Shown piece by piece: positions 1 through 64,000 of a DNA stretch of 64,000 nt. How positions within the stretch are numbered: the first letter of the stretch is position 1; every line of letters starts with the position of its first letter. The notes beneath the pieces were generated by a model, which worked only from the letters and a program-made list of their open reading frames with translations, was not told the origin of the DNA and did no database searches. The DNA comes from Raineyella sp. LH-20 (GTDB lineage Bacteria > Actinomycetota > Actinomycetes > Propionibacteriales > Propionibacteriaceae): positions 3,038,001 through 3,102,000 of the forward strand of contig NZ_CP137003.1 of assembly GCF_033110965.1 (NCBI RefSeq). The letters are read 5' to 3'. The translations under genes were made by a program, and so were the position numbers.

Positions 1-135
1 GGTGTGTCCGGTCCATCGGTGCTCCTCGCCGTCGGTGCGGCCCGCAGGCGGGCCGACCACCACCATGCCACGTGGTGGCGGCGTCGGGGCGTGGGTGGTC
101 GAAGCACCCAGCCGGTGACCGGCACCCCGCTCAGC
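1..135. other. left edge, no supported gene
   Basis: Open frames exist in this stretch but none has recognisable protein content, and the only long one runs on across the reverse-strand NUDIX gene. An inverted repeat around GCCACGTGGTGGC is the only visible structure. It may be the upstream region of a gene beyond the window edge. Confidence 0.4.
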
Positions 136-579
136 TCAGGAGCGGGCCGCGGCGCCGATCATCAGGTCCCGCAGCGCGATCACGATCGCGTCGTCGGCGG
201 GCAGCCAGCCGACGCTGTCCAGGTCGTCGAGGCCGAGCCACCGCAGCCGGTCGTGCGCCGGACCGGGGCGTACGTCGACGCGATCGGGAAGGGCGAGCCA
301 GACCCGGATCCGCCAGCCCTCGACGATCGGCCACGCGCCGTCCGGCATCGGCCCGAGCAGCGGCGCGCCGACGGTGATCTGCAGGGACAGCTCCTCGACC
401 AGCTCGCGGTGCAGCGCCGCGATCGGGTCCTCCCCCGGCTCGACCTTGCCGCCGGGGAACTCCCAGCCGCCGGCGTGGGAGGTGGCGTGGCGGCGGGCCG
501 CCAGCAGACGGGTCGGCCGGGTCAGATCGTCGACCAGAGCGGCTGCGACGACGAGGTGCCGGTCGCGGGGGAAGCTCAT
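136..579 (-). CDS. MutT-like NUDIX hydrolase
   Basis: A 147-aa single-domain NUDIX enzyme that probably hydrolyses oxidised or surplus nucleoside triphosphates in the cytosol (8-oxo-dGTP diphosphatase type). The NUDIX box lies near residues 40-62: GGKVEPGE, seven residues, then RELVEEL, which supplies the Mg-binding glutamates; the usual Gly after EEx is Ser here. A GTG three codons upstream is an alternative start, but the ATG used here sits at a better distance from an AAAGAG ribosome-binding sequence. Family membership is firm. The substrate is inferred from overall resemblance to MutT/CTP-pyrophosphohydrolase-like proteins and could be another nucleotide. Confidence 0.85.
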   Translation of the reverse strand: MSFPRDRHLVVAAALVDDLTRPTRLLAARRHATSHAGGWEFPGGKVEPGEDPIAALHRELVEELSLQITVGAPLLGPMPDGAWPIVEGWRIRVWLALPDRVDVRPGPAHDRLRWLGLDDLDSVGWLPADDAIVIALRDLMIGAAARS

Positions 580-647
580 GGGTGCCACTCTTTCACGCGC
601 GCTGATCGACGGTGGAGGCAGGGGCGGCCGAGGCCACCGGGACGGCG

Positions 648-682
648 ATGGACGCCGCGACCGGGACGGTCACGGCGTCCAT
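648..682 (-). terminator. hairpin downstream of the nucleotidase gene
   Basis: The arms ATGGACGCCG and CGGCGTCCAT pair perfectly over 10 bp, and the 15-nt loop contains a further small GACC/GGTC stem. It lies about 30 bp after the stop of the broken nucleotidase gene on the minus strand and before the NUDIX gene. There is no T-run, as is usual for actinobacterial terminators. Confidence 0.5.
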
Positions 683-712
683 GCCGGCCGGTCCACGGCC
701 GGAAGGATCGGC

Positions 713-2565
713 TCAGGAGACGGGAGTGCCGTCGACGGTGAGTGTCCAGTTGTGGACGAAGAAGTCGGCGGGGTCGAGGGTCTGGTGCGCCACTGCCCAG
801 TCGATCAGCAGCTGGCGGATCTCGGCAAGGTCGTTGTAGACCACCGGGGCCTGGGCGATGTGCGGGAAGTTGCCGCCACCGGAGCGTCGGTAGTTGTTCA
901 CCGCGACCACGAACTGCTGGTCGGCGGCCACCGGGGTGCCGTTCAGCGTCAGGTTCTCGATCCGCTGGCCGACCGGCTGCGCGACGTCGATCTGGTAGTC
1001 GACGCCGGAGATGATGTCGTAGTTGTAGTCCCAGACCGTCTGGCCGCCGTACACCACCTGGGTCATCGTCTCGGGGTCGAAGGTGCCGCCGGCCGGGACC
1101 TGGCCGAAGTACTTGGCGGAGTTTTCGAGGTAGTCCTTGACCTGGGCGCCGGTCATCACGACGGCTTCCAGGGTGTTGTCGTAGATGTAGAGCCCGGCCA
1201 TGTCGCGGACGGACACGTCGCCCTGCGGGAAGACCGCGGTGCGGCTGAACGGCGCGGCGATCGACAGCACCGGCAGGTCGGCGTACTGGCCGCCGGCGAG
1301 CGCCTTGGTGACCGTCTCGGTCTGGACCATCTGGATGTAGTCGATGATCGCGGTGTCCTTGTAGCGGCTCTCGGTGGCCGGCAGCTGCTGGGTGGACGTG
1401 GCGATCGTGGTGTTGACGTAGTCGACGGTCGCCCGGTGGTCGGCCGCGGTCGCGTCGAGCACCTTCTGGCTGGCCGGGTAGTGGGCCGGATTGAGGGAGG
1501 CGGCGCTGGCCTTGGCGACCTGCCACTTCCCCTTGACCTTGGTCAGGTCGAAGGTGACGTCGGCGACGGTCTGGGCGAAGTTGCGGGGCTGGACCATCAG
1601 CACCTGCGTGCCGTCGACCTTGTTGGCGATGTACTGCTGGGTCACCAGCTGGTGGGTGTGGCCCATCACGATGGCGTCGATGCCGGGCACCTGCTCGGCG
1701 ATCTGGTCCGACGGGTTCTCGGGGCCGAGGGTGGTGGTGTCGTAGCTGGACGGGCCGGTGCCGGCGTGGCTCATCACCACGACGATGTCGGCCCCGGCCG
1801 CGCGCACCTGCGGCACCCACTTCTTGGCGGAGGTGACCATGTCCTCGATGGTCACCAGATCGACGTGACCGTGCCCAAGCCCGGCCTGAACTTCTTGGCG
1901 GAGGTGACCATGTCCTCGATGGTCACCTTGCCCTCGAGGTTGGCCTTGTCCCAGATCATCGAGCCGGGCGTGGTGATGCCGATGATGCCGATCTTCACCG
2001 GCTTGTTGTCGGTGGTCTTGCGGGTGAGGATCGTGTAGGGCGTGAACACCGGCTGGCCGGTCGTCGCGTCCAGCACGTTCGCCGCGAGCAGCGGGTCGTT
2101 CAGCTGGTCGCGGTAGGTGGTGAGCAGGTCCATGCCGTAGTTGAACTCGTGGTTGCCGATGTTCTGTGCGTCGTAGCCGATCGCGTTGTACGCGGCCGCC
2201 ATCGGGTGGGTCGCGCCGGTCTCGGTGATCGGGGCCTGCTTCGCGGCGTACGTGGTCAGTGGAGTGCCCTGCAGGGCGTCCCCGTTGTCGACCACGACGA
2301 CGGAGTCGGCGCCCCGCTCGGCCCGGACCGCGTCCACCACGCCGCCCACGTTGGCCAGCCCGACGGTGTTGCCGAACTTGTCGGCGTACGCCTTGTCGGC
2401 GAAGTAGTCCCAGTTGTAGACCCGGCCGTGTACGTCGGTGGTGGCCAGCATGGTCAGTTCGGCGCCCTGGCCCGCGCGGGGGGCCGGAGCGGCGTTGGCG
2501 GTGGTCATCCCCAGCGAGCCCATCGCCACGGCAAGGGACACCGCCAGTGCCCACGTCTTGCGCAT
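713..2565 (-). pseudogene. secreted 2',3'-cyclic-nucleotide phosphodiesterase/5'-nucleotidase, frameshifted
   Basis: The gene codes for an exported metallophosphatase of the CpdB/YfkN/UshA family that releases nucleosides and phosphate from extracellular nucleotides. The first part (237 codons) has a signal peptide ending near ANA-AP, then TTDVHGR, DNGDALQG and GNHEFNYG metal-binding motifs. The second part, in another frame, carries SHAGTG, GHTHQ and the 5'-nucleotidase C-terminal domain ending near the NNYRRSGGGNFP motif. The frames are separated by a 38-bp direct repeat (1819-1856 and 1890-1927) with 33 bp between the copies. Removing one copy plus the spacer (71 bp, not a multiple of 3) joins both parts into a normal protein of about 590 aa. 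As written, translation stops just after the junction, leaving only half of the phosphatase domain. A GGAG ribosome-binding site precedes the start. This is either a real inactivating duplication or an assembly error. Confidence 0.85.
1819..1927. repeat. 38-bp direct repeat causing the frameshift
   Basis: Two identical 38-bp copies start 71 bp apart inside the nucleotidase gene. On the coding strand each copy encodes VTIEDMVTSAKK. The 33-bp spacer has no obvious second copy that I noticed in the window. The offset of 71 shifts the reading frame. Confidence 0.9.
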
Positions 2566-2675
2566 CCTGATCTCCTCAGAGTCATCTCAGATTCAACGGT
2601 CGAGCGCACGGTAGGCCGGCGCGCTGACCGCGTCGTGACGTGAGGGTGAACGGGAGGTGCCTGCCGCATCGGCTG

Positions 2676-2687
2676 TAGCGTGAGGCC
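2676..2687 (+). promoter_or_regulatory. possible leaderless promoter -10 element of cutC
   Basis: TAGCGT lies 6 nt before the cutC ATG, the spacing expected when transcription starts at the initiation codon. No good Shine-Dalgarno sequence is present, and the -35 region is weak. Confidence 0.35.
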
Positions 2688-3428
2688 ATGCCGATGCTCG
2701 AGATCGCCGTGCAGGACCCCGAGGGGATCGCCGTCGCCCGCGACCATGGTGCCGACCGCATCGAGCTTTGCACGGCACTCGCCCTCGGCGGCCTGACCCC
2801 CTCCCGCGCCCTGATCGATGCGGCTGTCGCCTCCGGGCTGCCGACCCACGTCCTGGTGCGGCCACGGGCCGGGGACTTCACGTATTCCTCCGTCGAGCGG
2901 GCCGTCCTGCTGGCCGATGTCCGCGTCGCGCTCGAAGCCGGCGCCCACGGCGTCGTGATCGGCGCGCTGCGGGAGGGTGGCGTCGACACCGACCTGGTGG
3001 CCGGGATCCGCGCCGAGGCCGCCGACGTCGACGTCACCTTCCATCGGGCCTTCGACGTGGTCGCGGATCGGGGCGCCACCCTTCAGCTGCTGGCGGAGCT
3101 CGGCGTCGACCGCATCCTCACCTCCGGAGGCGCCGATCGCGCCCCCGACGCGTGCGAGGAACTCGCTCGGCTGGTCGCTCTCGCGGACGGCCGGATCCAG
3201 GTGATGGCGGGCTCCGGCATCGACGCCTCCACCGTCTGGCCGATCCTCGCCACCGGGGTCGATGCGGTCCATGCCTCCGCCAAGCGCCTGGTCAGCGAAC
3301 CGCTCGCCGTACGGCTCGGTGGGCTCGCCACGGCAGGCGCCTTCTCGAGGGAGGTCACCGATCCCGGCCAGGTCGCCGCATTGCGGGCAGCGGTGGACAG
3401 CGACACGCACGCGGGCCCGGGCCGGTGA
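2688..3428 (+). CDS. cutC: CutC family copper homeostasis protein
   Basis: A 246-aa TIM-barrel protein of the CutC family, historically linked to copper tolerance; its biochemical activity is not firmly established. Family signatures are clear: GADRIELC near residue 23, GGLTPS near 34, HVLVRPRAGDF near 55, VTFHRAFD near 115, ILTSGG near 140 and the phosphate-site-like MAGSGI near 170. Length is normal for the family. It is divergent from the broken nucleotidase gene and convergent with lpd, and its stop codon lies inside the shared terminator hairpin. Confidence 0.9.
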   Translation: MPMLEIAVQDPEGIAVARDHGADRIELCTALALGGLTPSRALIDAAVASGLPTHVLVRPRAGDFTYSSVERAVLLADVRVALEAGAHGVVIGALREGGVDTDLVAGIRAEAADVDVTFHRAFDVVADRGATLQLLAELGVDRILTSGGADRAPDACEELARLVALADGRIQVMAGSGIDASTVWPILATGVDAVHASAKRLVSEPLAVRLGGLATAGAFSREVTDPGQVAALRAAVDSDTHAGPGR

Positions 3429-3451
3429 AAGTACCACCGGCCCGGGCCCGC
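3411..3451. terminator. bidirectional terminator between cutC and lpd
   Basis: A perfect 17-bp stem (GCGGGCCCGGGCCGGTG with its complement) closes a 7-nt loop. It overlaps the cutC stop codon and lies just downstream of the convergent lpd gene, so it can serve both. No U-tract follows. Confidence 0.75.
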
Positions 3452-3478
3452 TCGGGATGACGATCAGAGGGTGATCGG

Positions 3479-4885
3479 TCAGAGGTTGATCATGTGGCCC
3501 ACGATGCCCTCGGCGGCCTCCTTGAGGGCCTCCGACAGGGTCGGGTGGGCGTGCACCGTACGGCCGACCTCCTCGGCGGTGAGGTCCCAGGTCTGGGCCA
3601 GCACCAGCTCGGGCAGCAGCTCGGTGACCTCCGGGCCGATCATGTGCGCGCCGAGGATCTCGCCGTAGGTGGCATCGGCGACGATCTTGACGAAGCCGAC
3701 GGCGTCGCCCAGGCCCTGCGCCTTGCCGTTCGCGGAGAACGGGAACTTGGCGACCTTGACGTCGTAGCCGAGCTCCTTGGCCTTCTCCTCGGTGTAGCCG
3801 AAGGCGGCGATCTGGGGCTGGCAGTAGGTGGCGTGCGGGATCATGTCGTAGTTGATCGGCATGGTCTCGGCGCCGGCGATGGTCTCGGCGGCGACGACGC
3901 CCTGGGCCTCGGCCGTGTGCGCGAGCATCAGCTTGGCGGTGACGTCACCGATCGCGTAGACGCCGGGCACGTTGGTGCGCATGTAGTCGTCGATCTCGAT
4001 GGCGCCGCGCTGGGTCAGCGCCACGCCGGTGTTCTCCAGACCGTAGCCCTCGGTGCGCGGGGCGAAGCCGAAGGCGGACAGCATCGTGTCGGCCTCGAGG
4101 ACCTGCTGCTCGCCGCCGGCGGCCGGCTCGACGGTGATCCGCACCCCGGTGCCGGTGTCCTCGACGTTCTTGACCGCGGTGCTCGTGAGGACCTTGATGC
4201 CGAGCTTCTTGTACGCCTTCTGCAGCTCCTTGCCGAGCTCGGCGTCCTCGACCGGGATCATCCGGTCCAGGTATTCGACGATGGTGACGTCGACCCCGTA
4301 CGAGTTGAGGACGTAGGCGAACTCGGTGCCGATCGCGCCGGCGCCGCCGATGATGATCTTCTGCGGCACGCTGTCGGAGAGGATCAGCTCCTCGTAGGTC
4401 AGCACATTGGCCGAACGCTGCATGCCGGGCAGCATCCGGGTGACCGAGCCGGCGGCGATGATCACGTTGTCCGCCGTGATGGTCTCGACCGTGCCGTTCG
4501 CCAGGGTGACGTCGATGGTCTTGGCGTCCCGGAAGGTGCCCCAGCCGTCGAACTCCTGGATCTTGTTCTTCTTCATCAGGAAGTGGACGCCCTTGACCAT
4601 CTTGTCCGAGACCTGGCGCGACCGGGCGTACGCCTTGCCGTAGTCGAGCCGCACCTCGCCGTCGATGCTGAAACCGAAGAGGTCACGCTCGTGGGTGAAG
4701 ATGTGGGCCAGTTCGGCGTTGCGCAGCAGCGCCTTGGTCGGGATGCAGCCCACGTTCAGGCAGACGCCCCCCCAGTACTGCTTCTCGACAACGGCGGTCT
4801 TCAGGCCCAGCTGGGCGGCGCGGATCGCCGCTACGTACCCACCGGGCCCGGCGCCCAGGACAACGACGTCAAAGTGTGCGGTCAT
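3479..4885 (-). CDS. lpdA: dihydrolipoamide dehydrogenase (E3)
   Basis: The 468-aa flavoprotein disulfide reductase reoxidises dihydrolipoyl groups of 2-oxoacid dehydrogenase complexes with NAD+. Visible features are the FAD-binding [10 protein letters not shown] at residues 11-20, the redox-active pair C42/C47 in [13 protein letters not shown], the NAD-binding GAGAIGTEF region, the second FAD segment around [14 protein letters not shown], and the catalytic HAHPTLSE motif near the C-terminus. The open frame extends 30 codons further upstream, but this start has AAGGTGGAGG at ideal spacing and gives the normal N-terminus. No E1/E2 genes are nearby, so it is a stand-alone E3 locus, as in many actinomycetes. 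Confidence 0.95.
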
Positions 4886-5033
4886 GGCCTCCACCTTAAC
4901 CAGCGCGCGCCCGCTGTGTCGTCGCGACGGGTGCCTCGGACCAGGGTCGGTTGCACCAGGCGGCACGCGGGTCATCCTCCCGTTCCGCCGGCCGGTCGGC
5001 GGGGTCCACGGTCGGGACGCGACGGCGGCTTCG

Positions 5034-5061
5034 TTGCCCCGACGGGGCCGTGGGTTAGGCT
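5034..5061 (+). promoter_or_regulatory. leaderless promoter of the murA-like gene
   Basis: TTGCCC and TAGGCT are separated by 16 bp, and the GTG start codon follows the -10 box by 6 nt. This arrangement fits a leaderless transcript beginning at the GTG. No Shine-Dalgarno sequence is present. Confidence 0.6.
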
Positions 5062-5067
5062 GGCGCG

Positions 5068-6627
5068 GTGACTTCTCGCTCCACCGCCTTGCAGATCGGC
5101 ACGATGATCCGCGACGCCCGTGAGCAGCGCGGGCTCTCCCTGGAAGCCCTCGCCGCCAAGCTGGACACCCAGTCCTCGACCCTCGAGGAGGTGGAGAGCG
5201 GTGCGGTGAGCGCGTCGATCGACCTTGTCAACCGGATCGCGCAGGCCCTCGAGGTCGGGCCGGAGGCGAAGGCCGCCGAGGCGGTCCCGCAGCCGATGCA
5301 CCCGACCAAGCCCACCCCGATGCACCTCACCATCGAGGGCGGCCGGCAGCTGAGCGGCGCGATCGACGTACGGTCCTCGAAGAACGCGGCGGTCGCGCTG
5401 CTCTGCGCCTCGCTGCTCAACCGCGGCCGTACGGTGCTGCGCAAGATCGCCAAGATCGAGGAGGTCAACCGGATCTGCGAGGTGCTGATCAGCATCGGCT
5501 ACCGGATCTCCTGGATCAACGAGACCGATCTGGAGTTGATCCGCCCCGAGGAGCTCGACCTCGACTCGATGGATGTCGCCGCGGCGCGGCGGACCCGGTC
5601 GATCATCATGTTCTTCGCCCCGCTGATGCACTTCTACAACGAGTTCAAGGTGCCGTACGCCGGCGGCTGTGACCTCGGGGCGCGGACCATCGAGCCGCAC
5701 CTGCAGGTGCTGCGGCACTTCGGCCTCGACGTGGTGGCCACCGAGGGCTTCTACCGCTGCATCGCTGCCGACGTGCACGCCCCGGAGCGGGCCGTCGTGC
5801 TGACCGAGCGTGGCGACACCGTCACCGAGAACGCGCTGATGGCAGCGGCGATGGTGGAGGGTCCGGTGACGATCCGCAACGCCTCGCCGAACTACATGGT
5901 GCAGGACCTGTGCTTCTTCCTGCAGGCGCTGGGCGTACGGATCGACGGCGTGGGCACCACCACGCTGGTGGTCCACGGCGTCAAGGACGTCAACGCCGAT
6001 GTCGAGTACTACCCGTCCGAGGACCCGATCGAGGCGATGAGCCTGATCACCGCGGCGATCGTGACGAAGTCGGAGCTCACCATCCAGCGGGCGCCGATCG
6101 AGTTCCTCGAGATCGAGCTGGCGATCCTCGAGGAGATGGGCCTCGACGTCACCGTCACCGACGAGTACTTCGCCGACAACGGGCGCACCCGGCTGGTCGA
6201 CATCACCGTCCGTCCCTCGACGCTGAAGGCGCCGATCGACAAGATCCACCCGATGCCGTTCCCCGGCCTCAACATCGACAACCTGCCGTTCTTCGCGGTG
6301 ATCGCCGCCGAGGCCGAGGGCCAGACCCTGATCCACGACTGGGTGTACGAGAACCGGGCGATCCACCTGCTCGACCTGGCCAAGATCGGCGGCAACATCC
6401 AGCTGCTCGATCCGCATCGGCTGATCGTCAACGGCCCGACCAAGTGGCGCGGCCGCGAGGTCACCTGTCCCCCGGCGCTGCGCCCGGGCGTCTGCCTGCT
6501 GCTGGCGATGCTCGGCGCGAAGGGCGAGTCGGTGCTCCGTGACGTCTACGTCATCAACCGCGGCTACGAGGATCTGCCGAACCGGCTGAACGCGCTGGGC
6601 GCCAACGTCCGGGTGACCACCGGCTAG
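5068..6627 (+). CDS. MurA-like enolpyruvyl transferase with N-terminal XRE helix-turn-helix
   Basis: This 519-aa protein has two parts. Residues 8-65 form an XRE/Cro-type HTH ([20 protein letters not shown]...). From about residue 85 it is a full-length UDP-N-acetylglucosamine 1-carboxyvinyltransferase (EPSP-synthase fold) with [10 protein letters not shown], the catalytic-loop cysteine in [15 protein letters not shown], and PFPGLNIDN. The MurA reaction transfers enolpyruvate from PEP to UDP-GlcNAc, the first committed step of peptidoglycan synthesis. HTH-MurA fusions of this type are known in actinomycetes such as Streptomyces as a second MurA. Whether it is the essential MurA or a regulated paralogue cannot be judged from this window. 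It is preceded by a leaderless-type promoter. Confidence 0.85.
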
Positions 6628-6671
6628 CCATCTGCTGGCCGCGGGCGGGAGCCTGCGGAGCGTACGGCACC

Positions 6672-7535
6672 ATGGAGCCCATGACCTCGATCCTGTCCAT
6701 CCAGTCCTCCGTCGCGTACGGCCACGCCGGCAACTCCGCGGCGGCCTTCCCGTTGATGCGGATGGGCGTCGAGGTCTGCCCGGTGCTCACCGTGCATTTC
6801 TCCAACCACACCGGTTACGGCGCGTGGCGCGGCCCGCTGTTGGATCCTGCCGACGTCCTCGACGTGGTCCGCGGGATCGACGAGCGGGGCGCGTTGGCCG
6901 GCTGCGACGCGCTGCTGTCCGGCTACCTGGGCAACGGGGCGACCGGGGCGACGGTGCTGGCGGCGGCCGAGCTGCTCCGGGAGCGCAACCCCGACGCGGT
7001 GTGGTGCTGCGATCCGGTGATGGGCGACGTCGGGCGCGGCTTCTTCGTCCACGAGGACGTCCCGCCGATGTTCCGCGACCGGGTGGTGCCGATGGCGCAG
7101 ATCCTCACCCCGAACCACTTCGAGCTCGACCAGCTGGTCGGCCGGGAGACCCACACCCTGGACGAGATCCTCGCGGCGGTCGACGAGCTGCGCGACCGGG
7201 GCCCGCGGACGGTGCTGGTCACCTCGATGGTGAGCACCGACACCGACCCGTCGACCGTCCAGATGCTCGCGGTCGACGACGCCGGCGCCCACCTGGTCAC
7301 CACCCCGAGGCTGGACGCCTATTTCGTCGGCTCCGGGGACGTCACCTCGGCGATCTTCCTGGCCCACCTGCTCGCCAGCGGCGCGGCCCGTACGGCCGCG
7401 GAGCACACCGCCGCCTCGATGTTCGGTCTGCTGCGCCGCACCCTGGAACTCGGCCGCCGGGAGCTGGCGCTGGTCGACGCCCAGGACGAGTTCGTCGCCC
7501 CGACGCGGACGTTCACCGCCGACCGGGTGCGCTGA
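6672..7535 (+). CDS. pdxY: pyridoxal kinase PdxY
   Basis: A 287-aa ribokinase-superfamily kinase that phosphorylates pyridoxal in vitamin B6 salvage. The N-terminus reads ILSIQSSVAYGHAGNSAA, the typical pyridoxal-binding start. LSGYLGNG, CDPVMGD and LTPNHFELDQL follow, and the anion-hole motif is VGSGDVTSAIFLAHLL (usually GTGD; Ser replaces Thr). The first ATG is chosen because a GGAG lies about 11 nt upstream; a second in-frame ATG three codons later is possible. It begins 44 bp after the murA-like gene on the same strand and is followed by a strong hairpin. Confidence 0.9.
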   Translation: MEPMTSILSIQSSVAYGHAGNSAAAFPLMRMGVEVCPVLTVHFSNHTGYGAWRGPLLDPADVLDVVRGIDERGALAGCDALLSGYLGNGATGATVLAAAELLRERNPDAVWCCDPVMGDVGRGFFVHEDVPPMFRDRVVPMAQILTPNHFELDQLVGRETHTLDEILAAVDELRDRGPRTVLVTSMVSTDTDPSTVQMLAVDDAGAHLVTTPRLDAYFVGSGDVTSAIFLAHLLASGAARTAAEHTAASMFGLLRRTLELGRRELALVDAQDEFVAPTRTFTADRVR

Positions 7536-7542
7536 GCCGCTG

Positions 7543-7571
7543 CCGGGCCGGGCCGGGCCGGGCCGGGCCGG
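7543..7571. repeat. GGCCG microrepeat
   Basis: Nearly six consecutive copies of the pentamer GGCCG lie directly after pdxY and before the terminator hairpin. Such slippage-prone G/C repeats vary between strains. Confidence 0.8.
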
Positions 7572-7578
7572 CCTGCGG

Positions 7579-7610
7579 GCCCGGCTCCGCACCATGCTGC
7601 GGAGCCGGGC
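7579..7610 (+). terminator. terminator hairpin after pdxY
   Basis: GCCCGGCTCCGCA pairs perfectly with TGCGGAGCCGGGC (13 bp) around a 6-nt loop, about 45 bp after the pdxY stop. No T-run follows. Confidence 0.7.
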
Positions 7611-7657
7611 CGGGACGGCGTCACCCGTTGGTCACCTGTTTCTGCTGGGATGGCCTC

Positions 7658-8506
7658 ATGCCCGTCTCCGATCTGCCGTTCTTCGCCCCGCCGTTCCTCG
7701 CCCTGGCGCACCGCGGGGGATCCACGTACGCCCCGAACGTGGGCCGGGAGAACAGCCTGCACGCCTTCGGCGAGGCCGTCGCGCTCGGCTACACCCATCT
7801 CGAGACCGATGTGCACGCCACCCATGACGGCGTCCTGGTGGCGTTCCACGACGACCGGCTGGAACGGGTGACCGACCGCACCGGGGTGATCGCCGAGCTG
7901 GACCACGCCGACGTCGCCGAGGCCCGGATCGGCGGGACCGAGCCGATCCCGACCCTGGACGAGGTGTTCGAGGCGTTCCCCGACACCTTCTTCAACATCG
8001 ATCTGAAGGCCGACGGCGCCGTCCGGCCGCTGCTGGCGGTGATCAACCGGCACCGCGCCCAGCGGCGGGTCAACGTCGCCTCCTTCTCGGCCCGCCGGCT
8101 GCACGACTTCCGGCGGCTCGCCGGCAGCCAGATCTCCACCTCGGTCAGCCCGCTGGGGGTCGCCTGGTTCCGGATGGTGCCGGTGCTGCCCCGCCTGCTG
8201 TCGGTGCCCGGCAACGTGCTGCAGGTGCCGCACTGGACGCCGCTGCCGCGGACGGTGGGGTCGCTCCCGGCGGGCGTGCTCGACCTGGCCCGCCACGACC
8301 TCCGCGGCGACGAGGTGCGGGTGGTCACCCGCAGCCTCGTCGACGCCGTCCACGCGGCCGGCAAGAAGCTGCACGTGTGGACCATCGACGACCCGGTCGA
8401 GATGGTCGAACTCATCGAGCTGGGCGTCGACGGTCTGGTCAGCGACCGGATCGACGTCCTCAAGGACGTCCTGGTGGAGCGGGGGCTGTGGCATGGCCGG
8501 GACTGA
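7658..8506 (+). CDS. glycerophosphodiester phosphodiesterase
   Basis: A 282-aa GDPD-family enzyme, without a signal peptide, that hydrolyses glycerophosphodiesters to glycerol-3-phosphate and an alcohol. The catalytic segment is LALAHRGG (general-acid/base His) near residue 17, followed by ENSLHAFGEAVALGYTHLETDVHATHDGVLVAFHDD with the metal-binding E-x-D and second His. A C-terminal VWTIDDP...LGVDGLVSDR completes the barrel. Its last 14 bp overlap the following transporter gene, so the two are probably translated together. The start ATG has only a weak TGGGA upstream. Confidence 0.9.
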   Translation: MPVSDLPFFAPPFLALAHRGGSTYAPNVGRENSLHAFGEAVALGYTHLETDVHATHDGVLVAFHDDRLERVTDRTGVIAELDHADVAEARIGGTEPIPTLDEVFEAFPDTFFNIDLKADGAVRPLLAVINRHRAQRRVNVASFSARRLHDFRRLAGSQISTSVSPLGVAWFRMVPVLPRLLSVPGNVLQVPHWTPLPRTVGSLPAGVLDLARHDLRGDEVRVVTRSLVDAVHAAGKKLHVWTIDDPVEMVELIELGVDGLVSDRIDVLKDVLVERGLWHGRD

Positions 8507-9854
8507 GCTCGGGCTCGAGCAGGGCGCACCGCGCCCGCTGCACGTACGGTTCGGGCGGCGGGCCCGGATCTGGTCGTGGGTGTCGTACGACTGGGGCTCC
8601 TCGGCCTTCTCCGCGGTGATCGTCACCTTCGTCTTCGCCACCTACCTCACCGGGACGGTGGCCGCGAAGGACGGGGCGATCAGCGGGGCGACCGCGCTGA
8701 GCATCTCCACCGCGATCGCCGGGGCGGTGATCGCCCTCACCGCGCCGATCATGGGCCAGCAGTCCGACAGCGGCGGGCGACGCCGCAGCCTCGCCCTGTG
8801 GACCGGCATCGTCATCGCCGCGACCGCCGCCATGTATGCCATCCGCCCCGACCCGTCCTTCCTGGTCGCCGGCCTGGTGCTGCTCGGTGTCGGCACAGTG
8901 GCGATGGAGTTCGGCAACGTCTCCTACTACGCGATGCTCAAGCAGGTCTCCGGGGACGACGACATGGGCCGGGTGTCCGGTCTGGGCTGGGCGATGGGCT
9001 ACACCGGCAGCATCTTCCTGCTGCTGCTCGCCTACTTCGGCTTCATCGCCGAGGGCAACTGGTTCGGTGTGCCGTCCACCGACGGCCTGGGCGTACGGGT
9101 CGTCTGCCTGCTGGTGGCCGTCTGGTACCTCGTCTTCGCGGTCCCGGTGTTCCTGGCCGTCCCCGATCCGGCGCGTGGAGCCCGGTCGGTCCGGTTGGGG
9201 GCCGGCGGCGCCTACCGCACGCTCTTCCGCGACGTCCGCGACCTGTGGCACGACGACCCGGCGGCCGTACGATTCCTGATCGCCTCGGCGATCTACCGCG
9301 ACGGCCTGGCGGCGGTGTTCACCTTCGGCGCCGTCCTCGCGGTCAGCGTCTACGGGATGCCGGCGAGCATGGTGCTGATCTTCGGGGTGGCGGCCAACCT
9401 GGTCGCCGCCGTCGGCGCCGGCATCGGCGGGCTGGCGGAGGACCGGGTCGGCGCGCGGCCGGTGATCATGGCCTGCATCATCGGCCTGGTCGCGTCGGCC
9501 GTCGTGCTGCTGTTCGTCCACGGCACCGGCATGTTCTGGATCTTCGGCCTGGCCCTGTGCCTGTTCGTCGGCCCGGCGCAGGCGTCGTCACGGTCGATGA
9601 TGGCCAGGATGGCGCCGGCCGAGCGGCAGGGACAGATGTTCGGTCTCTACACCACCTCCGGCCGGGCGGTGTCGTTCCTCTCCCCCGCCCTGTTCGCGGC
9701 GTTCGCCGGCCTCACCCACCAGGACCGCTGGGGCATCGTGGCGATCGTCCTCGTGCTCGCCGCGGGCGGGGTGCTGTTGCTGCGAGTTCCGGCGGTCAAG
9801 GGAAGGTCCCACGCTGTCTTGGCCCGGACCGCTACGCTGGACGACGACCGGTAG
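8493..9854 (+). CDS. MFS transporter, UMF1/Atg22-like
   Basis: A 453-aa integral membrane protein with about 12 predicted helices. The opening SWVSYDWGSSAFSAVIVTFVFATYL is characteristic of the Atg22/UMF1 branch of the major facilitator superfamily, and the MFS loop 2-3 signature is GQQSDSGGRRR. Atg22 exports amino acids from the yeast vacuole; bacterial members have no established substrate. Overlap with the glycerophosphodiesterase gene suggests coupled expression and perhaps transport of a product or precursor of that reaction, which is inference only. Confidence 0.8.
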   Translation: MAGTELGLEQGAPRPLHVRFGRRARIWSWVSYDWGSSAFSAVIVTFVFATYLTGTVAAKDGAISGATALSISTAIAGAVIALTAPIMGQQSDSGGRRRSLALWTGIVIAATAAMYAIRPDPSFLVAGLVLLGVGTVAMEFGNVSYYAMLKQVSGDDDMGRVSGLGWAMGYTGSIFLLLLAYFGFIAEGNWFGVPSTDGLGVRVVCLLVAVWYLVFAVPVFLAVPDPARGARSVRLGAGGAYRTLFRDVRDLWHDDPAAVRFLIASAIYRDGLAAVFTFGAVLAVSVYGMPASMVLIFGVAANLVAAVGAGIGGLAEDRVGARPVIMACIIGLVASAVVLLFVHGTGMFWIFGLALCLFVGPAQASSRSMMARMAPAERQGQMFGLYTTSGRAVSFLSPALFAAFAGLTHQDRWGIVAIVLVLAAGGVLLLRVPAVKGRSHAVLARTATLDDDR

Positions 9855-9925
9855 GCGTGGCTCGGGGAACAACCACACCGTCGTACGCGTTCATCGGTCG
9901 TGCCGGCAATCCTAGGAGGTAGCAC

Positions 9926-10315
9926 ATGGCTGATCGTTCTCTGCGCGGATCCGGCCTCGGATCCAAGAGTTTCGAGGACGAGGTGGGTGTGGACTTCGCA
10001 CCGCGCCAGGAAGTGGGCTTCGACTGCCCCCAGGGACACCATTTCGAGATGACCTTCGCCGAGGAGGCCGAGCTGCCGACCGTGTGGGAGTGCCCGCGGT
10101 GCGGCCAGGAGGCCAAGCGGTCCGACGGGGTCGAGCCCGAGGTGAAGGAGGCGAAGCCGCCGCGTACGCACTGGGACATGCTCCTGGAGCGCCGTTCGCT
10201 CGCCGATCTGGAGGAGCTCCTCTCGGAGCGGCTGGAAGAGGTCCGGACCACCGGTGCGATCAGCACCGACGAGTACATGCGCCGGACCACCCCGCCGTCG
10301 AAGAAGCATCGCTGA
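9926..10315 (+). CDS. rbpA: RNA polymerase-binding protein RbpA
   Basis: RbpA binds RNA polymerase and the principal sigma factor and stabilises open complexes; it is restricted to actinobacteria. The 129-aa product has the N-terminal MADRSLRGSGLG tail, a core domain with CPQGH and CPRCG pairs (zinc-binding in some orthologues), and the strongly conserved PPRTHWDMLLERRSLADLEELLSERLEEVR basic linker and sigma-interaction helix. A TAGGAGGTAG ribosome-binding site lies just before the ATG. The C-terminal tail after the sigma helix is somewhat longer than usual. Confidence 0.95.
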   Translation: MADRSLRGSGLGSKSFEDEVGVDFAPRQEVGFDCPQGHHFEMTFAEEAELPTVWECPRCGQEAKRSDGVEPEVKEAKPPRTHWDMLLERRSLADLEELLSERLEEVRTTGAISTDEYMRRTTPPSKKHR

Positions 10316-10346
10316 CCGACACCGCTCGCCGACCGACAGCACGGCA

Positions 10347-10376
10347 CGAGCCCCGGACCACAGGGTCCGGGGCTCG
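10347..10376. terminator. bidirectional terminator between rbpA and ppm1
   Basis: CGAGCCCCGGACC pairs perfectly with GGTCCGGGGCTCG (13 bp) around the tetraloop ACAG, 31 bp after the rbpA stop and upstream of the convergent mannosyltransferase gene end. Confidence 0.8.
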
Positions 10377-10433
10377 TTCGTGTCCTGGCCACGTTCGTGT
10401 CCTGGCCACGTACGCGTCCTGGCCACGTACGTG
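10377..10433. repeat. 17-bp tandem repeat, three copies
   Basis: Three consecutive copies of TTCGTGTCCTGGCCACG (the third begins TACGC) follow the terminator, ending in the palindrome CACGTACGTG. It lies between convergent genes and has no coding content. Confidence 0.85.
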
Positions 10434-10447
10434 TGGCGTCGGCGCCG

Positions 10448-11263
10448 TCAGGAGGCCGGGGTGACCCCGCGCGGGCCCTTCCCGACCAGCCGACGGAGCT
10501 GGTCGCCGCGCCGCTTCACACCCCAGACGGTGGTCCGGGCCAAGGACTCGAAGAAGATGCTGCCGTCCAGCTTCGACTCGCCGTACTGGCGCTCCTCGAA
10601 GGTGATCGGCACCTCCACCACGGAGTGACCGGACTCGATCGTGTTGATCGTCATGTCGGTCTGGAAGAAGTAGCCGGCCGCGGCGATGTTGTCCAGGCCG
10701 ATGTCACGCAGCGTCTGGGCGCGGAAGACGTTGTAGCCGCCGGTGATGTCCCTGACCCGTACGCCCAGCAGGATCCGGGTGTAGAGGTTGCCGGCACGGG
10801 AGAGGTACTCGCGCGACTTCGGCCAGTTGACCACCCGACCGCCCGGCACCCACCGCGACCCCTTGACCATGTCGGCACGCTCCAGCGCCGCCAGCAGCAG
10901 CGGCAGCTCCTCGGGGCGGTGGGAGCCATCGGCGTCCATCTCCACCAGCACGTCGAAGCCCTGCTCCAGCCCCCACCGGAACGCTGCGACGTACGCGGCC
11001 GCCAGCCCCTCCTTGCCCTTGCGGTGCAGGACGTGGATCCGGGCGTCCGCGGCCGCCATCCGATCGGCGATGTCGCCGGTGCCGTCCGGGGAGTTGTCGT
11101 CCACCACGACCACATCGGCCGACGACACGGCAGCACGCAGCCGGCCGACGATCGACTCGATGTTCTGGGCCTCGTTGTAGGTGGGGATGCAGACCAGCAC
11201 CCGGCGTTCAGACCCCTCCGGGGTGTGCTGGGCGGTGCTGGTCCTGGTGGTGGGCTGGGTCAT
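10448..11263 (-). CDS. ppm1: polyprenol monophosphomannose synthase
   Basis: A 271-aa GT2 glycosyltransferase (DPM1 type) that transfers mannose from GDP-mannose to polyprenyl phosphate, giving the donor for lipoglycan and protein mannosylation. Visible are VLVCIPTYNEAQNIESIV, VVDDNSPDGTGDIAD, the metal-binding MDADGSHRPEELP, GSRWVPGGRVVNWP, and DITGGYNVFR. Only the catalytic domain is present. The Lnt-like acyltransferase half that is fused in some mycobacteria is absent. An AGGA precedes the ATG. It starts 9 bp after the stop of the upstream hotdog gene, forming a two-gene operon. Confidence 0.92.
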   Translation of the reverse strand: MTQPTTRTSTAQHTPEGSERRVLVCIPTYNEAQNIESIVGRLRAAVSSADVVVVDDNSPDGTGDIADRMAAADARIHVLHRKGKEGLAAAYVAAFRWGLEQGFDVLVEMDADGSHRPEELPLLLAALERADMVKGSRWVPGGRVVNWPKSREYLSRAGNLYTRILLGVRVRDITGGYNVFRAQTLRDIGLDNIAAAGYFFQTDMTINTIESGHSVVEVPITFEERQYGESKLDGSIFFESLARTTVWGVKRRGDQLRRLVGKGPRGVTPAS

Positions 11264-11272
11264 TGTCCTGTG

Positions 11273-11878
11273 TCATTCCTCGTTGTGGTCGGTCGCCGCC
11301 TGGGTGCGCGACCGGAGTTCCGCGGTGCGCTTCTCGATCTGTTCCCGAGCGTCCCGCGTCCACCGCAGCCAGGTCTCCTGGAGATCCCGCAGACCGGCCC
11401 GGGGATCGAGCTCCGGGCGGTCGGGGACCTCCGCCACCTGGGTGCCCCACGGCGCCGGCGGCTCCGGCAGCGGGTTGGCGACCACGACCGTCGCCGTCGC
11501 CCGGGCGACCACCAGCGGTCGTTCCAGCACGTACGAGGCGGTGGGGGCCAGCTTCGCATTGTCCTCGTCCAGGCGCTGGGCCTCGCGACAGATCACCCGG
11601 GCCTCCATGCCCAGCTCACGGCTGGTGCTGCCGACACCCACGACGAACGCCTCGACCTCCAGCACGTCCCCCGCGTAGATCGGGGCGAGGAAGTCGATCT
11701 CGTCGTACGCCACGACGGCACCCTCGTCGGCGTCGGTGCGGATGCACACCTCGGTGGCCGCATCGGACAACAGGGACATCGTGTACGAATGATCGACCTG
11801 GCTGCCCGAGTAGTGGGTGTGGTTGTGGCCGACGTACCGACGGTGGGTGACGGTGAGGCCGATGCGGGGATCGCTCAT
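11273..11878 (-). CDS. hotdog-fold acyl-CoA thioesterase-like protein
   Basis: A 201-aa protein. The first 115 residues (VGHNHTHYSGSQVDHSYTMSL, YDEIDFLAPIYAGDVLEVEAFV) match the hotdog fold of acyl-CoA thioesterases and 3-aminobutyryl-CoA ammonia-lyase-like proteins. The C-terminal half is Pro-rich and then basic/acidic helical, with no recognised domain. This start gives a normal N-terminus, although its ribosome-binding site is weak. Co-transcription with ppm1 is likely from the 9-bp spacing. The substrate is unknown; ammonia-lyase activity on a CoA ester is an alternative to thioesterase. Confidence 0.65.
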   Translation of the reverse strand: MSDPRIGLTVTHRRYVGHNHTHYSGSQVDHSYTMSLLSDAATEVCIRTDADEGAVVAYDEIDFLAPIYAGDVLEVEAFVVGVGSTSRELGMEARVICREAQRLDEDNAKLAPTASYVLERPLVVARATATVVVANPLPEPPAPWGTQVAEVPDRPELDPRAGLRDLQETWLRWTRDAREQIEKRTAELRSRTQAATDHNEE

Positions 11879-12009
11879 GGGACCACGATACCGGTCGTCA
11901 GCGCGGCGTTCGGCCCGGCTCTCCGCGCTGACGGGGAGGGATTCAGCAGGCCGACGGGGATGGATCGGCGGGCTGACGGAGGACACCCGCGGACGGCAGG
12001 ATGGACCCC

Positions 12010-12963
12010 ATGGCCCCGTCGCAGCTGCTCGTCGTCGACACCTCGTATCTCTTCTTCCGGGCGTTCCATGGAGTGCCCGGCACGCTCCGCAGCCCCTCGG
12101 GGGCCCCGATCAACGCGATCCGCGGCACGCTGGACACCATCGCCCGGCTGCTGGAGGACCGCCGTCCCAGCCACCTCGCGTGCGCCTGGGACCAGGAGTG
12201 GCGGCCCGCCTGGCGGGTCGACCTGCTGGCCTCGTACAAGACCCATCGGGTCGCCGCCGACGGGCACTCCGAGGAGATCCCCGAGGAGCTGCTGGCACAG
12301 ATCCCGGTGATCCGCCGCGCACTGACCGCCCTGGGACTGCCCGTCCTCGGTGCTCCCGCAGCGGAGGCCGACGACGTCATCGGCACCCTGGCCGCCCTGT
12401 TCGCCCCGACCGGTCCGGTGACGGTGGCCAGCGGCGACCGCGACTTCACCCAGCTCGTCGACGATGCGACCGGTGTCGGGTTGCTCACCCCGGTGGGGCG
12501 TACGCCCGGGTGGCGGGAGATCCACGAGGCGCAGGTCCGCGAAGCGTACGGCGTCGCCCCGGCGGCGTACGTGGAGCTGGCCAGCTTGCGTGGCGACAGC
12601 TCGGACGGCATCCCCGGTGTGCCCGGGATCGGCGACAAGACCGCGGCCCGCCTGCTGGAGCGCTACGGCGATCTGGCCGGCGTCCGGCGGGCCGCCGCGG
12701 ACGGAGTCGTCGAGCGGGGCGGGCTCACCGCCCGGCAGGCCGAGGCGATCCGGGCTGCCGCCGACTACCTGGACGTGGCGCCGCGGGTGATCCGGATCCG
12801 CCGGGACCTGCCGCTCGGGATCACCGCCGAGGACCTGACACTGCCCCGTACAGTGGCCGATCCCGCCGCCTGGTCGCAGCTGGTCGAGACGTACGGTCTC
12901 GGCTCCTCCGCCGGCCGGCTGCTCCAGACGCTCGGCCTGCCGACCCCGGAGGGCGCACGATGA
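12010..12963 (+). CDS. 5'-3' exonuclease (PolI N-domain-like)
   Basis: The 317-aa PIN/FEN-type nuclease corresponds to the N-terminal domain of DNA polymerase I without polymerase. It likely removes RNA primers or 5' flaps. Metal-binding acidic clusters are visible in LLVVDTSYLFFRAFHG, AEADDVIGTLA and ASGDRDFTQLV, and a helix-hairpin-helix DNA-binding segment in GIPGVPGIGDKTAARLLERYG. An ATG three codons upstream is possible, but GGCAGGATGG is correctly spaced for this one. The last base of its stop region overlaps the following gene (ATGA). Confidence 0.88.
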   Translation: MAPSQLLVVDTSYLFFRAFHGVPGTLRSPSGAPINAIRGTLDTIARLLEDRRPSHLACAWDQEWRPAWRVDLLASYKTHRVAADGHSEEIPEELLAQIPVIRRALTALGLPVLGAPAAEADDVIGTLAALFAPTGPVTVASGDRDFTQLVDDATGVGLLTPVGRTPGWREIHEAQVREAYGVAPAAYVELASLRGDSSDGIPGVPGIGDKTAARLLERYGDLAGVRRAAADGVVERGGLTARQAEAIRAAADYLDVAPRVIRIRRDLPLGITAEDLTLPRTVADPAAWSQLVETYGLGSSAGRLLQTLGLPTPEGAR

Positions 12964-13586
12964 CCTCGACGGGGCAGTCGGCTCCCGAACCGACGGCGAT
13001 CACCCGGATCGCGACCCGCTACGCCAGAGCGGGCCACGAGCACGAGTACGAGGAGCTGGTCCGCGAGATGTTCTCCCTGATGCGGGAGAAGCCGGGCTTC
13101 CTCGGTGCGGACCTGATCCCGCCCGAAGAGCCGGGCGACCCCTACCACGTGGTGGTCCGCTACCGCGACGACGCCGGGTTCGCCGCCTGGGACGCCAGTC
13201 CGGAGCGGGTCGGGATCATGGACCGGATGCACGCCGTCGCACTCGGTGAGCCCGTGCACCGGCGGCTGACCGGTCTCGAGGCGTGGTTCGAGCCGGCGGT
13301 GGTCCCGGCGAGCATGAACCCGCCGAAGCATCGGATGGGGCTGGTGACGTGGATCGGGATCTGGCCCACCGCCACCCTCGTCATCTGGTTGCTGAGCACG
13401 GTGCCGGTGTGGCCGGGTGGGCGGGCCCTGCTGGCGCCGGTGCCGTTCCTGCTGCGGACCGCGATCATCACGCTCTGCATCACCGTGGCGATGACCTACC
13501 TGGTGATGCCGCGGCTGCTGACTCCGCTGTTCAAAGGATGGTTGGTCGCCGGCGCGCGGAAGGCTGCGGCGAAGGCGAGACGGTGA
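12960..13586 (+). CDS. ABM-domain protein with C-terminal membrane helices
   Basis: A 208-aa protein translationally coupled (ATGA) to the exonuclease gene. Residues 12-100 form an antibiotic-biosynthesis-monooxygenase-type ferredoxin-like domain (ITRIATRYARAGHEHEYEELVREMF...GFLGADLIPP). Two hydrophobic helices follow (MGLVTWIGIWPTATLVIWLLS and a second ending ...TLCITVAMTYLVMP), with a basic tail. This matches a family of membrane-attached ABM proteins common in actinobacteria with no known function. The usual cytosolic ABM enzymes are heme or quinol monooxygenases. No catalytic assignment is possible here. Confidence 0.75.
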   Translation: MTSTGQSAPEPTAITRIATRYARAGHEHEYEELVREMFSLMREKPGFLGADLIPPEEPGDPYHVVVRYRDDAGFAAWDASPERVGIMDRMHAVALGEPVHRRLTGLEAWFEPAVVPASMNPPKHRMGLVTWIGIWPTATLVIWLLSTVPVWPGGRALLAPVPFLLRTAIITLCITVAMTYLVMPRLLTPLFKGWLVAGARKAAAKARR

Positions 13587-13600
13587 GCGTCCGGCCGGAC

Positions 13601-13648
13601 CCGACGCTCACCACCACCGACGCTCACCACACCCGACGCTCACCACAC
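13601..13648. repeat. 16-bp tandem repeat, three copies
   Basis: Three consecutive copies of CCGACGCTCACCACNC lie just after the ABM gene stop, in the 205-bp spacer before the convergent kinase gene. Apart from these repeats, the palindrome downstream and a CCCCCCGAAC half-site, I see nothing else in the spacer. Confidence 0.85.
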
Positions 13649-13723
13649 CGGCGTGGCCGACGGACGGGCTCACGGCGCGTGCGACGAAGCCGCGGGCTGC
13701 CGTCCGTCGGCCCCCTGACATCA

Positions 13724-13741
13724 CGATCCCCGTGGGGATCG
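13724..13741. terminator. palindrome between ABM gene and sensor kinase
   Basis: CGATCCCC and GGGGATCG flank a 2-bp centre. The position between two convergent genes suggests a terminator or cruciform, but the tiny loop makes a stable RNA hairpin less certain. Confidence 0.4.
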
Positions 13742-13791
13742 CCCCCCGAACACCGCAGACTCTAGGGGGCGCAGATCGGCCCTGAACAGGG

Positions 13792-15054
13792 TCAGGAGTG
13801 AAAACCCCCCGAACGGGGGGCGACGCTGCCTCTTGCAGGCGTACGTACCTCACTGAGCACGGGGATCTGCACGGTGACGGTCCACCGCCCGTCCTCAGAC
13901 CCGGCGCGGAAGTAGCCACCGAGCCGCAGGGCTCGCGACTCCATGTTCGCCAGCCCGTGGTGTCCTCCGGCACCGAGCAGGGTGTCGGGCTGCGCATCAG
14001 CGGCCCGCACCGTGTTGGACACCTCCATCGCGACCGTCTCCTCGGAGACCTGGACCATCACGTCCACGCCTGCTGATCGGGGCGAGTGCCGCAGGATGTT
14101 CGTCGTGCATTCCTGGAGGATCCGGATGCACTCGATCTGGATCGACGGCGACAGCGTCGAGGCGATCGCCGCGTCGCTGGCGACGCGGACGGTGCGCCCG
14201 CTGCTGCGCAGTACATCGACCAGGTCGGACAGTTCCTTGTCGAGGTCGATCGAGGTCGCGGCGTCGTCGAGCGGAGCACGGTTCTCCAACACGTCGACGA
14301 TGTGGTGCATGGCCATGATCGCCTCGTCCAGCGACGAGCCGACGGCCGCCAGGCCCTCGGTGGCGGCTGATGGTGCGGTCCGCTCCCGTACGGTTCCTCT
14401 GGTGACGGCGTCGGACGGGGCGAGCAGCTGCACCTGAAGTGCGGCACGGGTGAGGGCATGTCCGATCGAGTCGTGGATCTCCCGTGCCAGGAGCGACAGC
14501 TCCTGCTCGTACGACTGCTGTTCGAGTGCCTGCACGCGTGCCAACTGGTGGGCATGCCGGTCACGCTGGGAGAAGTATCGGCGGGCGAGGAGACCGATCG
14601 ACGTCGCCAGGAAGGCGACGGCGAGGATGAGCGCCAGGAATTGCACCCGGTGAGCCGGGTCGAACACCACCGCGGCGGCGGTCGTCCACGCCACTGCCCA
14701 CGCCCAGGCGAGGACCACCCAGTGGCGTCCGCCCAGCGCGGTGGTCGTCAACAGGCCGACCAGGATCAGCACCGGGGTCCACTCGTAGTCGGCCAGGGAG
14801 AAGGTCAGGACGATGGACGGCACCGTCGACACCAGGAGCCATCGGGGCGCCCACACCGCAAGGAAGAACGACAGGTAGGCGAAGCCCTCGACGGCGACGA
14901 CCTCGAGAGGTGTCCGGCCGCTGAGACCATCGACGGTGAAGAACTCCAACCCGATGTCGGCGAGGAGCACGGCCGCGATGAGCACGGTCATGGTCAACCG
15001 GAGTCTCCGGTCGGCGTGACCCATCCGCCAGCCGGGTGTCGGACCTGGGTGCAT
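13792..15054 (-). CDS. NarL-family membrane sensor histidine kinase
   Basis: A 420-aa kinase. Residues 20-157 contain about six hydrophobic helices with short loops and no extracellular domain. The HisKA_3 dimerisation/phosphoacceptor segment is LLAREIHDSIGHALT with H194, and the ATPase domain shows the N-box ECTTNILRHS and a G-box GHHGLANMESRA. This class phosphorylates LuxR/NarL regulators. The cognate regulator is encoded divergently about 400 bp away, and a 56-codon peptide gene ends 23 bp upstream on the same strand. The chosen ATG follows a G-rich GGGGGAG at short spacing; a second in-frame ATG ten codons later is possible. Six short-loop helices suggest the signal is sensed in or near the membrane. 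Confidence 0.85.
   Translation of the reverse strand: MHPGPTPGWRMGHADRRLRLTMTVLIAAVLLADIGLEFFTVDGLSGRTPLEVVAVEGFAYLSFFLAVWAPRWLLVSTVPSIVLTFSLADYEWTPVLILVGLLTTTALGGRHWVVLAWAWAVAWTTAAAVVFDPAHRVQFLALILAVAFLATSIGLLARRYFSQRDRHAHQLARVQALEQQSYEQELSLLAREIHDSIGHALTRAALQVQLLAPSDAVTRGTVRERTAPSAATEGLAAVGSSLDEAIMAMHHIVDVLENRAPLDDAATSIDLDKELSDLVDVLRSSGRTVRVASDAAIASTLSPSIQIECIRILQECTTNILRHSPRSAGVDVMVQVSEETVAMEVSNTVRAADAQPDTLLGAGGHHGLANMESRALRLGGYFRAGSEDGRWTVTVQIPVLSEVRTPARGSVAPRSGGFHS
13805..13820. promoter_or_regulatory. CCCCCGAACGGGGG palindrome within the kinase gene end
   Basis: CCCCCCG and CGGGGGG flank a central AA, matching the palindrome upstream of the response-regulator gene. It lies in the last codons of the kinase gene. 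A half-site CCCCCCGAAC lies near 13742. Confidence 0.45.
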
Positions 15055-15077
15055 GCTCCCCCCACTCCACGAGTCGC

Positions 15078-15248
15078 CTACGGACACAACCAAGGGAAGA
15101 GCTGGCACGGGCCGAGGGCACTCTCCCCGTCGGCCACCGACATGGTCACCGCGGCCCACGCTCCGGGCGCTGCGCCCGGCACGGGCGTGGACGGCTGGAA
15201 CGCGAACATCCACACGATGCCCAGTGTCGTGGCGATGACCATCTTCAT
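15078..15248 (-). CDS. small secreted-type peptide (56 aa) next to the two-component genes
   Basis: The frame encodes 56 residues: MKMVIATTLGIVWMFAF, then a Pro/Ala-rich stretch with AxA-type cleavage options (PGAAPGAWAA), ending in CQLFPWLCP, an aromatic octapeptide bounded by cysteines. The ATG has a GGGGGAC ribosome-binding site at good spacing. About 50 of 56 codons end in G or C, matching neighbouring genes. The kinase gene begins 23 bp after its stop. I recognise no family. A secreted or membrane peptide that informs the kinase, or a cyclic signal peptide, is inference from position and composition. It could also be a leader peptide or chance. Confidence 0.5.
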   Translation of the reverse strand: MKMVIATTLGIVWMFAFQPSTPVPGAAPGAWAAVTMSVADGESALGPCQLFPWLCP

Positions 15249-15394
15249 GACTGTCCCCCAACAGAAGATAATGACAAGAGAATACCGACCGGAGGATGTC
15301 CGGCGGCACCGGAGCCCCGACGCGGCTCGGCACCGTCGGAGCGCCCAGCCTGTTGGTCGAGGGAATTCTTCCAGCACTCGGCGCTGGAGCGGCC

Positions 15395-15410
15395 TCCCCC
15401 GAACGGGGGA
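15395..15410. promoter_or_regulatory. palindromic operator candidate upstream of the response regulator
   Basis: TCCCCCGAACGGGGGA is a perfect inverted repeat (7-bp arms, AA centre), centred about 40 bp upstream of the regulator -10 element. The same core recurs at the end of the kinase gene. The position suits a bound activator or autoregulator. Confidence 0.5.
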
Positions 15411-15442
15411 TTTCCGGTGGCCGTCCAGCAGGATCGAAAGGC

Positions 15443-15455
15443 TAGGCTCATCGGT
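15443..15455 (+). promoter_or_regulatory. leaderless -10 element of the response regulator
   Basis: TAGGCT is followed by 7 nt and the ATG, the spacing seen for leaderless starts. The same hexamer and similar spacing occur before the murA-like gene. No convincing -35 box is visible, which fits an activator-dependent promoter. Confidence 0.45.
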
Positions 15456-16148
15456 ATGGACAGGATTCTGGTCGTCGAGGACGAGGATGATCTGCGCGCC
15501 CTCATGGTCGACCTGGTCCGCAGGGAGGTACCCACCGCCGAGGTCAGCGGTGCCGGGTCCGGCGAGGCCGCCGTCGCCGCCTGCGACCAGCAGGCGTGGG
15601 ATCTGGTGCTGATGGACATCAGGATGCCGGGCATCGGCGGGGTCGAGGCGACCAGGCAGATCGTGGCCCGGCACCCGGACGCCCGGGTGGTGATGATGAC
15701 CAGTGTCGAGGACTCCCGCTCCGTACGTCTCAGTGTCGCCGCCGGGGCGCAGGGCTACGTGGTCAAGGGGCTGTCCGGGCAGCTGGAGGCGGTGGTGCAC
15801 CGGGCGCTCGGAGACGTCCCGGTGTCCGCCGAGGCCCTCGACTCACTGATCGACCACACCCGGCAGACCACCTATGCGTTGACGCCCGGGTTCAAGCCGC
15901 TCAGTGCGCGCGAGCGCGAGGTGTTCTGGCTGATGGCCGACGGCCTGTCCAACAAGCAGATCGCGCAGCGGCTGTTCCTCAGCCCGAACACGGTCAAGGA
16001 CCACGTCGCCAGCATCCTGGTGAAGTGCCGGGTCTCCACCCGTGCGGCCGCCATCGTCGCCGCCCGGCAGAACGGTCTGGTCGACCTCACCGAGCGCCCC
16101 AACGACCTCACCGAGCGACCCCGCGGCCGCCAGACCGGGACGTGGTGA
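15456..16148 (+). CDS. LuxR/NarL-type response regulator
   Basis: A 230-aa regulator. The receiver domain (residues 1-120) has acidic residues in VVEDEDD, phosphoacceptor D54 in LVLMDIRMPG, MMTSVEDS and VVKGLSGQL with the conserved Lys. The C-terminal LuxR HTH is LSAREREVFWLMADGLSNKQIAQRLFLSPNTVKDHVASILVKCRVSTRAAAIVAA. The tail carries a short repeat (DLTERPN/DLTERPR). It is transcribed divergently from the peptide and kinase genes and almost certainly pairs with that kinase. Targets are unknown; the flanking CCCCCGAACGGGGG palindromes are candidates for its own binding sites. Confidence 0.92.
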   Translation: MDRILVVEDEDDLRALMVDLVRREVPTAEVSGAGSGEAAVAACDQQAWDLVLMDIRMPGIGGVEATRQIVARHPDARVVMMTSVEDSRSVRLSVAAGAQGYVVKGLSGQLEAVVHRALGDVPVSAEALDSLIDHTRQTTYALTPGFKPLSAREREVFWLMADGLSNKQIAQRLFLSPNTVKDHVASILVKCRVSTRAAAIVAARQNGLVDLTERPNDLTERPRGRQTGTW

Positions 16149-16175
16149 CCGGGCCTTCGGAAGCCCGTCGGCGGC

Positions 16176-16781
16176 TCAGGCCATCGCCCGCGGGGTGAGC
16201 ACGTAGATGGCGTTGGCCGCCAGCAGGTTCGCCCACCGGGCCGGGTAGTCACGCTGCCGCCCGTCGGGGGTGGACAGCTGACGATCCCAGACGTCCAGCC
16301 CGACCACGTCGAACAGGTCCTCCAGGTCGGAGAGCGTGGACAGGTGGATGTTGGGCGTGTCGTACCAGGCGTGCGGCAGTTCCTTCGACATCGGCATCCG
16401 GCCGCGCATCAGCACCCAGCGGTGGCGCCAGTAGCCGAAGTTCGGCACCGAGACGATGCACCGCGAGCCGATCCGGGCCATCTGGGTCAGCACGTCGCGC
16501 GGCTTGTAGGTCGCCTGCAGCACCCGGGACAGGATCACCACGTCGTACGACTTGTCGCCGAACTGGTCGAGCTGGTGGTCGATGTCGAGCTCGATCAGCG
16601 GCACGCCCTTCGCGATGGTGTCGACCACCGCGTCGGGGGCGATCTCGACTCCGGTGCCGGTGCAGTCTCGCCGGTCCATCAGATAACGCATCAGACTGCC
16701 GTGCCCGCAGCCCAGGTCGAGCACCCGCGAGCCGTCCGGCACGAAGCGGGTGACGACCGTCTGGTCCGGTCGCAGGGTCAT
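16176..16781 (-). CDS. metW: methionine biosynthesis protein MetW
   Basis: A 201-aa class I SAM-methyltransferase-fold protein of the MetW family, which acts with MetX in making O-acylated homoserine. The SAM-binding motif is VLDLGCGHGSL, followed by GVEIAPDAV, YDVVILSRVLQATYKP and the family-typical VSVPNFGYWRHRWVLMRGRMP. The start overlaps the metX stop by 4 bp (ATGA), and GGGAGGGGAG lies upstream inside metX. The pair forms one operon. A direct methyltransferase activity has not been shown for MetW proteins. Confidence 0.93.
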   Translation of the reverse strand: MTLRPDQTVVTRFVPDGSRVLDLGCGHGSLMRYLMDRRDCTGTGVEIAPDAVVDTIAKGVPLIELDIDHQLDQFGDKSYDVVILSRVLQATYKPRDVLTQMARIGSRCIVSVPNFGYWRHRWVLMRGRMPMSKELPHAWYDTPNIHLSTLSDLEDLFDVVGLDVWDRQLSTPDGRQRDYPARWANLLAANAIYVLTPRAMA

Positions 16782-17968
16782 CGCTCTCCCCTCCCGGCCG
16801 CGCGGTCGCCGGCGGCCCGTTCGTACGCCACCCGCTCCAGGAAGGCCGCCACCGTGCGGTGGTAGTCGTCGATCGTCAGCAGGAAGGAGTCGTGGCCCCA
16901 CGGGGAGCGGATCTCCCGGAAGCTCACCGGCACCCGCTGGCTCTCCAACTGCCGGACGATCGCCCGGGAGTGGGAGGTGTCGAAGCGCCAGTCGGTGTCG
17001 AAGGAGAGCACCAGGCACGGCGACCCGACGGCGGCCAGCGCCGCCGCGGCATCCGCCTCCGCGAACGGGTCGAAGTAGTCCATCACCCGGGTGAGGTAGA
17101 GGTAGGACAGCGCGTCGAACCGGGACAGGAAGACCCGTCCCTGGTGGTCCAGGTAGCTCTCCACCGCGAAATCCACCCCGAAGCCGCGCCGGGCGTCCTC
17201 GCCGAACTGGTACCGCCGGCCGAACTTCTCCTCCATCCCGGCCTCGGACTGGTAGGTGATGTGGGCCATCATCCGGGCGATTGACAGGCCGGTGTCGGGG
17301 CTGGTGCCGGACTCCAGATAGCGGCCGCCGGCGAAGCCGGGATCGCGCATGATCGACTCGCGGGCCACCGCGGAGAAGGCGATGTTCTGCGCGTTCAGCC
17401 GGCTGGAGGCGGCGATGATCACCGCGCTGCCGACCTGTTCGGGGTAGGACAGCGCCCACTGCAGGGACTGCATGCCGCCCATCGAGCCGCCGACGACGGA
17501 CAGCAGATGGTCCACCCCGAGGTGGGCCAGCAGCGCGCGGTGCACGGTGACGAAGTCGGCGATCTGGAGCAGCGGGAAATCGAGGCCGTACGGACGGCCG
17601 GTCGCCGGGTTGGTCGACGCCGGGCCGGTGGTGCCCTGACAGCCGCCGAGCAGGTTGTCGGCGATGACGAAGAAGCGGTCGGTGTCGATCGGCTTGCCGG
17701 GCCCGATGATGGAATCCCACCAGCCCGGCCGGTGATCATCCTCCTGGTGCCGGCCGGCGGCATGGGCGTCCCCGGTCAACGCGTGACAGATGAACACGGC
17801 GTTGTCGCGGGCGGCGTTGAGGGTGCCGTACGTCTCGTACGCGACGTCGACCTCGGGAACGACGGCACCGCTCGCCAACACGAGGGGGTGGTCCCCCTCG
17901 AAGAGTCGTACGGTGTGCTGCTCGACGATCCCCACCGAGTCCTCGGCGGTCGGGGGGCGGGAAGTCAT
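16778..17968 (-). CDS. metX: homoserine O-acetyltransferase MetX
   Basis: A 396-aa alpha/beta-hydrolase-fold acyltransferase that converts homoserine and acetyl-CoA to O-acetylhomoserine in methionine synthesis. Nucleophile S162 lies in GGSMGGMQ; the later FDTDWRFDTSHSR and WGHDSFLL carry the Asp and His of the triad. YETYGTLN, CHALTGDAHAAG and GWWDSIIGPGK are family-typical. The frame is open 57 codons further upstream through tandem-repeat DNA, but the ATG gives the normal N-terminus. It lacks a good ribosome-binding site, and CACAAT 7 nt before it suggests leaderless transcription. The family includes O-succinyltransferases, so acyl specificity is not certain. Confidence 0.93.
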   Translation of the reverse strand: MTSRPPTAEDSVGIVEQHTVRLFEGDHPLVLASGAVVPEVDVAYETYGTLNAARDNAVFICHALTGDAHAAGRHQEDDHRPGWWDSIIGPGKPIDTDRFFVIADNLLGGCQGTTGPASTNPATGRPYGLDFPLLQIADFVTVHRALLAHLGVDHLLSVVGGSMGGMQSLQWALSYPEQVGSAVIIAASSRLNAQNIAFSAVARESIMRDPGFAGGRYLESGTSPDTGLSIARMMAHITYQSEAGMEEKFGRRYQFGEDARRGFGVDFAVESYLDHQGRVFLSRFDALSYLYLTRVMDYFDPFAEADAAAALAAVGSPCLVLSFDTDWRFDTSHSRAIVRQLESQRVPVSFREIRSPWGHDSFLLTIDDYHRTVAAFLERVAYERAAGDRAAGRGER

Positions 17969-18062
17969 GGTGGGTATTGTGTCACTTCCGTCCCCGCAGG
18001 TCGCGGGCGTCCGCCGCGGGGCGCCCCGGCGATCGTCGGGTTCGAGGGCATGCACGTCTGCG

Positions 18063-18140
18063 CAGACGCGGCGCTTCCATACGCAGACGCCGCGCTTCCA
18101 CACAGACGACGCGCTTCCACACAGACGCCGCGCTTCCACG
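18063..18140. repeat. 19-bp tandem repeat, four copies, upstream of metX
   Basis: Four units of CAGACGCCGCGCTTCCACA (19 bp, the first 21 bp, one to three differences per copy) lie 95-170 bp upstream of the metX start, between divergent genes. They may be regulator sites or slippage-generated satellite DNA. Confidence 0.85.
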
Positions 18141-18362
18141 CAACCGCGGCCTGCCGACGGGCCGCATCTGACGGAAAGTGCGGCGGATGGCCGAACAGGC
18201 GGCAGATGTCGCCATCCGAGCAGCTACTCCGCCACGAAGATCCCGCCTGACGAGGTCTCGGTGTCACGGTTTGCCGTCGCGGGGATCCGGCTCGGCTGGT
18301 TCGACTAGGATCGATGGACCCCGGTGGCACTGAGGCGACCGGGCCGGCGGGAGGAGGCGGCC
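18141..18362. other. divergent spacer between metX and an unknown gene
   Basis: No gene is seen here. A GCGGATGGC/GCCATCCG inverted repeat near 18183-18218 and a TAGGAT -10-like element near 18306 are the only structures. The actinobacterial SAM-IV riboswitch consensus was not found on either strand. Confidence 0.5.
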
Positions 18363-18791
18363 ATGTTCGACCACCCACTGTTGGACTTCGGCGAGCGCTG
18401 CGCGCAGGCGGGTTTCGTCCCGATTGATGCGCGCGAGTCGCTGTGGCGGGAGATCGGTGCGGAGGAGCGCGCGTGCTCGCCCGCGGATGACCCGACCGAG
18501 GGGGTGCTGTCGATCGAGGGGGTCGGCCCGGGACGGTGGGACGGCTGGCACGGACGAGTCGCGACGGTGACGGCCAGCCTCCCGGTCGCCCCTGAGCAGG
18601 TCGACGCCGAACAGCAGGAGCTCGTTCGCGAGATGTCGACGATCTTCGGCGATCCGCATGTCCTCGACGGGCAGCGCGACCGGGTCTACCGCTGGCAGCT
18701 CGAGCGCTGGACGATCGAGGTGAGCATCGACAGCGTGGAGCGCAACCGGGTGGAACTCACCCTCGCCGACGCCGAGCTGCTGCCCCGCTGA
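18363..18791 (+). CDS. conserved-looking hypothetical protein, 142 aa
   Basis: I do not recognise a family. The product is soluble, acidic and without signal peptide or membrane helix (MFDHPLLDFGERCAQAGFVPIDARESLWREIG...). GGGAGGAGG immediately before the ATG and good codon bias support a real gene. The second half alternates predicted helix and strand (VYRWQLERWTIEVSIDSVERNRVELTLADAEL). It stands alone, divergent from metX and convergent with the M23 peptidase gene. Confidence 0.7.
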   Translation: MFDHPLLDFGERCAQAGFVPIDARESLWREIGAEERACSPADDPTEGVLSIEGVGPGRWDGWHGRVATVTASLPVAPEQVDAEQQELVREMSTIFGDPHVLDGQRDRVYRWQLERWTIEVSIDSVERNRVELTLADAELLPR

Positions 18792-18840
18792 CGCCCCGCT
18801 GACGCCGACTACTCCCGGCGTGCCGCCCCCGGCCCGCGTC

Positions 18841-20070
18841 TCAGGGGGTGACACCGCGGGAGGCCAGCCAGAGCAGCGGATCGGATGCCGCGTAGGGCGT
18901 CTGCAGGCTCGCGCCTCGCGGGTAGTACTCGAAGTGGAGGTGCGGGCCGAAGGTCCGCCCGGTCATCCCGACGAACCCGATGATGTCCCCGGCCTTCACC
19001 CGTTGGCCGGGTCGTACGGTCGAGGCAAGCAGATGGGCATAGAGGGTGGATCCGTCGGAGTGGGCGACGATCACGTGGGTCCCTGCCCATTCGCCGGCGA
19101 CCGGGATCACCACCGTGCCGTCGGCGGCGGCGCGGACCGGGGTGCCGATCGGGGCTCCGAAATCGACACCGGTGTGGTAGCTGGCCCAGCTGCCCACCGC
19201 ACCCCATCGGGCGCCGAGCCGGTAGGTCCCCTTGGCGAGCGGAGTCACGGTGCGGCCGGTGGGACCCGTCCGACCGAGGCGCCCCAGCGTGGCGAGCACG
19301 GAGGCGGGCCACCTGCCGTCGGCCGACGGGCGGACGAGGGTGCCATCGGGCAGCCTGATCGCCCCGTCGGACAGCCGACCTGCGCCGAGCGCGGCCAGCT
19401 GGGCCCGGAGCAGAGCCTCGTCAGCAGCGGCCCGGTTCTGCTCGTCCACCAAGCGGGTCTGCTCGGTGCGGATCTCCTCGGCGGCGGCCGCCTGGGCGGC
19501 GACCCGCCGGACCTGCTCGAGCTTTCCGTTCTGTCGCCGCGCCTGCTCCACCCGGGTGTGCTGGTCGGTGATCCGCTGCCTCGCCGAGAGCTCGACCAGA
19601 GCGTGGTCGAAGGCGGGTGCCGCCGGACCGACAGCCACCTTGGCCGCCACCGCGGCGTCCGAGTCGAGGTATCTCGCCGGCCCGTCCGACGCGGACACCG
19701 CGCCCGTGCCGGCCACCGTCCCACCGGAGGTCTGCGAGGAGCCTGCGCCGGGACGTGATGCGGGTGGTGACCCGTCGACACTCGACGCCGGGGCGACGGG
19801 CGGGTCGGCCGGCGGTGGCGCGGTGTCGTGTCCGGCCGGGGTGAGCCCGTGGGTGCCACCCGTGTCGGCGGCGACCGCCACCAGATGGTCGCCCTCGGCA
19901 AGGGGCCGCACCTCCCGATCGGCGCCAGGGGCGGTGTTCGCCTGGTGAGTGAGTCCGAAACCGGCTGCGATGAGCAGGCCGATCAGTGCGATCGCGATGG
20001 CGAGCAGGCCTTGGTGGGCCCATTCGTCCCGCGAGAGTCGAGTGGTCGGCAATGCCGTGGCCATGGCCAT
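18841..20070 (-). CDS. membrane-anchored M23 peptidase (LytM/NlpD-like)
   Basis: A 409-aa cell-envelope protein. A single hydrophobic segment near residues 22-42 anchors or exports it. A Pro/Ser/Gly-rich stretch (about 50-130), a coiled-coil region rich in Ala, Glu, Gln and Arg (about 150-230), and a C-terminal peptidase M23 domain follow. Zinc ligands are visible in SYHTGVDFGAPIGTP (HxxxD) and GPHLHFEYYP (HxH). Such proteins cleave peptidoglycan cross-bridges or activate amidases during division. Coiled coil plus an intact LytM site suggests an active endopeptidase at the septum, although localisation is inference. Confidence 0.88.
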   Translation of the reverse strand: MAMATALPTTRLSRDEWAHQGLLAIAIALIGLLIAAGFGLTHQANTAPGADREVRPLAEGDHLVAVAADTGGTHGLTPAGHDTAPPPADPPVAPASSVDGSPPASRPGAGSSQTSGGTVAGTGAVSASDGPARYLDSDAAVAAKVAVGPAAPAFDHALVELSARQRITDQHTRVEQARRQNGKLEQVRRVAAQAAAAEEIRTEQTRLVDEQNRAAADEALLRAQLAALGAGRLSDGAIRLPDGTLVRPSADGRWPASVLATLGRLGRTGPTGRTVTPLAKGTYRLGARWGAVGSWASYHTGVDFGAPIGTPVRAAADGTVVIPVAGEWAGTHVIVAHSDGSTLYAHLLASTVRPGQRVKAGDIIGFVGMTGRTFGPHLHFEYYPRGASLQTPYAASDPLLWLASRGVTP

Positions 20071-20153
20071 GCGTGTCCCCCCTGGTCGAACCGGTCCCCC
20101 GCCGCGTTCGGCATCAGCCTAAGGGCGGGAGGGCGGTTGACGGGAGGGCTGAC

Positions 20154-20180
20154 GACGAAGTTGTGGACAACAAATTCGTC
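20154..20180. promoter_or_regulatory. imperfect palindrome upstream of the M23 gene
   Basis: GACGAA and TTCGTC arms enclose a second TTGT/ACAA pair around a GG centre, about 85 bp upstream of the peptidase start. It looks like a dimeric regulator site in otherwise GC-rich spacer DNA. Confidence 0.35.
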
Positions 20181-20217
20181 GGTTCAATCTCCCCCAGAAG
20201 GTGACGGAGGCCACACC

Positions 20218-20241
20218 AGCCCCCGCGTGTTCTCGGGGGCT
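20218..20241 (-). terminator. hairpin after the membrane-protein gene
   Basis: AGCCCCCG pairs with CGGGGGCT (8 bp) around an 8-nt loop, 6 bp beyond the stop codon of the upstream minus-strand gene. It separates that gene from the M23 peptidase gene. Confidence 0.6.
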
Positions 20242-20247
20242 CAGTGA

Positions 20248-20961
20248 TCAGGCGGCGTCCGGGGTGGACTGAGCGGGCTGCTCCTCCGCCACCGGGGCAT
20301 CCTCGGTGCGCGTCTCCTCGGCGATCTCTCGGGCCACCTGGCCGGGCTCCTCGCGGGCCAGCGTGGTGCGCAGCCGGTCGTACGACACCTCCCACTCGCG
20401 GACGGTGCGACCGTAGCTGCGCAGGAAGGTGGGGTCTGTGTGTGCCAGCCGCCACATCGTCCGGGCGTCGTCGCGGTCGGCGTCGGCGGGGCCGGGCTCG
20501 ATCCGGTCGAGCACCGCGGCGATCCGGATCACCTCGCGGCAGGCCTCCCCGGTGACGGTCACGGTGTGCCGCTGGGCCAGCATCCGTCCCCGGTTGGGCA
20601 ACGACGCGAGCAGGACGGCGGCGGCGACCAGCACCGCCAGGGCGACCGGCAGGATCACCACGGCGGACTGTAGGAACAGGGCAAGCAGTCCGCCCAGCAC
20701 CACGGCGGCCAGCACGCCGCGGAGGGCCCACCGGGTGCCGACCTGGATCATCCCGGCGCGATCGTCACGGAACAGGGTGGCGTGGATGATGTCCCGCTTC
20801 CACCCGGGAAGCCGCGGCTCGCACACCGTGTAGGAACGTTCCAGGCCGTCGTCGGTCTCGATCCACCGGGACCAGCCGAAGCGGGTCCGTTCCACGACCG
20901 AGCGTGGTCCTTCGTCGGGGTCCGGCCTGTTGTCGGGCTCGGACCTGAGGGCGGTGTCCAT
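20248..20961 (-). CDS. hypothetical membrane protein with two TM helices
   Basis: A 237-aa protein. Residues 1-75 are soluble and acidic (RSVVERTRFGWSRWIETDDGLERSYTVCEPRLPGWKRDII). Two adjacent hydrophobic helices occupy about 78-125, and the C-terminal half is soluble, ending in a Glu/Ala-rich tail. The chosen ATG has AAGGAG six bases upstream; longer starts have none. I recognise no family. A hairpin (CCACTGTC/GACAGTGG) lies about 45 bp upstream in the probable leader. No operon partner is evident. Confidence 0.7.
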   Translation of the reverse strand: MDTALRSEPDNRPDPDEGPRSVVERTRFGWSRWIETDDGLERSYTVCEPRLPGWKRDIIHATLFRDDRAGMIQVGTRWALRGVLAAVVLGGLLALFLQSAVVILPVALAVLVAAAVLLASLPNRGRMLAQRHTVTVTGEACREVIRIAAVLDRIEPGPADADRDDARTMWRLAHTDPTFLRSYGRTVREWEVSYDRLRTTLAREEPGQVAREIAEETRTEDAPVAEEQPAQSTPDAA

Positions 20962-21135
20962 CCGCATCTCCTTGCGTGTCATACCGGGGAAGTTGCACGA
21001 CGTCTCCACTGTCACATCGGACAGTGGGGTCCCGGGTGCGACACGCCGCGCACTTACCTGGCCCACAGTCGAGCAATCCGCTCCTGGGAACGGCGAATGC
21101 TCGTCGGGCCCGTTCGTACGGTCCGCTCCGGAACC

Positions 21136-22110
21136 TCAGTCGACGGTCAACACCACTTTGCCGAGACGGTGTCCGGTGCTGACCAGGGCGAAGCCGTCGG
21201 CGATGCGTTCCAGTGGCACCCGATGGCCCACCAACGGTGCCAGGGTGCCGTTCTCCAGCCCTGCACCGATCGCCGCCAGCGCCTGGCCGGCCTGGGTGGG
21301 GGTGATGTTCCACAGGGCGACCCCGAGGACGGCGGCCTCGGTGCGCATCACCAGTCGCGGGGTGATCTCGACCGGCGTACGGGCGCCGACGATCACCACC
21401 CTGCCATCAGTGGCGAGCAGACCGAGATCGGCCTCCAGGTTGCTGCTGGCGGCCATTTCGATCACCACGTCGATGCCCTCGGGGGCGAGCCGGCGCAACT
21501 CCTCGACATGGCCGGGCGTGCTGTGGTCGACCACGACGTGGGCCCCCTGACGGGCGGTCAACTCGCGGCCCTCGGCGCTGCCGGCGGTGGCCAGCACCCG
21601 GGCGCCGTGGGCGCGGGCGAACTGGACGCAGGCCTGGCCGACACCACCGCTGGCCCCGTGGACCAGCACCGTCTCCCCCGGCCGCAGGTCGGCTCGCTGG
21701 AACAGGGCGCGGTAGGCCGTCGCGTACGGCACGCCGAGCGCGGCGCCCTCCTCGAAGCCGACGTTGTCGGGAAGATGGCGGACCACCCGGGCCTCGGCGA
21801 CGTGGTACTGGGCGAAGGCCCCGTCACTGGCGGCGAGGATGCCGGCGACGAAGACCCGGTCGCCGACCGCCAGTCCGGTGACGTCCGGGCCGAGTGCGTC
21901 GATCTCGCCGGCCGAATCGAAGCCGGGCACCCACGGCAGCGGATTGCGGAAGAACTCGTAGCCGCCCCGCACCATGTAGGTGTCGGCCGGGTTCAGCCCG
22001 GCGGCCCGCACCCGGATGCGCACCTGACCCGGCCCCGGCTCGGGAACCCGGGCGTCGACGTAGCGCAGCACCCCGGCATCGCCGTGCTCGGTGATCTGGA
22101 CAGCCTTCAT
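21136..22110 (-). CDS. NADPH:quinone reductase, zinc-independent MDR family
   Basis: A 324-aa medium-chain dehydrogenase/reductase of the quinone oxidoreductase branch, reducing quinones or enones with NADPH. VRAAGLNPADTYMVRGGY and PWVPGFDSAGEIDALG form the GroES-like part, and VLVHGASGGVGQACVQFARAHGARVLATAGS is the Rossmann nucleotide site. The catalytic-zinc cysteines of alcohol dehydrogenases are absent. AGGAGG lies six bases before the second of two near ATGs, which I take as the start. It is divergent from the AbrB-type permease gene. Confidence 0.88.
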   Translation of the reverse strand: MKAVQITEHGDAGVLRYVDARVPEPGPGQVRIRVRAAGLNPADTYMVRGGYEFFRNPLPWVPGFDSAGEIDALGPDVTGLAVGDRVFVAGILAASDGAFAQYHVAEARVVRHLPDNVGFEEGAALGVPYATAYRALFQRADLRPGETVLVHGASGGVGQACVQFARAHGARVLATAGSAEGRELTARQGAHVVVDHSTPGHVEELRRLAPEGIDVVIEMAASSNLEADLGLLATDGRVVIVGARTPVEITPRLVMRTEAAVLGVALWNITPTQAGQALAAIGAGLENGTLAPLVGHRVPLERIADGFALVSTGHRLGKVVLTVD

Positions 22111-22222
22111 GGACATCCTCCTGGTGGATCGTGCCGACCCGTCGACCGGCTGACCCTCCCGAGACTAGTCCGTCCCCCGCGGGTGGTGAGGCGACCCTGT
22201 GGAGCTGTGATCGACTGGGGCC

Positions 22223-23320
22223 ATGACATCCCCCGACCGCACTCCTGGTGACACGGCACGTCCGGTCGGGTGGCTGGTGCTGATCGCCGTGACGGCCGTG
22301 CTGGTCGCGGTGGCGACCGGCGTACGGATCCCTTCTCCCGAGATCCTCGCCGCGATGGTCGCCGGCACCGCGGTGGCCCTCACCGGGCGCGGACCACGGC
22401 TGGTCCCCACCCCGCTGGCAATGGCCGCGCAAGCCGTGATGGGCACCTCGCTCGGGGCGATGGTGACCTCCGAGGAACTGCGCGCGCTGGCCGCGGACTG
22501 GGCCGGGGTGCTCGTCGTCACGGTGGTCACGCTGGTGGTCAGCTTCGGCTCCGGCTTCGCGCTCGCCCTGCACCCCGCGGTCGACCGCATCACCGGTGTG
22601 CTCTCGATGGCCGCCGGCGGCGCCAGCGGGCTGGTCGCGGTGGCCGGCGACCTCGGCGGTGACATCCGGATGGTCGGCACCCTCCAGTACACCCGGGTGC
22701 TGCTGATCACCGCCTCCACCCCGCCGGTCGCGGCGTACGTGTTCGGCGCCCCGCCCGCTGGGGTGGCAGCCGCTCCCGCGGACGGTGCCGGGGGCATCCT
22801 GGTCGGGATCGGCTGCACGGTCGTCGGCCTGGCGCTCGGCCGGCTCACCCGGGTGCCCGCCGGCGACCTGCTCGGACCGATGGTCCTCACCGGTGCGGTC
22901 TCGATCTGGGGAGGGCTTCCCACGCCCGCACTGCCCGGGCTGCTGATCGCGGTGGCGTACGTGGTGATCGGCTGGACCGCCACCCTGGGGTTCACCCGGG
23001 AAGCCCTGGGGACGGTGGTCAAGGTGTTGCCGCTGTCGCTCGGACTGGTGGTCGCATTGATGGTGGTCAGTGCGGTGGCGGGCGTGTGGCTGGCCCGCCT
23101 GGCCGGGCTGAGCGACCTGGACGGCTATCTCGCCACCACGCCGGGCGGGATGATGGCGGTCCTCGCGGTGGCCGCGGCGTCGGGTGGCAACGTCACGGTC
23201 ATCACCGGAGTGCAGGCCGTACGGCTGTTCCTGATGCTGGCCCTCACCCCGGTGCTCACCGGTTGGCTGCGGCGCCGCACCCTGCCCCCGATGGACCGGC
23301 CGGCCGGGACGGGCGCCTGA
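22223..23320 (+). CDS. AbrB-family membrane protein (putative permease)
   Basis: A 365-aa protein with about ten hydrophobic helices and two internally similar halves, each with a Gly-rich reentrant-like segment (SMAAGGASGLVAVAGD near residue 128 and ATTPGGMMAVLAVAAASGG near 305). This is the pattern of the AbrB (PF05145) family, once misnamed ammonia monooxygenase, and thought to transport small molecules. It is unrelated to the AbrB transcription factor. Substrate is unknown. No partner gene is adjacent. Confidence 0.82.
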   Translation: MTSPDRTPGDTARPVGWLVLIAVTAVLVAVATGVRIPSPEILAAMVAGTAVALTGRGPRLVPTPLAMAAQAVMGTSLGAMVTSEELRALAADWAGVLVVTVVTLVVSFGSGFALALHPAVDRITGVLSMAAGGASGLVAVAGDLGGDIRMVGTLQYTRVLLITASTPPVAAYVFGAPPAGVAAAPADGAGGILVGIGCTVVGLALGRLTRVPAGDLLGPMVLTGAVSIWGGLPTPALPGLLIAVAYVVIGWTATLGFTREALGTVVKVLPLSLGLVVALMVVSAVAGVWLARLAGLSDLDGYLATTPGGMMAVLAVAAASGGNVTVITGVQAVRLFLMLALTPVLTGWLRRRTLPPMDRPAGTGA

Positions 23321-23423
23321 TCGGCCGCCCTCATCCCCGGCTGTCGGGACCACACAACGACGGCGCGGCACGCTTGTCGGTCCTGATGACGAGACCGCAC
23401 CGTCCGCCGCGTATCGTTCTACC

Positions 23424-23450
23424 TACGCTGGCGTAACCGACGCGGGCGTA
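23424..23450. promoter_or_regulatory. operator candidate upstream of the acyl-CoA ligase
   Basis: TACGCTGGCGTA is a perfect 5+2+5 palindrome, followed by a direct repeat of GGCGTAACC 15 bp on. It lies 50-60 bp upstream of the start. Such boxes before fatty-acid genes are typically bound by TetR-family regulators; none is encoded nearby. Confidence 0.45.
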
Positions 23451-23483
23451 ACCACGCTTCTCACGTGAGATCAGAGGTGCCCC

Positions 23484-25193
23484 TTGAGCCGAGCAACCGA
23501 GCAGATCCGTGCCGCCCGAGACCTGCTGCTGTCCTTCCACGGTCGCATCGACGAGGCCCGGGCCGCCTTCACCTGGCCCGACATCTCGGGGCCGTTCAAC
23601 TGGGCCATCGACTGGTTCGACGCGGTCGGCCGGGGCAACGACCGCACCGCACTGTGGATCTGCCAGGTCGACGGCACTGAGGAGAAGTGGAGCTACGACG
23701 ACATCGTCCGGCGCTCCGACGCGGTGGCCGGCTGGCTGCGTGAGCAGGGGCTCGGCAAGGGCGACACCGTGATGCTGATGCTCGGCAACCAGATCGAACT
23801 GTGGGAGGCGATGCTCGCGGTGATGAAGATCGGCGCGGTGATCCTGCCGACCGCCGAGGCCGTCACCAGTGAGGATCTCGTCGACCGGATCGGGCGGGCG
23901 GACGTCCGCGGCGTCATCGCCAATGCCCCGGACACGCCGAAGTTCGCCGCCGTCCCCGGCGACTACGTACGGATCACCACGGCCGCCGCGCACGACGGCT
24001 GGCTCTCCTTCGCCGACGCGTACGAGCATCCGTCGGAGCCGCAGCCGGTGGTCACCGACGCCGACGACCCGGTGCTGGAGTACTTCACCTCCGGCACCAC
24101 CAAGGAGCCGAAGCTGGTCGGGCACACGCAGTTGTCCTACCCGGTCGGTCACCTCTCGACGACCTACTTCATCGGGGTCCGGCCCGGCGACGTGCACCTG
24201 AACATCAGCTCCCCCGGGTGGGGCAAGCACGCCTGGAGCAGCTTCTTCGCTCCGTGGATCGCGGAGGCGACGATCTTCGTCTACAACTACCGTCGCTTCG
24301 ACGCCCAGGAGCTGCTGCGGCAGATGCGCCGGGTGGACGTCGCCACCTTCTGCGCTCCGCCGACGGTGTGGCGGATGATGATCCAGGCCGACCTCGGCGA
24401 GAAGCCCACAGCCCTCCGCGAGGTCGTCGGTGCGGGTGAGCCGCTGAATCCCGAGGTGATCCGCACCGTCCAGGACCGGTGGGGGCTGACCATCCGTGAC
24501 GGCTACGGGCAGACCGAGACCACCGCGCAGATCGGCAACGTGCCCGGCGAACCGGTGAAGCCCGGCTCGATGGGCAAGCCGCTGCCGGGCGTGCCGATCG
24601 AGATCGTCGACCCGGAGACCGGCGAGCCGTCGGAGATCGGCGAGATCTGCCTGCGGCTGGACGCCCGGCCGCTCAACCTGATGCACGGTTACGTCGGCAT
24701 GCCGGAGCTGACCCGCCAGGTCGAGCACGGCGGCTATTACCACACCGGCGATCTGGTGACCCGGGACAAGGACGGCTACGTCACCTACGTCGGGCGCACC
24801 GACGACGTGTTCAAAGCTTCGGATTACAAGGTCTCGCCGTTCGAGCTGGAGAGTGTCCTGATCGAGCATCCGGCGGTCGCCGAGGCCGCGGTCGTGCCGG
24901 CCCCCGACCCGACCCGGCTGGCCGTCCCGAAGGCGTACATCACCCTCGCCCCGGGCTTCGACCGCACCCGGGAGACGGCACTGTCGATCCTGTCGTACGC
25001 CCGCGACCACCTGGCGCCGTACCTGCGGGTGCGCCGTCTGGAGTTCGACGACCTGCCGAAGACCATCTCCGGCAAGATCCGGCGGGTGGCGCTGCGGGGT
25101 CGGGAGCTGGCGGCTGCCCACGGCGGCCATGCCGAGCCCGGACGCACCGAGTACCGCTACGAGGACTTCCCGGAGCTCCGTACGCAGCACTGA
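23484..25193 (+). CDS. acyl-CoA synthetase (medium-chain type, AMP-forming)
   Basis: A 569-aa ANL-superfamily ligase that activates a carboxylate with ATP and couples it to CoA. Motifs: the P-loop YFTSGTTKEPKLV, SPGWGKHAWSSFFAPW, YGQTETTAQIG, HTGDLVTRDKDGYVTYVGRTDDVFKASDYKVSPFELE and the C-terminal catalytic lysine in LPKTISGKIRR. Its nearest relatives are medium-chain (butyrate/ACSM-like) acyl-CoA ligases. The start is TTG, following GAGGTG; no ATG lies near the expected N-terminus. A tandem repeat spans its stop codon and a strong terminator follows. Confidence 0.9.
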   Translation: MSRATEQIRAARDLLLSFHGRIDEARAAFTWPDISGPFNWAIDWFDAVGRGNDRTALWICQVDGTEEKWSYDDIVRRSDAVAGWLREQGLGKGDTVMLMLGNQIELWEAMLAVMKIGAVILPTAEAVTSEDLVDRIGRADVRGVIANAPDTPKFAAVPGDYVRITTAAAHDGWLSFADAYEHPSEPQPVVTDADDPVLEYFTSGTTKEPKLVGHTQLSYPVGHLSTTYFIGVRPGDVHLNISSPGWGKHAWSSFFAPWIAEATIFVYNYRRFDAQELLRQMRRVDVATFCAPPTVWRMMIQADLGEKPTALREVVGAGEPLNPEVIRTVQDRWGLTIRDGYGQTETTAQIGNVPGEPVKPGSMGKPLPGVPIEIVDPETGEPSEIGEICLRLDARPLNLMHGYVGMPELTRQVEHGGYYHTGDLVTRDKDGYVTYVGRTDDVFKASDYKVSPFELESVLIEHPAVAEAAVVPAPDPTRLAVPKAYITLAPGFDRTRETALSILSYARDHLAPYLRVRRLEFDDLPKTISGKIRRVALRGRELAAAHGGHAEPGRTEYRYEDFPELRTQH

Positions 25194-25227
25194 GATCGAC
25201 ACAGCACTGAGATCGACACAGCACTGA
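25185..25227. repeat. 17-bp tandem repeat over the ligase stop codon
   Basis: CAGCACTGAGATCGACA occurs twice in full and once in part. The first copy contains the stop codon of the acyl-CoA ligase, so the repeat has duplicated the end of the gene into the spacer. Confidence 0.85.
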
Positions 25228-25238
25228 CCGACAGACGA

Positions 25239-25275
25239 GCAGGAGGGGCGGACCGTGGTGGTCCGCCCCTCCTGC
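25239..25275. terminator. strong bidirectional terminator
   Basis: A perfect 16-bp stem (GCAGGAGGGGCGGACC with its complement) around the 5-nt loop GTGGT, between the convergent acyl-CoA ligase and glucosaminidase genes. Confidence 0.85.
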
Positions 25276-25325
25276 CGTGTGCCCGGGTCCCGTCGTGCTC
25301 GGGGCTCAGCCCCGAGGCGATCGGG

Positions 25326-26852
25326 TCAGCTCTGGTTGCGGGCGCCGCGTGAGGTGGCGACCAGGGTGGCGCCGGCCGCGAGGATGCCCAGCCCCAGCAG
25401 GCCGAACACCGCTGCCGGACCACCGGTCCGGGGCAGCCGTCCCGCGAGGTTCTGTGCCGGGTCGTCGGCCGACCCGCCGGTGTGACTCGCCGGCACCGCA
25501 GGCGCCGAGGAGCTGGCCGGCGACGGGGCCGGGCTGGCCTTGGTGGACGGTGCCTTGGTGGCGGGCGCCTTGGTGGAGGGCGAGGCCTGTCCGGCCGGCC
25601 ACACCGGCTTGACGCTCGGCGAGGACGACGCCGACGGAGAGGCCGACGCCGCAGCGGGCCGGGAGGCCGTCGCGCTGGCCGACGGGGCGCCGGCAGGCAG
25701 GTTGTCGTCGCGGTCCAGCCCGGTGTCGCTGGCCGAGGCGACCGACGGGTCGCCCGTCGTCAGCGGGCCGGAGGAGGAGGTCGTGGCGCCGGCCGGGATG
25801 GTCGTCGCCCCTTCGGTGTAACCGGTGCCGCCGGCACCCGGGAACCGGATGATGACCTCGTAGTTCGAGATCTTGGCCCATCCGGCGGGCAGATTCACCC
25901 CGGCGTTGAGGCGGCCCTGGGCGTCGGTGGTGACCGTTCCCAGCGAGGCTCCGGTCGTGTCGACCACCGCGAGGGCGGTGTTGACGAGCGGCTTGCCGTC
26001 GGCGTCGTACACGGTCCCGCTGAAGCTCACCCGGTTGGTCTGCGGGTTGATCACCCAGATCACCCCGGTGAGGCCGGCCGGCTTGGCGTCCGGCGCGGTG
26101 CTGGCCGACGGGCTGGCACTGGGGGTGGCCGACGGCTTGGCGCTGGGCGTCGCCGACGGGGAGGCGCTCGGCCTGGCCGACGGGGAGGCGCTCGCGGAGC
26201 GGCTCGGGCTCGGCGTGGCCGAGGTCGGCTTCGGGGTGGGCGTGGGGGTCTGCGTCTGGTCCGCGACCGGGTTGGCGGTCGGCTGGGGCGCCGGCAGCTT
26301 GTCGTACTGGTAGAGGTTGTACTGCTTCATGATCCTGATCACGGAGTCTGCGTACGCCGGATCGGTGGCGTAACCGCCGGCGGCGATCGCGCGGATGAAC
26401 TGGTCAGGATCGTCCGTGTGGCTGAACGCCGCACGGTAACGGCTCAGCGAGCTGAGCAGCAGGCCGTAATCGGAGAAGGAATCCGCAGTGGTCGCGTACG
26501 TCCGGAATCCATCGACGATCGTCGTGGTCCCGGACGAGGTGTATTCATTCGTCTTCAACGAGACGCAGCCCTGCTGGAATCGGCTCTTCTGCGAGGTGCA
26601 TTTGATGCCGAAATAGTTGTGATAGGTCCGGGAGAGGGTCGAATCGCCCCAGCCGGACTCGAGGATCGACTGTGCCATCGCGACCGAGGCGGGAACCTTG
26701 TATTCCCGTTGCACCCCTTGGGCGGCGTCGACCGTTTGCTTGATGTAGGTGGAGGGAGCGAGCGCCCTCGCGTACGGGGAGAAGATCGCTCCACCGAACA
26801 CGAGAAGAACCGACGCCGCAGCGGTCAGAATTACTCGTAATGTTCGTGCCAC
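25326..26852 (-). CDS. wall-anchored glucosaminidase with LPRTG sorting signal
   Basis: A 508-aa secreted wall hydrolase. A signal peptide (VARTLRVILTAAASVLLVF..., ending near ARALA) precedes a glucosaminidase domain at about residues 40-190 (AQSILESGWGDSTLSRTYHNYFGIKC, AGGYATDPAYADSVIRIMKQY), which would cleave GlcNAc-MurNAc bonds. A PTPSASPSA-type linker, a beta-sandwich segment (GVIWVINPQTNRVSFSGTVYDADGKPLVNTALAVVD), a second Ser/Ala/Pro linker and a sortase signal (LPRTGG, hydrophobic helix, RGARNQS) follow. The GTG start after GGTGGCGGG is chosen; a TTG 12 codons upstream is possible. The protein should be covalently attached to peptidoglycan by a sortase not encoded here. Confidence 0.88.
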   Translation of the reverse strand: MARTLRVILTAAASVLLVFGGAIFSPYARALAPSTYIKQTVDAAQGVQREYKVPASVAMAQSILESGWGDSTLSRTYHNYFGIKCTSQKSRFQQGCVSLKTNEYTSSGTTTIVDGFRTYATTADSFSDYGLLLSSLSRYRAAFSHTDDPDQFIRAIAAGGYATDPAYADSVIRIMKQYNLYQYDKLPAPQPTANPVADQTQTPTPTPKPTSATPSPSRSASASPSARPSASPSATPSAKPSATPSASPSASTAPDAKPAGLTGVIWVINPQTNRVSFSGTVYDADGKPLVNTALAVVDTTGASLGTVTTDAQGRLNAGVNLPAGWAKISNYEVIIRFPGAGGTGYTEGATTIPAGATTSSSGPLTTGDPSVASASDTGLDRDDNLPAGAPSASATASRPAAASASPSASSSPSVKPVWPAGQASPSTKAPATKAPSTKASPAPSPASSSAPAVPASHTGGSADDPAQNLAGRLPRTGGPAAVFGLLGLGILAAGATLVATSRGARNQS

Positions 26853-27154
26853 CCCGCCACCATGGAAAAGCTCGTCGGGTGGCGGCAAGTATCAGCCTGA
26901 AGCTCAGGTTGAGAGAACGGGGCCTCACAAAGGTGGCTCTCAGCCTCCTGGCGGGACCTTTCCCTCTCTCAGGAACGCCGTGTGATGTCTATCTCACTGG
27001 GTCGGACACGCCGGGAATGTCCCTTGCAACGCTGCCGTCCTGTGGACACTGCGGTCACTTTTGCATGCCCCTCACAGACCGAACTCAGCCTATGTTTACA
27101 CGATCTCCGGTAGCCGCGACGCGCCGGCGGTCCGCGGAACGGCACCCTCGCTGG
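26853..27154. other. 302-bp leader region of the glucosaminidase gene
   Basis: No gene is seen. Base composition is less GC-rich than elsewhere. The minus-strand RNA would contain partially complementary runs (GAGAGCC/GGCTCTC, AGGGAAAGGTCCC) that could form a structured 5' leader. Wall-hydrolase genes in actinobacteria are often under c-di-AMP riboswitch control, but I could not match the ydaO consensus here. Confidence 0.4.
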
Positions 27155-27814
27155 TCACTCGACCGCAGGCAGGTACGGATCGCTGACGTACGTCGGCGTC
27201 GAGGCGCCGAGCGGCCACTCGGCGCGCTCGACATAGCGGGGTCGACCCCGCTCCCCCTTGCCCAGCTGCGACTCCACCAGCAGGATCCGGTCCGCCACCC
27301 AGGCAGGGCCGGCCGGAGCGCCCGGCAACGCCAGGTAGTCGGTGAGGTCGCGGGCCTGCCCACTGCGACCCACGGTGAGGTGAGGGCGGAACGCCGCGTG
27401 GTCGGGAGCGGCACCCGCGGCGGTGGCGGCGTGATGACAGGCCCGTGCCAGCGCGGCCAGCGTCATGGTCGGAGCAGGGTGATCCCGCACGCCGATCCAG
27501 GCGACGCGTGCCGCACCGGCGCGCGGGAAGGCGCCGGGCGGGGCCCAGTCGAGCGACAGTGGCACCGCACGTGACGCGATCCGGGTGATCCGGTCGACCA
27601 GCCGACCGTACGCCCACGTGTCGACGGCAGCCAGGAACGCCAGCGTCACGTGCCAGGTGGGTGCGGCCATCGCACGCCAGCCGGTGGGCAGCGGACCGTT
27701 CGCAGGGACCGACAGCCAGCGGGCGAGGACCTCTGTCGCCGCCGTGTCCGGCACCAGCGCGAGGAACAGTCGCCGGGTCTCGGGCTGCGGCGCGGGGCCG
27801 TCAGGAGTGGACAC
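27155..27814 (-). CDS. thpR: RNA 2',3'-cyclic phosphodiesterase (ThpR, 2H family)
   Basis: A 219-aa member of the LigT/2H phosphoesterase superfamily that opens 2',3'-cyclic phosphates on RNA ends. The two catalytic H-x-T/S motifs are WHVTLAFLA near residue 54 and PHLTVGRSG near 145; the opening RRLFLALVPDTAA is typical. The start is GTG. It follows the CinA-like gene by 15 bp, so the two are probably co-transcribed. The C-terminal region VESQLGKGERGRPRYVERAEWPL matches the family end. Confidence 0.9.
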   Translation of the reverse strand: MSTPDGPAPQPETRRLFLALVPDTAATEVLARWLSVPANGPLPTGWRAMAAPTWHVTLAFLAAVDTWAYGRLVDRITRIASRAVPLSLDWAPPGAFPRAGAARVAWIGVRDHPAPTMTLAALARACHHAATAAGAAPDHAAFRPHLTVGRSGQARDLTDYLALPGAPAGPAWVADRILLVESQLGKGERGRPRYVERAEWPLGASTPTYVSDPYLPAVE

Positions 27815-27829
27815 CGGGCCTCACCGCGG

Positions 27830-28552
27830 TCACCGCGGGAAGGCGGCGTGCAGTGCGGCGATCGCCGCGGCGACCCGGCCGGAGTCCTGGCCGCGGACGA
27901 CGATCGTGGTGCCGGAGCGGCCGTCGAGCATCGACGGGTAGGACCCGATCGACAGGTCGGCGTACGTCCCCGCCAGCGCGCGCAGCTCTCCGGCGATCGA
28001 GCTCTCCGGGCGTTGCACCCGGTAGTCGCGGACGGTGAGCGGTCGGCCGTGGGCCAGGCCCGGCAGGACGACCTCGACCATGCCGCGGAAGATGATCGGC
28101 ACACCGGCCAGGACGTGCACGTTGCCGACGGTGAACCCCGGGGCACCGGACAGGCCGTTGTCGATCAGGGTGGCGCCGGCCGGCACCCGCGCCATCCGCT
28201 GCTCCTCCACCGTGTAGGTCATCCCGCGGGAGTCGCAGAACGCCCGGATCCGACGTTCGGCCTCCGGGTCGATGACGATCGGGACGCCGAACGCCGCAGC
28301 GATGGCGTCGGCGGTGATGTCGTCATGGGTGGGCCCGATGCCGCCGGAGGTGAACACATGGGCGTACGCCTCGCGCAGTGCGTCCACCGCCGTGACGATG
28401 GCGTCGTGGTCGTCGGGGACGATCCGCACCTCCCGGAGGTCGATCCCGTGAGCGCTCAGCACACCGGCGAGGTGATACATGTTCTCGTCGCGGGTACGCC
28501 CGGACAGGATCTCGTCGCCGATCACCAGGATGGCTGCGGTGGGGTTGGACAC
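27830..28552 (-). CDS. CinA-like molybdopterin-binding domain protein
   Basis: A 240-aa single-domain protein of the MoaB/Mog fold as found in the N-terminal half of CinA (AAILVIGDEILSGRTRDEN, TSGGIGPTHDDITADAIAAAFG, VHVLAGVPIIFRGMVEVVLPGL). The pyridine-nucleotide amidohydrolase half of full CinA is missing. In CinA-type proteins this domain is an ADP-ribose pyrophosphatase-like (COG1058) enzyme. The GTG start begins SNPTAAILV. It heads a two-gene operon with thpR and is divergent from a ferredoxin reductase gene. Confidence 0.85.
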   Translation of the reverse strand: MSNPTAAILVIGDEILSGRTRDENMYHLAGVLSAHGIDLREVRIVPDDHDAIVTAVDALREAYAHVFTSGGIGPTHDDITADAIAAAFGVPIVIDPEAERRIRAFCDSRGMTYTVEEQRMARVPAGATLIDNGLSGAPGFTVGNVHVLAGVPIIFRGMVEVVLPGLAHGRPLTVRDYRVQRPESSIAGELRALAGTYADLSIGSYPSMLDGRSGTTIVVRGQDSGRVAAAIAALHAAFPR

Positions 28553-28699
28553 GCTGATGATCCTAGCCAGGGCCACCGGTCGCGCTCCCGCGGAGGTCAC
28601 GGCCGGGCGGCGACGCCCTGTCGGGACCGGTCCGCCCGTCCTACCATGGGACAACGCGACCGGGGAATCGGTCCCGGGTCCGTTGCGGACGGAGCGGAC

Positions 28700-29911
28700 A
28701 TGTCGGAGCAGAGGATCGTCGTCGTCGGCGCCGGACTTGCCGGAGCCCACGTCGTCCAGGGCCTGCGGGCCGAGGGATTCACCGGGCCCGTGACGATGCT
28801 GGGCCAGGAGCCGGAACTGCCCTACGACCGGACCAAGCTGTCCAAGGAGTACCTGCAGGGCCGGATGGACCGGGCCGCCATCCGGCTGCACGACGAGGCC
28901 TGGTACGTCGAGCACGACGTCGACCTGCGGCTCGGGGTGGTCGCCGCATCGATCGACCGTGCCGCGCGGGTGCTCCGGTTGGCCGACGGCGACGCGGTGG
29001 CGTACGACCGGCTGGTGCTGGCGACCGGCGCGGACTCCCGCCGGATCCGGTTCCCGGGCGCCGACTTGCCCGGGGTGATGACGCTGCGGGAGCTGCGGGA
29101 ATCCGACGCGTTGAAGGACCTCTTCGCCGCCGGGGGCCATCTTGCGGTGGTGGGCGCCGGTTGGATCGGCCTGGAGGTGGCGGCCTCGGCCCGGCAGGCC
29201 GGGATGAGGGTGACGGTGGTCGCCCCCAACGCCCAGCCGCTCGACAACATCCTCGGCCCCCGGATCGGTGCGTACTTCGCCGACCTGCACGTCCGCAATG
29301 GCATCGACCTGCGGATGGGCGTCGGCGCACAGGGTGTCCTGGAGCGGGACGGTGTGGCCGGGGGCGTCATCACCGACCACGGTGACATCGCCGCCGACGC
29401 GGTGCTGATCGCCGTCGGCGCCGTCCCGCGGGTGTCGCTGGCCGAGCACGCCGGGCTGGCGGTGGACAACGGGGTGCTGACCGACGAGCGGATGGTCACC
29501 AGCGATCCGGCGATCCTGGCCGTCGGCGACATCGCCAACGCCCACAACACCCTCCTCGGCCAGCGGTTGCGGCGGGAGCACTGGGACAATGCGCTGCGCC
29601 AGGGCGCGCTGGCGGCCCGTACGATCCTCGGCCTGGAGGGGACGTACGACTGGCAGCCGTACTTCTACACCGACCAGTTCGACCTCGGCATGGAGTACGT
29701 CGGCAACAACCTCGCCGACGACGAGCCGGTGGTGCGGGGCGCGCTCGAGTCGGGTGAGTTCATCGTGTTCTGGCAGCGTGACGGGATCGTCACCGCGGCG
29801 ATGAACGTCAACATCTGGGACGTCAGTGACACCCTGCGCGGGATCGTCGGCCAGCAGGTCGACCGGGAACGACTCGTCGACCGGAACGTCGCACTGGCCG
29901 ACCTCACCTGA
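28700..29911 (+). CDS. FAD-dependent ferredoxin/rubredoxin reductase
   Basis: A 403-aa pyridine nucleotide-disulfide oxidoreductase of the oxygenase-coupled ferredoxin reductase type (BphA4/CamA-like), moving electrons from NAD(P)H to a small iron-sulfur protein. FAD motif IVVVGAGLAGAHVVQGLRAEG, YDRTKLSKEYL, second Rossmann motif LAVVGAGWIGLEVAASARQAG and ILAVGDIANAHN are visible; the C-terminal reductase domain carries YFYTDQFDLGMEYVG. No ferredoxin gene is adjacent, and the Rieske cluster 20 kb away has its own reductase, so its partner is elsewhere. Confidence 0.88.
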   Translation: MSEQRIVVVGAGLAGAHVVQGLRAEGFTGPVTMLGQEPELPYDRTKLSKEYLQGRMDRAAIRLHDEAWYVEHDVDLRLGVVAASIDRAARVLRLADGDAVAYDRLVLATGADSRRIRFPGADLPGVMTLRELRESDALKDLFAAGGHLAVVGAGWIGLEVAASARQAGMRVTVVAPNAQPLDNILGPRIGAYFADLHVRNGIDLRMGVGAQGVLERDGVAGGVITDHGDIAADAVLIAVGAVPRVSLAEHAGLAVDNGVLTDERMVTSDPAILAVGDIANAHNTLLGQRLRREHWDNALRQGALAARTILGLEGTYDWQPYFYTDQFDLGMEYVGNNLADDEPVVRGALESGEFIVFWQRDGIVTAAMNVNIWDVSDTLRGIVGQQVDRERLVDRNVALADLT

Positions 29912-29957
29912 CGACACCGCCACCCCGCTCCTGTTCCCACTCCTCCGGGACGACACC

Positions 29958-30983
29958 ATGCACGGTCGTGCGGGTCGGGTCCACCCGCGCATCACACTCG
30001 CCACTGCCTCGTCGACGCCGCGCAACGCGGCCATCGACGCCTACCGGGGCATCGCCGTCCTGGTGATGGCGGTCGGCAACCTGGGGCTGGGCGTCCGCTG
30101 GGTGCCGGCGGCGCTGAAGCACGCCACCGACATCGGCTTCACCATCGCCGACGTGGTCGCCCCGATGTTCATGCTCTCCATCGCCCTCGTCGTCGGGCTG
30201 CGCGTCGAGGACTGGCGGGCGGCACCGGACAAGCGTCCGATCCGGGGTCGGATGGCCCGGCGGGGACTGATGCTGCTCGGCCTGGGGGCACTGATCAGCG
30301 GCGGTCAGGCGCTCACCGAGGTGGTCGGACCGACGGCGTTGTCCTGGGGCGTACTGCAGGCGATCGGTGCCGCTACCCTGCTGCTGCTCCCGGTCGTCCT
30401 GCTGCCGGCCTGGGCGCGGTGGGCCGCCGGCCTGGTCTGCCTGAGCGTCTACCAGGTGCTGCTCGACCGCTTCTTCCTGGCGGCGGTGCTGCAGATCTCG
30501 TTCGACAGCATCCTCGGCACGCTGGCCTGGGGAGGCTTCCTGATGATCGCCAGTGCGGTCGCCGAGCAGTGGCACCGGACCCAGGGGGCCATGCGCCGTA
30601 CGGTGCTGCTGGCCGGGGTGGGCACGGCCTCGGCCCTGCTGGCCTGGGGCCTGTCCGGCTGGATCCCGGTCTCGAAGAACCGCGCGTCGTTCACGTACGA
30701 GTTGCTCGCGCTCGGCCTGTGCCTGCTGCTCTTCGCCATCGTCGCCGCGATCCTCGACGACCGTCCCCGCCGCTGGCGGTGGCTGCAGAGTCCGGGCCGG
30801 CACCCGCTGCCCCTCTATTTCGCCCATCTGATCACGATGGCCTTCCTCACCCTGCCCGGGGCCGACGGCTGGTACGCCGGTGCGCCGGTCTGGCTGACCC
30901 TGCTGCAGGCCGCGGTGATGGTGGGGGTGCTGCTGACGGTCGCCGCCGTGCTCGACCGGCGTGGCTGGTCGCTGCGGCTGTGA
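29958..30983 (+). CDS. membrane acyltransferase (heparan N-acetyltransferase-like)
   Basis: A 341-aa polytopic protein with about nine helices. The opening AAIDAYRGIAVLVMAVGNLGLG (conserved Asp-x-x-Arg-Gly), a helix with APMFMLSIALVVG, and the late LPLYFAHLITMAFLTL helix match the DUF1624/HGSNAT-like membrane acyltransferases that modify sugars across the membrane. The frame is open upstream into the end of the reductase gene, but the ATG used here gives the usual N-terminus with GGGA upstream. The acceptor is unknown. Confidence 0.7.
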   Translation: MHGRAGRVHPRITLATASSTPRNAAIDAYRGIAVLVMAVGNLGLGVRWVPAALKHATDIGFTIADVVAPMFMLSIALVVGLRVEDWRAAPDKRPIRGRMARRGLMLLGLGALISGGQALTEVVGPTALSWGVLQAIGAATLLLLPVVLLPAWARWAAGLVCLSVYQVLLDRFFLAAVLQISFDSILGTLAWGGFLMIASAVAEQWHRTQGAMRRTVLLAGVGTASALLAWGLSGWIPVSKNRASFTYELLALGLCLLLFAIVAAILDDRPRRWRWLQSPGRHPLPLYFAHLITMAFLTLPGADGWYAGAPVWLTLLQAAVMVGVLLTVAAVLDRRGWSLRL

Positions 30984-31199
30984 GGCCGTCCCGAGGCCTC
31001 CTCAGGAGGAACCCCCGGTCATCCCCGAACGACGTCTGCCCCCGTTCCGATCGGCCCCCGGGCCGGACTAGGGTCGACCCGGACACCACCGGATCCGGCC
31101 TGCGGGCCACCCACTGGCCCTGGCCTCGTGCACGAGACGGTGCACGAGCGGCGACGATCCGGCACCGCGCAGGGACCTGACGGAAGGCCGTAGGAACGC

Positions 31200-32459
31200 A
31201 TGGGTGAGACTCCAGCCGAGGATCCGGCGCCGACTGCGCCGGCCACAGCACGGCCCCCGCGGCGGCGCCGTACGGTCGTCATCGTGGTGTCCGCTGTGGT
31301 GGTCGTGGCACTGGTGGTGGCGGTGATCGCCCTCGCCCTGCGCCCGCGCGGTGCCGCATCGACCGCCGGCTCGACGACGTACACCGTGCAGCCGACCTCG
31401 GTGACCCGCACGGTGAGTGCCACCGGGACCTTCCAGCCGGTGCAGCAGTTGTCGGTGAACTTCCCGGCCGCCGGCACCGTCACCGACGTCCGGGTGGCCG
31501 TCGGAGACAAGGTCACCAAGGGCCAGGTGCTCGCGACCGAGGACGCGGCGGCGCTGGACGCCGCCCTGCAGAGCGCCACGGCCGCGGTCGCCTCCAGCCA
31601 GGCCCAGGTCGACGCCCTCACCGCGTCGGCGACCACCGCGCAGCGGACCGCCGCCCGCGCCGCACTCGCCGCCGACCGGGCCAAGCTCACCCGGGCACAG
31701 GCGGACTACGACGGCGCGACGCTCACCTCGCCGATCGCCGGGACCGTCGCCGTGGTGAACATCAGCAAGGGCGGCGTCGCCGGCGGGACGAGCGGCGGGG
31801 CCACCACCAGCCTGCCCTCCTCCGCCGGCGGCACCGCCGGAGCGGTCGGTGGCGCCGGCATGTCGGGGGCGATGGCCGGTGCCGCCGCAGCGGCCGGAGC
31901 ATCCGCCTCGAGCCCATCGGGTGACGTCGTCGTGGTCGACACCTCCTCCTGGCAGGTGAAGTCGACGGTGGGCGCCGCCGACCTGCCCTCGATCAGGAGC
32001 GGACAGGCGGTCACGATGACCGCCCCCGACGGACACACTTCCCTCACCGGCGCCGTGCGCAGCGTCAGCCAGGTCGCCACCACCGGCGTGTCCTCCACCG
32101 GCAGCTCCGCGGCGACCTTCCCGGTGGTCGTCGACGTGACCGATGCCAAGGGCGCCCAACTGTTCATCGGCAGTACGACCACGGTGTCGATCACGGCGGA
32201 GCAGCTCGACAACGTCCTCGCCGTGCCGACCGCCGCGATCGTCGAGGCGGACGGCCACCCCGCCGTACGGCTGGAGTCGAACGGCGCCACCACTGAGCGT
32301 CCGGTGACCCTCGGCGCGGTGATCGGCGATCGTACGGTCCTCACCGACGGCGTCAGCGCCGGCGACACGATCGTCCTGCCGCAGGCCGGTGGCGTACGTG
32401 CCACCGCGGGTCCCACTACCGGTCCCACCACCAGGCTGTCCCGTCGGGTTGGCCGCTGA
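31200..32459 (+). CDS. MacA/HlyD-like adaptor subunit, first
   Basis: A 419-aa membrane-fusion-type adaptor. A short basic cytosolic tail (PPRRRR) and one hydrophobic anchor (about 25-47) precede the outer domain. The biotinyl-lipoyl half-motifs PAAGTVTDVRVAVGDKVTKGQVLA and ATLTSPIAGTVAVVNISKGG flank an alpha-hairpin of about 60 residues. A Gly/Ala/Ser-rich insertion follows, then beta-barrel and membrane-proximal domains. It is the first gene of a four-gene operon and overlaps the ATPase gene by one base. In Gram-positive cells such adaptors work with MacB-like ABC exporters without an outer-membrane channel. The substrate is unknown. Confidence 0.85.
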   Translation: MGETPAEDPAPTAPATARPPRRRRTVVIVVSAVVVVALVVAVIALALRPRGAASTAGSTTYTVQPTSVTRTVSATGTFQPVQQLSVNFPAAGTVTDVRVAVGDKVTKGQVLATEDAAALDAALQSATAAVASSQAQVDALTASATTAQRTAARAALAADRAKLTRAQADYDGATLTSPIAGTVAVVNISKGGVAGGTSGGATTSLPSSAGGTAGAVGGAGMSGAMAGAAAAAGASASSPSGDVVVVDTSSWQVKSTVGAADLPSIRSGQAVTMTAPDGHTSLTGAVRSVSQVATTGVSSTGSSAATFPVVVDVTDAKGAQLFIGSTTTVSITAEQLDNVLAVPTAAIVEADGHPAVRLESNGATTERPVTLGAVIGDRTVLTDGVSAGDTIVLPQAGGVRATAGPTTGPTTRLSRRVGR

Positions 32460-33151
32460 TGGCCCCGATCCTGTCCCTGCGCGACATCCACAAGACCTAC
32501 ACCACCGGCGCGATCTCGCTGGAGGCACTGCGCGGCATCGACCTCGACATCGAGCAGGGTGACTACGTCGCGATCATGGGCCCCTCCGGCAGCGGCAAGT
32601 CGACCTTGATGCACATCCTCGGCTGTCTCGACAACGCCACCTCCGGGAGCTACCTGCTGGCCGGGCGGGACGTGAGCACATTGTCGGAGAGCGACCTGGC
32701 GGAGGTCCGCAACCGGTCGATCGGATTCGTCTTCCAGCAGTTCAACCTGCTGCCGAGCATGACCGCCCAGCACAACGTCGAGCTCCCCCTGGTGTACGCC
32801 GGGGTCGGCCGCACCGAGCGGAGCACCCGGGCCCGGGAGGTGCTCGAAGCCGTCGGTCTGGGCGATCGGCGTGACCACCGACCCGGTGAGCTGTCCGGCG
32901 GCCAGCAGCAGCGGGTGTCGATCGCGCGCGCGATGGTCAACGACCCGGACATCCTGCTCGCCGACGAACCGACCGGCAACCTCGACTCGGCGTCCACCGA
33001 GGACGTACTCGACCTGCTGGCCGGTCTGCACGACCGGGGCCGCACCATCATCCTGATCACCCACGAGCACGACGTGGCGATGCGGTCGCAGCACCGGTAC
33101 TCGATCCGCGACGGCCTGCTCGGCCCGCTGGAGACCGAGGTCTCGGCATGA
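32459..33151 (+). CDS. MacB-like ABC transporter ATPase
   Basis: A 230-aa ATP-binding subunit of the MacB/LolD type. Walker A is MGPSGSGKSTL near residue 40, the Q-loop VFQQFNLLPSMTAQHNVELPL, the signature LSGGQQQRVSIARAM, Walker B ILLADEPTGNLDS and the switch His in LITHEHDVA. It starts on the last base of the adaptor stop codon and overlaps the permease gene by 4 bp, indicating coupled translation. It energises the export system of this operon. Confidence 0.93.
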   Translation: MAPILSLRDIHKTYTTGAISLEALRGIDLDIEQGDYVAIMGPSGSGKSTLMHILGCLDNATSGSYLLAGRDVSTLSESDLAEVRNRSIGFVFQQFNLLPSMTAQHNVELPLVYAGVGRTERSTRAREVLEAVGLGDRRDHRPGELSGGQQQRVSIARAMVNDPDILLADEPTGNLDSASTEDVLDLLAGLHDRGRTIILITHEHDVAMRSQHRYSIRDGLLGPLETEVSA

Positions 33152-34377
33152 TGGGGTTCGCCGAGACGTTGCGGACGGCGATCACCGCCATCCTCGGCCG
33201 CAAGCTGCGGTCCGCACTGACGATGCTGGGCATCCTGATCGGCATCGCCGCGGTGATGCTGACCGTCGGGCTGGGCCAGGGCGCCCGAGCGCAGATCACC
33301 GGGCAGATCAACGCACTCGGGTCGAACCTGCTGATCGTCACCCCCGGCAGTGGCAATGCCTTCGCCGGGATGGGAGGCCTCTCCAGCGGCCCGACCACGC
33401 TCACCCTCGATGACGCCGCCATGCTGGCGGACCCTGCCGTCGCGCCGGATGTGCAGGCGGTCGCCCCGGTGTTGGAGTCGGCGACCTCGGTGGTCGCCGG
33501 GACCGAGGACCGGACGTCCATGGTGGTCGGCACCACGCCGGACTGGACCACGGTGCGGGCCCGGACCATCACCGAGGGCCGGTTCTTCACCGCCGACGAG
33601 AACGCCGCCCAGGCACCGGTCGCCGTCATCGGATCGACCACGGCGAAGGCACTCTTCGGCGACGGTTCGCCGATCGGGCAGACCGTCCGGGTGGAGGGGG
33701 CCACCCTCACCGTGATCGGGGTGCTGAACACCGCCGGCAGCTCCATCACCGGTGACCAGGACGACCAGGTGGTGCTCCCGGTGGCCACCTTCGCCCAGCG
33801 GATCCAGGGCACCGCCGGCCCGGGGGTGACGACCATCTACGTCTCCGCGGCCAGCCAGGAAGCACTGTCGGCGGCCTACCAGGAGACCCTCGCCGCCCTG
33901 CACACTGCACACCGCACCACGACCGAGACCGCCGACTTCGGGGTGGCCGCCCAGCAGACCCTGGTCGACGCCGTGTCCACCGCCACGACGGCGCTGACCG
34001 CCCTGCTCGGCAGTGTCGCGGCGATCTCCCTGCTGGTCGGGGGCATCGGCGTGATGAACATCATGCTCGTGTCGGTGACCGAGCGGACCCGCGAGATCGG
34101 CCTGCGCAAGGCGTTGGGCGCCACCCCGGCGGTGATCCAGCGGCAGTTCCTCACCGAGGCGAGCCTGCTCGGGCTGCTCGGGGGACTCGCCGGGGTGTTG
34201 CTCGGGGTCGGGGCGGCTGCCGTGCTGTCGCAGTTCCTGCCGTTCCAGGTCACGCCGTCCTGGTCCGCGACGCTGGTGGCGCTGGGGGTCTCGATGCTGA
34301 TCGGCGTGGTGGCCGGGGTCTACCCGGCCGGGCGCGCCGCCCACCTGGCGCCGATCGACGCGCTGCGGACCGAGTGA
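33148..34377 (+). CDS. MacB-like ABC permease
   Basis: A 409-aa permease with one N-terminal helix (RSALTMLGILIGIAAVMLTVGLG), a large extracytoplasmic MacB periplasmic core domain (about 45-275) and three C-terminal helices of the FtsX fold, including SLLVGGIGVMNIMLVSVTERTREIGLRKALGAT, the coupling-helix signature. Such transporters act by mechanotransmission, pushing substrates from the extracytoplasmic face rather than through a channel. It is preceded and followed by operon partners. Confidence 0.93.
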   Translation: MMGFAETLRTAITAILGRKLRSALTMLGILIGIAAVMLTVGLGQGARAQITGQINALGSNLLIVTPGSGNAFAGMGGLSSGPTTLTLDDAAMLADPAVAPDVQAVAPVLESATSVVAGTEDRTSMVVGTTPDWTTVRARTITEGRFFTADENAAQAPVAVIGSTTAKALFGDGSPIGQTVRVEGATLTVIGVLNTAGSSITGDQDDQVVLPVATFAQRIQGTAGPGVTTIYVSAASQEALSAAYQETLAALHTAHRTTTETADFGVAAQQTLVDAVSTATTALTALLGSVAAISLLVGGIGVMNIMLVSVTERTREIGLRKALGATPAVIQRQFLTEASLLGLLGGLAGVLLGVGAAAVLSQFLPFQVTPSWSATLVALGVSMLIGVVAGVYPAGRAAHLAPIDALRTE

Positions 34378-34390
34378 AGGAACGTACGCC

Positions 34391-36217
34391 ATGAGCGCAA
34401 AGGATCGAGGAGGACGGACGATGAGGCGACGCCGGATGGTGATCGGCGGGGTGGCCGCCGTCGTCGTGGTGGGCGTCGTGGCCACCACGTACGCGATCAA
34501 CTCGACGGGCAGCGCGGCCGCCGCTCGCTACCGGACGACGACGGCGACCCGGGGCGATCTCACCGCCACGGTCAGCCTCGGCGGCACTCTCGCCCACGTC
34601 GACTCGGTCACTGCGGCCTTCCCCACCACGGGCACGGTGACCTCGGTGTCGGTGCGCGCCGGCCAACAGGTCAAGGCCGGTGAGGTCCTGGCGACCATGG
34701 ACACCGCCCCGCTGCGTGCCGCCCTGCTGGAGGCCCAGTCCCAGGTGGCCGCCGTCCAGTTGGCGATCGAACAGGACCGGGCGGAGTTGGACGGCGGCAC
34801 CCCCGCGGGCACCACCCCCGGCCTCCCGCAGACCGCCGTTCCGGGAGCCGGCGCGTCCGGACGTCCGGGGGCCCCGACCGTCCCGGCCGGGGCCGGCACG
34901 AGCGGGCCGGCGGCCGGTGGCGCGATGTCGCCCGAGGCCCAGGTCAGCGCGGCACTAGGGGCCGTCGACGCGGCGCAGACAGCGGTCAACACCTCCTGCA
35001 CCGACCTGCTCTCCGGCCTCGGACAGGGAGTCGCCGGCGCACCCGGATCCGGCCGGCCGGCCGCCCCCGTCGCTGATCGTCCCAGCCCGTCCGGGAGCCC
35101 GCAGGGGTCGGCCTCGGCGATCCCGACGCCGACCCCCACTACCCCGTCCACGCCGCCGGCCACCGCTTCCCCGTCACCCACCGCCTCCCCCACGGCCAGT
35201 CCTTCGGGCACCCCCACGCCCACGGCCACGCCGACCGCGGCATTCCCCACCGTCGACCCGCAGGCCCTCACCAGCTGCATGGGCGCCCTCGAAGCGCTCA
35301 GCACGGCCCAGCACCGCGCCGCCCTGGCCCTGGACGCCGGCGGCACGGCGCTGGCCCAGCAGGCTCGCAGCCAGCAGGCCCTGAACCAGCAGGCCCTGAG
35401 TCAGCAGGCGACCGCACTGGCCGGCGGCGCCGGGGCGACGCCGACCCTGCCCAGCGGTCTCGGCGGAGGCTTCGGCCAGACCGGTGGTGGCACCTCGGCC
35501 AAGGCGAAGCTGCTCTCCGACCAGGCCACCCTGGCCGTGGTCCAGCAGCAGCAGACCCAGGCGCAGAACAACCTCGACGCCGCCACTCTGACCGCGCCGA
35601 TCAGCGGCGTGGTCGGGGCGGTCGACATCTCCCCCGGCAACCAGGCCACTCCGACCCGGGGCATCGTCATCATCGGTCCCGGCGCGGCCCGGGTGGACGC
35701 CACCGCGACCCTCGGCAACCTGCAGCAGATTGCGGTCGGCGATCGTGTCGAGGTGCGTACGGTCGGCTCCGCGACCCCGCTGGACGGCACCCTCACCGCC
35801 GTCGGCGCACTGCCGACCAGCGGCGCGGGCACCGATGCGCCGAGCTACCCGGTGGTGGTCAGTGTGCCGGCCGGTGCCGCAGGGCTGCCCGAGGGAGCTC
35901 CGTCGACCGCCTCGATCGTGACCACCTCGCTGACCGGAGCCCTCGTCATCCCCTCCTCTGCGCTCGTCACCAGCGACACCGGAGCCACCACCGTCACCGT
36001 CCTGTCGAGCGGTGCGACCCGTACGGTCGACGTCTCGGTGGGTGCCCGCGGACAGGGCAGGGTGCAGGTCCTCAGCGGGATCGGTGCCGCTGACACGATC
36101 GTCCTGGCCGATCTCGTCGCACCGCTGCCGGCCCCCGATTTCGCGGCCTTCGGTGGTGGCCCCGACGGCGGGAGCAGTGCCTCCCCGGCGCCGAGTGGGT
36201 CGCCCAGCCCTCGCTGA
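34391..36217 (+). CDS. MacA/HlyD-like adaptor subunit, second, with low-complexity insertions
   Basis: A 608-aa adaptor, well above the usual 350-450. After an anchor helix (MVIGGVAAVVVVGVVATTYA), the lipoyl halves PTTGTVTSVSVRAGQQVKAGEVLA and AATLTAPISGVVGAVDISPGN are separated by about 320 residues. These include a Gly/Pro-rich stretch, a PTPTPTTPSTPP-type Ser/Thr/Pro tract and QQAL repeats instead of a simple hairpin. Two cysteines (SCTDLL, SCMGAL) lie in the insertion and could form a disulfide. The C-terminus ends in Ser/Pro repeats. An ATG ten codons later with GAGGAGG is an equally good start. It is the last gene of the operon. Confidence 0.82.
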   Translation: MSAKDRGGRTMRRRRMVIGGVAAVVVVGVVATTYAINSTGSAAAARYRTTTATRGDLTATVSLGGTLAHVDSVTAAFPTTGTVTSVSVRAGQQVKAGEVLATMDTAPLRAALLEAQSQVAAVQLAIEQDRAELDGGTPAGTTPGLPQTAVPGAGASGRPGAPTVPAGAGTSGPAAGGAMSPEAQVSAALGAVDAAQTAVNTSCTDLLSGLGQGVAGAPGSGRPAAPVADRPSPSGSPQGSASAIPTPTPTTPSTPPATASPSPTASPTASPSGTPTPTATPTAAFPTVDPQALTSCMGALEALSTAQHRAALALDAGGTALAQQARSQQALNQQALSQQATALAGGAGATPTLPSGLGGGFGQTGGGTSAKAKLLSDQATLAVVQQQQTQAQNNLDAATLTAPISGVVGAVDISPGNQATPTRGIVIIGPGAARVDATATLGNLQQIAVGDRVEVRTVGSATPLDGTLTAVGALPTSGAGTDAPSYPVVVSVPAGAAGLPEGAPSTASIVTTSLTGALVIPSSALVTSDTGATTVTVLSSGATRTVDVSVGARGQGRVQVLSGIGAADTIVLADLVAPLPAPDFAAFGGGPDGGSSASPAPSGSPSPR

Positions 36218-36227
36218 CCGGCAGGGC

Positions 36228-36752
36228 TCAGGGAATGCCGGCCAGCGGCCACCGCTGGCCGGTGCCGCTGTCGATCAGGGCAGCACTGGCCACCCGGACG
36301 GTCAGCGGCAGGGCATCGGACACCGCCCGGGCGACCAGCGGTAGCTGGGCCTCCTTGGCGCGGGTGGCCAGCGACACGTGTGGCACCCAGGCCCCGCGCG
36401 CGTAGTGCCGATGGAGGTCGGCGCCGGCGTCCTGCAGAGCAGCGGCCACCACTTCCTGACGCCGTGCGACCTCCGCGGTCACCGAGGCGGCCAGCGCCGT
36501 ACGGCCGCGGGAGAACGCGAGCATGCCGTGGAACTCCACGGAGAAGCCGCCGGCATCGGGCAGCGCGGCGATCCACTCCCGGACCGCGGCCAGTTCCCAG
36601 TGCACCGCCACCGCGTACGACAGGTGCGGGAGGTGACGACCGTGGGTGTGGGTGAGCAGGGTCGGCACCCCCTCTCCCTCGAGGCGGGTCCAGATCTCCC
36701 GGATGACGCGATCACCCTCAGGGTCGAAGAGCAGACACACGGCGAGGGACAT
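36228..36752 (-). CDS. 2'-5' RNA ligase-like 2H phosphoesterase
   Basis: A 174-aa protein with the paired H-x-S motifs of the 2H superfamily: RHLPHLSYAVAV near residue 40 and AWVPHVSLATRA near 120. It probably acts on cyclic phosphates or 2'-5' linkages in RNA or nucleotides. It is distinct from the ThpR protein encoded earlier in the window and ends 10 bp from the convergent adaptor gene. The start is the ATG giving MSLAVCLLFDPEGD; a longer version would add 13 unstructured residues. Confidence 0.8.
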   Translation of the reverse strand: MSLAVCLLFDPEGDRVIREIWTRLEGEGVPTLLTHTHGRHLPHLSYAVAVHWELAAVREWIAALPDAGGFSVEFHGMLAFSRGRTALAASVTAEVARRQEVVAAALQDAGADLHRHYARGAWVPHVSLATRAKEAQLPLVARAVSDALPLTVRVASAALIDSGTGQRWPLAGIP

Positions 36753-36847
36753 GGCCTCATCATCCTCCGGCCGGCCGCGGGTGGCAGTCAAACGTGGTGG
36801 TCGAGTGGCTCACCCGCGTTCGCACTCGGCTGCGCCACCGGGATGTC

Positions 36848-36885
36848 GGCATCGGGGTCTGCGGAAGGCATCGGGGCCTGCGGAA
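36848..36885. repeat. 19-bp tandem duplication before ltrA
   Basis: GGCATCGGGGYCTGCGGAA occurs twice head-to-tail, ending 10 bp before the LtrA start codon. It occupies the position of the ribosome-binding site, and no better Shine-Dalgarno is visible. Confidence 0.85.
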
Positions 36886-36895
36886 CACTGTCCCC

Positions 36896-38194
36896 ATGAC
36901 ACCCGCATCGGAGTCGACACCCACACCGGCATCCCTCGGCCGGCACCGCCTGTCCCCCCTCGTTCCCCGCGACACGGACGAGCAGCACCGGGTGTCGTCC
37001 CCTCTCGAGCTGCTGTTCGACCTGACCTTCGCCGTCGCGTTCGGGCTGAGCGGCACCCAGTTCGCCCACTTCCTGGCCGAGGGGCATGTCGCCACCGCAC
37101 TGCTCGGCTTCGCTGTCGCGGGCTTCGCGATCGTCTGGGCATGGATCAACTACTCCTGGTTCGCCTCCGCGTACGCCAACGACGACTGGGCGTTCCGGCT
37201 GATGTCGATGGCGGTCATGGTCGGCGTGGTGGTGCTGGCGCTGGGCATCCCGCCGATGTACGCCTCGCTCGAATCGCCGCACTTCGACAACCGGACGATC
37301 ATCCTCGGCTACGTCGTGATGCGGCTGCCGCTCCTGGCCGGCTGGGGCCGGGCCTGGACGGTGGACGTCCTGCGTCGGCCGGCGATCGGGCTCTACATCG
37401 GGTCGCTACTGGTCGCCCAGGCCTGCTGGATCGTCGTCGCCGTGCTGCCGTTGACCGTCACCCAGACACTCTGGTGCACGGCCGGGCTGGTGATCATCGA
37501 GGTGTCCGGGCCGTTCCTTGCCGAACGTCGGGCCGCCACGCCGTGGCATGCCCACCACATCGTCGAGCGATACGGGCTGCTGCTGATCATCACCCTGGGC
37601 GAGGGGGTGATCGGCACCGTCGCGGCACTGTCGGCCCTCATCGACCGGGAGCACTGGACCGTGGAGGCGGTGCTGGTGGTGGTCGCGGGCATCGGGCTCA
37701 CCTTCGGACTGTGGTGGGTGTACTTCGCCGTCGACACCGCGCAGGTCCTGCACCACTACCGGGAACGCTCGTTCCTCTTCGGCTACCTGCATCTGCCGCT
37801 GTTCCTGACCGTCGCGGCCACCGGTGCCGGACTCCACGTCGCCGGGTTGTGGGTGGCCGGCGAGTCCGCACTACCGCTACCCGGAGTGGTCGGCACGGTG
37901 GCCGTGCCCGTCCTGGCGTACGTCGCGCTGGTCAACGGGATCTACGCCCTGATGCACCGGGGCGGCGAGGGTGGGCACGCACTCTTCCACACCATGGTCT
38001 TCGTCGTCACCGCGCTGGTGATCGCCGCCGCGGTCGGGCTGGCGTACGCCGGGGTCTCGCTCGGGTGGTGTCTGGTCGTCGTCATGCTCGGGCCCCTGGC
38101 GACGGTCCTCGGTCTGGAGACGCACGGCTTCCGGCACATCGAGGCCGACCAAGCGGCGCTGCTGGCGAAGGCCCCCTCCCGACACGAGGACTGA
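36896..38194 (+). CDS. low temperature requirement protein A (LtrA) family
   Basis: A 432-aa membrane protein with about eleven helices. The early VSSPLELLFDLTFAVAFGLSGTQFAHFL segment with the conserved ELLFDLxF and the mid-protein HIVERYGLLLIITLGEGVIGTV are LtrA-family hallmarks. The name comes from a Listeria cold-sensitive mutant; the molecular function remains unknown. The ATG is chosen as the first giving a standard N-terminus; the upstream frame runs through a tandem repeat. Confidence 0.88.
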   Translation: MTPASESTPTPASLGRHRLSPLVPRDTDEQHRVSSPLELLFDLTFAVAFGLSGTQFAHFLAEGHVATALLGFAVAGFAIVWAWINYSWFASAYANDDWAFRLMSMAVMVGVVVLALGIPPMYASLESPHFDNRTIILGYVVMRLPLLAGWGRAWTVDVLRRPAIGLYIGSLLVAQACWIVVAVLPLTVTQTLWCTAGLVIIEVSGPFLAERRAATPWHAHHIVERYGLLLIITLGEGVIGTVAALSALIDREHWTVEAVLVVVAGIGLTFGLWWVYFAVDTAQVLHHYRERSFLFGYLHLPLFLTVAATGAGLHVAGLWVAGESALPLPGVVGTVAVPVLAYVALVNGIYALMHRGGEGGHALFHTMVFVVTALVIAAAVGLAYAGVSLGWCLVVVMLGPLATVLGLETHGFRHIEADQAALLAKAPSRHED

Positions 38195-38310
38195 CCCGCA
38201 CGGACCGTCGGCAGCCAGCGAGCCGGCGGAGTCTCAGGGAGCGGCGGCGGGTCGAGAGGGGGCGACGGTGAGGCCCGTTCGGCAGGCTCGGGTCAGACGA
38301 TGCGCTCAGG

Positions 38311-38736
38311 TCAGACGATGCGCAGTTCCTTGGGCACCGCCCGCAGCGCCTGAGACACCGGGCAGTTCTCCTTCGCCCACTCCGCCTTGGCCGCGAAGTC
38401 TGCCTCACTGAGACCGGGGACCACCCCGTGCACGGTGACGGTGATGCCGGTGATCCCGGTGCCAGGCACGAAGCTGACGTCGGCCCGGGTGTCGATGCTG
38501 GTCGGCGCGTGACCGTCCTGGGCCAGGGCGTTGCTGAGGGCCATGCTGTAGCAGGTCGCCAGCGCTGCGCCGAGCAGTTCCTCGGGGTTCGTGGTGCCCT
38601 GTCCTGGCTCGGCCCGCCGGGCCCAGGTCACGTCGAAGGTCGTCAAGCCGGAGGTCGCCAGCTCCGTACGGCCGCTGCCGTCGAAGAGGCTGCCCTCCCA
38701 GTGCGTGGTTGCGGTGCTGACACTCGGATTCGCCAT
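38311..38736 (-). CDS. OsmC/Ohr family peroxiredoxin
   Basis: The 141-aa thiol peroxidase of the OsmC family reduces organic hydroperoxides. The two active-site cysteines are in ATCYSMALSNAL and KENCPVSQAL, with the conserved early Glu/Arg in TNPEELLGAALA. Length and motifs are closer to OsmC than to Ohr. AAGGAG at correct spacing fixes the start. The region around its stop codon is duplicated (GGTCAGACGATGCGC occurs twice within 25 bp). Confidence 0.9.
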   Translation of the reverse strand: MANPSVSTATTHWEGSLFDGSGRTELATSGLTTFDVTWARRAEPGQGTTNPEELLGAALATCYSMALSNALAQDGHAPTSIDTRADVSFVPGTGITGITVTVHGVVPGLSEADFAAKAEWAKENCPVSQALRAVPKELRIV

Positions 38737-38846
38737 GGAAATGCTCCTTGATGCCGCAGGTGCCTGTCGGCGTCGGAGGCGCCGCCGCAATCAGCCTAAT
38801 CCGGCCGCGACGTTCTGGACAGGACCTCGTGGCGCCGTCCCCGTGC

Positions 38847-38873
38847 TACTGTCTATGTCGTACATATACAGTA
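38847..38873. promoter_or_regulatory. YtrA-type operator upstream of the GntR/ABC operon
   Basis: The arms TACTGT...ACAGTA with inner TATGT...ACATA form a near-perfect 27-bp palindrome (two mismatched positions plus centre). It is AT-rich against the surrounding DNA and overlaps the probable promoter 40-66 bp before the regulator start. This matches the architecture of YtrA-subfamily GntR autoregulatory sites. Confidence 0.75.
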
Positions 38874-38912
38874 GGTCCGCTGCGGTGGACCGGTCGACGA
38901 GGAGGGACGCCA

Positions 38913-39287
38913 GTGCGGATCGTGCTGTCCGAGACCACCGGCATCCCGCTGTACGAGCAGATCGTGGAGCAGTTGCGCCAGCAGATCGTCACCGGTCGGC
39001 TCGCCGCGGGTGAGCCGCTGCCCTCGCTGCGCAGCCTGGCCAAGGACCTGCGGGTCAGCCTGATCACCACGACCCGGGCCTACAACGAGCTGGCCGCCGC
39101 CGACCTGATCGTGAACGTGCCCGGCAAGGGGTCGTACGTCGCAACGGTCGACCCGTCGGCCGCCCGACGTCAGGTGGTCGAGGCGGCCCGTGCCGACCTG
39201 GCCCAGGCGGTGGCGACCGCGCGCGGCTCGGGCCTGGTGGCGCTGCCGGAGCTGGTGGAGATCCTGGAGGAGGAGTGGAACCGATGA
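38913..39287 (+). CDS. YtrA-subfamily GntR regulator
   Basis: A 124-aa repressor. The winged helix (IPLYEQIVEQLRQQIVTGRLAAGEPLPSLRSLAKDLRVSLITTTRAYNELAAADLIVNVPGKGSYVA) is followed only by a short dimerisation helix, the hallmark of the YtrA subfamily. These repress adjacent ABC transporter genes and respond to envelope stress or antibiotics. The start is GTG with GAGGAGG upstream. Its stop overlaps the ATPase gene start (ATGA). The palindrome upstream is its likely operator. Confidence 0.92.
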   Translation: MRIVLSETTGIPLYEQIVEQLRQQIVTGRLAAGEPLPSLRSLAKDLRVSLITTTRAYNELAAADLIVNVPGKGSYVATVDPSAARRQVVEAARADLAQAVATARGSGLVALPELVEILEEEWNR

Positions 39288-40129
39288 ACACCGAGCAGAC
39301 GGTGATCGACATCGAAGGGCTGCGGAAACGCCGCGGCGAGTTCGTGCTGGGCCCGGTCGACCTGGCGGTCCGCCGCGGCTACGTCACCGCCCTGGTGGGG
39401 GTCAACGGGGCGGGGAAGACGACCCTGCTGCGGACCCTGCTGGGTCTGGTCCATGCCGATGCCGGCACGGTGCGGATCCCCGAGCCGGCACGGATCGGGG
39501 TGGCGTTCGACCACCCGTTCCTGGTGCCCGACTGGACCGTACGCCAAGCGTCCGACGCGGTCCGCGGGTTCCGCCCGGGCTGGGACGACGTCCGGTTCAC
39601 CGCGCTGTGTGAGCGGTTCCGACTGCGCACCGAGGAGAAGGTCAAGGAGCTGTCCCGCGGCGAGAGCGGAAAGCTGATGGTCGCCCTCGCCCTGGCCCAC
39701 CGTCCGGACCTGCTGATCCTCGACGAGCCCACCAGCGGGCTGGATCCGGCGGCCCGCGCCGACCTGATCGACGTGCTGCGCGAGCACATGGCCGAGGACG
39801 AGGGACACAGCCTGCTGTTCTCCACCCACATCATCGCAGACCTGGAGGGCTTCGCCGACGATCTGGTGCTGATCGACGCCGGCCGGGTGACGTACGCCGG
39901 GCCCGCCGACGAGCTCACCGAGACGTACGCCGTCATCCGCGGTGGGGCCGACGAACTCACCCCCGAGACCGCAGCGCTGGTGCACGGGCTGCGTCGCAGT
40001 CCCGAAGGCTTCACCGGCATCGTCCGGCTGGCCGAGTCGGCGGCCTTCGACCGGCGCGTCGTGCTCGAACAACCCACCCTCGACCAGGTCGTCGTCGGCC
40101 TCGGTCGGCACGATCCCCAGGAGTCCTGA
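39284..40129 (+). CDS. ABC transporter ATPase regulated by YtrA-like protein
   Basis: A 281-aa ATP-binding protein. Walker A is VGVNGAGKTTLLRTLLG, the signature region is ELSRGESGKLMVALALA (LSRGE rather than LSGGQ, as in YtrB-like ATPases), Walker B LLILDEPTSGLDP, and the switch LFSTHIIADLEGF. A C-terminal extension of about 60 residues follows. It overlaps the regulator gene and lies 2 bp before the permease gene, so all three form one operon. Confidence 0.9.
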   Translation: MNTEQTVIDIEGLRKRRGEFVLGPVDLAVRRGYVTALVGVNGAGKTTLLRTLLGLVHADAGTVRIPEPARIGVAFDHPFLVPDWTVRQASDAVRGFRPGWDDVRFTALCERFRLRTEEKVKELSRGESGKLMVALALAHRPDLLILDEPTSGLDPAARADLIDVLREHMAEDEGHSLLFSTHIIADLEGFADDLVLIDAGRVTYAGPADELTETYAVIRGGADELTPETAALVHGLRRSPEGFTGIVRLAESAAFDRRVVLEQPTLDQVVVGLGRHDPQES

Positions 40130-40131
40130 CC

Positions 40132-40836
40132 ATGTCCGACGCCCCGCTTTCCGTCGTTCCTGTCCCGCGTTCCGCCGCTCTTGCCCTGCGTTTCGTCGGA
40201 CTGGATCTGCATGCGCTCCGGCCGTACGCCAGGGGGGTGCTGGTCACCCTGTTGCTGGTGGCCGTCCTCTCCGTGCTCCCGTCCCGCAGCCCGTACGCGG
40301 TGATCCCCCCGATCACCCTGGTGGCGGTCATCCTCGGGCCGCAGTACCTGTTCGCCTCCGACGAACGCTCCGACCTGGACACCCTCTACACCGTCCTCGG
40401 ACTCCCCCGGCGCGCGGTGGTGGCCGGCCGCTACCTCACCGTCACCGTGCTCGGCGTCGGTCTGGTGCTGCTCGGTCTGATTGCGACCGTGATCCTGGCG
40501 GCGGTGCTCCGGGTCCCGCTGGAGCTGCCGGTGACCGCCGGGCTGGCAGTGTTGGCGGTGGTCGCCCTGTGCGTGTTGTTCGCCTTCCAGTTGCCGGTGT
40601 TCTTCGCGATCGGCTACACGGCGGCCCGCCCGGTCGCGTTCCTGGTGCCGGGGGCTGTCATCGTCCTCGGCATCGTCGGCGCTCAACTGGTCCCCGACGC
40701 CGAGGCCGTGCTGTTGTCCGCCCTGTTGCGCACCGGCACGCCGCTGGCAGCGGTGCTGGCGGTGGCCGTCGCTGCCGCACTGCTCGTCGGGTCGTCGGCG
40801 GTGTCCCGGCGGCTGTACGCCCGCCGCGACCTCTGA
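40132..40836 (+). CDS. ABC-2 type permease
   Basis: A 234-aa membrane protein with about six helices and a cytosolic loop containing ASDERSDLDTLYTVLGLPRRAVVAGRYLT, typical of ABC-2 permeases of the YtrC/D or bacitracin-type exporters. It is the membrane partner of the preceding ATPase. The N-terminal stretch contains a repeated VPVPRSAALALR-like segment without known meaning. The gene ends 7 bp from the convergent WYL regulator gene. Confidence 0.85.
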   Translation: MSDAPLSVVPVPRSAALALRFVGLDLHALRPYARGVLVTLLLVAVLSVLPSRSPYAVIPPITLVAVILGPQYLFASDERSDLDTLYTVLGLPRRAVVAGRYLTVTVLGVGLVLLGLIATVILAAVLRVPLELPVTAGLAVLAVVALCVLFAFQLPVFFAIGYTAARPVAFLVPGAVIVLGIVGAQLVPDAEAVLLSALLRTGTPLAAVLAVAVAAALLVGSSAVSRRLYARRDL

Positions 40837-40843
40837 GGCCTCA

Positions 40844-41794
40844 TCACCGACGGTGTCGTGCGGCGAGGTCGGTGGCCAGTGCGTGGACCCGGTCCCGTGC
40901 CGCGGGCGGTGCGACCACTTCGATGTGGTCGCCGAACTGCAGGAGTTGTCGCACCGATTCCATCTCCGGATAACCGATCCGTACGGTGCACCAGCCGGCC
41001 ACGACGGGATCGACGCCCAGGATGCGGCTGCCGAGGATCCGTCGGGCGAGGTCGAGGCGGGTCTGGCGCAGCCGGGCGGTGATCACCACGGACCCGGGGT
41101 CCTCGGTCCGGCGCCGCAGGTCGGCCCACACCGACCGCAGGTCGCAGCCCACGCGCGTCCGGGCCGGCTCAGCCAGCACCTCGCACGCCTCGAGGCGGTC
41201 CAGCGCGAACAGTCCCGGCTCCCCCGCCTGGTCGGCGACGAGATACCACCGGCCCGCCTTGGTGGCCAGACCGTACGGATCCACCACCCGCGCGATCGCA
41301 CGGCTTGCGCCGCTGCTGCGATACCGCAGGCGCAGCCGGGGGCGGGTCCGCAGCGCGAGGGCCAGCTCGGCGACCGACACCCCCTGCCCCTCCGGGGCGA
41401 GCCAGGCCGCGTTGTCCACCACGATCAGGTCGGCCAGGGCCGCACCGGGGTCGGCATCACCGGACCGGCGGGCCGCGATCTTCCGGGTGGCCGTCTCGTG
41501 GACGGCGGCGAGATCGAGTTGGGCGCGTTGTGCGGCGTCCAGGCCCGCGACGAGCACCGCCTCCCGCTCCGCGGGGTCGAGGTGGGAGACGTTCAGGCGC
41601 GCGCCGGGCAACAGCACGATGCCCCCGTGGCGGCCGCGTTCGGCGTAGACCGGCACGCCCGCCGCGGACAGTGCCTCGACATCGCGCAGGATCGTACGGC
41701 GCGACACCTCGAGCCGGTCTGCCAATTCGACGGTCGTCATCCGCTGCCGCGCCTGCAGGAGCAGCAGCAGGGAGAGCAGCCGGGCGGACTTCAT
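40844..41794 (-). CDS. WYL-domain transcriptional regulator
   Basis: A 316-aa regulator. The N-terminal HTH is ARLLSLLLLLQARQRMTTVELADRLEVSRRTILRDVEALSAAGVPVYAERGRHGGIVL (DeoR/YafY type), and the WYL domain follows from about residue 140 (VVDPYGLATKAGRWYLVADQ), with a C-terminal WCX domain. Such proteins bind small ligands or nucleic acids. It is divergent from a VOC-domain gene, and a GACAGGTTTTGAC-containing element lies between them. A role in regulating that gene is likely. Confidence 0.9.
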   Translation of the reverse strand: MKSARLLSLLLLLQARQRMTTVELADRLEVSRRTILRDVEALSAAGVPVYAERGRHGGIVLLPGARLNVSHLDPAEREAVLVAGLDAAQRAQLDLAAVHETATRKIAARRSGDADPGAALADLIVVDNAAWLAPEGQGVSVAELALALRTRPRLRLRYRSSGASRAIARVVDPYGLATKAGRWYLVADQAGEPGLFALDRLEACEVLAEPARTRVGCDLRSVWADLRRRTEDPGSVVITARLRQTRLDLARRILGSRILGVDPVVAGWCTVRIGYPEMESVRQLLQFGDHIEVVAPPAARDRVHALATDLAARHRR

Positions 41795-41810
41795 GGCCCC
41801 ATCATCCGCG

Positions 41811-41835
41811 AAAACATGACAGGTTTTGACGTGAT
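41811..41835. promoter_or_regulatory. operator candidate between WYL regulator and VOC gene
   Basis: AAAAC...GTTTT and CATGACA...TGACGTG arms overlap in an AT-rich patch 17 bp from the regulator start. The arrangement suits repression of both divergent genes. Confidence 0.45.
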
Positions 41836-41884
41836 TGGCCGATTCCCTGGAGGCGTACTCATCGATCGTCACCAGGAGGCTCCG

Positions 41885-42250
41885 ATGCCGACACCCAATC
41901 TCTTCCTCGTCTATGTCCGGGACGCGGCAGCGTCGACCCGGTTCTACCGTGACCTCTTCGAGGTCGACCCGGTGTTCACCAGTCCGCGATACGTCGCCTT
42001 CGAGGCTGCGCCGGGTGTCCTCTTTGCGCTGTGGACCGGCCGCCCTGAGCACGCCATCCCGGCCACCCCACGCACCGCCGAAGTCGGCCTGATGGTCCCC
42101 GGATCCTCGGCGGCGATCGACGCGCTGCATGCCCGGTGGGCGACCACGGGCATCACGGTGGTCGAGGCACCCCACGACGAGGTGTTCGGTCGTACGTTCG
42201 TCGTGGCCGACCCGGACGGCAATCTGATCCGCGTCTCGCCCGTCGACTGA
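41885..42250 (+). CDS. VOC/glyoxalase-like protein
   Basis: A 121-aa single vicinal-oxygen-chelate domain: NLFLVYVRDAAASTRFYRDLFEVDPVFTSPRYVAFEAAPGVLFALW, then TFVVADPDGNLIRVSPVD. A possible metal ligand is the Glu in the second motif position, but the canonical His is not evident at the start. Function could be detoxification or drug binding. CAGGAGG precedes the ATG. It is divergent from the WYL regulator, a frequent pairing. Confidence 0.82.
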   Translation: MPTPNLFLVYVRDAAASTRFYRDLFEVDPVFTSPRYVAFEAAPGVLFALWTGRPEHAIPATPRTAEVGLMVPGSSAAIDALHARWATTGITVVEAPHDEVFGRTFVVADPDGNLIRVSPVD

Positions 42251-42326
42251 ACCGGCGTGACGGCGGTCGCTGGGGGCATTCCCGATGCGCCTGCGGACCG
42301 GGCGCGCGGGCGCGAGGATGGGCACC

Positions 42327-43469
42327 GTGAGGATCGTCTGCGCACCCGACTCGTTCAAGGAATCGATGACTGCGGCCGAGGCCGCCGCAGCGATGGCCCG
42401 TGGTGTCCGGCGGGTGCTGCCGGATGCCGAGATCGTCGAGGTGCCGCTGTCGGACGGCGGCGAGGGATTCCTGGAGTCGCTGGCCGCGGCGCTCGATGCC
42501 CGGCTGGTCCCGATCGAGGTGCCTGATGCCCTGGGCCGGCCCGTGATGTCGTCGTACGCCCTCACCGCCGACGGCTTGGCGGTGATCGAGATGGCCCGGG
42601 CCGCCGGGCTGGAGCAGATCGCTCCCACAGACCGCGACGTACACCACTCGTCGACGGCCGGCGTGGGCCGGCTGGTCACCGCGGCGCTCGACGCCGGCGC
42701 CACCCGGCTGGTCATCGGGATCGGCGGCTCGGCCACCAACGACGGCGGCGCCGGACTCCTCGACGCGCTGGGCGTGCGCTACCTGGATGCCGACGGCCGA
42801 CGGCTCGTGCCCACGCCGGCCGGGCTCGTCGGCGTCGCCGCGGTCGACGCCTCCGGGCTGGACCCCCGGTTGGCTGCCGTCACGGTGGACGTGGCCTGCG
42901 ATGTCACCAACCCGTTGTGCGGACCGTACGGTGCCTCGGCGGTGTTCGGCCCGCAGAAGGGGGCGACGGCCGAGGACGTACGCTCCCTCGACGCGGTGCT
43001 CGCCCGGCTGGCGCGACTCGACGGCGGGACCGACGTGGCCGACCAGCCGGGAGCCGGCGCCGCCGGTGGGCTGGGCTACGCGTTGCTGCGCCACCTGCAG
43101 GCCCGGCTGCGGCCGGGAATCGAGTTGGTGACCGAGACCGTCGGGTTGGCCCAGGCGGTGCGCGGCGCCGCCCTGGTGCTGACCGGCGAGGGGTCGGTCG
43201 ACGCCCAGAGTCTGGCCGGCAAGACTCCCGTCGGGGTGGCCGCGATCGCCGCTGCGGCTGGGGTGGACACCGTCATCCTGGCGGGCCGGGTGGCCCCCGA
43301 CACCGACGTACTGCTCGACCACGGCGTGCTGGCCCTGGTGCCGATCCTGCCGCGGGCGATGGACCTCGACGAGGCCCTCGCCACCGGTGTCGACAACCTG
43401 GAACGGGCCGCGGCGACGGTCATCCGACTCGTCTTCCGGGGAGGCCGGGCCGGACGCGCTTCCGACTGA
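42327..43469 (+). CDS. glycerate 2-kinase (GlxK/GarK type)
   Basis: A 380-aa class II glycerate kinase forming 2-phosphoglycerate from glycerate and ATP. The N-terminus RIVCAPDSFKESMTAAEAAAAMARG, SDGGEGF, and GIGGSATNDGGAGLLDALG, DVTNPLCGPYGASAVFGPQKGAT and GEGSVDAQSLAGKTPVGVA are diagnostic. The GTG start places GAGGATG at proper spacing and matches the usual family N-terminus; upstream ATGs would add unrelated residues. It would feed glycerate from glyoxylate, allantoin or sugar-acid catabolism into glycolysis. Confidence 0.92.
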   Translation: MRIVCAPDSFKESMTAAEAAAAMARGVRRVLPDAEIVEVPLSDGGEGFLESLAAALDARLVPIEVPDALGRPVMSSYALTADGLAVIEMARAAGLEQIAPTDRDVHHSSTAGVGRLVTAALDAGATRLVIGIGGSATNDGGAGLLDALGVRYLDADGRRLVPTPAGLVGVAAVDASGLDPRLAAVTVDVACDVTNPLCGPYGASAVFGPQKGATAEDVRSLDAVLARLARLDGGTDVADQPGAGAAGGLGYALLRHLQARLRPGIELVTETVGLAQAVRGAALVLTGEGSVDAQSLAGKTPVGVAAIAAAAGVDTVILAGRVAPDTDVLLDHGVLALVPILPRAMDLDEALATGVDNLERAAATVIRLVFRGGRAGRASD

Positions 43470-43519
43470 CGTGCCCGCCCGTCGGGTCTGATACTGGGAA
43501 GGTCCGACGAGGAGGCGCC

Positions 43520-43984
43520 ATGAAGGTTCCACAGCCACGAGTGACCCGTACGTTGACGGTGACCAGCCCGGCGTTCGTCGACGACGGCCCGATCCCGGTG
43601 CGGCACACCTGCCAGGGTGAGGGGCTCTCCCCCGCGCTCTTCTGGTCCGGGGTGCCGGCGGCCACGGTCGACCTCGCCCTGGTGGTGAGTGACCCGGACG
43701 CGCCGCACGGCACGTTCCTGCACTGGCTGGTCACCGGCATCGCGCCGCGGGACGGCAGGTTCCCGGAAGGCGCGGCCCATCCGGGTGTCCGGGAACTGCC
43801 GAACAGTGCCCGGACACCGGGATGGTTCGCACCGTGCCCGCCGAGCGGGACCCATCGCTACGTCTTCGCGGTGCATGCGGTGGACCGTCGGCTGCGCGGT
43901 GAATCGAGTCAGCACGTGCTCGACGAGATCGCCGACCACACCATCGCTTGGGGCAGCCTCACCGGGCTCGTCCGAGCGCACTGA
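43520..43984 (+). CDS. YbhB/YbcL family PEBP protein
   Basis: A 154-aa phosphatidylethanolamine-binding/Raf-kinase-inhibitor-like protein. The anion-site motifs are SDPDAPHGTFLHWLVTGI and PCPPSGTHRYVFAVHAVD, and the opening LTVTSPAFVDDGPIPVRHTCQGEGLSPALFWSGVP is typical. Bacterial function is unknown. GAGGAGG lies before the ATG. It follows glycerate kinase by 50 bp. Confidence 0.9.
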   Translation: MKVPQPRVTRTLTVTSPAFVDDGPIPVRHTCQGEGLSPALFWSGVPAATVDLALVVSDPDAPHGTFLHWLVTGIAPRDGRFPEGAAHPGVRELPNSARTPGWFAPCPPSGTHRYVFAVHAVDRRLRGESSQHVLDEIADHTIAWGSLTGLVRAH

Positions 43985-44024
43985 CCCACGACCGCCACCG
44001 GGTCCCACGTGGCGGGCCCGGTGA

Positions 44025-44099
44025 CGTGCTGGTGTCCTTCGTTCGTGTGTCGTTCGTTCTGGTCACGTACGTTCGTGTGACGTACGTTCTTGCGTCGTG
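44025..44099. repeat. 15-bp tandem repeat, four to five copies
   Basis: Consecutive 15-bp units of the form CGTTCGTGTGACGTA with several substitutions per copy (four clear, one degenerate at the left). They lie between the convergent PEBP and VOC genes. The reverse frame would read a TRTYV repeat with no start, so it is not coding. Confidence 0.8.
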
Positions 44100-44124
44100 C
44101 CTGCTCGTGTCGCCTCGGGTCCGC

Positions 44125-44505
44125 TCACATCCCCGTCTCGACGTTGATGATGTTGCCGTCCGGGTCGGCGAACCACACCGACCGGAATTCCTCGGCCGAG
44201 GCCACGCCATCGGTCCAGGTGGCACCCGGGAAGTCGAAGGTCTGGAACGTGACGCCCTTGTCACGCAGCCCTGCGATCTCGGTGTCGAAGCGGTCCGTGC
44301 CGACCGCGAACGAGACCGCGGTGGCCTTGTTGGTGCCGGCGAATGATGACGGGTAGACCAGCACCTGGGTCGATCCCGTCGTGTAGTTGATCCCGAAGTC
44401 GCCCTCGGAGGCGATCTGGAGACCGAGGACCCCCTCGTAGAAGCCGCGGGCGCGGGCCAGGTCCGTGACGGCCAGCGTGGGAACGGGGGTGATGTCGCCG
44501 AGCAT
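44125..44505 (-). CDS. VOC family protein
   Basis: A 126-aa glyoxalase/bleomycin-resistance-fold protein (PVPTLAVTDLARARGFYEGVLGLQIASEGDFGINYTTGSTQVLVYPS ... SVWFADPDGNIINVETGM). The end motif DPDGNIINV has the usual Glu metal-ligand position. It is unrelated in detail to the VOC protein encoded 2 kb upstream. CAGGAGG precedes the ATG. A TCGGGCGA/TCGCCCGA hairpin lies in its leader. Confidence 0.85.
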   Translation of the reverse strand: MLGDITPVPTLAVTDLARARGFYEGVLGLQIASEGDFGINYTTGSTQVLVYPSSFAGTNKATAVSFAVGTDRFDTEIAGLRDKGVTFQTFDFPGATWTDGVASAEEFRSVWFADPDGNIINVETGM

Positions 44506-44560
44506 GGAATCCTCCTGCTGCGGAGTCGGGCGACCGTCGCCCGATCGGCTCTTCCAGGGT

Positions 44561-44572
44561 AAGGCTGGCCTT
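44561..44572. promoter_or_regulatory. possible DtxR/IdeR-like half-palindrome
   Basis: AAGGCTGGCCTT (5+2+5 palindrome) lies about 60 bp upstream of the VOC gene. By eye, 10 of 14 positions match a TTAGGCTAGCCTAA-type core. Weak evidence. Confidence 0.25.
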
Positions 44573-44666
44573 TCCTGTGGGGAAGGTCACATCGGCGCGT
44601 CGCGACTCCCCTTGTCGGGCGGCGACCTCAGCCCTGGCCGGAAGCAGCTCGCAGCGCTCGGACGGG

Positions 44667-45812
44667 TCAGATCGCCTCGACCAGCATCGCGGTGCCCTGG
44701 CCGCCGCCGATCGCGATGGCCGCCAGTCCGAGCCGGGCGCCGGTGGTGTTGTGCCGCACCAATTGGGTGAACAGCCGGGTCAGCTGGACCGCGCCGGTGG
44801 CCGCCCAGGGATGCCCGAGCGCGATCGCCCCGCCCTGCGGACAGTTGCGGAGCTCGTCGATGCCCAGGGCGTCGAGGCAGGCGAGCACTTGGCCGGCGAA
44901 GGCCTCGTTGAAGTCGACCACATCCACCTCGTCCAGGTCGAGCCCCGTACGCTCCACCAGGCGGTGGACCGCGGGCACGATGCCCCAGCCGGGGCGATCG
45001 GGGGCGCAGCCGACACTGACCGTGTCCAGCACCCGCAGTCCGTGCAGACCCCGCTCTGTGGCGGTCCGGCCGTCGCAGAGCAGCACGGCGGCGGCCCCGT
45101 CGTTGATCCCGCAGCTGTTGGCCGCGGTGGCGGTGCCGTTCGGGGTGAAGGCCGGCCGGAACCGGGCGAGCCGCTGCGGGGTGAAGCCGGGTCGGGGCCG
45201 CTCGTCACGATCCAGGCCGGCGAGCGGCAGTGTCTCGTCGGCGTACGCCCCGGCGGCGGCCGCGGCCACCGCCCGCTGGTGGGAGCGGGCGGCGTACGCG
45301 TCCTGGCGTTGCCGGTCGATCCCCCGCTCGGCCGCCAGCAGGTCGGCCGCCACCCCCATCTCGGGATCGCCGTGGGCGGCATCGGTGAACGGCGCCCGCT
45401 GGTACTGCTGCGGCGCCTCGCCAGGGCGGGCCGGCGGCCAGAAGGTGAGCGGCTGGGTGCTGGCCGACTGCATCCCTCCGGCCAGCTGGAAGCCTCGGCG
45501 CGGGCCGCTGAGCAGGGCGACGCTGTACTCGATGGCCGCCATCCCGGAGCCGCACTGGCGGTCGAGGGTGACCGCGGGGGTCGCCACCTCGAGGCCTGCC
45601 CGCAGGGCCGCCACCCGAGCGGGATTGCCGCCCGGTCCGCGGATGTTGCCGATCGCCACCTCGTCGATCGGCACCTGCCAGCGCCCGGTCAGCGCGGCCA
45701 GCACCGGGGCCAGCAGTCCCGGCGCGTCCACGTCGCGCAGGCCGCCGCCGACGGTGCCGATCGGGGTCCGCAGCGCGTCGACGATCACCGGACGATCCTC
45801 GGGTGCTGTCAT
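44667..45812 (-). CDS. thiolase family protein with substituted C-terminal cysteine
   Basis: A 381-aa thiolase. The nucleophilic cysteine is C87 in TLDRQCGSGM; NEAFAGQ and GGAIALGHPWAATGA supply the Asn/His elements. The last motif, normally xCIGGGxG with the general-base cysteine, reads LAAIAIGGGQGTAML, so that cysteine is Ala. The enzyme could still form an acyl-enzyme but may not catalyse normal Claisen condensation or thiolysis. Its start overlaps the stop of an acyl-CoA ligase gene (ATGA). The pair likely activates an acid and then processes the acyl-CoA. Confidence 0.85.
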   Translation of the reverse strand: MTAPEDRPVIVDALRTPIGTVGGGLRDVDAPGLLAPVLAALTGRWQVPIDEVAIGNIRGPGGNPARVAALRAGLEVATPAVTLDRQCGSGMAAIEYSVALLSGPRRGFQLAGGMQSASTQPLTFWPPARPGEAPQQYQRAPFTDAAHGDPEMGVAADLLAAERGIDRQRQDAYAARSHQRAVAAAAAGAYADETLPLAGLDRDERPRPGFTPQRLARFRPAFTPNGTATAANSCGINDGAAAVLLCDGRTATERGLHGLRVLDTVSVGCAPDRPGWGIVPAVHRLVERTGLDLDEVDVVDFNEAFAGQVLACLDALGIDELRNCPQGGAIALGHPWAATGAVQLTRLFTQLVRHNTTGARLGLAAIAIGGGQGTAMLVEAI

Positions 45813-46861
45813 CGGTGTCCCTTCGGTTCGGGTGGTGCGTCGTCGCGGACCGGGTCACCGTCCGCGATGGGGGTCGCGGCGCCCCCCAGGTGCCGCGACC
45901 GGTCCGTGGTGGTGATCTCCTCGACCAGTCGGAGCCGGTCGACCTTGCCCGTCGGCGTCAGCGGCAACGCATCGCGGACCAGCCAGCGTCGCGGCCGTCG
46001 CGCGCCGGTCAGCGACGTACGTCCCCATCGCTGCACCGCCTCCCGGTCCGCGGCGCTCGTCACACAGCAGATCACCTCACCGAGACGTTCGTGCGGCACT
46101 GCCACGACGACCACCCGCTTCTGGCCGTGCGCCTGGAGCTCCGCCTCGACGGGGGCCAGCTCCACCGTGGTCCCCGCCGTGGTGGCGGCCCCTGGCCGGC
46201 CGAGCACCTCGACCCGATCGCCGTCGAGCCGGACCAGGTCGCCCACGGTGGCGAAGCCGCGATCGTCGGCCACTCCGCGGGCGAGCCACGGCGAGCGGAC
46301 CCACAGTGCACCGTCGCGGACCTCCGCCGTCACCGCCTCGAAGAGTCGCAGGTCGGCAGCGTCGTGGCCCCAAGCGACCAGGGACAGCTCCGCGGCCCCG
46401 TAGTAGTGGTCGACCCGCAGACCAGCGGCCTCGGCCCGTTGCCGCAAGGCAGGGGCCAGGCTGTCACCGGCTACGAGAACCCGCAGCCCGGGCGTCGGCG
46501 ACTCGTCGAGCACGGCGGCCAGGCGTGCCGGGGTCAGTTGCGCATGGGTGCAGCCGACCCGGTCGCTGCTCCAGCCGGCGCCGACGAAGGAGGCCAGGCA
46601 GGCGGCGAAGAGGTTCATCGTGGCGGTCAGCGGGCCGGGGACCCAGAATCGGTCCGCCGACCCGAGCGCCAGCCGTCGGGCACACAGGTCGAAGCTGTCC
46701 ACCCAGGAGGCCGTACTGCGGATGATCGTCCGGGCGGTGCCCGAGGTCGTCCCCGAGGTCGACAGGGCGATGTCCCGCCCGGAGTGGTGCGCCTGCCAGA
46801 AGGCCGCCACCGGATCGGGGCCCTCGAGGACCGCGACGGCGTACGCCCCGTCCGTCGTCAT
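45809..46861 (-). CDS. short AMP-dependent acyl-CoA ligase-like protein
   Basis: A 350-aa ANL-family enzyme, about 150-200 residues shorter than typical ligases because the N-terminal subdomain is reduced. Core motifs are present: LSTSGTTSGTARTI, YYGAAELSLVAWG, VGDLVRLDGDRVEVLGRPG, and the catalytic lysine in LTPTGKVDRLRL. It is coupled by ATGA to the thiolase gene downstream. A perfect TGAACA-N-TGTTCA palindrome sits just upstream of its start. Substrate unknown. Confidence 0.82.
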   Translation of the reverse strand: MTTDGAYAVAVLEGPDPVAAFWQAHHSGRDIALSTSGTTSGTARTIIRSTASWVDSFDLCARRLALGSADRFWVPGPLTATMNLFAACLASFVGAGWSSDRVGCTHAQLTPARLAAVLDESPTPGLRVLVAGDSLAPALRQRAEAAGLRVDHYYGAAELSLVAWGHDAADLRLFEAVTAEVRDGALWVRSPWLARGVADDRGFATVGDLVRLDGDRVEVLGRPGAATTAGTTVELAPVEAELQAHGQKRVVVVAVPHERLGEVICCVTSAADREAVQRWGRTSLTGARRPRRWLVRDALPLTPTGKVDRLRLVEEITTTDRSRHLGGAATPIADGDPVRDDAPPEPKGHR

Positions 46862-46884
46862 CAGGCCTCCTCACCCGTCTCGAT

Positions 46885-46897
46885 TGAACAGTGTTCA
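46885..46897. promoter_or_regulatory. TetR-type operator before the ligase-thiolase operon
   Basis: TGAACAGTGTTCA is a perfect 6+1+6 inverted repeat 24 bp upstream of the ligase start, in a short AT-richer patch. Such sites are typical of TetR-family regulators of acyl-CoA metabolism. No TetR gene is present in the window. Confidence 0.6.
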
Positions 46898-46961
46898 GCC
46901 AGCACTCTACGGCGGATCCGACCGGCCGGCCACCAGGGGCCGGGTCGGCGTCCGCCCTCGA

Positions 46962-47615
46962 TCAGGCCGGTCGCAGCCGGAGCACCTGCTCAGCCACCAG
47001 GCCGACGCTGATCAGAGTCATCGCCACACCGGAGAAGCGGCTCACCGCCCGGGCCGCCGCAGGCCGGGTGCGGAGGATCGCCCGGGAGCCCGATCCGACG
47101 CCGGTGTAGACCACGGCGCAGGACAGCATGTGCATGCCGCCGAGAGTGGCGATCTGGACCGCCGCCGGCCACGTCCCGTGCGGATCGGTGAACTGCGGCA
47201 ACAGCGCCAGGAAGAGCAGCAGCGCCTTGGGGTTGAGGCCGCTGACCGCGACACCTCTGCCCAACTGGGCGGCCCAGGAGCCTGTCGGCGCGTCCGATGC
47301 CGCCTGCGGTGTGGGTGGGCGCACGATGGTGGACAGGCCGAGCCAGCCGAGGTACGCGGCCCCGGCGAGGGTGAGCACCCCCAGCGCGCCGGGGGTGCGG
47401 GCGAGCAGCGCCGCCGCACCACCCGCCACGACCAGGGTGATCACCACATAGCCGGCCAGCAGCCCTCCGACCGCAGGGAGCACCGAGCGGTAGCGCAGGC
47501 CCGCGCTGATCGCGTAGGCCCAGTCCGCTCCGGGGGTCACCACCAGGAGGAACGACACCACCCAGAACGCCGCCAGCGACCCGATCGCCATCTCCCTGTC
47601 ATCCTTCCCAGCCAT
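46962..47615 (-). CDS. LysE/RhtB-type exporter
   Basis: A 217-aa amino-acid exporter with about six helices; FLLVVTPGADWAYAISAGLRYRSVLPAVGGLLAG and GVAVSGLNPKALLLFLALLPQF are LysE/RhtB signatures. It removes excess amino acids from the cytosol. An ATG eight codons downstream is a possible start. It is divergent from an Lrp/AsnC regulator, the classical exporter-regulator arrangement. Confidence 0.9.
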   Translation of the reverse strand: MAGKDDREMAIGSLAAFWVVSFLLVVTPGADWAYAISAGLRYRSVLPAVGGLLAGYVVITLVVAGGAAALLARTPGALGVLTLAGAAYLGWLGLSTIVRPPTPQAASDAPTGSWAAQLGRGVAVSGLNPKALLLFLALLPQFTDPHGTWPAAVQIATLGGMHMLSCAVVYTGVGSGSRAILRTRPAAARAVSRFSGVAMTLISVGLVAEQVLRLRPA

Positions 47616-47731
47616 GTCTTCGCCCCGGCGACGGTGACGGGTTCTCCGAAACGGAACGATAGAAGAGATCCCGCGACAAGTGCTTGCGTCTTCCGCTGCT
47701 CCTGGCGCGAAAGATGGGAAAGAATGTCCCT

Positions 47732-48184
47732 ATGGACGCCCTTGATCGCGAGATCCTTGCGCACCTGCAGTCCGACGGCCGACTCACCCTCACCGAGTTG
47801 GCCGATCGGGTCGGGCTCAGCGTGTCGCCGTGTCACCGCCGACTGCGCGCACTGGAACGGGACGGGGTCATCACCGGCTACCGGGCGCAGCTCGACCCGG
47901 CGAAGGTCGGACTCGGCTTCGAGGCTCTGGTCTTCGTCACCATGGACACGACCAGCGCGGACACGGTCGCCGCCTTCGAGGAAGCGGTCGCCGCCGTGCC
48001 GCAGGTGCTGCGGGCCGAGCGGCTGTTCGGCGACCCCGACTACCTGCTGCGGGTCGTCGCCCGCGACCTGCCGAGCTACCAGGAACTCTGGGACACCCGG
48101 CTGGCCGCCCTGCCCGGGGTCCGCCGGGTCGGGTCGACGATCGTGATGAAGAGCATCGTCCAGGACCGAGGCCTCCCCCTCTGA
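47732..48184 (+). CDS. Lrp/AsnC family regulator
   Basis: The 150-aa regulator has an N-terminal HTH (MDALDREILAHLQSDGRLTLTELADRVGLSVSPCHRRLRALERDGVITGYRAQLDP) and a RAM ligand-binding domain (FEALVFVTMDT...DPDYLLRVVARDL...GVRRVGSTIVMKSIV). It probably senses an amino acid and activates the divergent LysE-type exporter. The frame is open 16 codons upstream, but this ATG follows GGGAAAG and yields the canonical N-terminus. Confidence 0.92.
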   Translation: MDALDREILAHLQSDGRLTLTELADRVGLSVSPCHRRLRALERDGVITGYRAQLDPAKVGLGFEALVFVTMDTTSADTVAAFEEAVAAVPQVLRAERLFGDPDYLLRVVARDLPSYQELWDTRLAALPGVRRVGSTIVMKSIVQDRGLPL

Positions 48185-48339
48185 GGTCAGCTCGAACCGG
48201 CCGCCTCTCACAGAGACATATGTCACTACGGCAATTACCTGTAAAATTTCTGGAAACTATTCCACCGCCGTAGCCGTCAGTTCCCGCATCGTCAACGTCG
48301 ATCACGAGGACTGACCGGCCCGTTTGAAAGACTGACCGC
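48185..48339. promoter_or_regulatory. AT-rich spacer upstream of the MarR gene
   Basis: The palindromes GACATATGTC (48215-48224) and TTACCTGTAA (48235-48244) lie in unusually AT-rich sequence. TTACCT and ACTATT 15 bp apart could be promoter elements for the MarR gene, placing the second palindrome over the promoter. Confidence 0.45.
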
Positions 48340-48936
48340 ATGTCCAGCCCAGACGATCGCTCCGCGACCCCATCGGCCACACCCGGGACCGAGTCCGAGA
48401 TCCCGGCCTCGACGTGGCATCTCGGCCGTACGCCGGCAGAGGCCGACCTCGCCAGTCTCGAGTTCGCCCTGATGGCCGCCGGCGCGGCCTTCGAGCGGTA
48501 CGTGACGCAGATCGCCCTGCTGATCGGGGACCCCGAGCTCACGTACAACGAGATCGTCATCCTGCACGTGATCCGGATGTACGACCGCCCCAAGGACGCC
48601 ACCACGATCGCCCGGCTGGTCAATCGTGACGACCTGGCCAACGTCCAGTACACCCTGCGGAAGCTGGTGTCGGTGGGCCTGGTGAAGAAGATCCGATCCG
48701 GCGTCACCGCCCACTACGCGACCACCCCGGCCGGCGCGGACTGGACCGAACGGTACGTCAGCCTGCGCTCCCGGCTGCTGATCGACCTGATGACCCCGAC
48801 CGAGCTCGCCGAGGAGAACCTCGCCGAGATCTCCCGGCGGCTGACCCGTCTCACCGTGCTGTACGAGTCGAGCGCGCGCGGTGCAGGCATCCTCAACCCG
48901 CACCGACTCTTCGACGAGCCGACCGCCGAGCACTGA
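48340..48936 (+). CDS. MarR-family winged-helix regulator
   Basis: A 198-aa protein. After a 30-residue disordered N-terminus, a helix pair (SLEFALMAAGAAFERYVTQIALLIG) leads into a MarR-type winged helix (LTYNEIVILHVIRMYDRPKDATTIARLVNRDDLANVQYTLRKLVSVGLVKKIRSGVTAHYATTPAG). This branch (COG5631-like) is often found beside aromatic-degradation genes. It stands immediately upstream of the Rieske oxygenase operon in the same orientation, separated by a terminator, and is the likely regulator. Confidence 0.85.
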   Translation: MSSPDDRSATPSATPGTESEIPASTWHLGRTPAEADLASLEFALMAAGAAFERYVTQIALLIGDPELTYNEIVILHVIRMYDRPKDATTIARLVNRDDLANVQYTLRKLVSVGLVKKIRSGVTAHYATTPAGADWTERYVSLRSRLLIDLMTPTELAEENLAEISRRLTRLTVLYESSARGAGILNPHRLFDEPTAEH

Positions 48937-48969
48937 GCCCCATTCGGACACAGACGCCGAAGACCCCCT

Positions 48970-48997
48970 CGGCCCCGGAGGCACGCCTCCGGGGCCG
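48970..48997 (+). terminator. terminator after the MarR gene
   Basis: CGGCCCCGGAGG pairs perfectly with CCTCCGGGGCCG (12 bp) around the loop CACG, 33 bp after the stop codon. Confidence 0.8.
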
Positions 48998-49080
48998 TGC
49001 CATGTCCGGATGACGCACAGAGCACCCCACCCCGACCGGAACGAGAGGGAGGTCAGCGGCCCAGCTATCAACCGGCCGAG

Positions 49081-49145
49081 ACAATCTGATGTCGGATTCG
49101 TTACCGTCATAATTCTCTTGATTATCTATTGACTTTCGATCGAAC
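49081..49145 (+). promoter_or_regulatory. AT-rich control region of the Rieske operon
   Basis: This island of low GC contains ATAAT-N7-ATTAT (49109-49125) and the palindrome TTCGATCGAA (49135-49144), plus TTGACT that could be a -35 element. A MarR dimer would suit the first repeat. An 85-nt untranslated leader to the start codon follows. Confidence 0.5.
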
Positions 49146-49229
49146 CCCGCCGAGGCTTGTGCCACGGCGTCGAGTCGGTGCCCCAGCAGGGACACAGGCG
49201 CCTCCCCTTCAACACAGAAGGAGACACAC

Positions 49230-50420
49230 GTGGCTCTCATCGAATCTGCGATCGGCAACTCAGGGAAGGTCGCACGACAGTACGCCCCGTACGTCCAGGC
49301 CGACTGGGGCTTCGCGAACCACTGGTACCCGGCCTGCTTCAGCGACGAGGTCGCTGTCAACGGAGTCATCGGGGTCACCATCGGCGGTCACGACATCGCC
49401 GTCACCCGTGACGAGGACGGCGTCGTCCACGCAATCGCCGACCGGTGCCTGCACCGCGGCGTGAAGCTGTCCGCCAAGCCGATGTGCTTCGCGAACAAGA
49501 CGGTCACCTGCTGGTACCACGGCTACACCTACAACGCCGAGAACGGCAACCTGGACACCATCGTCGGCTCCCCCGACGACCACCTGATCAACACCGTCGG
49601 CGTCCGTACGTATCCCTCCGAGGAACTCGCCGGCCTGATCTTCGTCTTCGTCGGCGACGACGACTACGGCACTCCGCCACCGCTCGACTCCGACCTGCCG
49701 ATGAAGGTGACCGACAAGGCGACGCCGCACTTCCGCGACGAGAAGATCGTCACCCGCGGCATCCGCCGCAAGCTCTACGGTAACTGGCGGCTGGCCGCCG
49801 AGAACGGACTCGATCCGGGCCACCTGCTGGTCCACTGGGACAACCAGATCGTCGTGGCCCTCGACCGGGCGATGCCGCTGGGCATGAAGGCACTGAAGGA
49901 CGACGCCACCGAGTTCGTCGACATCGAGGGCGGCCCCAAGGGCGTGATGAACCGCTACGACCTGCCCGAGAACTACCAGCCGGTCTTCGAGAACCCGATG
50001 GTCGACATCAAGGCACGTGGCACCACCATGTACGAGCCGTTCCGGGTCAGCTGCTGGCTGCCGGGCATCCTGATGGTCGAGAACTGGCCGATCCCGGGGA
50101 TCACCCAGTACGAGTTCTACGTCCCGATCGACGATCACCACCACATGTACTTCGAGGTGATCGCCGACCGTGCCAGCACGCCGGAGGAGGAGAAGGAGTT
50201 CGCGTTCAAGTACGAGAACTTCTACAAGCCGCTGGGCCTGCTCAACTTCAACAACAACGACATCTTCGCCCGTGAGGCCACCGAGGAGCACTACGAGCGC
50301 TTCGACGGCTGGAACAACGAGGTCCTCTCCAACATGGACTTCTCGGTGGTGGCCTGGCGCAAGCAGGCGGCCAAGCACGGGCGTGGCTTCTTCCAGTCGC
50401 CCTTCGTCGACGAGGACTGA
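49230..50420 (+). CDS. Rieske oxygenase terminal component, carbazole-dioxygenase-like
   Basis: A 396-aa terminal oxygenase. The Rieske [2Fe-2S] ligands are C73-x-H75 (DRCLHRGVKLS) and C94-x2-H97 (TCWYHGYTY). The mononuclear iron site is NWRLAAENGLDPGHLLVH (H198, H202), with the Asp in NFNNNDIFARE. Long stretches such as WLPGILMVENWPIPGITQYEFYVPIDDHHHMYFEVI resemble CarAa, the homotrimeric carbazole 1,9a-dioxygenase, rather than alpha-beta hexamers, and no beta-subunit gene follows. It would hydroxylate an aromatic ring or demethylate. The GTG start has AAGGAGA upstream. It heads a six-gene operon; the substrate is not known. Confidence 0.9.
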   Translation: MALIESAIGNSGKVARQYAPYVQADWGFANHWYPACFSDEVAVNGVIGVTIGGHDIAVTRDEDGVVHAIADRCLHRGVKLSAKPMCFANKTVTCWYHGYTYNAENGNLDTIVGSPDDHLINTVGVRTYPSEELAGLIFVFVGDDDYGTPPPLDSDLPMKVTDKATPHFRDEKIVTRGIRRKLYGNWRLAAENGLDPGHLLVHWDNQIVVALDRAMPLGMKALKDDATEFVDIEGGPKGVMNRYDLPENYQPVFENPMVDIKARGTTMYEPFRVSCWLPGILMVENWPIPGITQYEFYVPIDDHHHMYFEVIADRASTPEEEKEFAFKYENFYKPLGLLNFNNNDIFAREATEEHYERFDGWNNEVLSNMDFSVVAWRKQAAKHGRGFFQSPFVDED

Positions 50421-50435
50421 GAGGAGCCGATTCCG

Positions 50436-51494
50436 ATGACGATCGTGGAGGGCACGGAGATGACCGTGCCGCAGACAGCATCGCGTCACATCGCCCTGCG
50501 ATTCACCGACGGGCAGGTGCGGGAATTCGACGCGGATCCTGGGGAGACTCTCCTCGCCGCGGCCAGACGGGCCGGCCACAGGCTGGTCAGCCAGTGCACC
50601 GTCGGCACCTGCGGCACCTGTGTCGGCACCCTGGTCGACGGCGCAGGCGAGATGCCGTCCGACCGGATCAGTACGCTGTCGGCGGACGAGCTGGCCGCCG
50701 GCCAACGCCTGCTGTGTCAGACCCGTGCCCTCTGCGATTCGTCGTTCGACCTGGACTATCCCGCCACTCTTCTGGAGGCGCATCCGCCGGTCGGCTTCCG
50801 GGCTCGGATCACCCGCCTGACCTGGGTCGCCGACACCGTCGTCGAGCTCGAACTGAAGGTGCCCAAGGCGATCAAGTTCGGCTTCACCGCCGGGCAGTAC
50901 TGCCGTATCCAGGTGCCGGGCACCGATGAGTGGCGCAGCTACTCCATCGCCTCCGGGGAACATGAACGGTTCCGGCTCACCTTCCTGATCCGCATCCTGC
51001 CCTCGGGCGTGATGTCCGACTTCCTCCGGGACGCCGCGCGGACCGGGCAGTCCCTCGAGGTGGAGGGCCCGCTGGGCGGGTTCGTCCTGGAACCCGCTCC
51101 CCGGCCCACCGTTCTGATCGCCGGCGGCACCGGGCTGGCCCCGATGCTGTCGATGCTGGACCGGCTACGGACGGTCCAGCCGACCCCGCCGATCCTGCTC
51201 CTCTTCGGCTGCAACCGACCGGCCGAGCTGTTCCACGAGGACGAGCTGGCCGCCAGGATCAGCCTGATGCCGACGCTCGAGGTGCGTACGGTCCTGATGG
51301 ACAACGCAGGCCGCGACGACCTGCCGGCCGGCACCCCGCTGTCGGTGCTGCGGGCCGACGACGTGGCGCCGGACACCGTCAGCTACCTGTGCGGTCCCCC
51401 GCCGATGATCCGGGCCGCCGAGGAACAGCTCGGCGCTCTCGGACTGCCCGCCCACGACATCCGGGCCGAGCAGTTCGTGCCGAGCGAGAACTGA
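50436..51494 (+). CDS. oxygenase reductase, ferredoxin-FAD-NAD fusion
   Basis: A 352-aa electron-transfer component (BenC/class IB-like). The N-terminal plant-type [2Fe-2S] ferredoxin has CTVGTCGTC and a fourth Cys in LLCQTRALC. Next come a flavin domain (WRSYSIAS, LPSGVMSDFL) and an NAD domain (VLIAGGTGLAPMLSML, YLCGPPPMI). It passes electrons from NADH directly to the Rieske oxygenase encoded 15 bp upstream, so a separate ferredoxin is unnecessary. GAGGAG precedes the ATG; a second ATG eight codons in is possible. Confidence 0.93.
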   Translation: MTIVEGTEMTVPQTASRHIALRFTDGQVREFDADPGETLLAAARRAGHRLVSQCTVGTCGTCVGTLVDGAGEMPSDRISTLSADELAAGQRLLCQTRALCDSSFDLDYPATLLEAHPPVGFRARITRLTWVADTVVELELKVPKAIKFGFTAGQYCRIQVPGTDEWRSYSIASGEHERFRLTFLIRILPSGVMSDFLRDAARTGQSLEVEGPLGGFVLEPAPRPTVLIAGGTGLAPMLSMLDRLRTVQPTPPILLLFGCNRPAELFHEDELAARISLMPTLEVRTVLMDNAGRDDLPAGTPLSVLRADDVAPDTVSYLCGPPPMIRAAEEQLGALGLPAHDIRAEQFVPSEN

Positions 51495-52852
51495 TGGGGC
51501 GCCCGATGCGTGTCACCACCCAGCCGCTGCCCCTCGACCCGGAGCGTCGCGCGATGTACGACGCGCTGGTCGCCCACCTCGACGCCGACCGGATGCGGGA
51601 TCTGCTGGTCCGGCTGGTCGACATCCACAGCCCGACCGGCGCCGAGCGCGCCGCCTCGGAGTTCATGGCCGGCCACCTGCGCGACGAGGTCGGCATCGAG
51701 GCCGAGTACATGCCGATCTCGGAGGCGACCGGCAACGTCCACGGCATCCTGCCGGGCCGGGGCGACGGCGCCAATCTGCTCCTCTACTGCCCGATCGACA
51801 CCCACATCGAGCCCGAGCTCGACGTCCCGGCGATCGGCCCGTACGCCCGGGCCGACATGCTCCCCACCGCCCGGGTCCAGGACGGCCTGGTGGTCGGCCT
51901 GGGGGCGTCCAACCCCAAGGTGATGGTGGCCGGCCTGACCGAAGCCGTCCACGCGATCCGCGACGCCGGGCTGGACTTCCTCGGCGACCTCACCATCGGC
52001 TTCGCCGGCGGCGGCATGCCGTGGCTCAACTCCCGGCGGGACCACGTCGGGATGAGCACCGGGGTCTACCAGCTGCTGATGCGTGGCCTCTATCCGGACT
52101 ACTGCCTGCTGCTCAAGCCGCGCCCCGGCGTCTATCCCGAAGAGCCGGGAATGGCGTGGATCAAGGTTTCCGTCCGCGGCACCTTCGGCTACGCCGGCAT
52201 CACCCGGGGCACTCCGGGCTTCCGTTCCTCCATCGTCCCGGCCGCCACGGTGATCGAGGAGCTCGAGGCGTGGCTGCCGCGCTACACCGCCGCCAACACG
52301 TACGGCACCGTGCTGCCGGAGGCCTGGATCGCCGCGGTCCGCGCCGGCGATCCCGACAAGCCGGCCTTCCCGTCGGCCACCACCGAGATCTTCCTCGACC
52401 TGCGGATCAATCCCCGTACGTCACCGGCTGACGTCCGCGCCCAGTTCGCACTGTTCGTCGCGGGCCTGCGGGCGCGCCACCCGGAGATCGAGCTGGACTG
52501 GACGATGTACGGCAGCCTGCCCGGCGGGCGCACCGACGGCGACAACTGGATCGTCCAGTCCGCCCAGCGCGGCTGGGAGCAGGTGTCGGGTGAGCCCTAC
52601 ACCGAGACGCCCTACCAAGCCGGACAGACCGACGGCGCGATGATCCGTACGCTCGGCGTCCCGACCGCCCGGGTCGGCTACCCGTGGCCGCCGGCCACCG
52701 CACCGGCCGACCTCAACGAGGGCCTGGGCGGCATGGGCGTCGCCTCGGTCGAGGACGTCCTGATCGGTGTGCGGAGCATCGCGTACGCGATCGTCGACAC
52801 GCTCACCCGGACCCGGGCCGACCTCGGCCTGGCCGGCGACACGAAGGAATGA
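51494..52852 (+). CDS. M20-peptidase-fold protein lacking canonical metal ligands
   Basis: The 452-aa protein aligns along its whole length with M20/ArgE/DapE hydrolases: an N-terminal RLVDIHSPTGAE, a lid domain near 225-330, and YQAGQTDGAMIRTLGVPTARVG near the end. However, the zinc-binding signatures are changed. GHxD reads CPID, GATDMKGG reads GASNPKVM, the catalytic EE reads GGGMP, and the final His motif reads LNEGLGGMG. It may therefore be a non-metal hydrolase, a different enzyme on this scaffold, or a binding protein. It starts on the reductase stop codon and overlaps the next gene's upstream ATG. Its place before a ring-cleavage dioxygenase suggests a role in the pathway, possibly hydrolysis. 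Confidence 0.75.
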   Translation: MGRPMRVTTQPLPLDPERRAMYDALVAHLDADRMRDLLVRLVDIHSPTGAERAASEFMAGHLRDEVGIEAEYMPISEATGNVHGILPGRGDGANLLLYCPIDTHIEPELDVPAIGPYARADMLPTARVQDGLVVGLGASNPKVMVAGLTEAVHAIRDAGLDFLGDLTIGFAGGGMPWLNSRRDHVGMSTGVYQLLMRGLYPDYCLLLKPRPGVYPEEPGMAWIKVSVRGTFGYAGITRGTPGFRSSIVPAATVIEELEAWLPRYTAANTYGTVLPEAWIAAVRAGDPDKPAFPSATTEIFLDLRINPRTSPADVRAQFALFVAGLRARHPEIELDWTMYGSLPGGRTDGDNWIVQSAQRGWEQVSGEPYTETPYQAGQTDGAMIRTLGVPTARVGYPWPPATAPADLNEGLGGMGVASVEDVLIGVRSIAYAIVDTLTRTRADLGLAGDTKE

Positions 52853-52854
52853 CC

Positions 52855-53943
52855 ATGGCAGACGACCAGACGGTGCCCGACGAACACCAAGCGCCGGACG
52901 AACACCAAGCGCCCGGCGGACAGCAGGCGCCGGACCGCTCCGACCTGCTGCTCGACTCCCTCGGATATGTCGGGATCTCGTCCGACCGGCTCGACGACTG
53001 GACCACCTTCGGTCACGACGTCGCCGGCATGCAGGTGGTCGACTCGACCCGGCACGGCCGGTCGCTGCGGATGGACAGCCGCGCGCAGCGGTTCCTGATC
53101 AGCGACGACGGCGGCCGCGGCTACTTCGGGTTCGAGGTGTCCGACGCGGCGGCGCTGGCCCGGGTCGGCGAGCGCCTCGACCTGCGCAGGGTGCGGCACA
53201 CGGCGATGGACCGCCCGACCAGGGAGCACCGCCGGGTGACCGACGGCCTGTGGTGCCTCGACCCGGACGGCAACCGGATCGAGGTCTTCCACGGCCCCGA
53301 GCTGGCCGACCGGCCGTTCTCCCCCGGTCGTACGATCGGCGGCTTCCGCACCGGCGTGCTCGGCCTGGGGCATGCGGTGCTGCTCACCGCCGACCCGCGG
53401 GCGCTGATCGACTTCTACCAGGGTGTCCTCGGCTTCCGGCTGTCGGACTTCCTGTTCAGTCCGTTCGAGGCGCACTTCTTCCACCTCAACCCGCGCCACC
53501 ACAGCCTGGCGATCGTCCGCTCGGACGGTCCCGGCATCCACCACATCATGGTCGAGCTGGCCCGGCTGGACGACGTCGGCGCGGGCTTCGACCTGGCCGA
53601 GAGTCGCGAGGACGGCATCCGGGTGTCGCTCGGGCGGCACTCGAACGACCACATGCTCTCCTTCTACGCCCGTACGCCGTCCCCGTTCATGCTCGAGTAC
53701 GGCTGGGGCGGGCGCTCCATCGACGTCGACCGGTGGGCGCCGTACGAGCTGACCGAGGGCCCGAGTCTCTGGGGCCACGAACGGTCCTGGCTGTCCCCCG
53801 AGCAACGCCACACCGCACGGCAGCTGCGGATCGCCGCCTCGGCCGAGGGCCGCAGCTACCCCGTCCACGTCCGGGAGGGCAGCTACGACGTGGTGCCCCC
53901 GGAGAGCTGGATCCCCGCCACCCGACGGCCGTACGTCGGCTGA
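52855..53943 (+). CDS. extradiol (BphC-type) ring-cleavage dioxygenase
   Basis: A 362-aa two-domain VOC enzyme that opens catechols next to the hydroxyls with Fe(II) and oxygen. The catalytic domain shows H173 (GLGHAVLL), the active-site HH in NPRHHSLAI, GIHHIMVE with the second iron His, Y271 in HMLSFYARTP and E281 in PFMLEYGWGG, with the family spacing of ten between Tyr and Glu. The first 30 residues are a disordered tail with a DEHQAP duplication. AAGGA is spaced for this ATG; one two codons upstream is also possible. It acts on the product of the Rieske oxygenase, directly or after rearomatisation. Confidence 0.9.
   Translation: MADDQTVPDEHQAPDEHQAPGGQQAPDRSDLLLDSLGYVGISSDRLDDWTTFGHDVAGMQVVDSTRHGRSLRMDSRAQRFLISDDGGRGYFGFEVSDAAALARVGERLDLRRVRHTAMDRPTREHRRVTDGLWCLDPDGNRIEVFHGPELADRPFSPGRTIGGFRTGVLGLGHAVLLTADPRALIDFYQGVLGFRLSDFLFSPFEAHFFHLNPRHHSLAIVRSDGPGIHHIMVELARLDDVGAGFDLAESREDGIRVSLGRHSNDHMLSFYARTPSPFMLEYGWGGRSIDVDRWAPYELTEGPSLWGHERSWLSPEQRHTARQLRIAASAEGRSYPVHVREGSYDVVPPESWIPATRRPYVG
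52879..52914 (+). repeat. 18-bp coding tandem repeat
   Basis: GACGAACACCAAGCGCCS occurs twice in frame, giving DEHQAP-DEHQAP in the dioxygenase N-terminal tail, with a third degenerate unit (GGQQAP) after it. Confidence 0.85.
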
Positions 53944-53960
53944 CCCGAAAGGCAGACACC

Positions 53961-54398
53961 ATGACATCGCGCACCATCACCCCCGAGGAATTCGAGGGCA
54001 CCTGGCGGCTCCTCGACTGGCGCCAGGAATACGACGACGGCCGGGTCCGGTATCCGATGGGCGAGCGCCCGGTCGGCCTGATCAGCTACCGGGAGGGTCG
54101 GGTCTACGAGATCGCGACCAGCGCCGGCCGGCCCGACTTCGTCACCGGCGGCCAGTGGGACGCCGACGACGCGGAGAAGGCGATGGCCTACACCACCTCG
54201 ATGTGCTACTCCGGGACGTACGTCCTGGACGGCGACCAGGTCGTGCACCACGTCGACCTCAGCGTGTTCCCGAACTTCGTCGGCAAGGGCCTGCGCCGCA
54301 CCGTGCTCTGGGACGGCGCGACGATGACGCTGTCCGGCCGGATGGAGGAGGGCACGCCCGAGGCCCGCACCGTCATCCTCGACTGGTGCCGCTGGTGA
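53961..54398 (+). CDS. lipocalin-like domain protein
   Basis: A 145-aa protein matching the lipocalin-like family (PF13924 type): FEGTWRLLDWRQEYDDGRVRYPMGERPVGLISYREGRVYEIATS, then a set of beta strands ending RTVILDWCRW. No signal peptide is present. In aromatic-catabolic clusters such proteins may bind or isomerise hydrophobic intermediates, though this is not established. It lies 17 bp after the extradiol dioxygenase and 14 bp before the amidase. Confidence 0.78.
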   Translation: MTSRTITPEEFEGTWRLLDWRQEYDDGRVRYPMGERPVGLISYREGRVYEIATSAGRPDFVTGGQWDADDAEKAMAYTTSMCYSGTYVLDGDQVVHHVDLSVFPNFVGKGLRRTVLWDGATMTLSGRMEEGTPEARTVILDWCRW

Positions 54399-54412
54399 GC
54401 GAGGAGACGACG

Positions 54413-55798
54413 ATGACCGACCTCACCACCCCGACCGCCACCGGAGGCGTCCCGGCCACCGGCGAGTGCCGCACCCTGCAGGACTGGCTGCGGCTGCCCG
54501 TCGGCGCCCGTCAGGAGCTCGCCGCCGACGCGGTGCGGGCCGCCGAGCAGGCCCGCGACGACCTCAACACCTACATCAGCGTCCTCCCCCTCGACCAGCT
54601 CCAGCCGGCCGACGACGGCGAGCTTGCCGCGGTGCCGTACGCGGTGAAGGACAACATCGACGTCCGTGGCCTGCCGACCACCGCAGGCACCCCGGCGCTG
54701 ATCGGGCACCGTCCACGGATCGACGCGTCGGTCGTCCGCTCGCTACGCGATGCGGGGGCGGTCGTCATCGGCAAGACGAACCTGCACGAACTGGCGTTCG
54801 GGCTGACCTCGAACAACGGCCGGTTCGGTCCGGCCCGCAACCCGTACGATCCTGCTCGGGTCTCCGGCGGCTCCAGCGGCGGGTCGGCGGCGGCGGTCGC
54901 CGCGGGCACGGTGCCGTTCGCGCTCGGCACCGACACCGGTGCGTCGGTCACCACCCCGGCCGGCTACTGCGGTGTGGTCGGCTTCCGGCCGTCGACCGGT
55001 CGGTACGCCGGCGACGGGATGCTGCACCTGACCTGGACCCGGGACGCGATCGGGGTGCACGCCCACACGGTCGCCGACGTCCGGATCATCGACCGGGTGA
55101 TCACCCGCTCGTCGGTGCGGACCGATCCGGTCGAGCCGGCCGGTCTCACCGTGGGGGTCCCGGCGGAGTTCTTCGAGGACGTCGATCCGCAGGTGGCGCA
55201 GGCGGTCGACGCCGCGCTGGCGGCGCTGCGTACGGCCGGTGTCCGGCTCGTCGCGGTGGGCGTGCCGGGGGCGCTGGAGCTGGCCGCGGCCGGCTTCTCG
55301 ATGGTGTTCTACGAGACCCCGATCAACGTACGGGCCTATCTCAACGAGACCGCGGAGGCGTATCGAGGACTCACCCTGGCCGAGATCGCCGCCCGCAGCG
55401 GGTCGCCCGACGTCACCGCGATGCTGCGGCTGATGCTCGACGACCCGATCAGCGACGACCGCTACGAGGCGGACGCCGGCGTCCGCAACCTGCTGCGACG
55501 GCGCTACCAGGCCTCCTTCGCCGAGCACGGGCTGGATGCGATCCTCTACCCGACCACGCCCAACCTGCCGCCGGAGTTCGGCAGCGACGACCGGATCACA
55601 CTCAACGGCACCGAACGGGACATGTTCCCCACGGTGACCCGCAACGTGGCCCCCGGCGGACTGGCCGGCGCTCCGCAGCTCACCCTGCCGCTGTCGCGGC
55701 CCGACGGTGCGCTGCCGATCGCGGTCACCCTCGAGGGCGGCATCGGGACCGACGACCGGCTGCTGGCCCTCGGGGAGGCACTGCACCGGCTGATCTGA
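54413..55798 (+). CDS. amidase signature family hydrolase
   Basis: A 461-aa amidase. The Ser-cisSer-Lys triad is visible: K79 in VPYAVKDNIDV, the cis-Ser in SGGSSGGSAAAVAAG, and nucleophile S178 in LGTDTGASVTTPAGYCG (usually TDTGGSI; Ala and Thr differ). It would hydrolyse an amide to acid plus ammonia or amine. As last gene of the Rieske operon it may act on the parent compound or on an amide formed after ring cleavage. GAGGAGACGACG precedes the ATG. Confidence 0.88.
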   Translation: MTDLTTPTATGGVPATGECRTLQDWLRLPVGARQELAADAVRAAEQARDDLNTYISVLPLDQLQPADDGELAAVPYAVKDNIDVRGLPTTAGTPALIGHRPRIDASVVRSLRDAGAVVIGKTNLHELAFGLTSNNGRFGPARNPYDPARVSGGSSGGSAAAVAAGTVPFALGTDTGASVTTPAGYCGVVGFRPSTGRYAGDGMLHLTWTRDAIGVHAHTVADVRIIDRVITRSSVRTDPVEPAGLTVGVPAEFFEDVDPQVAQAVDAALAALRTAGVRLVAVGVPGALELAAAGFSMVFYETPINVRAYLNETAEAYRGLTLAEIAARSGSPDVTAMLRLMLDDPISDDRYEADAGVRNLLRRRYQASFAEHGLDAILYPTTPNLPPEFGSDDRITLNGTERDMFPTVTRNVAPGGLAGAPQLTLPLSRPDGALPIAVTLEGGIGTDDRLLALGEALHRLI

Positions 55799-55822
55799 GC
55801 CGCTCGGCCGCGGGGCGACCAT

Positions 55823-56728
55823 TCAATCCAGCAGATCCAGCAGCCAGTGCACGCGCTGGGTGGCTGCGCCGGCCGTGGTCACCCGCTCGGTCAGCCCGCG
55901 GTCGCTGGTGACCACGGTGACGGCCCGGCCCGCGGCGCGCAGCCGCTCGGTCTCGGCGACGATCGTGTCGTCGCCCGACCCGGGGGCCCGGACGACTCCG
56001 GTGGCGACGGTGTCCCGGTCGGACACGGCGCGCGCGTCCCCTTCGACGACCACCCGGTAGTCGGGGAACCACCGGTCCTCGGACAGCCCAAGTGCCCCGG
56101 CCGGGACGCCGCGCAGTGCCAGATCGTCCACCCGCCCGAGGAGCCGGCGGGCGGCACCGGCACGGTCGCGCCACCAGCCGTCCGGGGTGGCGCCGACGAC
56201 GTTCGCCGCGTCGATCACGATCACCGGGCGATGGTCGAGCAGCGTACGGAGCCGGGGCCAGGCCGCCGCGAATCCGGGGTGCAGCGGGTGGTCCGCCACC
56301 TGGGCCGGCGGCACCCAGGCCAGTTCCAGGCTCTCCCGGTCGGCGATCACCGGCTCGAACGGCGCCACGACATCGCCGACCACCGTGGTGTAGCTCCACA
56401 CGTCCAGGTCGAGGACGCTGAGGAACCGTGGTGTGATCGTCCCGTCCGGCACCCCGGCCTCCTCGCGGGCTTCCCGGCGGGCGGCGTCGACCGCAGACTC
56501 GCCCTCGTGGCGCGCACCGCCCGGCAGACCCCAGGTGCCACCGTGGTCGCTCCATTCCACCCGGTGCTGCAGCAGCACGCCGCGGGCAGGATCGAGCGCC
56601 AGCAGCCCCGCGGCGCCGAAACGCCCCCAGTACCGCTCCCCCGTCGGCGCCACCACCCAGGCGTCGCCGGGGTCCCGCGGACCGTACGGTCGGCGGGGCT
56701 CTCCGGGGAGGGGCGGCAGGATGGTCAC
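55823..56728 (-). CDS. NUDIX hydrolase fused to an NYN/YacP-like nuclease domain
   Basis: A 301-aa two-domain protein. Residues 35-160 form a NUDIX domain whose box is GGARHEGESAVDAARREAREEAGV. From about residue 165 a second Rossmann-like domain begins with VIVIDAANVVGATPDGWWRDRAGAARRLLGRVDDLA, then VVVEGDARAV, SGDDTIVAETERL and VVTSDRGLTERV. This is the pattern of NYN/PIN-like YacP RNases with clustered acidic residues. A nucleotide-cleaning domain joined to an RNase suggests RNA end or cap processing, but this is inference. It is convergent with the amidase gene. Confidence 0.82.
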   Translation of the reverse strand: MTILPPLPGEPRRPYGPRDPGDAWVVAPTGERYWGRFGAAGLLALDPARGVLLQHRVEWSDHGGTWGLPGGARHEGESAVDAARREAREEAGVPDGTITPRFLSVLDLDVWSYTTVVGDVVAPFEPVIADRESLELAWVPPAQVADHPLHPGFAAAWPRLRTLLDHRPVIVIDAANVVGATPDGWWRDRAGAARRLLGRVDDLALRGVPAGALGLSEDRWFPDYRVVVEGDARAVSDRDTVATGVVRAPGSGDDTIVAETERLRAAGRAVTVVTSDRGLTERVTTAGAATQRVHWLLDLLD

Positions 56729-56876
56729 GGCCCCACCCTGTCACAGCCAGAAGCTCACCTTGTCCACCCGGCAGATAACTCGTACGCTTGTGTTCAAGGT
56801 AGCCGACCGGGCCCGCGTGCGAGGTGACCGACCTACCCCGCCTGCGTGACAGGACGGCTCGACGAGAGGTCCTGCC
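56729..56876. other. divergent spacer upstream of the reductase-like gene
   Basis: No gene is seen. The spacer holds divergent promoter sequence; AT-richer DNA lies near 56760-56800. Confidence 0.4.
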
Positions 56877-57461
56877 ATGCCACCACTCACGATCGACTTC
56901 ATCACCACCCTCGACGGGTACGCCTCCGGGGAGGGCTGGCCGGGCTTCTGGGGGCTGGAGGGCCCCGAGTACATGGCCTGGCTGGACCAGCAACCCGTCG
57001 GGGCCGACGTGCTCCTGATGGGGGCGAACACCTATCGGCTGATGTCGGCATTCACAGCGGACCGCACCAGTGGCCCCGAGGAGGCCGAGGCCTTCGACCG
57101 CCTCGCCCGTGAGGACAAGGTCGTCTTCTCCTCCACCTTGCGTCCGCCGCTGGCGTGGCCGCACACCAGGCTCGTCGCCACCGACCCGATCGAGGCGGTG
57201 CGCCTCCTGAAACGCGACGGTGACAAGCCGTTGCGTACGCTGGGCAGCCTGATGCTGTGCCGGAGCCTGCTGGCCGCCGGCCTGGTGGACCGCTTCCGGG
57301 TGGTGATGTTCCCGGTGATCACCGGCCGCACCGGACACGAACGGATCTACGACGGCTATCCGGACGTGGCGCTGGAACTGGTCGACAGCCGCCTCTTCGA
57401 TGGACGGACACAGCTGCTGGAGTATGTGCCGACGGTGCTGTCCGGCCCGCCGGGCGCCTGA
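56877..57461 (+). CDS. dihydrofolate reductase/RibD C-terminal-like protein
   Basis: A 194-aa protein with the DHFR fold as in RibD C-terminal domains and YyaP-like reductases: IDFITTLDGYASGEGWPGFWGLEG, VLLMGANTYRLM, KVVFSSTL, LRTLGSLMLCRSLLAAGLVDRFRVVMFPVITGRT. It probably uses NADPH; the substrate is unknown. It lacks the deaminase half of RibD. It stands alone. Confidence 0.85.
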   Translation: MPPLTIDFITTLDGYASGEGWPGFWGLEGPEYMAWLDQQPVGADVLLMGANTYRLMSAFTADRTSGPEEAEAFDRLAREDKVVFSSTLRPPLAWPHTRLVATDPIEAVRLLKRDGDKPLRTLGSLMLCRSLLAAGLVDRFRVVMFPVITGRTGHERIYDGYPDVALELVDSRLFDGRTQLLEYVPTVLSGPPGA

Positions 57462-57582
57462 GCGGGTCGCCGACGCGAGTATTCACGGAACAGCGACTCT
57501 CCGCCCACCCGGTCGCGCATCGCGGCGGGCGGACGGGGAGTGGCGGCGGACGGCGCCGAGGGGACGAGCCGGTCCGGAGATG

Positions 57583-58677
57583 TCAGGGCGCCGGGATCAG
57601 GATGTCGCGCACCAGGGCGTCGAGGTCGGCGTCGGCGGCGAGGAACTGGCGCAGGGTCCGCCGGGTGGGGCCGAAGTCCTCGAACTCCGGCGTGGTCATC
57701 CCGTCCACCTCGTAGGCGCGGACGAAGTCGGGGATGCGGCGCAGCTGTTCCAGGTAGTGCTCGGCTACCGGGACGTCCATCCGCGGGGTGACCTGGTAGT
57801 CGGAGGCGTTGATCAGGGCCTGCCACTTGAACGGCGGGGAGACCACGACGTCACCGCCGACGAACTCGGCCCACTGCAGCACGTTGCGGAAAGCCGCCGA
57901 CAGCAGCCGGGCGCGCAGGCCGCGCTCCTGGAAGATGCCGTACGCGTGCTTGAAGGCGGCCACACCGGCCCACTCCAGCGCGGCCGGATCGAGGAAGATC
58001 TTGTCGCGGGAGACGACGGTCTTCAGCCAGTCGTCGAGCCGGCCGCACATGATGGTGACGACCGGTCCCATCGTGGCGGTGTCGAGGCCCTCGGCCTCGC
58101 GACGCTTGAGGGCCCGCTCGATCGCCTCACCGGCGGTCACCGCCTGCGGCACCGAGAAGGAGACGGTCACGTTGACCGAGACGCCACGGTAGGTGGCTTC
58201 CTCGATGGCCTTGATGCCGGTCTCGGTGGCCGGGATCTTCACCACGATGTTGGGGGCCAGCTCGCTGAACTCGACGGCCTGCGCGACGATCGCCTCCGCG
58301 TCGCGGTGCAGCCGCGGGTCGGTCTGCACCGACAGCCGGCCGTTGCGGCCGTGGTGCGCGTGGAAGATGGGCTCGAGCAGCTGGGCCGCCTCGACCGACA
58401 TGTCCTTGACCGCCTGCCAGCCGATCTGCGATTCCCCCCAGGTCGGGTGGGCGGCCGCGATCCGGCGGATCCGCTCGGTCCACACGTCGGGGTGCTTGGA
58501 GATCGTGGTGTAGGCGATCACCGGGTTGCAGGTGGCTCCCACGCCGCCGAAGGCGATGGACTGGCGCAGCTCCTCCAGGTCGGAGGAGTCGTTCCAGAGG
58601 GCGGTGGGGGTGGTCTGGGCAGCCTCCAACAGTGGACCGGCGACGAGGGCCGTGTCGAGGTGGGCCGTGTCAATCAT
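57583..58677 (-). CDS. transaldolase family protein
   Basis: A 364-aa class I aldolase-type enzyme moving dihydroxyacetone units in the pentose phosphate pathway. The Schiff-base lysine is in NIVVKIPATETGIKAIE; GVGATCNPVIAYTTISKHPDVW and RLSVQTDPRLHRDAEAIVAQA are characteristic. It lies outside the usual tkt-tal-zwf-opcA cluster, so it may be a paralogue. AGGAGCTTGAG precedes the ATG, and a clear promoter lies upstream. Confidence 0.88.
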   Translation of the reverse strand: MIDTAHLDTALVAGPLLEAAQTTPTALWNDSSDLEELRQSIAFGGVGATCNPVIAYTTISKHPDVWTERIRRIAAAHPTWGESQIGWQAVKDMSVEAAQLLEPIFHAHHGRNGRLSVQTDPRLHRDAEAIVAQAVEFSELAPNIVVKIPATETGIKAIEEATYRGVSVNVTVSFSVPQAVTAGEAIERALKRREAEGLDTATMGPVVTIMCGRLDDWLKTVVSRDKIFLDPAALEWAGVAAFKHAYGIFQERGLRARLLSAAFRNVLQWAEFVGGDVVVSPPFKWQALINASDYQVTPRMDVPVAEHYLEQLRRIPDFVRAYEVDGMTTPEFEDFGPTRRTLRQFLAADADLDALVRDILIPAP

Positions 58678-58742
58678 GGACTCAAGCTCCTGATCAGTGG
58701 CGTGGGGGCGCCGATGCCGCCCAGCTGGTAACCACACAAGAC

Positions 58743-58787
58743 AATTTAGAGTCCATGACAGTACGAAGTCAAGAATATGTACGTACA
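58743..58787 (-). promoter_or_regulatory. transaldolase promoter and adjacent palindrome
   Basis: Read on the minus strand, TTGACT and TAAATT are separated by 18 bp, about 65 bp upstream of the start codon. The palindrome TGTACGTACA lies immediately upstream of the -35 box and may be a regulator site. The region is AT-rich relative to the rest. Confidence 0.6.
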
Positions 58788-58800
58788 AATAGCTGTGTCG

Positions 58801-59613
58801 TCACTGGTCGGTGGTCAGCCACGCCACCGGATGCAGCGGCACCCCCGCACCGACCACGCCCCGGAGCGCCTCCACCGCCTCGGGCGCGCAGCTGACCAGC
58901 ACGCAGCTCGACGGGCCGCCCGAGTCGGTCAGGGAGACCGGCGCCTGCTCGATCCACACCGGCCGCAGACCGGCCGGTCCGGCGAGCTGGGGCACCTCCC
59001 AGGCGAGGCCGCGTGACCCGACCGGGACCGCGTCGTGGACGAGACCGGAGGCCAGGGCGGCCCGCACCGCGGCCACCGGGACGAGGCCGGGATGACCGAT
59101 GACGATCCGGTCGCGCGGTGCCGACAGCGGGATGCCTGCGCACAGCACGACGTCGCCGGGCAGTGACCCGGCCCGCACGCTGTGCCCCGGCGGCATCCGG
59201 CCGATGACGGTGACGGCGATCCCGGTCGCCCGGGTGACCACGTTCTCCTCGGTGCTGCCGGTCACCGCCTCCGCCGGCACCCCCGCCTCCGCCGCCGAGC
59301 GGCGGATCTCGGCGATCATCGGCTCACCGGTCGGGTCCCGCTCCACGCAGAGGTCGTCGACCACGGCGATCGGCTCGGCGCCGACACACAGCACCTCGAG
59401 CAGTGGCACCCGCAGGGCGAAGTGGGCGACGGTGACCGCCTCGGCCGGCACCGTGTCGGCGGGCTTGGGGCCGATCCCGCCGATGCAGTCGGTGGCGACG
59501 ACGAGACCGTCGCCGAGCACCAACAGGTCACGGAAGGGGCGTACGGACGGCGCCGGCAGGCCGGGCCTGGACAGGATCGTCGCCGCGGGATCGACACTCA
59601 CAGCCGACCCCAT
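58801..59613 (-). CDS. AIR-synthase-like protein, probable alpha-ribazole kinase (CblS)
   Basis: A 270-aa protein of the PurM/AIR-synthase-related family. RPFRDLLVLGDGLVVATDCIGGIGPKPADTV, ALRVPLLEVLCVGAEPIAVVDDLCVE, and AVTGSTEENVVTRATGIAVTVIG closely resemble CblS, the kinase that phosphorylates alpha-ribazole for cobamide assembly. Its start overlaps the EcfT gene by 16 bp, so it is the last gene of an ECF transporter operon. The known CblT-CblS pair (transporter plus kinase) supports this. An unrelated function for an AIR-synthase-like ATPase is possible. Confidence 0.65.
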   Translation of the reverse strand: MGSAVSVDPAATILSRPGLPAPSVRPFRDLLVLGDGLVVATDCIGGIGPKPADTVPAEAVTVAHFALRVPLLEVLCVGAEPIAVVDDLCVERDPTGEPMIAEIRRSAAEAGVPAEAVTGSTEENVVTRATGIAVTVIGRMPPGHSVRAGSLPGDVVLCAGIPLSAPRDRIVIGHPGLVPVAAVRAALASGLVHDAVPVGSRGLAWEVPQLAGPAGLRPVWIEQAPVSLTDSGGPSSCVLVSCAPEAVEALRGVVGAGVPLHPVAWLTTDQ

Positions 59614-60368
59614 CCTCGGGTGAAGCGCGCCCAGACCAGCACGGTCACGCCGACCAGGACGACGGTGAGCACCAGCAGGTCCGCCCGCCGCAGCCGCAGG
59701 TCGCGCAGCATGGTCATCGAGGTCCGGGCGCCGTAGCCGCGGTTGGTCAGGGCGACGGCGAGGTTCTCCGCCATCAGGACGGAGCCGGTCATCAGCGGGA
59801 CCATGATCGGCACCAGGGCGGCGATCCGGCCGATCGGGCCCGAGGTGCGGACGTGGGCGCCGCGGGCGCGTTGGGCGTCGATGATCAGGTCCTTCTTCCG
59901 GGCGAGCGTGGGGATGAACGAGAGCGCGGTGGTGACCAGGATCGACAGCCAGATCGGGGCCCGCAGCGTCGCCATCACCACGAGCAGGTCATCGACCGAG
60001 GTGCTGATGGTGACGGCGTAGCTGGCCGACACCATGACGAGGATCCGGGCGACCAGGTTGAGCCCGACCAGCAGGCCGCCGACGGTGGCGGTCACCGGGC
60101 CGAGGGCGAAGAGCACCCGCGGGTGGTCGGCGGGTGCCGCCCGGTCCGCGGTGACCAGCGTGACGGCGACGACCAGCACGAGGACGGGCAGCAACGGTTC
60201 CACCAGCGCCCGCAGTCCACCCAGTGGCGTCCTCGCGAGCACGAGGGCCGCCAGCAGGACGGCCAGCAGTGCGGCGTTCCACAACGGGTGGGAGAGGACG
60301 ATCGCCGCCACCAGCACCGCGGCGAAGCAGATCAGCTTGACCCGTACGTCCAGGATCTCCAGTCTCAT
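59598..60368 (-). CDS. ECF transporter T component (EcfT)
   Basis: A 256-aa transmembrane coupling subunit with about six helices. The cytosolic coupling helices carry the two Ala-Arg-Gly-type motifs, AQRARGAHVR and NRGYGAR, that contact the ATPases. It links the S component to the ATPase subunits. It overlaps the ATPase gene by 4 bp (ATGA) and the kinase gene by 16 bp. Confidence 0.88.
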   Translation of the reverse strand: MRLEILDVRVKLICFAAVLVAAIVLSHPLWNAALLAVLLAALVLARTPLGGLRALVEPLLPVLVLVVAVTLVTADRAAPADHPRVLFALGPVTATVGGLLVGLNLVARILVMVSASYAVTISTSVDDLLVVMATLRAPIWLSILVTTALSFIPTLARKKDLIIDAQRARGAHVRTSGPIGRIAALVPIMVPLMTGSVLMAENLAVALTNRGYGARTSMTMLRDLRLRRADLLVLTVVLVGVTVLVWARFTRGWGRL

Positions 60369-62119
60369 CCGACGGCCTGCCCGACCAGTGCGCTCGCCAG
60401 GTGCCGGCCGAGCCGGGCCGGGTCAAGCAGCGGCGGTGCGCCCGGCCACAGTCGCCGGCAGAGTGCGGCGGTCTGCGGGACGGACACCCCGGCGGCCGCC
60501 AGGACGTCGGGCCGGGCCATCACCTCGGCGGTCGGGCCGTCGGCCACCGTCCGGCCGTCGGCGAGCACGATCACCCGGTGCGCGTGATCGCCCACCAGTT
60601 CCATGTCGTGGGTGACCATCAGGATCGTCGTGCCGTCCGCGTTGAGCCGGTCGACCAGGTCCATCACGGCGCGGACACCGACCCAGTCCTGACCGGTGGT
60701 GGGCTCGTCGACGACCAGGACGGCCGGCCGCAGCGCGAGCACCGACGCGACGGCGACCCGCTGCCGCACCCCTCTGCCGAGGGAGAGCGGGTGCTGGTCG
60801 GCCAGCTCGGACAGGCCGCAGAGCTCCAGCGTGTCGGCGACCCGCCGGCCGATCTCCCCGGCGTCCAGGCCGGCCATCCGCAGCCCGTAGCCGACCTCGT
60901 CGACGACCGTACGGTTGAAGATCTGGTGGTCGGGGTTCTGGAACACGTAGCCGACCTGGCGGGCGAGCTCCCAGGGCTCGAGTCCCGCCACGTCCACCCC
61001 ACCGAGGCGTACGCTCCCGGCGCTGGGCTCCAGCAGACGGTTGAGGTGCTTGGTGAGGGTCGACTTGCCGGCGCCGTTGCGCCCGACCAGGGCGACGTAC
61101 TCGCCGGGCCCGATCGTCAGGTCCACGCCGTCCAGGGCGCGATGACCGCCCGGGAAGACGTGCACCAGGTCCCGCACCTCGATCACCGGCGCGGCGCTCG
61201 CCGGCCACGGACCAGATCCCGGGACGCTCGCCGGGACATCCGCGACGACGGGCGCCGGGACGGCTCTCCCGGCGCGCACCCGGTCGACGACCGCCACGGC
61301 CGCGTCGACGTCCAGTGGCACGTCCGGTGGGTTGATCAGGCCGGCCTCGACGAGCGCCGTCCCGACCACCGCGACGGGCAGTGGTCTGATCGCGTGCCGT
61401 GCCGCCAACGCCGGGTCGCGGAAGAATTCCGCCGGGGCGCCCTGCCAGCCGACCCGGCCCTCGTCCAGGACCACCAGGTGGTCGGCCCGGCGGACGACCT
61501 CGGCACCGTCGTGGTCGACCACGATCACCGCGGTCCCCGGGCTGCGTCGGAGCCGGTCCACCGTGGCATAGACCTCCCGACGGCCCTGGGGATCGAGCGC
61601 GGAGGTGGGTTCGTCGAGGCAGAGCACCTCCGGTTCGAGCGCCAGGATCCCGGCGATGGCGAGGCGTTGGTGCTGGCCACCGGACAGCTCGGCCGTGCGC
61701 CGCTCCTCGAGTCCGGTGAGCCCGACCCGGGCCAGGCAGTCCGTCACGCGTCGCCGGATCTCGTCGCGGGGCACCAGGTAGTTGCGCGGGCCGAAGGCGA
61801 CGTCCTCGGCGACCGTACGACCGACCAGCTGGCTCTCGGGGTCCTGCAGCACCAGGCCGACGTGTTCGGTGATCGTCTGGACGCGATAGTCGGCGAAGTC
61901 GGCGCCGTCCAGCCGGACCGTGCCGCGCAGCGTCCCCTCCGTCAGTTGGGGGATCACGCCGTTGAGCGTCATCAGCAGGGAGGACTTCCCGGCGCCCGTC
62001 GGGCCCATCACCGCAGTGACGGTCCCCGCGTGGAAGCTGAGGGAGACCTCCCGAAGGGCGTCGGCGTCGCTCCGCGGATAGCGGTAGGACACGTCGACCA
62101 GGTCGAGGCAGTCCCGCAT
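60365..62119 (-). CDS. fused ECF ATPase (EcfA-EcfA')
   Basis: The 584-aa protein holds both ECF ATPase subunits. Domain one has Walker A GPTGAGKSSL near residue 40, Q-loop VLQDPESQLVG, signature LSGGQHQRLAIAG and Walker B LCLDEPTSALDP. Domain two starts near 325, with VGRNGAGKSTL, FQNPDHQIFN, the altered signature LSLGRGVRQRVAVAS and VLVVDEPTTGQDW. A Pro/Val/Ala-rich linker joins them. Such fusions are common in actinobacteria. It energises vitamin-like substrate uptake with the S and T subunits on either side. Confidence 0.92.
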   Translation of the reverse strand: MRDCLDLVDVSYRYPRSDADALREVSLSFHAGTVTAVMGPTGAGKSSLLMTLNGVIPQLTEGTLRGTVRLDGADFADYRVQTITEHVGLVLQDPESQLVGRTVAEDVAFGPRNYLVPRDEIRRRVTDCLARVGLTGLEERRTAELSGGQHQRLAIAGILALEPEVLCLDEPTSALDPQGRREVYATVDRLRRSPGTAVIVVDHDGAEVVRRADHLVVLDEGRVGWQGAPAEFFRDPALAARHAIRPLPVAVVGTALVEAGLINPPDVPLDVDAAVAVVDRVRAGRAVPAPVVADVPASVPGSGPWPASAAPVIEVRDLVHVFPGGHRALDGVDLTIGPGEYVALVGRNGAGKSTLTKHLNRLLEPSAGSVRLGGVDVAGLEPWELARQVGYVFQNPDHQIFNRTVVDEVGYGLRMAGLDAGEIGRRVADTLELCGLSELADQHPLSLGRGVRQRVAVASVLALRPAVLVVDEPTTGQDWVGVRAVMDLVDRLNADGTTILMVTHDMELVGDHAHRVIVLADGRTVADGPTAEVMARPDVLAAAGVSVPQTAALCRRLWPGAPPLLDPARLGRHLASALVGQAVG

Positions 62120-62126
62120 CAGGGGG

Positions 62127-62651
62127 TCAGTCCACGAACCTGGTGTTGCGTACGGCGTAGTAGGCGACCGCCGCGATCACGAGGTTGACCACCGCCCCCG
62201 CCAGCAGGGACGGGACCGCAGCCACATACATCCCCCAGCCGCCCACCGGCAGGACGACCAGGCCCAGCCCGACGCTGTTCAGCAGTGCGGTGACGACCAG
62301 CCCGACCACCATCCCCACGGTCCCCCGGCGGGCGAGCCAGGAGAACACCAGCGCGCACACGCCCATCCCGACCGCGATCAGCAGGTGCAACGGCAGGGTC
62401 AGCGGGAACCCGGTGAGCGCCGCGGTCAGCAGGTGGCCGACGGCCGCGACGACGAAGCCGACCCACCCGCCGAAGGCGACCGCGGCGAAGAATCCGGGGG
62501 CCGAGTCGAGCGCGACCGTGCCGAGCGGGCTGGGGAGCTTGACCAGCGACCCGACGGCGCTCAGGGCGATGAAGATCGCCATCACGGCGACCTTCCGTGC
62601 GGATACTGCCGGGCGTGCTGCGCGGTCCGGTTGACGGTCGGCCAGGCTCAT
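62127..62651 (-). CDS. ECF transporter S component, CblT-like
   Basis: A 174-aa membrane protein with about six helices. The opening KVAVMAIFIALSAVGSLVKLPSPLGTVALDSAPGFFAAVAFG is of the substrate-binding S-component type and resembles CblT-like proteins for alpha-ribazole. Next are GHLLTAALTGFPLTLPLHL and a final VNLVIAAVAYYAV helix. GGAGGAG precedes the ATG. It is the first gene of the operon and lies 7 bp before the fused ATPase gene. Substrate assignment rests mainly on the neighbouring CblS-like kinase. Confidence 0.75.
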   Translation of the reverse strand: MSLADRQPDRAARPAVSARKVAVMAIFIALSAVGSLVKLPSPLGTVALDSAPGFFAAVAFGGWVGFVVAAVGHLLTAALTGFPLTLPLHLLIAVGMGVCALVFSWLARRGTVGMVVGLVVTALLNSVGLGLVVLPVGGWGMYVAAVPSLLAGAVVNLVIAAVAYYAVRNTRFVD

Positions 62652-62760
62652 GGGCTGCTCCTCCAGGATGGTCGGACCATCGGACGATCCCGACGGCCCG
62701 TGTGAGACTAGCGCCCACCCGACCTGCCTCGATCGGCGGGGAGGCCGGGAACTTCCTCGG

Positions 62761-64000
62761 TCAGTCGTCGTGCGCCCCGGACCGTGCGTCGAGGAACTGG
62801 TAGACCTGCGCGTCCTCCACCCCGGGGAAGGTGCCCGGCGGGAGCGCGGCGAGCAGGTGGGCATGCGCCCGCGCACTCGGCCACGCGTAGCCGGCCCAGC
62901 GCTGCGTCAGTTCCGCCGGCGCCCGGCGACAGCAGCTCGGATCGGGGCACCGGGAGACCGAGTGTTCCTTGGTGTCGCGCCCCCGGAACCACTTCGATTC
63001 CTTGTAGGGCACACCGATGCTGGTGGAGAACGCGCCGGTGGCGTCGGCCCGGTCGACCCGGGCGGTGCACCAGAAGGTGCCGTCCGGGGTGTCGGTGTAC
63101 TGGTCGAACGCGTTGAACTTGTCCGCGACGTCGAAGACCTGCCGGGAGGTCCAGTAGCGGCACAGCGGCTGACCCTCGATCGCCCCCAGGCTGTCCTTGG
63201 GGAAGGTGACGCCGTCGTTCTCGTACGCCTTGTAGATGACCCCGGACTCGTGGACCCGCTGGAAGTGGATCGGGATGTCCAGGTGTTCGGTGGCGAGGTT
63301 GGTGAGCCGGTGACAGGCGCCCTCGTAGCTGACCGCGAACGCGTCGCGCAGGTCCTCCGGTGCCAGCTCCCGCCGGTCCTTGGCCTGCTGCAGGAACCGT
63401 ACGGCCGGCTCCTCGGGCATCAGCAGTGCCGCGGCGAAGTAGTTGGTCTCCACCCGCTGCCGCAGGAAGTCGCCGTAGCTCGTCGGCGGCGTGTGGCCGA
63501 GGATGTGGTGCCCGAGCGCCTGGAGCAGCACCGACTTGGGGTCGTGGTCCCCCAGCCCGGCGGCAGGCAGGTAGATCCGCATGTTCCGCAGGTCGGTGAC
63601 CGAGCGGGTCGAGTGCGGCAGGTCGCTGGCGTGGTGCAGGGTGAAGCCGAGATGCTCGGTGATGTCGCCGATCAGCCGCTGTGACAGCGGCCCGGAGGCA
63701 TAGCCGACGCGCTTCAGCAGCTTCGCCGCCTCCGCCTCCAGCTCCGCGTAGTAGTTGTTGCGGGCGCGCATCTCGTCGCGCAGCACCGAGTTGGCGCGCC
63801 GCGCCTCCTCGGGGGTGGCGACCCGTTCGGCGGCCTCACGGGCGAGTTCGCGATGCAGCTCGACGAGCGCCTCCAGCACGTCCAGCGGCATCCGGGGGGA
63901 GATCCGGACCGTCGGCAGGCCCTTGGACCGGGCCAGCGGGGAGTGCATGTGACGGTCGAGCTCGATCTCGAGCTGGGCTCGCCGACTGGGCACCGGGGCG
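62761..64000 (-). CDS. RamB/PrpR-type regulator (ImmA/IrrE + DUF2083), 5' end beyond window
   Basis: At least 413 codons are present, and the frame is open to the edge; the usual N-terminal XRE helix-turn-helix is missing, so the gene is cut by the window. The ImmA/IrrE-like domain has LLQALGHHILGHTPPTSYGDFLRQRVETNYFAAALLMPEE (His-His-x2-Gly-His in place of HExxH), and the C-terminal DUF2083 part has QPLCRYW, GTFWCTARV and RCPDPSCCRR. Relatives regulate acetate, glyoxylate or propionate (methylcitrate) metabolism; PrpR of mycobacteria binds CoA esters and an iron-sulfur cluster, and the cysteines here fit that. Confidence 0.85.
   Translation of the reverse strand, partial: APVPSRRAQLEIELDRHMHSPLARSKGLPTVRISPRMPLDVLEALVELHRELAREAAERVATPEEARRANSVLRDEMRARNNYYAELEAEAAKLLKRVGYASGPLSQRLIGDITEHLGFTLHHASDLPHSTRSVTDLRNMRIYLPAAGLGDHDPKSVLLQALGHHILGHTPPTSYGDFLRQRVETNYFAAALLMPEEPAVRFLQQAKDRRELAPEDLRDAFAVSYEGACHRLTNLATEHLDIPIHFQRVHESGVIYKAYENDGVTFPKDSLGAIEGQPLCRYWTSRQVFDVADKFNAFDQYTDTPDGTFWCTARVDRADATGAFSTSIGVPYKESKWFRGRDTKEHSVSRCPDPSCCRRAPAELTQRWAGYAWPSARAHAHLLAALPPGTFPGVEDAQVYQFLDARSGAHDD

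Follow-up and report, generated by a model that had tools for sequence, protein, structure and literature searches.

The 452-residue product of a gene lying between an oxygenase reductase gene and a ring-cleavage gene in Raineyella sp. LH-20 has the fold of the M20 metallohydrolases, all of its metal-ligand positions are replaced, and the replacing residues are conserved throughout a subfamily whose genes accompany Rieske oxygenase genes and are absent from the carbazole-type loci that we examined. From the fold, the ligand loss, the conservation, the operon company and the carbazole contrast, we infer catalysis, a step and a mechanism: at a probability of roughly 0.4, the protein is a metal-free relative of the 5-nitroanthranilate (5NAA) aminohydrolase branch of M20 with a part in breaking down 2-quinolone-type lactams.

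The M20-like gene and its operon

The window, i.e., the whole 64,000-nucleotide stretch of DNA that was analyzed, carries the M20-like gene at 51494..52852 on the forward strand, as it does all of the genes described here. The frame is open throughout, and the gene is real and lies where it had been noted. Its ATG has one base in common with the stop codon of the oxygenase reductase gene (50436..51494; Fer2, FAD, and NAD domains, with MmoC/BenC-like matches below cut-offs), and its own stop is overlapped by 4 bases by the first ATG (52849) of a gene for an extradiol ring-cleavage dioxygenase of the BphC/HsaC type (52849..53943). The position between these two genes, as given in the initial annotation, is thus borne out. 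Upstream are genes for a Rieske oxygenase (49230..50420; PF11723, Aromatic_hydrox; closest solved structure 1z01, 45% identity) and a MarR/winged-helix regulator that is homologous to the regulator of related operons (48340..48936; Pfam HTH_27, 42.8 bits). Downstream are a lipocalin-like protein (53961..54398; PF13924), homologues of which adjoin a dioxygenase gene in loci L035 and L061, and an amidase (54413..55798; PF01425), whose nearest NCBIfam model is indoleacetamide hydrolase at 419.6 bits against a cut-off of 532.

Fold and nearest relatives

The predicted model of the M20-like protein has the M20 fold (pLDDT 95.2). It has 221 PDB matches at E<=0.001, and most titles among the 50 listed are those of M20-type enzymes. 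The first 12 Foldseek rows are all 5NAA aminohydrolase (5k8m, 5k8n, 5k8o, and 5k8p), which resembles the protein over the whole fold with a Z score of 40.9 and an rmsd of 2.3 over 405 residues, so the overall M20 architecture is indeed intact, as had been proposed. Sequence leads to the same enzyme, with a direct match at E 2e-17 and a profile comparison of the subfamily with 5NAA-like proteins at 100% probability and E 2e-47. The closest structure in both fold and sequence is therefore a hydrolytic aryl deaminase, one that acts in aromatic catabolism according to an excerpt of PMC10306065. The family models place the protein between families: Pfam Peptidase_M20 is barely over its cut-off (24.9 versus 24.6 bits), and NCBIfam ArgE/DapE, at 40.7 bits, falls far short of its cut-off of 217.6. 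Genes with such scores are easily filed as metallopeptidases, and it is the residues that speak against this.

Replacement of the metal site

In M20 enzymes, the metal ligands are His, Asp, Glu, Glu/Asp, and His, and the catalytic residue is a Glu of the Glu-Glu pair. To map these positions, we aligned the protein with three canonical M20 proteins from its own genome and with proteins resembling 5NAA aminohydrolase. Compared with M20 metallohydrolases of the ArgE/DapE/CPG2 type, the protein has the two-domain fold and the TD and R landmarks in common, but it has lost the original residues at all five ligand positions as well as the catalytic Glu and the lid-domain His; the ligand positions are now Pro, Asn, Gly/Met, Lys, and none. 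GHxD has become C99-P100-I101-D102 (51788..51799), whose Pro and Asp do not vary within the subfamily, and Asn takes the place of the bridging Asp in N140-P141-K142 (51911..51919). The pair of catalytic Glu and ligand Glu is replaced by G174/M175 within G173-G174-M175-P176 (52010..52021), the metal-ligand Glu of "gEPt" by the invariant K208 (52115..52117), and the lid-domain His by the invariant Y233 (52190..52192). The G.TD motif of the catalytic domain is present as G377-Q-T-D380 (52622..52633), followed by R393 (52670..52672), an invariant Arg that is Asn in 5NAA-like proteins, and by G410-L-G-G-M414 (52721..52735) at the former late His motif.

The initial view that all metal signatures had changed thus holds for every ligand, for the catalytic Glu, and for the lid-domain His. 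Two residues are retained, however: the Asp of GHxD (D102) and, in the D.K motif, the Lys (K142). Similarly, only part of the CPIDTH and LNEGLGG motifs named earlier is general. Cys99 is private to the window protein, as this position is Ala in 54, Ser in 4, and Cys in 1 of the clade I sequences and Ala in all 25 of clade II, and only in clade I do His104 and the GLGG stretch vary little or not at all. Clade I has GLGGM (with one G412D), while clade II shares only M414 and, mostly, G413.

Part of this loss is already seen in the nearest metal-keeping relatives, because the 5NAA-like proteins have lost the bridging Asp, with 5NAA aminohydrolase having Asn there as our protein does, and the late His is absent in 5/5 of those aligned. 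However, 5NAA-like sequences keep H100, E174, E176, and E208 (7/7), where the M20-like protein has Pro, Gly, Pro, and Lys. Arg289 of 5NAA aminohydrolase, which was changed in the trapped structure, falls on Ala291, and thus the non-metal residue of that enzyme is not kept either.

Conservation of the altered positions

The earlier suggestion was that the altered motifs are specific new ones rather than decay. Alignment of 84 subfamily members (59 in clade I and 25 in clade II), from Actinomycetota, Pseudomonadota, Myxococcota, and Chloroflexota, supports this. P100, D102, T103, N140, K142, G173-G174-M175-P176, and K208 are invariant in 84/84 relatives. In a larger set of 98 rows, at least six of which are the same gene twice (tree distance 0), Y98, N140, K208, Y233, W361, and R393 are identical in 98/98. 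The subfamily forms one branch of the tree, split from the 5NAA-like rows (99); the canonical outgroup rows are on very long branches, and we used the tree for this split alone. The ratio dN/dS was 0.06–0.17 in 9 of 10 pairs, and 0.45 in the tenth (L030/L032), which has very few changes. The altered positions are under purifying selection and make up a new, specific residue set, and the conservation and dN/dS together rule out decay or sequencing error as the cause of the lost ligands.

Of the 203 confirmed relatives, 80 came to us through two of the counted motifs themselves (LY[AC]P[IV]D and GLG..NPK). Motif-blind searches returned 14 subfamily matches, seeds excluded, each carrying the P, N, P, K, GGMP, K, and R of the subfamily. 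One of the 14 is on a Cupriavidus plasmid, and at least three are also in the motif-based set. A single-sequence scan of the genome contigs gave no relatives, and a four-sequence alignment query found them.

Partner genes of the M20-like gene

For neighbor counts, a locus was considered well covered if at least 8 kb had been fetched on both sides; L128, with 2.2 kb on one side, was left out. A Rieske oxygenase gene is near the M20-like gene in 46/52 well-covered loci (28/33 in clade I and 18/19 in clade II), as compared with 0/14 control M20 genes (0/6 5NAA-like and 0/8 canonical). An amidase gene is found in 49/59 clade I loci and is absent from 16/19 well-covered clade II loci. Taken by itself, association with the amidase counts for less than association with the oxygenase, because amidase homologues are also near 2/8 canonical control M20 genes. 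The steady partners are therefore the oxygenase and, in clade I, the amidase. A MarR-like gene is present in 39/59 clade I loci. Subunits of molybdenum hydroxylases, the enzyme type that makes 2-quinolones, are near in only 6/84 loci, too few to argue from.

Quinolone-type versus carbazole-type oxygenases

The oxygenase of the Paraburkholderia locus L024 is 79% identical to crystallized 2-oxo-1,2-dihydroquinoline 8-monooxygenase (1z01), and the oxygenases of most proteobacterial members are 69–97% identical to that of L024 (37% for L060). As the window oxygenase shares only 45% identity with the quinolone enzyme, it may act on a compound related to 2-quinolone. Oxygenases of the window, Rhodococcus/Prescottella, and Deltaproteobacteria are 46–48% identical to the quinolone type versus 36–39% to the carbazole type (three compared). 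The quinolone reading is weaker for clade II, because the amidase is mostly absent there and the oxygenase (L088) is distant and scores higher with carbazole dioxygenase (158.7 bits) than with the quinolone enzyme (116.4 bits).

We searched 246 Sphingomonadales genomes in both directions. All four with an oxygenase of the 73–79% type have the M20-like gene in the same cluster, as opposed to none of the three with a carbazole-type oxygenase (53–56% identical to that of pCAR1). Two genomes of this set (G397 and G782) have the M20-like gene and no match to a quinolone-type oxygenase. In 300 genomes from the order to which G396 belongs, a query with the quinolone-type oxygenase matched the seed alone and hence is no test of co-occurrence.

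Altogether, the M20-like gene is absent from 7/7 carbazole-type loci, namely the three from Sphingomonadales and four plasmid stretches. The four were fetched from seven plasmid records, the other three coinciding with pCAR1 or pCAR3 in position and identity; pCAR3 covers one side only, the record beginning there. The car operons of pCAR1 and pCAR3 resemble ours in the kind of oxygenase, a class III ring-cleavage enzyme, and an alpha/beta hydrolase, and that of pCAR1 also has a hydratase, but the fetched stretches contain neither an M20-like gene nor an amidase. Six of the seven loci have ring-cleavage and hydrolase genes; the stretch from S. baderi (L142) has the carbazole-type oxygenase without them. 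Presence with quinolone-type oxygenases and absence from the carbazole-type loci examined make the M20-like protein a candidate for one defined step in the breakdown of an N-heterocycle.

Discussion

The evidence favors metal-free removal of the lactam nitrogen or opening of a lactone, or else a non-catalytic partner of that step; the choice between a new catalytic role and a chaperone role that was posed at the outset is still the live one, with the altered residues conserved. An ordinary metalloenzyme with relocated ligands is improbable. Each clade does have a conserved His of its own close to the pocket motifs (H104 for clade I and H144 for clade II), and two Asp residues, D102 and D302, never vary, with D380 nearly as constant (Glu in one row, L098), but Lys occupies the metal-ligand Glu position in all 84 members, and the search by conservation for other residues that might restore the site found no His or Cys common to both clades in the 98-row alignment, so no relocated metal site is apparent. 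Less probable again is action on the meta-cleavage product, which had been suggested initially. Extradiol dioxygenase genes are indeed present in 22/33 clade I and 19/19 clade II well-covered loci, but they are of two unrelated types, 11/33 well-covered clade I loci carry the M20-like gene in a fetched stretch that lacks any ring-cleavage gene, and the M20-like gene is missing from the six carbazole-type loci that do have genes for a dioxygenase and a hydrolase. The operon contrast thus argues against this role.

A pseudoenzyme that binds an intermediate or keeps the oxygenase, reductase, or amidase in one assembly, as a chaperone, shuttle, or scaffold, is possible if doubtful. None of the metal ligands is left, nor is the catalytic Glu, the gene overlaps both the reductase and the dioxygenase genes in the window, and the oxygenase is its most constant companion over both clades; however, several of the replaced positions are invariant polar or charged residues (K208, R393, and Y233 in 98/98 rows), which suggests ligand chemistry, and some loci have no oxygenase gene nearby. 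It is rather unlikely that the amidase removes the nitrogen and the M20-like protein then opens the lactone of 8-hydroxycoumarin, or its dihydro form, without metal. The 8-hydroxycoumarin route, as described in an excerpt of PMC9029321, needs the lactone to be opened before ring cleavage, and alcohol-dehydrogenase-type genes, of the kind that reduces 7-hydroxycoumarin in an excerpt of PMC7913881, are frequent neighbors (families 10 and 22 in 20/84 and 10/84 loci). Nevertheless, alpha/beta hydrolases that could open the lactone are present in 24/59 clade I and 24/25 clade II loci, and the sequence gives no pointer to ester over amide.

In the preferred reading, a metal-free step in 2-quinolone-type catabolism, the Rieske oxygenase would hydroxylate the ring next to the ring nitrogen, as suggested by the name of the solved enzyme to which that of L024 is 79% identical, and the amidase and M20-like protein would then take off the lactam nitrogen as ammonia ahead of ring cleavage, converting 8-hydroxy-2-quinolone to 8-hydroxycoumarin or 2,3-dihydroxycinnamate. 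According to an excerpt of PMC9029321, ammonium is released as 8-hydroxycoumarin forms. In clade II, the ring-cleavage enzyme most resembles 2,3-dihydroxyphenylpropionate/2,3-dihydroxycinnamate dioxygenase, in keeping with the 8-hydroxycoumarin route. With the new hydroxyl ortho to the nitrogen, a keto-imine tautomer could make the C-N carbon reactive, and K208, K142, D102, N140, Y233, D380, and R393, perhaps joined by a clade-specific His (104 or 144), could stand in as acid-base residues for the metal of 5NAA aminohydrolase. As counterpoints, the operon amidase could remove the nitrogen alone, no oxygenase gene lies in the fetched stretch of 5/33 well-covered clade I loci, and G397 and G782 gave no match to the quinolone-type oxygenase.

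Searches of the open PMC literature showed no description of the subfamily and no gene to which the deamination of 8-hydroxy-2-quinolone is assigned, so the candidate step is one for which we found no enzyme in the literature searched. An earlier mention with the quinoline gene cluster of P. putida 86, reportedly the subject of a 2004 paper in Gene, is possible. Creatinase has a metallopeptidase fold yet hydrolyzes a C-N bond without metal. By analogy, and only tentatively, the protein might be the first metal-free M20-fold hydrolase, with a lysine-centered pocket that would cleave the C-N bond of hydroxylated 2-quinolones with loss of ammonia, as from 8-hydroxy-2-quinolone to 8-hydroxycoumarin. 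If it is catalytic, it offers an example of a metalloenzyme fold turning to metal-free chemistry, with a metal-bearing sister branch, 5NAA aminohydrolase, for comparison.

The M20-like gene lies in a one-strand operon

The open reading frame at 51494–52852 of the window (+ strand) encodes a 452-aa M20-like protein, and the genes follow one another on one strand as a MarR-type regulator, Rieske oxygenase, reductase, M20-like protein, extradiol dioxygenase, lipocalin-like protein, and amidase. The initial annotation placed the gene between the oxygenase reductase and the ring-cleavage enzyme, and this is the order that we observe: the reductase stop and the M20-like start have one base in common, and the first ATG of the dioxygenase overlaps the M20-like stop by 4 bases. 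In each of three distant operons, a lipocalin-like gene (PF13924) immediately adjoins the one for the extradiol dioxygenase (window 53961–54398 and, at homologous loci L035 and L061, 6284–6700 and 1745–2179).

The M20 fold is retained and the metal-site residues are replaced

The Pfam M20 score of the protein is barely over the cut-off (24.9 versus 24.6 bits). Its AlphaFold2 model, built from an input alignment of 49 sequences of which 4 are 5NAA-like (metal-keeping M20 relatives resembling 5-nitroanthranilate aminohydrolase), has a pLDDT of 95.2 and a pTM of 0.93. The top 12 Foldseek rows were all 5-nitroanthranilate aminohydrolase chains, and VIA-align gave a Z of 40.9 against that enzyme (rmsd 2.3, 405 residues), with 34.2 for the best other entry among the matches listed. 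As had been proposed, the metal-signature residues are changed on this intact M20 architecture. Aligned with canonical M20 proteins from the window's genome, the His of GHxD is P100, the bridging Asp is N140, the Glu pair is GGMP, the Glu of gEPt is K208, the lid His is Y233, and no His is found at the position of the late His motif; the functional roles of these residues in M20 enzymes are presumed here. Arg289 of 5-nitroanthranilate aminohydrolase, which is changed in the trapped-intermediate entry 5k8p, aligns to Ala291.

The replacements define a conserved subfamily

A scan with a four-sequence alignment, whose bait included two of the altered motifs, gave 203 confirmed relatives, 80 of them listed. 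In the tree, the subfamily is one branch (99), separate from the 5NAA-like rows (99) and divided into clade I (99), which holds the window protein, and clade II (89). Among 84 members (59 clade I and 25 clade II), P100, D102, T103, N140, K142, G173–P176, K208, W222, G377, T379, D380, R393, G395, and M414 are invariant. Over a 98-row set that includes some repeats, Y98, D102, T103, N140, K142, D202, K208, W222, Y233, D302, R304, W361, T379, and R393 are invariant, and D380 is present in 97/98. A divergent clade II copy on a 5.8-kb contig (L098/L151, genome G782) has Glu replacing this otherwise invariant D380.

Motif-blind whole-protein searches returned 14 subfamily matches (seeds excluded) and 7 5NAA-like matches. 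Matches were found in 8/396 genomes of the window's phylum (its own genome and five 5NAA-like among them), 3/369 of the class of G396 (the seed and two 5NAA-like among them), 6/246 Sphingomonadales, and 7/245 of the order of Streptomyces (seed counted in both), and one plasmid carries a subfamily gene. All 14 subfamily matches have the new residues, whereas the 5NAA-like matches (7/7) have H, E-I-E, E, and N at these positions. The dN/dS was 0.058 to 0.173 in 9/10 pairs and 0.446 in the tenth. The earlier view that these are specific new motifs rather than decay agrees with the invariance and the low ratios, and by these sequence comparisons the M20-like gene is a subfamily member, not a broken gene. 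Two metagenome bins titled Klebsiella pneumoniae (L022 and L043) contain the operon; their copies group with sphingomonad and gammaproteobacterial ones, and the bins are probably mislabelled.

We also looked by sequence conservation for other residues rebuilding the metal site, and the claim of a replaced site withstood this check: no His or Cys in the 98-row alignment is 90% conserved in clade I and clade II alike. Clade I conserves H45, H104, and H193 (Gln in the window protein), and clade II conserves H144, H238, H268, H369, and three Cys. H104 directly follows the D102 motif and H144 the K142 motif; that one pocket is served by His from two places (H104 or H144) is an idea only.

Oxygenase, dioxygenase, and amidase genes accompany the subfamily

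Counting within the stretch examined at well-covered loci (at least 8 kb on each side), we found an oxygenase homologue at 28/33 clade I and 18/19 clade II loci, any extradiol dioxygenase at 22/33 and 19/19, and an amidase at 32/33 and 3/19. With the same queries, no oxygenase or dioxygenase was found near control genes (0/6 5NAA-like loci, 0/8 canonical M20 loci); an amidase lay near 2/8 canonical M20 control genes of the window's genome. Two unrelated types of dioxygenase occur as partners: the BphC type, found in the window and at 31/59 clade I loci, and the LigB/MhpB type, found at 25/25 clade II and 2 clade I loci.

In the stretches of L036, L038, L039, L041, and L062 (Zoogloea/Aromatoleum/Oxalobacteraceae copies), of which L036, L039, and L041 are short on one side, amidase and M20-like genes are present and no Rieske oxygenase was found. 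Passages of PMC7193041 describe Thauera isolates degrading 2-hydroxyquinoline under denitrifying conditions. Asp/Glu-racemase-like (family 11) and arylmalonate-decarboxylase/EutA-like (family 20) genes occur near clade I operons at 19/59 and 11/59 loci (L035 11417–12196, L021 12967–13734, and others), and alcohol-dehydrogenase-type genes recur by operons (family 10, judged by eye, and family 22; L054 11327–12331, L040 4997–6118). At L004 (1–4101) and L005 (1–4122), 5NAA-like M20 genes keep the metal residues and, as read by eye, form the middle of a recurring trio, flanked by a luciferase-like (LLM-looking) oxidoreductase gene on one side and a fumarylacetoacetate-hydrolase-looking gene on the other.

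Clade I goes with quinolone-type rather than carbazole-type oxygenases

The best match of the window oxygenase is 1z01, the 2-oxo-1,2-dihydroquinoline 8-monooxygenase (365 bits, 45% identity, versus 287 bits for carbazole dioxygenase), and the oxygenase of the Paraburkholderia locus L024 matches 1z01 at 789 bits and 79.4% identity (312/393). Most proteobacterial clade I oxygenases are 69–97% identical to that of L024; the figure is 46–48% for the window, Rhodococcus/Prescottella, and Deltaproteobacteria, 37% for L060, and about 28–32% for clade II. Because the window, L010, and L025 oxygenases are only 38–39% identical to the pCAR1 carbazole enzyme, they side with the quinolone type. The clade II L088 oxygenase is nearer carbazole dioxygenase (158.7 bits) than 1z01 (116.4 bits).

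Among 246 Sphingomonadales genomes, 4 have an oxygenase of the 73–79% type, and in 4/4 the M20-like gene is in the same cluster; it was found in 0/3 of those whose oxygenase is 53–56% identical to that of pCAR1 and 36–44% to that of L024. The M20-like gene occurs without an oxygenase match at that threshold in G397 (the seed) and G782. Neither the M20-like gene nor the amidase was found in four carbazole-type plasmid stretches, yet three of the four carry ring-cleavage and hydrolase genes, which argues against the role on the meta-cleavage product that the initial annotation had entertained. Given these contrasts, the clade I protein would belong with the lactam pathway, and not with angular attack on carbazole or with ring cleavage in itself.

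A candidate role in ammonia release

Passages of PMC9029321 describe a route from 2-hydroxyquinoline via 2,8-dihydroxyquinoline to 8-hydroxycoumarin and ammonium, and on to 2,3-dihydroxyphenylpropionate and meta-cleavage. In the open PMC literature searched, we found no gene assigned to the release of ammonia; within the operon, two members are left to account for this step, the M20-like protein and the amidase. Kinship to 5-nitroanthranilate aminohydrolase, which hydrolytically splits off an aromatic amino group (passages of PMC10306065), makes hydrolytic C–N cleavage our first guess for the M20-like protein; as rivals, the protein might open the lactone or be non-catalytic. We infer its working residues from conservation. 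The substrate of the window operon may differ from 2-quinolone, and assignment of clade II to the 8-hydroxycoumarin route is less certain still because its tie is the dihydroxyphenylpropionate-type dioxygenase, not the oxygenase.

Reduction of 8-hydroxycoumarin by XenA is described in passages of PMC5519977. Because the title and passages of PMC7913881 describe a hydroxycoumarin ene-reductase that is an alcohol-dehydrogenase-type enzyme, the alcohol-dehydrogenase-type neighbours of these operons may be 8-hydroxycoumarin reductases.
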